Source: Lawsonibacter sp. (GTDB lineage Bacteria; Bacillota; Clostridia; Oscillospirales; Oscillospiraceae). Taken from it: a stretch of 33,822 bases of DNA. Every line of letters starts with the position of its first letter. Position 1 is the stretch's first letter. Below the pieces are notes generated by a model, which saw nothing but the letters and a program-made list of their open reading frames with translations, had not been told where the DNA came from and did not search any database. Positions 1 through 33,822 of this stretch are shown one piece after another. Location of the stretch: positions 1 to 33,822 of the forward strand of contig JAAWPF010000002.1 of NCBI GenBank assembly GCA_022799835.1. Reading direction: 5' to 3'. Position numbers and translations under genes: made by a program.

Positions 1-144
1 CCCCTGACCATGGGCGGCGGTATCGGCCAGAGCCGGGTGTCCATGCTGCTGCTGGGCAAGGCCCACATCGGCGAGGTCCAGTCCTCCCTTTGGGATGAGG
101 CCAACATCAAAGCCGCCGAGGCGGCGGGGATCACGCTGCTGTGA
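1..144 (+). CDS. asnA: Aspartate--ammonia ligase (AsnA), C-terminal fragment (5' truncated by window)
   Basis: Frame 1 reads [47 protein letters not shown]; the GGGIGQSR...KAHIGEVQ motif is typical of AsnA C-termini. Confidence 0.85.
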
Positions 145-815
145 TCGCCGTTACCCAACTGAACACCGATGAGATCCTGCGGTACATGGGTTGTCCGTCA
201 GAGAAAGCGGATGAGGCCCTCCGGGGGCAGGTGGAGGCTTGTATCCGGGAGCTGTTGTCCGTGATTCGGCCCCGGTGGAGCTGGCGGGAGTCCGCGCTTG
301 CCTTTGAGGCGGGCGGCGTCCGTCTGGAAAGCGGTCTGCTCCTGCCGGGGGAGGACCTGAGCGCCCATCTCACCGGCTGTAACCGGGCGGCGGTGTTCTG
401 CGCCACCCTGGGGGCAGAGGCGGACGCCCTGGTCCGGCGGGCCGAGCGGCTGGATATGGCAAAGGCCCTCACCTTGGACTGCTGCGCCTCCGCCGCCATT
501 GAGGCGGTGTGCGACCAAATCGAGGCGGAGCTCCAGGAAAAGTTTCCCGGCTGTTTTTTCCCGTTCCGATACAGCCCCGGCTACGGCGACCTGCCCCTGG
601 GGGTCCAGAGCCCTCTGCTGGAGCTGCTGGACGCCCCCCGGCGGGTGGGGCTGTGCGCCACGGACAGCGACCTGCTCACCCCCCGGAAGTCGGTGACCGC
701 CATTTTGGGCGTTGCCCAAGGGGCGCTGGAACAAAAGAAGCGCAGCTGTCTGGGCTGTCCCGCCCAGGGGAGCTGTCAATATCGAAAGGCGGGCGGACAC
801 TGTGGAATTTCGTGA
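141..815 (+). CDS. Standalone vitamin B12-dependent methionine synthase activation (reactivation) domain protein with C-terminal Cys-rich tail
   Basis: 224 aa; [30 protein letters not shown]...[14 protein letters not shown] resembles the MetH activation domain; GTG start overlaps the asnA stop (GTGA); directly precedes metH. Confidence 0.85.
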
Positions 816-3195
816 ATTGTTGAAGGGCCCCGGCCCCGTAATCCTGGACGGCGGCATGGGCACCATGCTCCAGGCCAAAGGGCTGCGCTTGGGGGAGCAC
901 CCCGAGCTGGCCGCGCTGGAGCACCCGGACTGGCTCCTGGACATCCACCGTTCCTATGTGGAGGCGGGGACGCGGGTCCTGTGCGCCAACACCTTCGGAG
1001 CCAACCGGGAGAAGCTGAGACGCACCGGAAAGACGGTGGAGGAAGTGATTCCTCCCTCCATCGCCGTGGCCCGGGAGGCGGCGGCGGGCCGGGCCCTGGT
1101 GGCCCTGGACCTGGGGCCCATCGGCCAGCTGCTGGAGCCCACCGGGACGCTGGAGTTCGAGACGGCGGTGGACATCTTTGCCCAGGAGGTGCGCGCGGCG
1201 GTGTTCGCCGGGGCCGACCTGGTGATGATCGAGACCATGACCGATTTGCAGGAGTGCCGGGCCGCCCTGCTGGCGGTAAAGGAGAACAGCACCCTGCCCG
1301 TGCTGGTGTCCATGACCTATGAGGAGCGGGGGCGGACCTTCCTGGGCCACTCTCCCGCCAGCGCCGCCCTCACACTGGAGGGTATGGGGGCGGACGCCAT
1401 CGGCATCAACTGCTCCCTGGGCCCCCGGGAGATGCCCGCCCTGGTGGAGGAGCTGGTCCGGTGGACCAATCTGCCCATTATGGTCAAGCCCAACGCCGGC
1501 CTGCCCGACCCGGGCGGGGCGGGGTATGACATTACGGCGGACGAGTTCGCCGCCGCCATGGCTGAGCTGACGGATCTGGGGGTCAAGCTCTACGGCGGCT
1601 GCTGCGGCACCACCCCGGAGTACATCGCCAAGCTGTGCGGGGCTCTGGAGGGAAAAACCATCCGGGAAGCTCCGCGCTCCGTCCCCGCTGCCGTGTGCAG
1701 CCCGGTACAGGTGGTGCCCATCGACCGGACGCGGGTCATTGGCGAGCGAATCAACCCCACCGGCAAGAAGCGGATGAAGGAGGCCCTCCTCCGGGAGGAC
1801 GTCGACTACATGCTGGGTCAGGCCCTGGAGCAGACCCAGGCTGGGGCGGACATCCTGGACGTGAATGTGGGCCTGCCCGAGATCGACGAAGCCGGCATGA
1901 TGGTCAAGGTGGTGAAGGCTCTTCAGGGGGTGACCGATGCCCCCCTTCAGCTGGACTCCACCCGCCCGGAGGTGTTGGAGAAGGCTCTGCGGGTCTACTG
2001 CGGCAAGGCTATCGTCAACTCGGTGAACGGGGACGAGGAGGTCCTGGAGGCTATCCTGCCCCTGGTGAAGAAGTACGGCGCGGCGGTGGTGGGACTCACC
2101 CTGGACAAAAACGGCATCCCCAGGACCGCCCAGGCCCGGTTTGACATTGCCGAACGAATCCTGTCCAGAGCCCTGTCCTGCGGCATCCGCCGGGAGGATG
2201 TGTATATCGACTGCCTGACCCTCACTGTATCGGCGGAACAGGCGGCGGCCTCCCAAACTCTGGAGGCTCTCCACCGGGTCAAGACTGAGCTGGGGCTCAA
2301 GACAGTGCTGGGGGTGTCCAACATCTCCTTCGGTCTGCCCGCCCGGCCCTTGGTGAACCAGAACTTCCTCATGATGGCTATGACAAAGGGGCTGGACCTG
2401 CCCATCATCAACCCCAATCTGGAGGCCATGATGGCGGCGGTGCGGTGCTACCACCTGCTCATGAACATCGATACCGACGCCCGGGACTATATTGCCGCCT
2501 ACGGGAATGCGGCGGTGACCACCTCTATTACAACCGGCGATGCCCCAGGCCGACCGGCCGCCCCGGGCGGGGAGCGGACCCTGGAGCAGATTGTCATTGC
2601 CGGGCTGAAGGGGGAGGCCCCCGCCGCCGCCAGGAAGCTGCTGGAGACCATGGACAGCATGGAGGTGGTGGACAGTATCCTCATCCCCGCCCTGGACGAG
2701 GTGGGAGCCGGCTTTGAGGCAGGCAAGGTCTTTCTGCCCCAGCTTATCCAGGCTGCCGGGGCTGCCCAGGCCGCCTTTGAGGTCATCCGGGAGCGGCTGT
2801 CCGCCCAGCCGGGCGGGGAGAGCAGTCCGAAGGGGACAATCGTGCTGGCAACTGTCAAAGGGGATATCCATGACATCGGCAAGAACATTGTGAAGGTCCT
2901 GCTGGAGAACTACGGCTACCCTGTGGTGGACCTGGGGCGGGATGTGGAACCTGCCGCTGTGGTGGAGGCGGCAAAAAAGCACGCCGCCCCCCTGGTGGGA
3001 CTGTCGGCCCTGATGACCACCACCCTGGGCAGTATGGAGCAGACCATCGCCCTGCTCCGGGAGGAGAAGGTCTCCTGCAAGGTGGTTGTGGGGGGCGCGG
3101 TGCTCACGGCGGACTACGCCAAAAAAATCGGCGCCGATTTTTACGCCAAGGACGCCAAGGAGAGCGTGGACGTGGCCCGGCGGGTGATTGGATAG
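802..3195 (+). CDS. metH: Cobalamin-dependent methionine synthase core (homocysteine-binding, pterin-binding, B12-binding), lacking activation domain
   Basis: VILDGGMGTMLQ, GGCCGTTPEYI, RVIGERINPTGKKRMKEAL, VKGDIHDIGKNIV motifs; likely GTG start at 802, overlapping the upstream ORF (supplied ORF starts at 712). Confidence 0.9.
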   Translation: MEFRELLKGPGPVILDGGMGTMLQAKGLRLGEHPELAALEHPDWLLDIHRSYVEAGTRVLCANTFGANREKLRRTGKTVEEVIPPSIAVAREAAAGRALVALDLGPIGQLLEPTGTLEFETAVDIFAQEVRAAVFAGADLVMIETMTDLQECRAALLAVKENSTLPVLVSMTYEERGRTFLGHSPASAALTLEGMGADAIGINCSLGPREMPALVEELVRWTNLPIMVKPNAGLPDPGGAGYDITADEFAAAMAELTDLGVKLYGGCCGTTPEYIAKLCGALEGKTIREAPRSVPAAVCSPVQVVPIDRTRVIGERINPTGKKRMKEALLREDVDYMLGQALEQTQAGADILDVNVGLPEIDEAGMMVKVVKALQGVTDAPLQLDSTRPEVLEKALRVYCGKAIVNSVNGDEEVLEAILPLVKKYGAAVVGLTLDKNGIPRTAQARFDIAERILSRALSCGIRREDVYIDCLTLTVSAEQAAASQTLEALHRVKTELGLKTVLGVSNISFGLPARPLVNQNFLMMAMTKGLDLPIINPNLEAMMAAVRCYHLLMNIDTDARDYIAAYGNAAVTTSITTGDAPGRPAAPGGERTLEQIVIAGLKGEAPAAARKLLETMDSMEVVDSILIPALDEVGAGFEAGKVFLPQLIQAAGAAQAAFEVIRERLSAQPGGESSPKGTIVLATVKGDIHDIGKNIVKVLLENYGYPVVDLGRDVEPAAVVEAAKKHAAPLVGLSALMTTTLGSMEQTIALLREEKVSCKVVVGGAVLTADYAKKIGADFYAKDAKESVDVARRVIG

Positions 3196-3197
3196 CG

Positions 3198-3224
3198 AAA
3201 GCCCCCTTGTACGAGGGGGCTTTT
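3198..3224 (+). terminator. Rho-independent terminator after metH
   Basis: aaagccccc-ttgtacga-gggggcttttct hairpin plus T-run. Confidence 0.85.
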
Positions 3225-3237
3225 CTCATCTTAATGG

Positions 3238-3266
3238 TTGCGCTCTTTTTGCCAATATGCTACAAT
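3238..3266 (+). promoter_or_regulatory. Sigma-A-like promoter for GH25 gene
   Basis: TTGCGC - 17 nt - TACAAT; a TGTCGAA (0A-box-like) motif follows at 3275-3281. Confidence 0.6.
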
Positions 3267-3295
3267 AGAAAAAATGTCGAAATGGGGGAAGCACC

Positions 3296-4285
3296 ATGAC
3301 CCGGTATCCACCTGAGTGGGAAACAATGGAAGAAGAGGAACAGCCTGTGACGGAGGCGGACTATCAGCCGCCCCAGCCCGCGCCCCGGCAGCAGACGCCG
3401 CCGGCCCGGCTCCGGCAGGCGCCGTCCGGCCGGGGAAGCGGAGGCGGGCTGAGCAAGCTGGCGCTGGCCATCTCCATCGTGGCGCTGATTGTCTCCTGCG
3501 CCGCGTTGTTTTTGACGCTGCGGCCGGAACAGGAGCCGAAGGCTCCCCCTGCGCCCTCCGCGCCGGAGGAACCGGTGACCTTCCGTTTTGGTGACCGGGT
3601 GATGACCCCCTTGGAGGGGATGCCCCTCAACCCCTACGACCGGGCGGCGTTCTCTCAGGACAGCCGGGGGCGGGTCGCCTATGAGGGGGCCAGGACGGGT
3701 ATTGACGTCTCCGCCTATCAGGAGGAGATCGACTGGCCCACGGTGGCGGCGGACGGCATTGACTTTGCCATTCTCCGCCTGGGCTACCGGGGCTACACCG
3801 AGGGCGGGCTGTTTTTGGACAAGACCTTTGAGTGGAATCTCCAGGGGGCACTGAACGCGGGATTGGATGTGGGGGTATATTTTTTCTCCCAGGCTGTCAC
3901 CCCGGAGGAGGCCGAACAGGAGGCCGACTATGTGTGCTCCGCTCTGGACGGGTATGACATCACCTACCCGGTGGCCTTTGACTGGGAGCCCATCTCTGAT
4001 GAAAGCGCCCGGACCAACGGCCTGGACGGGGAGACCCTGACCCAGTGCGCCGACGCCTTCTGCGCCAGGGTCAAGGAGGCGGGCTATACCCCGGCGGTCT
4101 ATTTCAACCAGAGTCTGGGCTATCTCCGCTATGACCTGCGGGAACTGACCGATTATGCGCTCTGGCTGGCGGAGTACGACAGCAAGCCCGACTTCTACTA
4201 CCATTTTGATCTGTGGCAATACACCCACACGGGCCAAGTGGCCGGCATTGAGGGGAATGTGGATCTGGATCTGGACCTGCGCTGA
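3296..4285 (+). CDS. Membrane-anchored GH25-family lysozyme/muramidase
   Basis: N-terminal TM (LALAISIVALIVSCAALFLTL) followed by GIDVSAYQEEIDWPTVAADGIDFAILRLGYRGYTEGG...DVGVYFFSQAVTPEEAEQEAD...FDWEPI. Confidence 0.9.
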   Translation: MTRYPPEWETMEEEEQPVTEADYQPPQPAPRQQTPPARLRQAPSGRGSGGGLSKLALAISIVALIVSCAALFLTLRPEQEPKAPPAPSAPEEPVTFRFGDRVMTPLEGMPLNPYDRAAFSQDSRGRVAYEGARTGIDVSAYQEEIDWPTVAADGIDFAILRLGYRGYTEGGLFLDKTFEWNLQGALNAGLDVGVYFFSQAVTPEEAEQEADYVCSALDGYDITYPVAFDWEPISDESARTNGLDGETLTQCADAFCARVKEAGYTPAVYFNQSLGYLRYDLRELTDYALWLAEYDSKPDFYYHFDLWQYTHTGQVAGIEGNVDLDLDLR

Positions 4286-4290
4286 ACGAG

Positions 4291-4330
4291 AACAGGAGGA
4301 CCGTTTTTGAGAACGGTCTCCTGTTTTTTT
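4291..4330 (+). terminator. Rho-independent terminator after GH25 gene
   Basis: aacaggaggaccgtt-tttgag-aacggtctcctgttttttt. Confidence 0.85.
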
Positions 4331-4573
4331 ATTGGTTTCTTGAAGGTTGGCAGAAGCCGGCTTGTCGAATAAGTGGAAGAATTTGAAAAATTTGTAGAAA
4401 AGGATAGAAAAATAAGAAGCGAAATTCCCAATAATTCCCAAAAATGTCTTGCATAACTGACTAACTTGTGATAAATTGTAGGTGGTTGGTCGAAATGGAC
4501 CGGGAGAACACGAAGTCGGGAACTTTTGCTGGCCAATACGTATACGATTTTATGATTAGAAAGGAAGAGAAGA

Positions 4574-5338
4574 ATGGAGAGCGTAAAACGGATCATAGCG
4601 GCGGACACAGGTGTAGAGTTCCGGAAGGGGCTGATTCGCAGCCTGACGGAGGAGGCTGGCTTCCAGGTCGTGGGGGAGACCGGAGACGGGCCAGAGCTGC
4701 TGCGCATGGTGCGGGAGCTGAGACCGGACGCTGTAGTGATGGAGATGGTTCTCACCGGCGGGATGGACGGCATGGATGTGCTGGATGAGCTGGCCAAGCA
4801 GAAAGAGCGGCCCCAGGTACTGGTCCTGTCCAGCTATATGAAGGGCAGCATGGTGGACATGGCCGCGGCCAAGGGGGCGGACTTCTTCATGACCAAGCCC
4901 TGCCGGGTGTCCGCGGTGGGGGAGCGGCTGCGCCAGGTGATGACTCCCGGCGGCCTGGAGCCGGAGCGGGACAGCGGTCCCAGCCTGGAGAGCCAGGTCA
5001 CCGCTATCATACACGAGGTGGGCGTCCCCGCCCATATCAAGGGGTATCAGTATCTGCGGGAGGCTATTATCATCACGGTCAAGGATATGGACGTCATCAA
5101 CGCGGTGACCAAGGTGCTGTATCCCGAGGTGGCCAAGCGCTTTGGCACCACCGCCAGCCGGGTGGAGCGGGCCATCCGCCACGCCATCGAGGTGGCCTGG
5201 GACCGAGGGGACCTGGAGACTCTGCAAAAATATTTCGGCTATACCGTCTCCAACGCCAAGGGCAAGCCCACTAACAGCGAGTTTATCGCCATGATTGCCG
5301 ACCGCATCCGTCTGCAGCGCCGGGGAAAAATTCAGTAA
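4574..5338 (+). CDS. spo0A: Sporulation master regulator Spo0A, with atypical receiver domain
   Basis: C-terminal [21 protein letters not shown]...[32 protein letters not shown]...[27 protein letters not shown] is diagnostic of Spo0A. Confidence 0.95.
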
Positions 5339-5429
5339 AGCCCACTTGTCTTTCTGTTCAGTATATGCTATAGTTTGTGTCAAATAAGCTCGAATGGGCT
5401 GAACAGAAGAAAGAGAGGCGTAAAATAAA

Positions 5430-5672
5430 ATGACTATCCAATATACACCTAGGGGGGTCTGCTCCCATGCTTTCGAGATCGAGGTGGAGGGTGGTACCAT
5501 CCAGTCTGTCCAGGTGGCGGGGGGCTGTAACGGCAACCTGAAAGGCATTTCCTCCCTGCTGAAAGGGATGAAAGTGGAGGAGGCCATCGCCCGTATGGAG
5601 GGCATCCGCTGCGGCATGAAGCCCACCTCCTGTCCTGACCAGCTGGCCCAGGCCCTGAAAACTGCCCTGTAA
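5430..5672 (+). CDS. TSCPD domain / TIGR03905-like small protein
   Basis: 80 aa MTIQYTPRGVCSHAFEIEVEGGTIQSVQVAGGCNGNLKGISSLLKGMKVEEAIARMEGIRCGMKPTSCPDQLAQALKTAL; TSCPDQL motif; followed by a terminator. Confidence 0.8.
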   Translation: MTIQYTPRGVCSHAFEIEVEGGTIQSVQVAGGCNGNLKGISSLLKGMKVEEAIARMEGIRCGMKPTSCPDQLAQALKTAL

Positions 5673-5676
5673 GCGC

Positions 5677-5710
5677 AAAAGGCCCGGAACCTTTTGGTTC
5701 CGGGCCTTTA
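5677..5710 (+). terminator. Rho-independent terminator
   Basis: aaaaggcccggaacc-tttt-ggttccgggccttta. Confidence 0.85.
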
Positions 5711-5716
5711 ATATGC

Positions 5717-6769
5717 TCAGGTCAATTTGGTTCCTGCCCCGGGAATCAGGCTGATGAGCCAGGCGAAGGGCAGGGAGAGGAGGAAGAACACCAGGGCAAA
5801 GAGGGGGACGGAGAGCACCGGGGACAGGGAAAGCAGAGAGATCCCCAGCCTGGCGAAGATGAGGACCCAGAGCTGGTGGATGAGGTAGGCGCCGAAGGCG
5901 CAGCCGCCCAGGCGGTAGACCGCGCTGCGCCGGGAGCGCTCCTCGCTGATGCCCAGCACATAGCGAAACAGGGCGCACAGGGCGGCGGCGGTGAGCAGCA
6001 CATTGGGGGCCAGATACTGTCGCAAAAGTTCCGGCGTCAGCGGTCCGGCGGTGGGGGAGAGAACGGTCAAAACCAGCCCAAGCAGCCCCAGCAGATACAG
6101 AATGTACTCCGAGACCCGGCTGATGGTGTAGTGCCGCAGATACCAGCCCCCCACATAGCATCCGGCCCAGCCCAGTACCAGCTGGACCTGAAATAGGTCC
6201 AGCAGACCGGCGAGGATGCTGTCCGGCCAGGCGGCGCTCCAAAGAGGGAGTACAGAGACGAATAAAAAGCACAGCCCCAAAAAGTAGCACACTTCCCCCC
6301 GGCTGGCTGCGGAGACAAACCGATGGAGCACCGGGTGGACCAGATACAGGCCGATCAGGGGGTATAGAACCCAGAGATGGCGGTGGACCCCTCCCCTCGC
6401 CACCCACAGGAGGATGTCGATCAGCCCGGCCAGGGTGAAGTTGCCGCCGTTTCCTGCCAGCAGGGGAGCGGCGATGGCGTAGACCACGCCCCAGAACAGC
6501 AGAGTACACAGGGCGGGCAGGAACAGTCGGGTCAGAACGGCGGAAATCTGAGGTGTGCCCTCCTCCAGGGCGGACATGCCCCAGAGCATGAACAGGGCGG
6601 GGACAGTCCAGAGGGTTAGACCCTCGTAGACGGACAGCACCCGCCAATTTCCGGAGCCGGCCTCCACCAGCCCCTGGCCCTGCTGAGCCAGCAGGAGGAT
6701 GATGGCGCACAGCACGGTAAAGACCCGGAAAAAACCGGGCCAGCCAGTATTGCGATCTGCCTTTGCCAT
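5717..6769 (-). CDS. Acyltransferase 3-like multi-TM membrane protein
   Basis: 350 aa with about 10 hydrophobic segments; layout like acyltransferase 3 (OatA/WecH-type) proteins, e.g. LGGCAFGAYLIHQLWVLIFARLG near the C-terminus. Confidence 0.65.
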   Translation of the reverse strand: MAKADRNTGWPGFFRVFTVLCAIILLLAQQGQGLVEAGSGNWRVLSVYEGLTLWTVPALFMLWGMSALEEGTPQISAVLTRLFLPALCTLLFWGVVYAIAAPLLAGNGGNFTLAGLIDILLWVARGGVHRHLWVLYPLIGLYLVHPVLHRFVSAASRGEVCYFLGLCFLFVSVLPLWSAAWPDSILAGLLDLFQVQLVLGWAGCYVGGWYLRHYTISRVSEYILYLLGLLGLVLTVLSPTAGPLTPELLRQYLAPNVLLTAAALCALFRYVLGISEERSRRSAVYRLGGCAFGAYLIHQLWVLIFARLGISLLSLSPVLSVPLFALVFFLLSLPFAWLISLIPGAGTKLT

Positions 6770-6934
6770 TGTATATGACTCCTTTTTTAGAGAATCCGCG
6801 GGGAGCGGCCTGCGGGCGCCTGCCTGTCCTTGCCTGTGGGAGGAAAAGACTCCTTTGACAAGTGGTCCGGGCCGGCCTCTCTTGCCGCTTCGCTGCAGTT
6901 TTCACCTCCGAAGCCGCTGACAGAGGGCCGTCTT

Positions 6935-8194
6935 TTAATGCGCCTTTTTATCCACCCACTCCGGGCGGAATTTGGAGTAGATGATCTTCTGTTCACTGTA
7001 CAGCCCGTAGTAGCCGGACAGCATGAAGGAGATGCCGCAGGCCAGGGCGTAGAGGGGCAGGCCCGTTCCGCCGAAGAGCTCAAAGGCCAGCAGGATGGAG
7101 CTGAGGGGGCAGTTGGTGGCCCCGCAGAACACCGCCGACATGCCCAGCGCCCCGGAAAAGCCATGGGGCAGGCCCAGGAGAGGGCCGGCCCAGACGCCGA
7201 AAGCGCAGCCGGTGAACAGGACGGGGACGATTTCGCCGCCCCGGAAGCCGGCCCCCAGGGTGAGAGCGGTGAACAGAATTTTCAGAAGGAAAGCCTCCGG
7301 GATGGTGTCTCCCGCCAGCAGCTGGCGGATGACCCCGTCCCCCGCTCCATTGTAGGTCTGATTTCCCACCAGCAGGCTAAGCCCCAGGACCAGGGCGCCC
7401 CCCACCGCCCCTCGGACCAGGGGATCGGGCAGGTATTTGGCGTAGAGCTTGGGAGCGGAGTGAATGACCACACAGAAGAAGATGGACAGCACCGCGCACA
7501 GTACCCCCAGGACAGACACCTGTAAAATAGGCAGCGGATCCAGCGCCAGGGCGTCGTGGACCGGGTAGCCGTGGATGGCGTGTATGCCGAAGACATGGGC
7601 CAGCAGGGCCGCTGTGTAAGAGGAGACCATGCAGGGCACCATGGCGGCGTAGTACATCCGGCCCACCGTGACCACCTCCATGGCGAAGAGGGCGGCGGTG
7701 AGGGGGGTGCCGAAGAGGGCGGAGAAGGCGGCGGCCATACCGCACATGACGATGATCCGCTCGTCCATCTCGTCCAGCCTCAGCTTTTTGCCCAGGTAGG
7801 CGGACAGGGACCCGCCCAGCTGGAGGGCGGCGCCCTCCCGTCCGGCGGAGCCCCCCACCAGATGGGTGAGGATGGTGGACAGGAAGATCAGCGGCGCGGT
7901 GCGCAGCTTGAGCCGCTCCGCGTCCCGCACAGCTACCAGTACCAGATTGGTGCCCCGGTCCTTCTCCATCCCGCATGCCCGGTAGAGCAGTACAATAGCC
8001 ACCCCGGCCAGGGGCAGCAGCGAGATGATCCAGGGGTGCTCCCCTCGCAGCTCGGCGGCCAAGTCGATGCCCAGATGGAACGCCACCGCCACCAGCCCCA
8101 CAGCCGCCCCGACAAAGCAGGAGTATAGCAGCCACCTGACAAAGGCCAGGGCCGCGCTGAGGGTTGCCTTTAACCGGTCAGTCTGCTGAAGCAT
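6935..8194 (-). CDS. ClC family chloride channel/antiporter, CLC-F (fluoride)-like
   Basis: GGSAGREGAALQLGGSLS, GMAAAFSALFGTPLTAALFAMEV, GAGFRGGEIVPVLFTGCAFG; no canonical GSGIP motif. Confidence 0.85.
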   Translation of the reverse strand: MLQQTDRLKATLSAALAFVRWLLYSCFVGAAVGLVAVAFHLGIDLAAELRGEHPWIISLLPLAGVAIVLLYRACGMEKDRGTNLVLVAVRDAERLKLRTAPLIFLSTILTHLVGGSAGREGAALQLGGSLSAYLGKKLRLDEMDERIIVMCGMAAAFSALFGTPLTAALFAMEVVTVGRMYYAAMVPCMVSSYTAALLAHVFGIHAIHGYPVHDALALDPLPILQVSVLGVLCAVLSIFFCVVIHSAPKLYAKYLPDPLVRGAVGGALVLGLSLLVGNQTYNGAGDGVIRQLLAGDTIPEAFLLKILFTALTLGAGFRGGEIVPVLFTGCAFGVWAGPLLGLPHGFSGALGMSAVFCGATNCPLSSILLAFELFGGTGLPLYALACGISFMLSGYYGLYSEQKIIYSKFRPEWVDKKAH

Positions 8195-8313
8195 ATCAGA
8201 TCCCTCTCTCTCCGGAGTCCGCCAACTCCGTCCGCTGGAATAGAAAAATTATAGCACATCTTCCGGTTTTTTGCATCCCTAAATCTTATTTCGATGAAAA
8301 CTGTTCCGACCCC

Positions 8314-8342
8314 TTGTCATTTCCGGCTTTTTATGCTATGAT
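8314..8342 (+). promoter_or_regulatory. Sigma-A-like promoter
   Basis: TTGTCA - 17 nt - TATGAT. Confidence 0.6.
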
Positions 8343-8387
8343 GCAGGCGTATCTATGGATCGAAAGCCTTTAAAGGAGGTCATTTCC

Positions 8388-9290
8388 GTGCCCGAGGGCC
8401 AATTATGGCTGATACTTTTTTTCGTCAGCCTGAGTATCAATGCCGTTCAGCTGCTGTGGCGGCCTATCCTGAACCTGCTGCATCGGAAACATGAGGTGTC
8501 TGAGGACAACATCATGGCTATGGTGGAGGAGGGCGAGGAGTCCGGCACTATCCAGAGCAATGAGAAGGAATTTATAGAAAATGTTTTTGAGTTTGACAAC
8601 ACCACCGCCAAAGATGTGATGGTCCACCGGACCGATATGGTCACCCTCCCCCTGGACGCGGAGGAGGGGGCCATCCTGGAGATTATCCGCCAGTCCGGCC
8701 TGTCCCGGTTCCCGGTGTACGGGGAGGATATCGACGATATAGTGGGCGTATTGTCCACCCGGGAGTACCTGCTCAACTTTCAGGAGGCGGACCCCAAGCC
8801 CCTGAAGGAGCTGCTCCGCCCGGCCTATTTCGTGCCCGAGACGGTGGCCGCCGACGTACTCTTCCGGGACATGCAGGGCAAAAAGACCCATCTGGCCCTG
8901 GTAGTGGACGAATACGGCGGCACCAGCGGCCTGGTCACCCTGGAGGACCTGCTGGAGGAGTTGGTGGGCAATATCTACGATGAGTTCGACCCCCAGGAGG
9001 AGCAGGAGATCATTGCGCTGGACGATGGCCGCTGGCGGGTGTCCGGCTCCGCCGACCTGGAGGAGCTGGCCGAGGCCATGGGCTTTGAGCTGCCTGAGGA
9101 TGAGGAGCGGGACTACGATACCCTGGGCGGTCTGGTTTTCTCCCAGCTGTCGGTCATTCCAGAGGACGGAAGCCGCCCCGCGGTGGACGCCCTGGGGCTC
9201 CACATCCAGGTGGAGGAGCTCTGCGACCGCCGGGTGGAGTGGGCCCTGGTGGAGCGGCTGGGCTCCGAGCTGGAAAAGGAGACAGAGTAA
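8388..9290 (+). CDS. Hemolysin C/CorC-like CBS-domain protein
   Basis: KDVMVHRTDMVTLPLD...LSRFPVYGEDIDDIVGVLSTREYL...HLALVVDEYGGTSGLVTLEDLLEELVGNIYDEFD; GTG at 8388 preceded by AAAGGAGGT is a better start than the listed ATG at 8355. Confidence 0.88.
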   Translation: MPEGQLWLILFFVSLSINAVQLLWRPILNLLHRKHEVSEDNIMAMVEEGEESGTIQSNEKEFIENVFEFDNTTAKDVMVHRTDMVTLPLDAEEGAILEIIRQSGLSRFPVYGEDIDDIVGVLSTREYLLNFQEADPKPLKELLRPAYFVPETVAADVLFRDMQGKKTHLALVVDEYGGTSGLVTLEDLLEELVGNIYDEFDPQEEQEIIALDDGRWRVSGSADLEELAEAMGFELPEDEERDYDTLGGLVFSQLSVIPEDGSRPAVDALGLHIQVEELCDRRVEWALVERLGSELEKETE

Positions 9291-9305
9291 ATACATACAA
9301 GCGAA

Positions 9306-9335
9306 GGGCGGCCGCTTTTGCGGCCGCCCGTTTTT
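9306..9335. terminator. Rho-independent terminator (convergent genes)
   Basis: gggcggccgc-tttt-gcggccgcccgttttt. Confidence 0.8.
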
Positions 9336-9348
9336 GCGGTATTTATAC

Positions 9349-11151
9349 TTACTTGAGAGAAAAACCGCCCTTTCCGCTGTTCTTGACATCGTAGAGTGCG
9401 GTGTCCGCCACCGCGCTGAGAGCCTCGTAGGTCCTGCCGTAAGTAGGGGCACTGGCCGCGCCCACGCTGATGCTGGCAACGGCATCGATCCCTTCGATAT
9501 GCAGGTTTCGTACCCGCTCCAGGAGCTCCTGCCCCTTCTGCTCGGCCAGCGTTCTGCTGTCGGAGCCGGACAGGAAGGCGACAAATTCGTCACCGCCCAC
9601 CCGGGCTACAATATCGTCGGTACGGAAGGTCTCGTTCAGAATTTGCCCCACCGCCATCAGCAGTTTGTCTCCGGCGGCGTGGCCGAAATTGTCATTGATG
9701 GACTTGAAGTCGTCCAGGTCCAGCATAAACAGCACGCCCCGGGATATTTGCTCCAGACGGGCGTTGATTAGTTTGACGCCTGCCCGGTTGTACACGCCGG
9801 TGAGCGGGTCCTGCTGGGCCTGCTTGCGCAGCTCAAGCTCCCGGTCGATCTGGGCGCTGATGTCGGTCAGCGTTCCGATGAGCTGGATGACCTTGCCGTC
9901 CGGTCCAAAGACCGCCTTGTACTGGCTCCGGTACCAGCTGTAGTCCCCGCCCCGCCGCTTCAGGCGGACACGGTCGTGCTCGATCTGCTCCTGGGTCATG
10001 TTGGCCGAGCCGCGCAGAATCCGCCGCACATTATCCATATCGTCCGGGTGGAACACAGGAAAGCTGCCCGTCTCTTTGGTGACGCCCTCCAGCAGCACCT
10101 GGTCCAGCTCCAGCGACTCCAGGGCGTTGGAGGTGAACTCCAGGCTGTCCCGCTCCCGGTCGTACTCAAAGATCAGGGTGTCGTAAAACTCGGCCAGGGC
10201 GCCATAGCGCAGCTTTTCCCCGGCCAGTCTGGCCCGCTGCCGCCAAATCAGGACAGCCAGCACCGCGCATACCACCAGGCTGAGCAGCATGATGCCTGTC
10301 TGCAGGGCGGAGGTACGCTCTATCTGGATATTGATGGACTGGGAAAACTGCACGACGCGCCAGTTGTTGCAGTGGACGGGCGCCCATGCCACATAGCACC
10401 GCCCGCCCGGCGGGTCATAGCAGAAGGAGCCGGACTCGGCCCGCTGGTAGGCGGCGAGAAAAGCCTGCGCATCCTGGCCGAACAGACCGTTTTCCTCCCC
10501 CAGCTCCTTCAGGCTGAGCCCCTTTGTGGCGGTGGTATTTCCATAGACCACTATGCTGTCCGCTCCGGCGATCACGCTGTGGACATCGTGGAAGAAGGTG
10601 GAGTGGTTTTCCGGGTTGCTCAGCTGACTGGCGTTCAGCCTGGCCAGCAGCACCCCCGCCGTCTGGCCGCCTGCCTTCACCGGCTGGGCCACAAGGACAT
10701 ATGCCTCTGACCGGCTCGATTCAGTAATCAGTCCGCTGACCATCGCCTTTCCGGACAGCGCCTCCTGGAGCGCCGCGCGCTCCCCGCTCTCCTCGGGCAT
10801 TCGGGCGATCTCGGCAATCTCCAGATAGCTCATCTCCGCCTGCCTGCCGGCCAGAACAGCGGTCTTCAGCAGAGACTCCACCCACGCCTTGTCCGGCTGC
10901 CGCCCGCTGTCCTCAATCAGCTGCTCAACATTGTCCAGCACGGCCGTAAGACCGTCGATCAGTTCCCCTGTGTTGTTTCCGTCCAGGGTGGTGTGGGCTG
11001 CCAGACTCTCCATAAGCATCCGGTCCAGCTCCGCCTCCAGAGAACGATAGCGCAGGATAAACATGACAAGCGCGACTGAGAGCAGCACAGCGCCGCATAC
11101 AGCCATCCAAACAGCGCGTCCGGCGGACCGCTGCTTTTGGAAAGCAGCCAT
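9349..11151 (-). CDS. Membrane-anchored diguanylate cyclase (extracellular sensor, PAS, GGDEF)
   Basis: Two TM segments flanking an extracellular region; PAS-like YDTLIFEYDRERDSLEFTSNA...GTLTDIS; RTDDIVARVGGDEF includes the GGDEF active site and an RxxD I-site. Confidence 0.92.
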   Translation of the reverse strand: MAAFQKQRSAGRAVWMAVCGAVLLSVALVMFILRYRSLEAELDRMLMESLAAHTTLDGNNTGELIDGLTAVLDNVEQLIEDSGRQPDKAWVESLLKTAVLAGRQAEMSYLEIAEIARMPEESGERAALQEALSGKAMVSGLITESSRSEAYVLVAQPVKAGGQTAGVLLARLNASQLSNPENHSTFFHDVHSVIAGADSIVVYGNTTATKGLSLKELGEENGLFGQDAQAFLAAYQRAESGSFCYDPPGGRCYVAWAPVHCNNWRVVQFSQSINIQIERTSALQTGIMLLSLVVCAVLAVLIWRQRARLAGEKLRYGALAEFYDTLIFEYDRERDSLEFTSNALESLELDQVLLEGVTKETGSFPVFHPDDMDNVRRILRGSANMTQEQIEHDRVRLKRRGGDYSWYRSQYKAVFGPDGKVIQLIGTLTDISAQIDRELELRKQAQQDPLTGVYNRAGVKLINARLEQISRGVLFMLDLDDFKSINDNFGHAAGDKLLMAVGQILNETFRTDDIVARVGGDEFVAFLSGSDSRTLAEQKGQELLERVRNLHIEGIDAVASISVGAASAPTYGRTYEALSAVADTALYDVKNSGKGGFSLK

Positions 11152-11254
11152 GTTCTTCCCCCCTCTTTTTTGATGCGGTGTTCGCCGCTCATTTCTTCTA
11201 TTCTATCACCGAGGTTATCTTTTGTAAAGGTTTTAGAAGAATATTTCTGGCAAT

Positions 11255-12643
11255 CTAACTCGCTTTTATCAGGGCCTCCCCTGCCAGATAGATGTCCCCC
11301 GCGCCCACAGTGAGGATCAGGTCGCCGGGCTGGGCGATGTCCGCCAGGAATGCGGCGGCCTCCTCCAGACCGGGGCGGTAGACCGCGCCTGGGATCTCTT
11401 GCGCCAGTTTTTCTGAGGATACGCCCAGGCTGTCGGTCTCCCGGGCGGCGTAGATGGGGGTCAGCACAGCCAGGTCGGCCAGCTTCAGCACCTCCACAAA
11501 CCGGTCAAAGAGGGCGGCGGTGCGGGTGTAGGTGTGGGGCTGGAAGGCGCAGACTACCCGCTTGTAGTCCAGGGTTCTGGCCATGGTGAGCAGGGCCCGC
11601 AGCTCGTCTGGGTGGTGGGCGTAGTCGTCGTAGACATCGGCGCCATGATAGGTCCCCTTTTTTTCAAAGCGCCGCCCTGCCCCGGTGAAGGAGGCCAGCC
11701 CTTCCTCCACTGCCCTGCCCGGTATCCCCAGCACATAGGCGGCGGAGGCGGCGGCCAGGGCGTTGGAGACGTTGTGATTTCCCCCGACTCTCAGGGACAC
11801 ATGGGCGTATTTCTTCCCCATGGCGATCACATCGAAGGTGGGCAGGCCTTGCTCCCAGGTGAGGTTATCGGCATAGCAGTGGGCTTCATGGTTCGTCAGA
11901 CTGAATGTGAAGCAGGGCTTTTGAAAGCCCTCCAAGGTTTCCCGCACGTTGGGGTTGTCCCAGTTGGCCGCTACATACCCGCCCGGGGTGGGCACCAGTT
12001 CCGCGAATTTCCGGAAGGAGGCCTTGATGTCGTCCAGGTCCCGGAAGAAGTCCAAGTGGTCGGCCTCCACATTGAGGATCACCGCCACCGTGGGGGCGAA
12101 GGACAGGAAGGAGTTGCAGTATTCACAGGACTCGGCAATGATGGTGTTTCCCCGGCCCACCCGATGGCCGCGGCCCAGGATGGGCAGGGTGCCACCAATC
12201 ATCACGGAGGGGTCCTTGCCGGCGGCCAGGAAGATGTGGGTGCACATGGCGGTGGTGGTGGTTTTGCCGTGAGTGCCCGCCACACACAGGGCGTTCTTAT
12301 AGTGTTTCATAATGGCGCCCCAGGCCTGGGCCCGCTCAAAAACCGGGATGTCAAAATAGCGGGCGGAGGTGATCTCCGGGTTGCTGTCGTGGACGGCGGC
12401 GGTGCGGATGACACAGTCCGCCCCCTCCACGCTCTGGGGCAGGTGGCCGATGATGACCGGGATGCCCAGAGACCGCAGGTGAGCTACTGTCTCGCTCTCC
12501 TTCATGTCAGAACCGGTCACCGCCACCCCGCGGCCCTTCAGCACCTCGGCCAGCGGAGCCATGGAGACTCCGCCGATGCCGACCAGGTGGGCCCGGGCCC
12601 CTGGCCTGATGTAGTTCTCAATCTTTTGCTCCATATACAGCAC
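11255..12643 (-). CDS. murC: UDP-N-acetylmuramate--L-alanine ligase
   Basis: HLVGIGGVSMAPLAEVLKGRGVAVTGSD...CVAGTHGKTTTTAM...VYDDYAHHPDELRALL. Confidence 0.95.
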   Translation of the reverse strand: MLYMEQKIENYIRPGARAHLVGIGGVSMAPLAEVLKGRGVAVTGSDMKESETVAHLRSLGIPVIIGHLPQSVEGADCVIRTAAVHDSNPEITSARYFDIPVFERAQAWGAIMKHYKNALCVAGTHGKTTTTAMCTHIFLAAGKDPSVMIGGTLPILGRGHRVGRGNTIIAESCEYCNSFLSFAPTVAVILNVEADHLDFFRDLDDIKASFRKFAELVPTPGGYVAANWDNPNVRETLEGFQKPCFTFSLTNHEAHCYADNLTWEQGLPTFDVIAMGKKYAHVSLRVGGNHNVSNALAAASAAYVLGIPGRAVEEGLASFTGAGRRFEKKGTYHGADVYDDYAHHPDELRALLTMARTLDYKRVVCAFQPHTYTRTAALFDRFVEVLKLADLAVLTPIYAARETDSLGVSSEKLAQEIPGAVYRPGLEEAAAFLADIAQPGDLILTVGAGDIYLAGEALIKAS

Positions 12644-12745
12644 CTCAATTCTATGGTTTCTTTTTCTATTCTATCCACTTTTTGGAGAATTGGTGCGGAT
12701 TTTTCACTGCCTGCCTCGCTGAGGGGAGTTTTCTGTGAACGGACT

Positions 12746-12790
12746 TTCTCCGTCACGGCTTCGCCGCGTCACCTCCCCCGGAGAGGGAGG
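12746..12790. repeat. GC-rich palindromic intergenic repeat overlapping the 3' end of rsmI
   Basis: ctttctccgtcacggcttcgccgcgtcacctcccccggagagggagg; contains CGGCTTCGCCG and CTCC/GGAG inverted arms. Family membership is from recall of similar repeats in gut Clostridia. Confidence 0.55.
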
Positions 12791-13604
12791 CGTCGTAGAG
12801 CTGATTCCGGGACAGGCCCAGTTCCTTGGCGGCCTGTTTAACCGCGTCCCGCAGGGACAGTCCCTCATGCCGGAGCCTGTTCACCAGGACCAGGCCGTCC
12901 TCCAAGGTTGGCTCCAAGTCCTCTGGTTTCTCCGCCCCCCGAACCACCAGCACAAACTCCCCCTTGGGAGTATTTTTCTGATACCAAGCGGCGGCCTCCC
13001 CCAGGGTGGTACGCCGGACCTCCTCGTGGAGCTTGGTCAGCTCCCGGCACAGGGTGAGAGGCCGGTCGGGGCCGAAGGTATCCGTCAGATCCTGGAGGGT
13101 GGCGGTCAGCTTGTGGGGAGCTTCGTAGAAAATCATGGTCCGCTGCTCCTGTCGGAGGGCCTCCAGATGGGCTCGGCGATTTTTCTTGTTCATGGCCAGG
13201 AAGCCCTCAAAGGTGAACCGGCCCGTGGGCTGGCCCGAGACAGCCAGGGCGGTGACCAGGGCGCAGGGGCCGGGGATGGCGCACACCGGGATGCCCAGAG
13301 CGGCGCAACGCGCCACCAGCTCCTCTCCGGGGTCGGAGATAGCGGGGGTCCCGGCATCAGTGACCAAGGCACAGTTCTCCCCCGACAGCAGCCGGTTTAC
13401 AATGGCCCGGCCGCCGGCCTCGGTGTTGTGCCGGTGATAGATGGCCATGGGCTTTTTCAGCTCCAGGTGGTTGAGCAGCTTTACTGTCACCCGGGTGTCC
13501 TCGGCGGCGATAAAGTCCGCCTGGGCGAGGGTTTCCGCCATCCGTTTGGAGATGTCCCCCAGGTTGCCGATAGGAGTGGGGACCAGGTATAATGTGCCAG
13601 CCAA
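12753..13604 (-). CDS. rsmI: 16S rRNA (cytidine(1402)-2'-O)-methyltransferase
   Basis: MAGTLYLVPTPIGNLGDISKRMAETL...AAEDTRVTVKLLNHL...LVTDAGTPAISDPGEELV. Confidence 0.95.
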   Translation of the reverse strand: MAGTLYLVPTPIGNLGDISKRMAETLAQADFIAAEDTRVTVKLLNHLELKKPMAIYHRHNTEAGGRAIVNRLLSGENCALVTDAGTPAISDPGEELVARCAALGIPVCAIPGPCALVTALAVSGQPTGRFTFEGFLAMNKKNRRAHLEALRQEQRTMIFYEAPHKLTATLQDLTDTFGPDRPLTLCRELTKLHEEVRRTTLGEAAAWYQKNTPKGEFVLVVRGAEKPEDLEPTLEDGLVLVNRLRHEGLSLRDAVKQAAKELGLSRNQLYDASLSGGGDAAKP

Positions 13605-13703
13605 GGCCTCCGCCGCCTTTCCTTATAATTTTACAAAATATTATAGCACAGTTGGAGAAATTATGGTATCCTTTTCTTGACTTTCTTTCTGGAGGAGCGT
13701 CTG

Positions 13704-14321
13704 ATGGACAGAACCGAGCGGCTGCCCCCCTATACGCTGTCCTGGCGGCCGGGTGTTTTCCCCCTGGGGGGCGACGCCCTGGCCCTGGGGGACTTCGCCA
13801 CAGTTAAGCCGGGCTGGCGGGTGTGTGATCTGGGGACGGGCAGCGGGGCCCTGCTGCTGCTGCTGGCCAGGCGGGCCGGGGGGCTGTCCCTCACCGGTAT
13901 CGACTGTGACCCTCTGGCCGCCCGGACCGCCCGGGAGAACCTGGAGCGAAACGGCCTGAACGGGACGGTCCTGGCCGGCGACCTGCGGGACGCCCCGCTG
14001 TCCGCCGGAGGCTTCGATTTGGCGGTATCCAACCCGCCCTATTTCCCGGTGGGGAGCGGAAAGAGCGGCGGTCCGGCCAGAAGCGAGGAAAGCTGTTCTC
14101 TGGATGAGCTTTGCGCCGCCGCCGGGCGGCTGGTAAAAAACGGGGGGCGGTTTGCCCTGTGTCACCGACCGGAGCGGCTGGCGGATGTGGTGTGTGCCCT
14201 GCGGGGCCACGGCCTGGAGCCCAAGCGGATGAAACTGGTGTCCCACGGGCCGGGACATCCCCCCTCCCTTCTGCTGGTGGAGGCGGTGCGGCGGGGGAGA
14301 CCGGGGCTGAAATTTGAATAG
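13704..14321 (+). CDS. tRNA1(Val) (adenine(37)-N6)-methyltransferase-like (TrmN6/YabB)
   Basis: FPLGGDALALGDFATVKPGWRVCDLGTGSGALLLLLARR...LAVSNPPYFPVGSGK (SAM-binding and NPPY motifs); ATG at 13704 with upstream GGAGG. Confidence 0.85.
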   Translation: MDRTERLPPYTLSWRPGVFPLGGDALALGDFATVKPGWRVCDLGTGSGALLLLLARRAGGLSLTGIDCDPLAARTARENLERNGLNGTVLAGDLRDAPLSAGGFDLAVSNPPYFPVGSGKSGGPARSEESCSLDELCAAAGRLVKNGGRFALCHRPERLADVVCALRGHGLEPKRMKLVSHGPGHPPSLLLVEAVRRGRPGLKFE

Positions 14322-14327
14322 CGCGGC

Positions 14328-14360
14328 AAAAGGCGGCTGGCACAGTGCCAGCCGCCTTTG
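14328..14360. terminator. Bidirectional terminator between convergent genes
   Basis: aaaggcggctggcac-a-gtgccagccgccttt, near-perfect palindrome with A- and T-tracts. Confidence 0.85.
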
Positions 14361-14380
14361 AAAATGGGACAGATGCCGGA

Positions 14381-16081
14381 TTACTCCTTCACGTAGTTCA
14401 CATGGAGCAGCTCATGGCGGTGCTCCTCCTCCATATCTTTCAGGAGGGCGGCAGCCACCGGGTTGCGCTCGGCCCGCTTGAATGGGGCGGAGCGGTCAAT
14501 GTTGTACAGGCCCTCGGCCCGGTCGGCCTTGTCCTGCTTCATGCCCCGGGGCTGGCCCGCGCCGCCCACGCAGCCGCCCTGGCAGGTCATGACCTCCACC
14601 AGGTCGAAGTAGGCGCTGCCGGACTCAATCTCCTTGAGCAGCCGCTGGGCGTTGGCCAGGCCGTGGACAATGGCCAGGTGGACATCCCGGTCGCCCACCC
14701 TGATCACGGCCACCCGGATGGAGCGGTCGCCCCGGAGGGGGGAGTATTTCAGCTCCCGCAGGGCGTTTTTGGACTTGTCGGGCAGGCAGAACCGGACCAC
14801 CGCCTCGGCCACGCCGCCGGTGGTGCCGTAGATGGTGCCAGAGCCGGACCCCAGTCCGAAAGGCAGGTCGGGGGACTCGTACTCCAGCTCGGTGAGGTGG
14901 ATGCCGGACTCCTGGACCATCTTGACAATCTCCCGGGTGGTCAGCACCAGGTCCACCGCCGGGGCGCCGTCTTCCAGGCGGAACTCGGGCCGGGCGGCCT
15001 CCATCTTCTTGGCGGTGCAGGGCATGACGGCGATGTGGTAGGTGGTGCGGCCGTCCTCCTCATCCAGCTTCCTGTACTTGTCCCGCAGGACGGCGGCGAA
15101 CATCTCCATAGGTGACTTACAGGTGGAGATATGCTTCAGATATTTGGGGTTCTCGTTCTCCAAATACTTTACCCAGGCCGGACAGCAGGAGGTGAACATG
15201 GGGAAGGGGCCGCCCTTCTCCAGCCGCTGGAGAAACTCGGTGCCCTCCTCAACGGTGGTCAGGTCGGCACCGAAGGTGGTGTCGTACACCTCGTCCACCC
15301 CCATCAGCTTGAGGGCGGAGACCAGCTGGTCCAGGGCATTCTGGCCGGGCTCCAGGCCGAAGGCCTCCCCCACCGCCACCCGGACGGCGGGGGCAATCTG
15401 GACCACCACCCGCTTCTTCGGGTCGTGGATGGCCCGCCAGGCAGGGCCAATCTGGTTGTACACTGTGATTGCGCCGGTGGGGCAGACAGCGGAGCACTGT
15501 CCGCAGCTGATGCACTTGGTCTCAGACATCTTCCTGCCAAAGGCGGGGGTCACCTGCATGTTATAGCCCCGGTGGGCGAAGTCAATGATGTTCATGCCGA
15601 TGTTCTCACTGCACACCCGGACGCAGTCGCCGCAAAGGATGCACTTGGTGGGGTCCCGGACAATGGCGGGGCTGGTGTCGTCAAACTCGCCGCACTCCCG
15701 GTTGTCGCCGAAGCGGACGGTGTTGATGCCGAACTGCACCGCCAGGTCCTGGAGGTGGCAGCTGCCGCTCTTCTGACAGGTGGTGCAGGAGCAGTTGTGA
15801 GAGGCCAGCATCAGCTCCAGGATCATCCGCCGGTGCTTGAGCAGCCGGGCGGTGTTGGTCCTGATGGACAGCCCGTCCCGGGGCTGCATGGAGCAGGAGG
15901 TCTCGATTCTGCCCCGCTCGTCCTCTACCACACACATACGGCAGGCCCCATAGACCGACAGGTCGGAGTAGTAGCAGAACGTGGGCATTTCGATGCCGGC
16001 TTTCCGGATGACGGCCAGCACGTTGGGCTCGCCGTCGAAAGCGACCCGCTCGCCGTTGATGTACATAATTCCCTTTGCCAT
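14381..16081 (-). CDS. hydA: [FeFe]-hydrogenase catalytic subunit (HydA/HndD type)
   Basis: N-terminal 2Fe-2S region (YGACRMCVVE), 4Fe-4S motifs, H-cluster motifs FTSCCPAWVKYLE, MPCTAKKME, EVMTCQGGCVGGAGQP. Start moved to MAKGIMYINGE. Confidence 0.92.
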   Translation of the reverse strand: MAKGIMYINGERVAFDGEPNVLAVIRKAGIEMPTFCYYSDLSVYGACRMCVVEDERGRIETSCSMQPRDGLSIRTNTARLLKHRRMILELMLASHNCSCTTCQKSGSCHLQDLAVQFGINTVRFGDNRECGEFDDTSPAIVRDPTKCILCGDCVRVCSENIGMNIIDFAHRGYNMQVTPAFGRKMSETKCISCGQCSAVCPTGAITVYNQIGPAWRAIHDPKKRVVVQIAPAVRVAVGEAFGLEPGQNALDQLVSALKLMGVDEVYDTTFGADLTTVEEGTEFLQRLEKGGPFPMFTSCCPAWVKYLENENPKYLKHISTCKSPMEMFAAVLRDKYRKLDEEDGRTTYHIAVMPCTAKKMEAARPEFRLEDGAPAVDLVLTTREIVKMVQESGIHLTELEYESPDLPFGLGSGSGTIYGTTGGVAEAVVRFCLPDKSKNALRELKYSPLRGDRSIRVAVIRVGDRDVHLAIVHGLANAQRLLKEIESGSAYFDLVEVMTCQGGCVGGAGQPRGMKQDKADRAEGLYNIDRSAPFKRAERNPVAAALLKDMEEEHRHELLHVNYVKE

Positions 16082-16086
16082 ACCGC

Positions 16087-17985
16087 TCACTCCTCCCGAA
16101 TGGCACCGAAGGGACAGCAGCCCCAGCACGCGCCGCACTTGATACACTTGTCTGTGTCAATGACATGGGGCATCCGGATTTGGCCGGAGATGGCCTCCAT
16201 GGGGCACTGCTTCATGCACTTGCCGCAGCCCTTGCACAGCTCAGGGTCAATCTGGAGCACTTTCTTGCGGCCGTTGCAGTGGGGACAGTGCTTGTCCACC
16301 ACATGGGCCAGGTACTCGCCCCGGAAGTATTTCAGGGTACTCTGCACCGGCTTGCAGGCGCTCTGGCCCAGGCCGCACAGGGCGGTCTCGCTGATGGTGG
16401 AGGCCAGCTCCTCCAGCAGGTCCAGGTCCTCCAGCGAGCCCTCGTTGTTGACGATGCGGGTCAAAATCTCCAGCATCCGCCGGGTGCCCTCCCGGCAGGG
16501 GACGCACTTGCCGCAGGACTCGTTCTGGGTGAAGTTCATGAAGAACCGGGCCACCTCCACCATGCAGGTGTCCTCGTCCATCACCACCAGGCCGCCCGAG
16601 CCGATCATGGCCCCCAGCTTTTTCAGCGAGTCAAAGTCCAGGGGCAGGTCCAGGTGCTCCTCGGTGAGGCAGCCGCCGGAGGGACCGCCAATCTGGACGG
16701 CCTTGAACTTTTTGCCGTCCTTGATGCCGCCGCCAATGTCGAAGATGATCTCCCGGAGGGTGGTGCCCATGGGGACCTCGATCAGGCCGGTGTTTACCAC
16801 GTTGCCGGTGAGGGCGAAGGCCTTGGTGCCGGGAGACTTCTCCGTCCCGATGGACTGAAACCAGGCCGAGCCGTTGCGGATGATAAGGGGGACGGCGGAG
16901 AAGGTCTCCACATTGTTGAGCACGGTGGGCTGTGCCCACAGGCCGTGCTCCACCGTCCGGGGCGGCTTGACCCGGGGCATGCCCCGGTTGCCCTCGATGG
17001 AGGCGGTCAAGGCCGAGCCCTCGCCGCAGACAAAGGCCCCGGCGCCCCGGTTGACGTGGAGGCGGAAGGAGAACTGGGTGCCCAGGATGCGGTCGCCCAG
17101 CAGGCCCATCTCCTCCGCCTTGGCGATGGCGGTTTTCAGCCGGGCCACCGCCAGGGGGTACTCGGCCCGGACGTAGATGTAGCCCTCGTCGCTGCCGGCG
17201 GCGATGGCGGCGATGAGCATCCCCTCGATGATGGAGTGGGGGTTGCCCTCCATGATGGAGCGGTCCATGAAGGCGCCGGGGTCGCCCTCGTCGCCGTTGC
17301 ACACCACGTACTTCTTGCCCTTGGGCTGCTTGCGGACGCTGTCCCACTTCCGCCCGGCGGGGAAGCCGCCGCCGCCCCGGCCCCGCAGGCCGGAGTCCAG
17401 AATCTCCTTGCAGATGGCCTCGTCGGTCATCTCGAACAGGGCCTTCTCAAAGGCGGCGTAGCCGTCGTGGGCCAGGTACTCGTCGATGTCCTCAGCGTCG
17501 GTGGTGCCGCAGTTGGCCAGCACAATGCGGTGCTGGCGGTGATAGAAGGGGATGTCCTCGTGCTTGGGATACTTCATCCCGTCCAACTCATAGAGCAGCC
17601 GCTCCACCACCTCGCCCTTCATGATGGTCTTTTCGATGATCTCGTCGCAGTCCTCCAGCTGGACATGGGTATAGAGGATGCCCTCCGGCTCAATCTGGAC
17701 CAGGGGGCCCATCTCGCAGAATCCGTGGCAGCCGCTCTTCTTCAAATAGATGCCGTCCCCCTTGGGCTCGGTGACGTCCTCGGTCTCGTTCTCCTGGGTG
17801 AGGCCCACATAGACATCCAGCCCCCGGCGCTCGCACTCCTCCCTGATGTAGTCATACAGCTTCAGCGAGCCGCCGGCGATGCAGCCGGTGCCGGCGCACA
17901 GCAGCACCTGCTTTTTCTGATAGGACAGGGCCCGCTTGGCCTTGACCCGGCGGACCTCCAAACGTTCACGGTTCATCTCAGGCAT
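16087..17985 (-). CDS. hydB: NADH-binding flavoprotein subunit of bifurcating hydrogenase (HydB/HndC, NuoF-like)
   Basis: GRGGGGFPAGRKW, CNGDEGDPGAFMDRSIMEGNPHSIIEGM, CGKCVPCREGTRRM, C-terminal CKGCGKCMKQCP and CIKCGACWGCCP ferredoxin motifs. Confidence 0.93.
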   Translation of the reverse strand: MPEMNRERLEVRRVKAKRALSYQKKQVLLCAGTGCIAGGSLKLYDYIREECERRGLDVYVGLTQENETEDVTEPKGDGIYLKKSGCHGFCEMGPLVQIEPEGILYTHVQLEDCDEIIEKTIMKGEVVERLLYELDGMKYPKHEDIPFYHRQHRIVLANCGTTDAEDIDEYLAHDGYAAFEKALFEMTDEAICKEILDSGLRGRGGGGFPAGRKWDSVRKQPKGKKYVVCNGDEGDPGAFMDRSIMEGNPHSIIEGMLIAAIAAGSDEGYIYVRAEYPLAVARLKTAIAKAEEMGLLGDRILGTQFSFRLHVNRGAGAFVCGEGSALTASIEGNRGMPRVKPPRTVEHGLWAQPTVLNNVETFSAVPLIIRNGSAWFQSIGTEKSPGTKAFALTGNVVNTGLIEVPMGTTLREIIFDIGGGIKDGKKFKAVQIGGPSGGCLTEEHLDLPLDFDSLKKLGAMIGSGGLVVMDEDTCMVEVARFFMNFTQNESCGKCVPCREGTRRMLEILTRIVNNEGSLEDLDLLEELASTISETALCGLGQSACKPVQSTLKYFRGEYLAHVVDKHCPHCNGRKKVLQIDPELCKGCGKCMKQCPMEAISGQIRMPHVIDTDKCIKCGACWGCCPFGAIREE

Positions 17986-18466
17986 GGGCGGCGTCCTCCT
18001 TTCGCAGGCTCTCCAGCAGGTCGATGGCCAGCTCGGGGGTCATCTTGGAGTGGACCTGGTCGTTCACCGTGACCACGGGGGCAAGTCCGCAGGCCCCCAG
18101 GCAGGCCACCGTCTCCAGGGTAAACATGCCGTCGGCGGAGGTCTTCTGCTTGCCCTCCAGCTCCAAGTACTCATAAATGGCGTTGTAGATGGGCTGGGAC
18201 TTGCGGACATGACAGGCTGTGCCGTCGCACACCTTGATGATGTATTTGCCCTTGGCCTCCAGGGAAAAGTTCTCATAGAAGGTGGCCACGCTGTAGACCT
18301 TGGCCACGCCTACCCCCAGCTTTTGGGCGATAAGCTCCAGCACCGCCGGGCTGAGGTATTTATACTCCGCCTGGACGTCCTGCATGATGGCAATCAGGTT
18401 GTGCATTTGACAGTCGTAGCCGTCGATGATCTCCTCCACCCGCTCCATGGAAATTCCATTGGACAT
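17978..18466 (-). CDS. hydC: NuoE-like thioredoxin-fold 2Fe-2S subunit (HydC/HndA)
   Basis: LSPAVLELIAQKLGVGVAKVYSVATFYENFSLEAKGKYIIKVCDGTACHVRKS...LETVACLGACGLAPVVTVND. Confidence 0.93.
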   Translation of the reverse strand: MSNGISMERVEEIIDGYDCQMHNLIAIMQDVQAEYKYLSPAVLELIAQKLGVGVAKVYSVATFYENFSLEAKGKYIIKVCDGTACHVRKSQPIYNAIYEYLELEGKQKTSADGMFTLETVACLGACGLAPVVTVNDQVHSKMTPELAIDLLESLRKEDAAHA

Positions 18467-18683
18467 GGCTGATACGCTCCTCTCTCTACATTTTGTCGTT
18501 GTCCAGGGTATGCTTCCTGTGATTTTAACATAACGACCGCTGTTTTACAAGATGAATTTGCAGGAAATCATTCATTTTGGACGCCGCCCCCGTTTACAGC
18601 TTCTTTATGAAATTTTAAGGAGTTTTTGGTCGCTTTTTCAATGCGGGTATGGTACAATACCCTCCAAGAATGGAGGCGGTTTT

Positions 18684-19382
18684 ATGAAAAAAGAGCAGCG
18701 GCTTCTGCTCCTGGCCCTCGCCCTCCTGATGCTGGCGGGGGGCGGGTGGTTTTTATATGACAGCGGATTTTTTCAGGCGGCCGGATCTCTGGAGGGGCTC
18801 CGGGCCTATATCGGCCGCTTCGCGCCCTACTCCCACCTGTTTTTCTTCCTGATTCAGCTGATGTCGGTCATCCTGGCACCCATCCCCAGCAATATCACCG
18901 CCGCCGCGGGGGGGCTTCTCTTCGGCACTTGGCCTGCTTTCCTGCTCACCTTCGGGGCCGTTGCGGGCGGTTCCCTGCTGGTATTCTGTCTGGCCCGGGC
19001 GCTTGGCCGGGACTTTGCGGACCGGCTGGTGAGCCGGAAGCTGTCAGAGCGGTACAGGGACGTTCTGCGGGCCAAAGCGCCTGTGTTTCTGACACTGGCT
19101 TTCCTCTTTCCCTTCTTTCCGGACGACGTGCTGTGCATCCTGGCCGGGTTTACCAGCTTGTCCCTGCGCCGCTTCACTGCCATCGTCCTGCTTACCCGCC
19201 CCTGGGGCCTGCTCTTCGCCAGCGCCTTGGGCGGTTCCACCCTGAAGCTGCCCCTGTGGGTGATGATCCCAATCGGCCTGGCCGGTCTGTCCGCGTTTTT
19301 GCTGGGCATGAAATATGGCGACAGATTAGAAGAAATTCTCCTGCGGCGTTTGAAAGGGCGCGAATCGGGAAAAACTGATTGA
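18684..19382 (+). CDS. TVP38/TMEM64 (DedA-like) membrane protein
   Basis: MKKEQRLLLLALALLMLAGG...LAPIPSNITAAAGGLLFGTWPAFLLTFGAVAGGSLLVFCLARALGRDF; start set at 18684 (upstream ggaggcgg). Confidence 0.85.
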   Translation: MKKEQRLLLLALALLMLAGGGWFLYDSGFFQAAGSLEGLRAYIGRFAPYSHLFFFLIQLMSVILAPIPSNITAAAGGLLFGTWPAFLLTFGAVAGGSLLVFCLARALGRDFADRLVSRKLSERYRDVLRAKAPVFLTLAFLFPFFPDDVLCILAGFTSLSLRRFTAIVLLTRPWGLLFASALGGSTLKLPLWVMIPIGLAGLSAFLLGMKYGDRLEEILLRRLKGRESGKTD

Positions 19383-19403
19383 TATAAAATTTTGTCTGAC
19401 CCC

Positions 19404-19432
19404 TTTACAAGCCGAAGCGGATGTGGTATGAT
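19404..19432 (+). promoter_or_regulatory. Sigma-A-like promoter of perR-like operon
   Basis: TTTACA - 17 nt - TATGAT. Confidence 0.65.
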
Positions 19433-19439
19433 ATATCTA

Positions 19440-19460
19440 TAACAATAATCAATATTGTTA
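19440..19460 (+). promoter_or_regulatory. Putative PerR/Fur operator
   Basis: TAACAATA-ATCAA-TATTGTTA, perfect 8-bp inverted repeat just downstream of the -10. Confidence 0.7.
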
Positions 19461-19474
19461 AGGGAGGAGGGCAT

Positions 19475-19897
19475 ATGGAGCGCGTCGTGCGGTATAGCAA
19501 GAAGCGGGAGGCGATCCTGGCCGCCATTCGGGGAACAAGCTGCCACCCCTCCGCTGAATGGGTATATCGACAACTAAAGCCCCGCCATCCCGACTTGAGC
19601 CTGGGGACGGTCTACCGCAATCTGGCCTTCTTCCTGGAGCGCGGCCAGGTGAAAAGCGTGGGCGTGGTCCAGGGACAGGAGCGGTTCGATGCCGTCGTTA
19701 CCCCACACAGTCACTTTGTTTGCAACTGCTGCGGCGCCGTTTTGGACCTGCCGGACATCGATCTGAGCGGGGGCCTGGACGGGGCTGTCAGCCGGCAATA
19801 CGGGCTCGCGGTGAAACGCCATGAGCTCACATTCTATGGCTTATGTACCAGCTGTTCCAAGCAACAACAAAATATTAAGGAGGAACCATTGTCATGA
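19475..19897 (+). CDS. Fur-family transcriptional regulator, PerR-like
   Basis: [34 protein letters not shown]...[24 protein letters not shown]...YGLCTSC. Confidence 0.9.
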
Positions 19898-20436
19898 AAA
19901 AGTTTGTTTGCAGCGTCTGCGGTTACGTCTATGAGGGCGACGCCGCCCCTGAGAAGTGCCCCCAGTGCGGCGTCGGCGCCGACAAGTTTGTGGAGCAGGG
20001 CGGCGAGATGTCCTGGGCTGCTGAGCACGTTGTAGGCGTGGCGCAGGGCGTCGATCCCGAGATTGTTGAGGGCCTGCGCGCCAACTTCCAGGGCGAGTGC
20101 ACTGAGGTGGGCATGTATCTGGCTATGGCCCGTGTGGCCTACCGTGAGGGCTACCCCGAGATTGGTGAGTACTGGCGCCGGGCCGCTCTGGAGGAGGCCG
20201 AGCACGCCGCCAAGTTCGCCGAGCTGCTGGGCGAGGTGCTCACCGACTCCACCAAGAAGAACCTGGAGATGCGGGTCGAGGCCGAGAACGGCGCTACCGC
20301 CGGCAAGGTCGCCATCGCCAAGAAGGCCAAGGAGCTGGGCCTGGACGCCATCCACGACACCGTCCACGAGATGGCCCGGGACGAGGCCCGCCACGGCAAG
20401 GCCTTCAAGGGCCTGCTGGAGCGTTACTTCGGCTAA
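19894..20436 (+). CDS. Reverse rubrerythrin (N-terminal rubredoxin-like domain plus ferritin-like diiron domain)
   Basis: [32 protein letters not shown] followed by [23 protein letters not shown]...[11 protein letters not shown]. Confidence 0.92.
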
Positions 20437-20447
20437 GCATTATCCTG

Positions 20448-20480
20448 CCTTCCCGCCCGGAAGGGCGGGAAGGTTATTTT
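20448..20480 (+). terminator. Intergenic hairpin/attenuator between rubrerythrin and rubredoxin
   Basis: ccttcccgccc-ggaa-gggcgggaagg + ttatttt; perfect 11-bp stem. Confidence 0.65.
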
Positions 20481-20503
20481 AACAAATCCAGGAGGAATTT
20501 CTA

Positions 20504-20659
20504 ATGGATAAGTATGTCTGCCCCTGCGGCTACGTCTATGACCCTGCGGTAGGCGATCCCGACAACGGCATCGCCCCCGGCACCCCCTGGGAACAGGTCC
20601 CCGACAGCTGGGTCTGCCCCATCTGTGGAATGGGCAAGGACGTGTTCGAGAAGGAATAA
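20504..20659 (+). CDS. Rubredoxin with variant first cysteine knuckle (CPC)
   Basis: Not in ORF track; reads [53 protein letters not shown] aggagg upstream. Confidence 0.93.
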
Positions 20660-20683
20660 TCTGCGGATAATCGCGTGTTTTTT

Positions 20684-20717
20684 GAGGGAAACGGGGAGAC
20701 CCGTTTCCCTCTTTTTT
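20684..20717 (+). terminator. Rho-independent terminator after rubredoxin
   Basis: gagggaaacggg-gaga-cccgtttccctc + tttttt. Confidence 0.9.
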
Positions 20718-20762
20718 GAAAATTGGCTTGGCTGGGGATAACCCCTTTGCGGGCGTTTGGTC

Positions 20763-20791
20763 TTGACAAGAAAATATCTGTATGATATTAT
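20763..20791 (+). promoter_or_regulatory. Sigma-A promoter for deoC
   Basis: TTGACA - 17 nt - TATTAT. Confidence 0.7.
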
Positions 20792-20878
20792 GCGGTTTGG
20801 AAAACAGAGCCATTTGATATGTTTTCTTTTATATCAGCAGGAAAGACAATCGAATTTGGCCTTTAAAGGAGCGAAAAC

Positions 20879-21523
20879 ATGGATCAGAAAGAAATTTTAA
20901 GTCGAGTGGAACATACCCAACTGAGTCCGACGGCCACTTGGGAGCAGATCAAGGCTGTCTGTGATGAGGGAAAGCGGTTTGACGTGGCTGCTGTGTGTAT
21001 CCCGCCCCGCTATGTGAAGCGGGCCGGCGACTATGTGGGCAGCACCATTAAAATATGTACGGTGATCGGTTTCCCCAACGGATACGCCACTCCGGAGGTC
21101 AAGGTGTTTGAGGCGGAGGACGCCATCCGCAACGGCGCCGACGAGATCGACATGGTCATCAACCAGGGGCTGGCCAAGGATGGCGACTGGGAGGGCCTGC
21201 TGGCCGAGATCAAGGCGGTGAAGGCATCCTGCAAGGGCCGCATCCTGAAGGTCATCGTGGAGGCTTGCAGCTTTACTGAGGAGGAGAAGCGCTCCCTGTG
21301 CCGGGTGGTCTCCATGTCCGGGGCGGACTTCATCAAGACCTCCACCGGTTTCGCGTCCGGCGGGGCCACTGTGGAGGATGTGCGGCTCTTCCGGGCCAAC
21401 ATCAGCCCCGACGTGCGCATCAAGGCCGCCGGCGGCATCCGCACCTTCGCGCAGGCCCAGGCCATGATTGAGGCCGGGGCGGACCGTATTGGAGCCAGCG
21501 CCCTGATCGCGCTGATGAAATAA
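20879..21523 (+). CDS. deoC: Deoxyribose-phosphate aldolase
   Basis: ADEIDMVINQGLAKDGDW...LKVIVEACSFTEEEK...GADFIKTSTGFASGGATVEDVRLF...IKAAGGIRTFAQA. Confidence 0.95.
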   Translation: MDQKEILSRVEHTQLSPTATWEQIKAVCDEGKRFDVAAVCIPPRYVKRAGDYVGSTIKICTVIGFPNGYATPEVKVFEAEDAIRNGADEIDMVINQGLAKDGDWEGLLAEIKAVKASCKGRILKVIVEACSFTEEEKRSLCRVVSMSGADFIKTSTGFASGGATVEDVRLFRANISPDVRIKAAGGIRTFAQAQAMIEAGADRIGASALIALMK

Positions 21524-21528
21524 AAAAG

Positions 21529-21558
21529 AACCGCTCTGCCTTTCGGCGGAGCGGTTTT
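21529..21558. terminator. Terminator between convergent deoC and foldase genes
   Basis: aaccgctctgcctttcggcggagcggttttg. Confidence 0.8.
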
Positions 21559-21573
21559 GTTTCACAGGGGCAC

Positions 21574-23064
21574 TTAGGGAGCAACCAGATTCAAGCCCAT
21601 ACCCCAGGTGGCGTTTCTGCCCTCACGGGCGGCGGCGGTCAGCTGTTCGTAGTCTTGGTTCTGAAGGCCGACAAGAGTGCTCTGGCGCCAGATGGGGTCG
21701 TTTTCAGACACGTAGTAGACCACGCTCCAGCCGGAGTCCGTCTTGACCAGTTCAGCGTCCCCCGGCTTGCGGGTGCTGTCCAGGGCCCAGTCCTTCAGGG
21801 CATCGTCCTCAGAGGAGTTGGAGGTGAGGTTGGAGAACAGCCCGCCATTGGAGACGCTGTTGGCGGAGGCCAGGGCGGTAAAAGAGGCCTCGTCGGCGTC
21901 CCCCGCCTTCCACTCGTCCAGCAGGTCCCGGGCTTTCTCCTCCGCCTCGTCATACTGGGCCTGAGTGGGGGTCCCGGAGCCGTCGCCGGCCTGGACCGGG
22001 ATGCTCCGCAGGGTGTGGGTGGCCTCGTTGTCCCGCAGGCGGTCCTCATAGACAACCACATAGTAGTAGTAAGCGGTGCCCGCCTCGCTCTCGGTCAGGG
22101 TGACGTCCCCCTCCTTCCGGGCGCCGTCCAGCAGCCAGCTGGCGGAGCTGGAGTAGAGGCTGATGTTGGAGCCCACGGCCCGCTGGGAGAGGGAGGAGGT
22201 GTAGATCTGATCCTCGTACTCCTCGGCGACATCCTCCGGGTCAGCGCCGCCCTCCAGCTTGGCCTTGACGGCCTCGGCCAGGGCTTTCTGCTCGGTCTTC
22301 AGAGCCTCCAGCTGGGCGGACTTCTCCGCGTCGGTCATCTCGATGGTGTTGCCGTCAGCGTCAGTGGTGGGGACATAGGCCCGGAAGGCCAGCTGGCTGT
22401 ATACGACGGTGTCCAGCTCGTCGGCGTGGTCCTTGTAATAGGCCTCATAGTCGGCGTCGGGGTGGTCGATGGCGTCCAGCCTGGTCTGGGCGTAGTCGGA
22501 GGCCAGATACTCCATGTCCACCAGCTGGATGAGCCGGTCATAGGTCATGTGGGGGCCGAAGCTGGCCTTGACGAAGGCGTCCCGGCTGGCGTAGCCGTAG
22601 CCCACCCAAGCGGTGTCCAGCTGGGAGACAAAGCTGTCCCGCTGCTCCTGGGCTTCGGCGGAGAGAGAGTGGCCCTCCGCCTTCGCCTGGGCGGCCAGGG
22701 CGTTGTTGTCGATCAGGCGGTCCCGGGCCTCGTCCATCAGGACATCGTACCAGGAGCTGCCCTCGCTGCCCGCCTTCTGCTTCTTGACGGAGACGCTGGG
22801 GTCGAAGGCGTACTGATTGGCGTAGCTGTTGTAGATGCTGTTGTAGTAGTACTGCATGTCGGCGGCGGTATATTTCGTGCCGTCAATGTTCAGGGCGGTC
22901 AGATTGCGCTGGAGCAGACCGCTGTTCCAGACCAGCAGGACGATGGCGGCCACCACCACAACGATGCCGATCACGCTGTACAGCGCGATGGCGTGGCGGT
23001 CTTTCTGCTCTTCCTGGCGGCGCTTCTCGCCGCGGGAAGCCTTTTTCTCGGGAGATGCACTCAC
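21574..23064 (-). CDS. Membrane-anchored SurA/PrsA-like foldase (parvulin-type)
   Basis: N-terminal TM; SurA-N-like DMQYYYNSIYNSYANQ; parvulin-like EATHTLRSIPVQAG...ASFTALASANSVSNGGLFSNL. Confidence 0.7.
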   Translation of the reverse strand: MSASPEKKASRGEKRRQEEQKDRHAIALYSVIGIVVVVAAIVLLVWNSGLLQRNLTALNIDGTKYTAADMQYYYNSIYNSYANQYAFDPSVSVKKQKAGSEGSSWYDVLMDEARDRLIDNNALAAQAKAEGHSLSAEAQEQRDSFVSQLDTAWVGYGYASRDAFVKASFGPHMTYDRLIQLVDMEYLASDYAQTRLDAIDHPDADYEAYYKDHADELDTVVYSQLAFRAYVPTTDADGNTIEMTDAEKSAQLEALKTEQKALAEAVKAKLEGGADPEDVAEEYEDQIYTSSLSQRAVGSNISLYSSSASWLLDGARKEGDVTLTESEAGTAYYYYVVVYEDRLRDNEATHTLRSIPVQAGDGSGTPTQAQYDEAEEKARDLLDEWKAGDADEASFTALASANSVSNGGLFSNLTSNSSEDDALKDWALDSTRKPGDAELVKTDSGWSVVYYVSENDPIWRQSTLVGLQNQDYEQLTAAAREGRNATWGMGLNLVAP

Positions 23065-23222
23065 GGTTGATTCAGTCCTCTCATTTCAATTCGTCATAAC
23101 GGCCCGCAAAGGGGAATCGGCTCCGGAGGGGGCCGGGCGGGCATTTCCGAGACATTATACTAAAATCCGCCCCCGATTGCAAGAGGGCGGATGGGATTTG
23201 CGCTGAGATTTACACATTGTTA

Positions 23223-23255
23223 AAAAAGAAAAGGCTGCGGCACGCTGCCGCAGCC
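23223..23255 (-). terminator. Rho-independent terminator downstream of 6S RNA (minus strand)
   Basis: Minus strand GGCTGCGGCAGCGTGCCGCAGCC followed by TTTTCTTTTTT. Confidence 0.8.
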
Positions 23256-23284
23256 AAAATGCTGAGGTACTATGGCTTTTTTTA

Positions 23285-23470
23285 ACCCCGCTCTGGCCGT
23301 GTGGGCCCGATTAAAACCTGCACGAGTGGCAGGTGGGTCGCCTCCACAGCGTTTTTCTGCTTCCAACGTCCAGCTGACCTCATAAGGGGGCCGGGAGGCC
23401 TGCAAGCCGCGCTGTGAGGGGGCGTCCCGTTTCAGAAATGTGGGTTTAAAAGGACCCATCACGCACCGAG
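23285..23470 (-). ncRNA. ssrS: 6S RNA (ends approximate)
   Basis: Minus strand GTGCGTGATGGGTCCTTTTAAACCCACATTTCTGAAACGGGACGCC...GGAGGCGACCCACCTGCCACTCGTGCAGGTTTTAATCGGGCCCACACGGC; CGTG(A)TGGGTCC pairs with GGGCCCACACG, CACAGCG pairs with CGCTGTG, and the CCTGC...GCAGG hairpin sits in the central bubble. Confidence 0.8.
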
Positions 23471-23481
23471 CAGGAAAAAAG

Positions 23482-23796
23482 CTACTCCTCGTTTTCCTCC
23501 GCGAAGAAACGCTCCATGAAGAGCTCATACACCGCCTCCAGCTCCTCGTCGGAGTCCGGGGTGGACAGCAGCTCTTCGCCGTTCTCCTCAATGGCTTTCA
23601 AGATGACCAGACCGTATTCCTCATCGTCGGCGTCCACATCCTTGGGTCCGCCGGTGGCCTCGTCCTCCTCCACGGCGGGGAACATGGCGTAGTAGGTGAC
23701 GCCCTGATGCTCCAGCGTGTCCACCAGCTCCAGCTCAAAGTCGTTGCCGTCCTCGTCGGTGACGGTGATAAAATCGGGGCCAAAGCTCTCATCCAT
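23482..23796 (-). CDS. DUF1292 domain protein
   Basis: MDESFGPDFITVTDEDGNDFELELVDTLEHQGVTYYAMFPA...EEYGLVILKAIEENGEELLSTPDSDEELEAVYELFMERF; start at 23796, not 23913. Confidence 0.88.
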   Translation of the reverse strand: MDESFGPDFITVTDEDGNDFELELVDTLEHQGVTYYAMFPAVEEDEATGGPKDVDADDEEYGLVILKAIEENGEELLSTPDSDEELEAVYELFMERFFAEENEE

Positions 23797-24063
23797 AGGG
23801 GGCGTCCTCCTGTGTTTTATTGTCCTTATTTTACCCCGCCAGCGGAAAAAATGCAAGGGGGAGGACAGGTAAATTTTAAGAATCTTTGAAAATTCACAGT
23901 TTGAGGAATCCATGGGTGGACAAATAAGGAAAATCTGGTATAATACAATATGCTGGGTGTACTACGGCCCGGCGTGAACGAAAGCAGACCCCGAACGGGC
24001 GGGGCCCGTTCAGAGGAGTCGGGGCGGGAGAAGCTTCCCCCTCAACCGACTGGAGGTATTACC

Positions 24064-26832
24064 GTGTCAGATTACAACAATCACAGCTCGCTCTATGAGA
24101 ACAGCGACTATCCCTCCCGCAGGCAGGCGCCTGGCGGTCACAGCCAGTCCGACCGGGGCGGAGGGGGCAAAAAACAAAGGCGCCGGAAAAAGCGCAGCCC
24201 CGTGCTCCACGGCCTGGGCATCTTTTTTAAGGTGCTGGGCACCTTGGTCCTCATCGGCCTGTGTACCGGGGCGCTGATGGCCTGCTTCGCGGCGGTGTAC
24301 ATCAACGAGGTTATCGTCCCCATCGCCGACCTGAGCCTGGACGACTTCCCCCTGGGGGAAAACAGCTTTATGTATTATCAGGACAAGGCCACCGGGGAGT
24401 ATAAGGAGATGACCTCCCTGCTCAGCGTGACCGACTCCATCTGGGTGGACTTGGAGGACATGCCTGAGTATCTGCAGCAGGCCACCGTGGCCATCGAGGA
24501 CAGGCGCTTCTGGACCCACCCCGGCGTGGACTGGAGGCGGACGGCCAAGGCGGTGCTGGCCATGTTCACCGGTCAGGACATCGAGGGTGGCTCCACCATC
24601 ACCCAGCAGCTCATCAAAAACACGACAAACTACAACGAGACCACAGTGAAGCGGAAAATCACTGAGATTGTCCGGGCCTTCCGCTTCACCCAGAACAACT
24701 CCAAGGAGGTCACCCTGGAGCGGTATCTGAACATCATCCCCCTGGGGGCCGGCTGCGAGGGGGTGGGGGCGGCCTCGCTGAAATACTTCGGAAAGCCGGT
24801 GTCGGACCTCACCCTGGCCGAGTGCGCCAGCTTGATCTCCATCACCAACAACCCCTCTAAATACGGCCCCTACTCCTTCGCCAAGTCCGAGAACAAGAGC
24901 GGGGAGGTGTGGGACGCCCGGCAGTGGAACAAGTACCGCCAGGAGCTGGTGCTCCAGTGTATGCTGGAGCAGGGAATGATCTCCCAGGAGGAGCACGACG
25001 CGGCAGTGGCCCAGGAGCTGGTCTTTGTCCGGGACAGCGGCCAGGAGGCGGACACCGAGATATACACATGGTATGAGGAGACCGTCATTTCCGACGTCCG
25101 GGAGGCCCTGGCCGAGGCCTATGGCTGGTCAGCCAAGCAGACAAACATGGCCCTCCAGCGGGGCGGCCTGCGCATCTACACCTGCTTTGACCCGGAGGCC
25201 CAGGCCATTGTGGACGAGATCTATACCAACCGGGAGAATCTGAACTACACCGCCAAGGACGGCCAGCTGATGCAGTCGGCGATTGCTGTCATCGACAATG
25301 AGACCCACCATCTGGTGGCTATCGCCGGCCAGTTCGGGGAGAAGACCAAGAACCTTTTGAGCAACTACGCCAACGACGGCCACCGGCCCTCCGGCTCCTC
25401 CATCAAGCCCCTGTCGGCCTACTCACCCGCCCTTGAGTTCGGGAAGATCACCCCCTACAGCGTGGTGGATGACTATCCCTACCAGGTGCTGGGGGGCAGG
25501 GCCTGGCCGGTGAACTCGGGCGCCGCCCACTACCGGGGCCGCACCCCCATCTACGACGCCCTCCGCCGCTCGGTGAACACCATTGCTGTCCGCCTTGTCG
25601 CCGACTATGTGACAGTGGAGGAGAGCTATAAGTTCGTCCAGGAGCGCTATCACATCGACCTGGAGCCCGGCCGGATGGTGTATGGCAACTGGACCAGCGA
25701 CCTGGGCATCGCCCCTCTGGCCCTGGGCGGCCTGACCAACGGCACCAACGCCCGGGACATGGCGGAGGCCTACTCCGTGTTCCCCAACGAGGGCTACTAC
25801 AGCCCTTCCCTCTCCTTCACCCGGGTAACCCAGATGGTGGACGGCAAGGAGATCCCCCTGCTGGAGATGGTCCCCCAGGAGGAGCCGGCCATCAAGGAGA
25901 CCACCGCCTGGTATATGAACGAGATGCTCCAGGGCGTGTGGAACGGCACCGGCGGCGGCTATCGGATCAAGGGCCAGCACGCAGCCGGCAAGACGGGCAC
26001 CACCAGCGACGACTTCGACCGCTGGTTCGCCGGCTACACCCCCTACTACACCGCCGTGGTGTGGACGGGCTACGAGCGCAACCAGAAGATGATTACCCGG
26101 AACTATGAGAACCCCGCCCTGACGCTGTGGAACAAGGTGATGACCCGGCTCCACGAGGGTCTGCCCGACAAGACCTACCCCGACCCCGGCGGACGGCGCA
26201 GTATCACCTACTGTCTGGACTCCGGCCTGCCCGCCGGCCCCTACTGCGCCATGGATCCCCGGGGAAGCCGGGTGGCTTCGGGCAGTATTTTCCCGGGGGA
26301 CTACCCGGAGGGACAGTCCTGCAACTTCCACCAGGCGGAGAGCGTGGTCACCATCTGCCTGGACTGCCCGGTGCTCAAGGAGGACGGTACACCCACAGGG
26401 CTGTACCATCAGGCGGGGGAGTTCTGCCCCGAGGACCGCAGACAGGAGGTCTGCTACCCCAACTATGCCCGGGCGCCGGTAGGCTCCGCCGTGGCGGACG
26501 ACGATATCTGGCGGTTTGAGGCGGTCTCGGGCTACGGCACCTGTACCGTTCACACGGAGGCGCCGGTAGGGCCCGACCCCAATGATCCCAACAATCCCGT
26601 TGACCCCAACAATCCCGTTGACCCCAACAATCCCGTTGACCCCAACAACCCCACGGACCCCGCCGACCCCAACAACCCCACAGACCCCGTTGACCCCAAC
26701 GACCCCGGCACGGTCACCGACCCCAATGACCCGGCCACCGGCCCCAACGGCCCGGATTCTTCCTCCGTGCTTCCCAATATCCCGGTGCTCCCTCCACCCT
26801 CCCAGCGCCCTTCCGACGATTTGACGGGATAA
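24064..26832 (+). CDS. Class A penicillin-binding protein (glycosyltransferase/transpeptidase) with PNDP-repeat C-terminal tail
   Basis: VAIEDRRFWTHPGVDWRRTAKA, GGSTITQQLIKN, SGSSIKPLSAY, KTGTTSDDFDRWFAGY; GTG start with SD ggaggt at 24052. Confidence 0.93.
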   Translation: MSDYNNHSSLYENSDYPSRRQAPGGHSQSDRGGGGKKQRRRKKRSPVLHGLGIFFKVLGTLVLIGLCTGALMACFAAVYINEVIVPIADLSLDDFPLGENSFMYYQDKATGEYKEMTSLLSVTDSIWVDLEDMPEYLQQATVAIEDRRFWTHPGVDWRRTAKAVLAMFTGQDIEGGSTITQQLIKNTTNYNETTVKRKITEIVRAFRFTQNNSKEVTLERYLNIIPLGAGCEGVGAASLKYFGKPVSDLTLAECASLISITNNPSKYGPYSFAKSENKSGEVWDARQWNKYRQELVLQCMLEQGMISQEEHDAAVAQELVFVRDSGQEADTEIYTWYEETVISDVREALAEAYGWSAKQTNMALQRGGLRIYTCFDPEAQAIVDEIYTNRENLNYTAKDGQLMQSAIAVIDNETHHLVAIAGQFGEKTKNLLSNYANDGHRPSGSSIKPLSAYSPALEFGKITPYSVVDDYPYQVLGGRAWPVNSGAAHYRGRTPIYDALRRSVNTIAVRLVADYVTVEESYKFVQERYHIDLEPGRMVYGNWTSDLGIAPLALGGLTNGTNARDMAEAYSVFPNEGYYSPSLSFTRVTQMVDGKEIPLLEMVPQEEPAIKETTAWYMNEMLQGVWNGTGGGYRIKGQHAAGKTGTTSDDFDRWFAGYTPYYTAVVWTGYERNQKMITRNYENPALTLWNKVMTRLHEGLPDKTYPDPGGRRSITYCLDSGLPAGPYCAMDPRGSRVASGSIFPGDYPEGQSCNFHQAESVVTICLDCPVLKEDGTPTGLYHQAGEFCPEDRRQEVCYPNYARAPVGSAVADDDIWRFEAVSGYGTCTVHTEAPVGPDPNDPNNPVDPNNPVDPNNPVDPNNPTDPADPNNPTDPVDPNDPGTVTDPNDPATGPNGPDSSSVLPNIPVLPPPSQRPSDDLTG
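26570..26745 (+). repeat. Coding tandem repeat (18-bp units, PNNPVD / PNDP)
   Basis: Consecutive aatcccgttgaccccaac units encoding DPNNPVDPNNPVDPNNPVDPNNPTDPADPNNPTDPVDPNDP. Confidence 0.9.
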
Positions 26833-26840
26833 ATTGAGAC

Positions 26841-26874
26841 ACAGCGCCGCAGGCGGTTCCTGCGGCGCTGTTTT
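26841..26874 (+). terminator. Rho-independent terminator after PBP gene
   Basis: acagcgccgcagg-cggtt-cctgcggcgctgttttga. Confidence 0.85.
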
Positions 26875-27048
26875 GACTCCGGCTGTATAAAATGACAAAA
26901 AACGGCCGTTTTTTTCGGAAAAAGTTTCCGCCTTTGGACAGGAGTTTTGTATTGCGGCCCGGCGGCTCCTGTGTTACAATAGACCACGTTCTGAAAACAA
27001 ATGGCCACGCAATGCGGACAAAATCCCTACGCAGACTGGAGGAGAGCT

Positions 27049-27489
27049 ATGAGCGGTCCAGCGAAATATTTTATTGTGGAGGCCAGGGCCATGCCGGAAA
27101 TATTCCGGAAGGTGGCCGAGGCCAAGCGCCTTCTGGAGACGGGGGAGGAGAAGACCGTCAACGGCGCGGCCCAGGCGGTGAGCATCAGCCGCAGCGCCTT
27201 CTATAAGTATAAGGACGCGGTGCGGCCCTTCAACGATATGCTCCACGGGCGCATTGTTACCTTCCAGATTCTTTTAAAGGATGAGCCAGGGGCGCTGTCC
27301 AAGGCGCTCAACGTGCTGGCGGACGACGGGGTGAATATCCTCACCATCAACCAGAGCATTCCGGTGAACGGCTGTGCCGTGGTCACCATGACAGCAGAGA
27401 CCTCCGCCCTCCAGGATTCTCTGGAGGAGGTGCTGGCCCATGTGTCCGCCGGCACGGGGGTCATCAAGTGTGAGATTCTGGCGGGATGA
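27049..27489 (+). CDS. ACT domain-containing regulatory protein (UPF0735/PheB-like)
   Basis: KYFIVEARAMPEIFRKVAEAKRLLETGEEKTVNGAAQAVSISRSAFYKYKDAVRPF...TFQILLKDEPGALSKALNVLADDGVNILTINQSIPVNG. Confidence 0.88.
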   Translation: MSGPAKYFIVEARAMPEIFRKVAEAKRLLETGEEKTVNGAAQAVSISRSAFYKYKDAVRPFNDMLHGRIVTFQILLKDEPGALSKALNVLADDGVNILTINQSIPVNGCAVVTMTAETSALQDSLEEVLAHVSAGTGVIKCEILAG

Positions 27490-27502
27490 TCCCAATTTGC
27501 CC

Positions 27503-27590
27503 CCCTGTAGGGTCCGGCGCCCTTGCCGGCCCGTTTTTCCAGGCACGATCAATGTCAGGCGGGCCGCCGAGGGCGGCGGCCTCTGCAATA
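27503..27590. repeat. Degenerate GC-rich palindromic intergenic repeat
   Basis: tgtagggtccggcgcccttgccggcccg...caggcgggccgccgagggcggcggcctctgca, imperfect terminal inverted ends (TGTAGGG / CCTCTGCA). Confidence 0.5.
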
Positions 27591-27611
27591 TGTGGATAAG
27601 GAGAAGAAAGA

Positions 27612-28823
27612 ATGGTTAATGTAGCGATTTTGGGCTTTGGCACTGTGGGCTCCGGGGTGGCCGAGGTGCTCACCACCAACGGCGGGCTGATTGACCACCG
27701 GGTGGACGACCTGGTGCGGCTGAAATATATTGTGGATGTGCGGGACTTCCCGGACAGCCCGTATGCGGACCTGTTTGTCAAGGACTTTGCTGTCCTGGAG
27801 AGCGACCCGGAGCTGGACATCGTGGTGGAGACCATCGGCGGAGCCACCATCGCCCTGGACTTTACTACCCGGGCGCTGAAGGCGGGCAAGAGCGTGGTCA
27901 CCTCCAACAAGGAACTGGTGGCCACCCACGGCTATGAGCTGCTTCAGCTGGCCCGTGAGCACGGGTGCAGCTACCTCTTTGAGGCCAGCGTGGGCGGGGG
28001 CATCCCCATCCTGCGGCCCCTGACCTCCTGCCTGGCCGCCAACGAGCTGGAGCAGGTGACCGGCATTCTCAACGGCACCACCAACTATATCCTTACCCGG
28101 ATGATCAAGGCGGGGCTCACCTTCGACCAGGCGCTGGCCGAGGCCCAGGCCAACGGCTACGCGGAGAAGGACCCCACCGCCGACGTGGACGGCCACGACG
28201 CCTGCCGGAAGATCTGCATCCTGGCCGCGCTGGCTTTCGGTCGGCACGTCTACCCGGAGCAGGTGTCCACCCAGGGCATCCGGAGCGTTACTTTGGAGGA
28301 CGTGGCCTATGCCGACTCGGTGGGCTGCAAGATCAAGCTGCTGGGCCGGGCAATCCGCCAGCCCGGGGGCAAGGTCTGCGCCTTTGTGGCTCCCCACCTT
28401 GTGCCCGGAGAGAACCCTCTGTCCGGAGTGGAGGATGTGTTCAACGCCATCGCCGTCACCGGCAACGCCATCGGCGACGTGATGTTCTACGGCCGGGGGG
28501 CCGGTAAGCTGCCCACCGCCTCCGCCGTGGTGGCCGATGTGATTGATATCGCCAAAGACCTGAAGAAAGACCGGCACAACGGCTGGGAGGAGGGCGCCCC
28601 CGACCTGGTGGTGTCTGCCGACAGGCTGGCCTCACCCTGGTATGTCCGGGCTCGGATGTCTGTGGACGAGGCGAAGAAGCGCTGCGGCGATGTTCAGCTG
28701 CTGGCCCGCGGCGGCGCCCCCGCCGGCGAGGCGGCCTTCCTCACCGCCCCCATGACAGAGCCGGAAATCGCGGAGAAGCTGGCCGGCGCGGAGGTGGGCT
28801 CCCGGTTCCGGGTGCTGGCCTGA
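27612..28823 (+). CDS. hom: Homoserine dehydrogenase
   Basis: VNVAILGFGTVGSGVAEVL...VTSNKELVATHG...FEASVGGGIPILRPL...ILNGTTNYILTRM. Confidence 0.95.
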   Translation: MVNVAILGFGTVGSGVAEVLTTNGGLIDHRVDDLVRLKYIVDVRDFPDSPYADLFVKDFAVLESDPELDIVVETIGGATIALDFTTRALKAGKSVVTSNKELVATHGYELLQLAREHGCSYLFEASVGGGIPILRPLTSCLAANELEQVTGILNGTTNYILTRMIKAGLTFDQALAEAQANGYAEKDPTADVDGHDACRKICILAALAFGRHVYPEQVSTQGIRSVTLEDVAYADSVGCKIKLLGRAIRQPGGKVCAFVAPHLVPGENPLSGVEDVFNAIAVTGNAIGDVMFYGRGAGKLPTASAVVADVIDIAKDLKKDRHNGWEEGAPDLVVSADRLASPWYVRARMSVDEAKKRCGDVQLLARGGAPAGEAAFLTAPMTEPEIAEKLAGAEVGSRFRVLA

Positions 28824-28850
28824 ACGCGGGCAAACGCATAGAATAGGTGT

Positions 28851-28928
28851 GTAGGGGCGGATACGATCCGCCCGCACCCATAACGCACTCTGTCCTGTTC
28901 CGAACGGGCGAGTAATACCCGCCCCTAC
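28851..28928. repeat. Palindromic intergenic repeat (REP/MITE-like) between hom and lysC
   Basis: GTAGGGGCGGATACGATCCGCCC...GGGCGAGTAATACCCGCCCCTAC; outer arms GTAGGGGCGG[A/G]TA are inverted. Confidence 0.7.
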
Positions 28929-28969
28929 GCCCAATTAACTGACTCAAACCTTTAGGGGGAATACCATAC

Positions 28970-30193
28970 ATGGCACTCATTGTACAAAAATTTGGCGGCA
29001 GCTCGGTGGCCGACGCGGATAAGGTCCGCAATGTAGCCCGCATCGTCACCGAGACCTACCGCAAGGGCCACAGCGTGGTGGTGGTCCTGTCCGCCCAGGG
29101 GGACACCACCGACGACCTGATCGAAAAGGCCAGGGAAATCAACCCAAAGGCCTCCAAGCGGGAGATGGACATGCTGCTGGCCACCGGCGAGCAGATCTCC
29201 ATCGCCCTGTGCGCCATGGCCATCGAGCACATGGGGTATCAGGTCATCTCGCTGACCGGCTGGCAGGCGGGGATGCTCACCGACTCGGCCTACTCCTCCG
29301 CCCGCATCAAGCGCATCCGCACCGAGCGCATCCGGAAGGAGCTGGACAAGCGGAAGATCGTCATCGTGGCTGGCTTCCAGGGCATCAACAAGTATGACGA
29401 TATTACCACCCTGGGCCGGGGAGGCTCCGATACCTCCGCCGTGGCCCTGGCCGCCTCTCTCCACGCCGACCTGTGCCAGATCTACACCGATGTGGACGGC
29501 GTCTACACCGCCGACCCGCGGAAGGTGACCGGGACCCACAAGCTGGACGAGATCACCTACGACGAGATGCTGGAGCTGGCCAGCCTGGGGGCCCAGGTGC
29601 TCCACAACCGCTCGGTGGAGATGGCCAAGCGGTACAATGTCAATCTGGAGGTGCTGTCCAGCTTCAGCGGAAAGCCCGGTACAAAAGTGAAGGAGGTCGT
29701 CAAGACGATGGAAAAAACACATGTCAGCGGCGTGGCCAAGGACAAGGACGTGGCCCGCATCGCTCTGGTAGAGCTGGCCGACCAGCCCGGTATTGCCTTT
29801 AAGATTTTCTCCCTGCTGGCCCAGAAGGGGATCAACGTGGACATCATTCTCCAGTCCATCGGCCGGGACGACAGCAAAGACATCAGCTTCACCGTGGCCC
29901 AAGGTGATGCCCAGGCTGCCCGGGAAGTGATGGAGGAGCACAAGGATTCCATCGGCTGCAAGTCCATTGAGGTCAGTGAGGAGGTGGCCAAGGTGTCCAT
30001 CGTGGGCGCCGGCATGGTCAACAACGCCGGCGTGGCCTGCAAGATGTTCGAGGCCCTGTACTCCGCCGGCATCAACATCAACATGATCTCCACCAGCGAA
30101 ATCAAGGTCTCCGTCCTGGTGGCCGAGCGGGACGCCGACCGGGCCGTCCAGGCCATCCATGACCGCTTCTTCAGCGAGTTCGGCAACGCTTAA
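28970..30193 (+). CDS. lysC: Aspartate kinase
   Basis: MALIVQKFGGSSVADADKVRNVA...TTLGRGGSDTSAVALAASL...YTDVDGVYTADPR; two C-terminal ACT domains. Confidence 0.95.
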   Translation: MALIVQKFGGSSVADADKVRNVARIVTETYRKGHSVVVVLSAQGDTTDDLIEKAREINPKASKREMDMLLATGEQISIALCAMAIEHMGYQVISLTGWQAGMLTDSAYSSARIKRIRTERIRKELDKRKIVIVAGFQGINKYDDITTLGRGGSDTSAVALAASLHADLCQIYTDVDGVYTADPRKVTGTHKLDEITYDEMLELASLGAQVLHNRSVEMAKRYNVNLEVLSSFSGKPGTKVKEVVKTMEKTHVSGVAKDKDVARIALVELADQPGIAFKIFSLLAQKGINVDIILQSIGRDDSKDISFTVAQGDAQAAREVMEEHKDSIGCKSIEVSEEVAKVSIVGAGMVNNAGVACKMFEALYSAGININMISTSEIKVSVLVAERDADRAVQAIHDRFFSEFGNA

Positions 30194-30202
30194 ACGACAA
30201 AC

Positions 30203-30229
30203 AGGCCGCCCGATGGGCGGCCTTGCTTA
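30203..30229 (+). terminator. Terminator after lysC
   Basis: aggccgccc-gat-gggcggcct. Confidence 0.65.
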
Positions 30230-30236
30230 TGCTCAG

Positions 30237-30437
30237 TCAAATAAATTGTACCACGATTCCCCCCAGCCCCGCCAGGATGCACATTATCCCGCCAAACCGG
30301 GTGCTGTAGATATACCACCTGGAGGGGGTTCCCACAGCGTCGCTTTTCCAGCTCTCTGACAGCTGGTAGATAAACTCCGGGAACAGCGCCATTACCAGGC
30401 CGCCAAAAATCAAAAAAATGCTCAGAACCAGATACAT
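30237..30437 (-). CDS. Small two-TM membrane protein (DUF6199-like)
   Basis: 66 aa MYLVLSIFLIFGGLVMALFPEFIYQLSESWKSDAVGTPSRWYIYSTRFGGIMCILAGLGGIVVQFI. Confidence 0.7.
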   Translation of the reverse strand: MYLVLSIFLIFGGLVMALFPEFIYQLSESWKSDAVGTPSRWYIYSTRFGGIMCILAGLGGIVVQFI

Positions 30438-30537
30438 AAACCCGCCTCCCTTGATTTTTTTGCCGCGGTGGAGTATACTGCCTATATTATAACAGCCCTC
30501 CGGCGGACGGTCAAGCCGGTTTTAGGAGGAACCAACG

Positions 30538-31311
30538 ATGCGTTTATTTGATACTCACGCCCATTACGACTCGGGGGCCTTCAACGCCGACCGGCTGGAG
30601 GTGCTCTCCTCCATGCCTGAAAAGGGGGTGGAGCTGATTCTCAACCCGGGCTGCGATTTGGACAGCTCCCGGACGGCGGTGGAGCTGTCGGAGCGGTTCC
30701 CCTTTGTCTATGCCGCCGTGGGGGTTCATCCCTCCGACTGTGAGGGCTTCTCCCCGGATACCGTGGACGCCCTGCGCGCCCTGGCCGGCCGCCCCAAGGT
30801 GAAGGCTGTGGGAGAAATCGGCCTGGACTACTACTGGAAGGACAACCCCGCCCACGGCTTCCAGCAGGAGGTGTTCCATTCCCAGCTGGAATTGGCGGAG
30901 GAGTTAAAACTGCCTGTTATCGTCCACGACCGGGAGGCACACCGCGACTGTCTGGAGATTGTGAAGGCCCACCCCAATGTCACCGGGGTGTACCACTGCT
31001 ACTCCGGCAGCCTGGAGGACGCCAAGATCCTGGTCAAGCTGGGCTGGATGCTGTCCTTCACCGGGGTGGTCACCTATAAAAACGCCCGCCGGTCCCCGGA
31101 GGTCATCGACTGGCTGCCCATGGACCGCCTTATGATCGAGACCGACTCCCCCTACCTCACCCCCGAGCCCTTCCGGGGCCAGCGCAACGACTCAGGCAAG
31201 GTGTACCGGGTGGCGGAGACCATCGCTCAGGTGAAGGGGCTGGACGTGGAGGAGATTGCCCGGATTACGCTGGCAAACGGGAAAAGATTTTTTGGAATTG
31301 AGGGGAACTGA
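30538..31311 (+). CDS. tatD: TatD family hydrolase/DNase
   Basis: LFDTHAHYDSGAF, YAAVGVHPSDCEG, KVKAVGEIGLDYYWKDNP, IVHDREAHRDCLEI, IETDSPYLTPEPFRGQRNDSG. Confidence 0.95.
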   Translation: MRLFDTHAHYDSGAFNADRLEVLSSMPEKGVELILNPGCDLDSSRTAVELSERFPFVYAAVGVHPSDCEGFSPDTVDALRALAGRPKVKAVGEIGLDYYWKDNPAHGFQQEVFHSQLELAEELKLPVIVHDREAHRDCLEIVKAHPNVTGVYHCYSGSLEDAKILVKLGWMLSFTGVVTYKNARRSPEVIDWLPMDRLMIETDSPYLTPEPFRGQRNDSGKVYRVAETIAQVKGLDVEEIARITLANGKRFFGIEGN

Positions 31312-31312
31312 A

Positions 31313-31933
31313 ATGACCATCACCTATGAATATGAGGGCGCGCTGTACGTCAACCTGACCAACAAGTGCAACTGCGCCTGTGAGTTCTGCCTGCGCCAGG
31401 GCAAGGCCCAGGGCTCCATCTATACCGAGGACTCCCTGTGGCTGGAGCGGGAGCCCACCCGCCAGGAGGCCCTGGACAGCTTCCTCAGCCGGGACGTCTG
31501 CTCCTACCGGGAGATTGTCTTCTGCGGCTACGGCGAGCCCACCTACCGGCTGGACGACCTGCTGTGGCTGGTGGACCGGTTGAAGGAGAAATTTGGTGAA
31601 AAGCTGCCCCCCGTGCGCATCAATACCAACGGCCACGCCAGCCTGATTCACGGCCGGGATGTCTGCCCGGAGTTGAAGGGGCGCATCGATACCCTGTCCA
31701 TCTCGCTGAACAACGACAACGCCGCCGACTACGCCGCCCTGTGCCACCCAGTCCAGGGGGAGGCGGCCTACCAGGCCATGCTGGATTTTGCCAAGGAGTC
31801 CGCCGCCTATGTCCCCAACGTGGTCATGACCATCGTGGACAAGGATAAGACTCCCCAGGAGATTGAGAACTGCAAAAAAATTGCGGAGAAGCTGGGTGTG
31901 AAGCTGCGCGTCCGCAGCTTTATTGACTCCTGA
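31313..31933 (+). CDS. TatD-associated radical SAM protein
   Basis: YVNLTNKCNCACEFCLRQGK (CxxxCxxC), FCGYGEPTYRLDDLLWLV, VRINTNGHASLIHG; immediately follows tatD. Confidence 0.9.
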   Translation: MTITYEYEGALYVNLTNKCNCACEFCLRQGKAQGSIYTEDSLWLEREPTRQEALDSFLSRDVCSYREIVFCGYGEPTYRLDDLLWLVDRLKEKFGEKLPPVRINTNGHASLIHGRDVCPELKGRIDTLSISLNNDNAADYAALCHPVQGEAAYQAMLDFAKESAAYVPNVVMTIVDKDKTPQEIENCKKIAEKLGVKLRVRSFIDS

Positions 31934-31972
31934 GCGCTCCGCCGGAAACCTGCTTTCAGGAGGTGAATTGCT

Positions 31973-33181
31973 GTGTTGGAGGTATCCGGACAGTATAATA
32001 CCGCAAAAATATTTACAGACGTAGTGGACCAGGCGTCCATCGCCCAGGTAATTACCCTGTGCAGCCAGGAGTTTGTCCAGGGGAGCCGCATCCGCCTGAT
32101 GCCCGATGTCCACGCCGGGGCGGGGTGTACCGTGGGCACCACCATGACCATCACCGACAAGGTGGTCCCCAACCTGGTGGGGGTGGACATCGGCTGCGGC
32201 ATGGAGACCGTCCGCCTGCGGGAGGACCATATGGAGATGCAGCGGCTGGACAAGGTGATCCGGGAGAAAATCCCCTCCGGCTTCGACATCCGGGACAGGG
32301 CCCACCGCTATGCTGACAGAATCAATTTGGAGGAACTGCGCTGTGCCCGCCATGTGGACCTGCTCCGAGCAGAGAAGAGCGTGGGCACCCTGGGCGGCGG
32401 CAACCACTTCATTGAGGTGGACCGGGATGACCAGGGGCGGCTGTACCTTATCGTCCACTCGGGCAGCCGGCATCTGGGACTCCAGGTGGCCAACTACTAC
32501 CAGAACGCCGGCTATCAGATGCTCAACCGCTCCGACCCCCAGGCGGAACAGGCGCTGATCGCGGAATTGAAGGCCCAGGGGAAGGAAAAGTCCATCCAGA
32601 AGGAACTGAAAAAGCTGCGCAATACCAAACGCACCGCTATCCCCAAGCCGCTGGCCTATGTCTCCGGGGCGCTGTTTGACGACTACCTCCACGACATGGA
32701 GATTGTCCAGCGGTTCGCCGCCCTGAACCGCCAGGCCATGGTGGATGAGATTTTGAAGGGCATGAAGTTCCGCGCTGACGACCAGTTTACCACCATTCAC
32801 AACTATATCGACACCGGCGAGATGGTGCTGCGCAAGGGGGCTGTCTCCGCCAAGTCGGGGGAGCGGCTGCTCATCCCCATCAACATGCGGGACGGCTCCC
32901 TCATCTGCACCGGCCTGGGCAACGAGGACTGGAACTGCTCCGCCCCCCACGGGGCGGGCCGGCTGATGAGCCGGGCGGAGGCCAAACAGTCCTTCACTGT
33001 CTCCGCCTTCAAGAAGGAGATGGACGGTATCTACACCACCTCGGTGGGCGCCGCCACCCTGGACGAGTGCCCCATGGCCTATAAGCCCATGGAGGCCATC
33101 GTGGACAACATCGCCCCCACCGCCAGAATTGAGCAGACCATCCGCCCGGTCTACAACTTCAAGGCCGGGGACGGGGAATAA
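31973..33181 (+). CDS. rtcB: RtcB-family RNA ligase
   Basis: RLMPDVHAGAGCTVGTTM, NLVGVDIGCGMETV, LGGGNHFIEV, IVHSGSRHLG, SAPHGAGRLMSR; GTG start with AGGAGGT. Confidence 0.92.
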   Translation: MLEVSGQYNTAKIFTDVVDQASIAQVITLCSQEFVQGSRIRLMPDVHAGAGCTVGTTMTITDKVVPNLVGVDIGCGMETVRLREDHMEMQRLDKVIREKIPSGFDIRDRAHRYADRINLEELRCARHVDLLRAEKSVGTLGGGNHFIEVDRDDQGRLYLIVHSGSRHLGLQVANYYQNAGYQMLNRSDPQAEQALIAELKAQGKEKSIQKELKKLRNTKRTAIPKPLAYVSGALFDDYLHDMEIVQRFAALNRQAMVDEILKGMKFRADDQFTTIHNYIDTGEMVLRKGAVSAKSGERLLIPINMRDGSLICTGLGNEDWNCSAPHGAGRLMSRAEAKQSFTVSAFKKEMDGIYTTSVGAATLDECPMAYKPMEAIVDNIAPTARIEQTIRPVYNFKAGDGE

Positions 33182-33200
33182 AAAACCGCCCTGCGGCGGC

Positions 33201-33229
33201 TTGACAGGACAGCGGTAAGCGGCTATAAT
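33201..33229 (+). promoter_or_regulatory. Perfect-consensus sigma-A promoter reading toward the holin-like ORF (antisense)
   Basis: TTGACA - 17 nt - TATAAT, immediately after rtcB. Confidence 0.85.
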
Positions 33230-33235
33230 AAACAC

Positions 33236-33345
33236 AAGGGGGCGGTCAGCCGGGTGTCAGACGACTGGCGGTCAATCTTCAGACAAGTTTATAGCTTGAG
33301 AAAATGCCGTCTTTCGCTGAGGTTCGGGGGGCGGCTACTTCTTTA
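33236..33345 (+). ncRNA. Predicted antisense RNA (type I antitoxin candidate); ends approximate
   Basis: Downstream of the consensus promoter; terminator-like hairpin GCCGTCTTTCG-CTGAGGTT-CGGGGGGCGGC (33306-33335) followed by TACTTCTTT; overlaps the 3' end of the minus-strand peptide ORF. Confidence 0.55.
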
Positions 33346-33412
33346 GGTTATGGCCTAATTGGATTGCCGCAAGGATAAGCATAAGTAACGCTATGATCTC
33401 GCCTGCGCTCAT
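33335..33412 (-). CDS. 25-aa holin-like toxin peptide (type I TA toxin candidate)
   Basis: Not in ORF track; minus-strand ORF MSAGEIIALLMLILAAIQLGHNLKK*, SD AGGAGGT (33420-33426) 7-8 nt upstream; single hydrophobic helix with Lys C-terminus like holin-like toxins (BsrE/TxpA-like). Confidence 0.75.
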   Translation of the reverse strand: MSAGEIIALLMLILAAIQLGHNLKK

Positions 33413-33468
33413 CGGCCTCACCTCCTGAGTCTTGCTGAGGATCAGCCCCGCCTCTCTTGCTTGAGGAC

Positions 33469-33497
33469 GGTATACCAAATTTCACCAAGAAGAGCAA
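33469..33497 (-). promoter_or_regulatory. Putative promoter for holin-like peptide ORF
   Basis: Minus strand TTGCTC - 17 nt - TATACC with extended TGG preceding the -10. Confidence 0.5.
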
Positions 33498-33588
33498 GCT
33501 GTAGGGCCGGATTTAGCACTCCGGCTTTCTGTTTGTGAACGAAATGTAAATCATTTTCCTTTGACCCCAAATTTTTTCAAATTAGGGG

Positions 33589-33617
33589 TTGATTTTTTGG
33601 CTCAGAGCGGTTATTAT
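33589..33617 (+). promoter_or_regulatory. groES promoter
   Basis: TTGATT - 17 nt - TATTAT. Confidence 0.7.
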
Positions 33618-33628
33618 CTTAGATGAAC

Positions 33629-33655
33629 TTAGCACTCGAAAGTTTTAAGTGCTAA
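33629..33655 (+). promoter_or_regulatory. CIRCE element (HrcA operator)
   Basis: TTAGCACTC-GAAAGTTTT-AAGTGCTAA, 9-9-9 architecture with one mismatch. Confidence 0.95.
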
Positions 33656-33676
33656 ATCCAAATTTGTTAATCCTAA

Positions 33677-33822
<146 letters not shown>

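Follow-up and report, generated by a model that had tools for sequence, protein, structure and literature searches.

Introduction

In Bacillus subtilis, the type I toxin-antitoxin pairs TxpA/RatA, BsrG/SR4 and BsrE/SR5 overlap at their 3' ends and are mostly prophage-borne (PMC6562991, PMC6563280), and RNase III cleaves the duplexes that they form (PMC6562991). The type I modules of C. difficile, e.g., CD0977.1-RCd11, are convergent toxin/antisense pairs present in several copies per genome (PMC6563280, PMC7699646), with toxins of 34-59 amino acids (PMC6563280). In Helicobacter aapA/IsoA, the toxin mRNA is kept inactive through pairing of its 5' and 3' regions (PMC6733600).

Here, we describe a locus in a stretch of 33,822 nucleotides (the window) from Lawsonibacter sp., contig JAAWPF010000002.1, that is probably a chromosomal type I toxin-antitoxin module encoding a putative toxin; we put the probability of this reading at about 0.85. 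Like the three B. subtilis pairs, it would combine a 3'-overlapping antisense RNA with a small hydrophobic toxin with a charged C-terminus. Unlike them, its predicted overlap begins at the stop-codon region and it occupies chromosomal housekeeping sites; the likeness is one of layout, no peptide or RNA sequence match being established. Its peptide has 25 residues, versus 34-59 for the C. difficile toxins, which it resembles by description rather than by sequence comparison. With aapA/IsoA it shares a small toxin and a long-distance 5'-3' pairing of the toxin mRNA, but the position of the antisense RNA, the sequence and the host phylum all differ, and this likeness concerns mechanism only.

Results

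A conserved 25-residue peptide gene

The initial annotation had described a short minus-strand open reading frame (ORF), with a Shine-Dalgarno sequence and a promoter, between two genes that we take to be rtcB and groES, names resting on that annotation. The ORF, the Shine-Dalgarno sequence and the promoter were all recovered, together with a probable terminator:

31973-33181, plus strand: neighboring gene rtcB
From 33707, plus strand: neighboring gene groES
33469-33497, minus strand: toxin promoter TTGCTC-17-TATACC, of which TTG-17-TAT is kept in relatives
33421-33426, minus strand: Shine-Dalgarno sequence AGGAGG, 8 nt before the ATG, with pairing possible to an upstream TCCTC (33434-33443)
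33335-33412, minus strand: putative toxin ORF, 25 aa, hydrophobic, with an ATG start and an LKK-stop end, based on homologues and pN/pS
33177-33202, minus strand: probable toxin-mRNA terminator (GCCGCCGCAGGGCGG-TTTTTT)

The ORF translates exactly to MSAGEIIALLMLILAAIQLGHNLKK*, with a maximum mean hydropathy of 2.69 over 15 residues, i.e., as in type I toxin-antitoxin loci, there is a gene for a small hydrophobic peptide together with the signals for its translation. Two other loci (L005 and L008) have similar toxin-mRNA terminators at the same site. The name rtcB is backed by RtcB relatives of the window protein, which is 91% identical to the RtcB of a Lawsonibacter MAG and 87% identical to that of Pseudoflavonifractor sp. 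60. Ahead of groES lies a CIRCE-like HrcA site (33629-33655); a conserved isolated half-site, TTTAGCACTC (33512-33524), lies upstream of it at a distance of about 110 bp and is also kept in genomes without the peptide element.

When 64 genomes of the genus, including that of the window, were searched with the peptide at a threshold of E ≤ 1, 10 gave a match. On inspection, homologues were real in 8 of the 63 other genomes, with up to three copies per genome and 55-96% identity over the matched part; the matches L010 (G027) and L012 (G026) were rejected as due to chance. The Shine-Dalgarno context, whose conservation along with the ORF the initial annotation had proposed to check, was the same as in the window, as were the flanking RNA motifs, in G010 (three copies), G062, G032, G055, G023, G019 and G063, the sole exception being a decayed copy in G026. 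Locus L007 is a decayed copy whose upstream part is gone. Because homologues occur in eight other genomes of the genus, with a kept context in all but one decayed copy, the ORF is more than a product of chance. Among twelve 25-aa members, the pooled pN/pS of the frame was 0.32, and pairwise differences between homologues by codon position were 0.26/0.14/0.41, third positions differing most. These values indicate a peptide frame under purifying selection. Two members have a four-residue insertion, the LKK-stop DNA nonetheless being retained. A spurious or decayed ORF behind a chance Shine-Dalgarno sequence might be suspected from its very short length and its escape from family libraries, but is already contradicted by a frame, Shine-Dalgarno sequence, promoters and RNA structure conserved in many genomes, and we regard it as scarcely conceivable.

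Beyond the genus, a peptide profile run across the order was convincing in only a few genomes (G725 and G749) besides that of the window, the rest being noise. Phage and plasmid collections contained no match to the peptide, viral contigs contained none to an exact DNA pattern, and a literature search for the peptide family in Oscillospirales genera returned nothing specific.

A consensus promoter faces the peptide gene

On the opposite strand, the peptide gene is faced by a perfect promoter that the initial annotation had missed, the only 12/12 promoter in the region scanned, and its presence changes the reading of the whole locus:

33201-33229, plus strand: antisense promoter TTGACA-17-TATAAT, a 12/12 consensus match kept in relatives
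33236-33344, plus strand: predicted antisense RNA of about 109 nt, a putative antitoxin whose ends are predictions, based on covariance models and covariation
33306-33346, plus strand: antisense terminator, a GC stem (GCCG...CGGC) followed by TACTTCTTT

In the subfamily of the window, TTGACA and TATAAT are each kept in 13 of the 14 members. The predicted RNA complements the toxin mRNA from the 3' UTR through the stop codon into the last codons, so that, judged by its predicted promoter, terminator and covarying structure, the locus appears to contain an antisense RNA gene overlapping a toxin mRNA, with a predicted 3' overlap of the two RNAs; in the TxpA/RatA and BsrG/SR4 group, such an overlap leads to RNase III decay. 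The terminator hairpin spans the final codons of the peptide and its stop: the tail TACTTCTTT is complementary to AAG-AAG-TAG, the codons that form the LKK-stop end, and the aligned DNA, CTAAAGAARTARCCGCC, is near-invariant among copies. The U-run of this terminator is broken, which counts against the reading as a toxin-antitoxin module. At two loci (L110 and L112), the antisense-type RNA signal and promoter occur with no recognizable peptide; these are possibly orphan antitoxins or decayed copies.

Coevolving RNA pairing

The predicted mRNA contains two complementary arms, and pairing between them is possible in nearly every copy:

33445-33462, minus strand: 5' arm of the toxin mRNA (AAGCAAGAGAGGCGGGGC), complementary to the 3' region
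33234-33249, minus strand: 3' arm of this pairing (CTGACCGCCCCCTTGT)

Across 37 loci, cognate arms formed duplexes with a mean of -27.1 kcal/mol, versus -21.9 kcal/mol when arms were swapped between loci, a difference reached in 0 of 20,000 permutations (4 of 20,000 when swaps were confined to the subfamily). Compensating changes are exemplified by CAAGAAGGACG/CGTCCTTCTTG in L119 and CAGAAAGGGC/GCCCTTTCTG in L013. The same swap test favored the cognate stem of the antisense terminator (-16.8 versus -13.9; 0 of 20,000), and for the Shine-Dalgarno hairpin, taken alone, cognate pairing was not significant (1,040 of 20,000).

Covariation in the antisense region was assessed in 36 copies aligned with R1, a covariance model built for the antisense gene from the subfamily of the window. 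In this alignment (A6), 93.6% of cells were paired, a figure inflated by fitting to the structure of the model. Changes on both sides were found for 17 of the 19 pairs, and the covariation score was 0.516, versus 0.185 in shuffles (0 of 500) and at most 0.113 when the partners were slid. These comparisons argue that the predicted mRNA-end pairing and antisense hairpins are preserved through compensatory changes in about 36 relatives. Taken by itself, the window copy gave z values of -1.1 (predicted mRNA) and -2.3 (antisense RNA); as modeled, its mRNA is not unusually stable and the single copy is weak evidence. In the minimum-energy fold of the window mRNA with the terminator included, the outermost 5'-3' pairs were absent.

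Relationship to Hol_Tox

The window peptide was below detection in Pfam and NCBIfam, and the sole Rfam match of the locus, to isrK at 16 bits, was at the level of chance; RatA was not matched. The initial annotation had proposed a holin-like peptide to be checked against Hol_Tox (PF16935). Profile membership did not hold, since the peptide gave no match at the Pfam cut-off of 23.3 bits, but the architecture of the locus proved identical to that of Hol_Tox loci. When 151 genomes of the bacterial family were searched with the Hol_Tox profile, 6 contained members scoring above cut-off. At six of eight Hol_Tox loci inspected (five of the six above cut-off), we observed the window layout, i.e., last codons rich in A, TARCCGCCC overlying the stop and an antisense promoter pointing toward the peptide gene; the architecture is thus shared with true Hol_Tox members of the same bacterial family. 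Both types have a Shine-Dalgarno sequence and a short hydrophobic peptide with a basic end opposite this promoter, but the window peptide is shorter (25 aa) and lacks the family sequence signature, and the profile-profile probability between them is only 82%, a value that short helices inflate. Intermediate peptides score 11-16 bits with Hol_Tox, and R1 detects the Hol_Tox loci L155 (E = 0.005) and L149 (E = 0.05) and, weakly, L150, L153 and L151. The shared layout, the detection by R1 and the intermediate scores suggest that the window locus works like Hol_Tox modules and probably descended with them.

With a conserved facing antisense gene, compensatory RNA changes and this architecture all in its favor, the holin-like type I toxin put forward in the initial annotation appears to be the best-supported reading. 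As judged from these comparisons, the locus probably represents a new branch of holin-like type I toxin-antitoxin systems, one that our searches of Pfam, NCBIfam and Rfam did not recover.

The groES and tatD sites

Empty sites were sought by a search based on rtcB. The insertion is missing in near relatives: at two loci (L014 and L015), rtcB and groES adjoin without the element, and in two genomes (G055 and G019) it is present at the groES site. The window also holds the trace of a second copy:

30451-30514, plus strand: fossil scar upstream of tatD, TTGATT-17-TATACT joined directly to a reversed antisense promoter containing TATAAT

Here the transcribed part of the element is deleted. The same fusion of the toxin promoter to the reversed antisense promoter is found in G002, G061, G047 and G027; full copies stand upstream of tatD in G010 and G063, and only a truncated remnant in G056 and G051. 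In more distant genomes, the tatD promoter at this site is intact (TTGATT...TATGAT), which suggests that the element recruited it to drive the toxin gene. We infer the order of events at the two sites from few genomes.

That two long-standing positions adjoin groES and tatD is what might be expected of a membrane peptide with a physiological role, non-toxic at natural levels, e.g., a regulator of stress or membrane proteins under cis-antisense control, and such control alone would account for the RNA evidence. However, the element is patchy in the genus, multicopy, repeatedly lost and built like Hol_Tox loci, all of which better fits a selfish, addiction-type module; we consider the physiological peptide unlikely.

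Reach across Clostridia

When 401 genomes of the bacterial family were searched with R1, 21 contained matches, and the adjoining peptides form a gradation that begins with the window type and extends to MTLLEVIALFMLIIAVINLVIILTKKK, MTALEVIGLLNLLAVVIFGVINVTKK and MVTFSDMFTYTLVLIALATLIVTITMRKK. A copy belonging to the subfamily (L119), in a genome of another bacterial family, lies inside a prophage tail module with a sheath initiator, DUF2577 and a YqbQ-like neighbor. Across the class Clostridia, a covariance model termed R2, likewise of the antisense gene, gave matches in 35 of 392 genomes, up to nine in one, with about four expected by chance at the threshold used. A peptide of 20-36 aa, led by a Shine-Dalgarno sequence and with its stop at the identical model position, was present at 20 of 29 class-wide loci inspected, and at most of the inspected loci the peptide was hydrophobic with a Lys-Lys end. 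Four genomes (G484, G955, G541 and G985) have several R2 matches each, some of them in tight clusters with spacings of a few hundred bases, as if the modules formed arrays.

A small mobile, MITE-like DNA element, in which the 5'-3' complementarity would be a terminal inverted repeat and not an RNA lock, would likewise be present or absent at fixed sites, occur several times per genome and carry inverted repeats near both ends. Yet no target-site duplication was seen, each promoter is conserved in its own right and sits outside the repeats, selection on the antisense hairpins and on the peptide frame is separate from any on the ends, and the design is kept over all Clostridia while the repeats change completely, making such an element highly improbable.

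At roughly even odds, these type I modules form a single ancient superfamily in the class Clostridia, with one antisense-gene design whose terminator lies over the toxin Lys-Lys-stop. The peptides (20-36 aa) would then have diverged beyond recognition while the RNA layout persisted, the basic C-terminus being partly dictated by the antisense terminator.

Discussion

The locus combines facing promoters, a conserved frame, an antisense terminator over Lys-Lys-stop codons and coevolving mRNA-end pairing. In the mechanism that we propose, the minus strand would yield an mRNA of about 280 nt for a 25-aa single-helix membrane peptide, and the plus strand, from the stronger promoter, an antisense RNA of about 110 nt overlapping the 3' UTR, stop and last codons of the mRNA. 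By comparison with aapA/IsoA, the 5'-3' pairing would lock the full-length mRNA in a state that is poorly translated, and by comparison with the B. subtilis pairs, the antisense RNA would pair with the 3' half of the mRNA, leading to RNase III-type decay. Once the antisense RNA was exhausted, the peptide would be made and inserted into the membrane, and the cell might be depolarized or stalled. By analogy with these systems, we infer all steps from transcription onward.

Outside C. difficile, few type I toxin-antitoxin loci of gut Clostridia have been described, a gap probably due to peptides too short and too divergent to be picked up by protein searches. The layout of the RNAs provides a handle for finding such modules whatever the peptide sequence, and ties uncatalogued peptides to Hol_Tox. 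It also predicts testable rules, i.e., a 5'-3' lock on the mRNA and a terminator over the Lys-Lys-stop codons, and the tatD scars are a record of module loss in related species.
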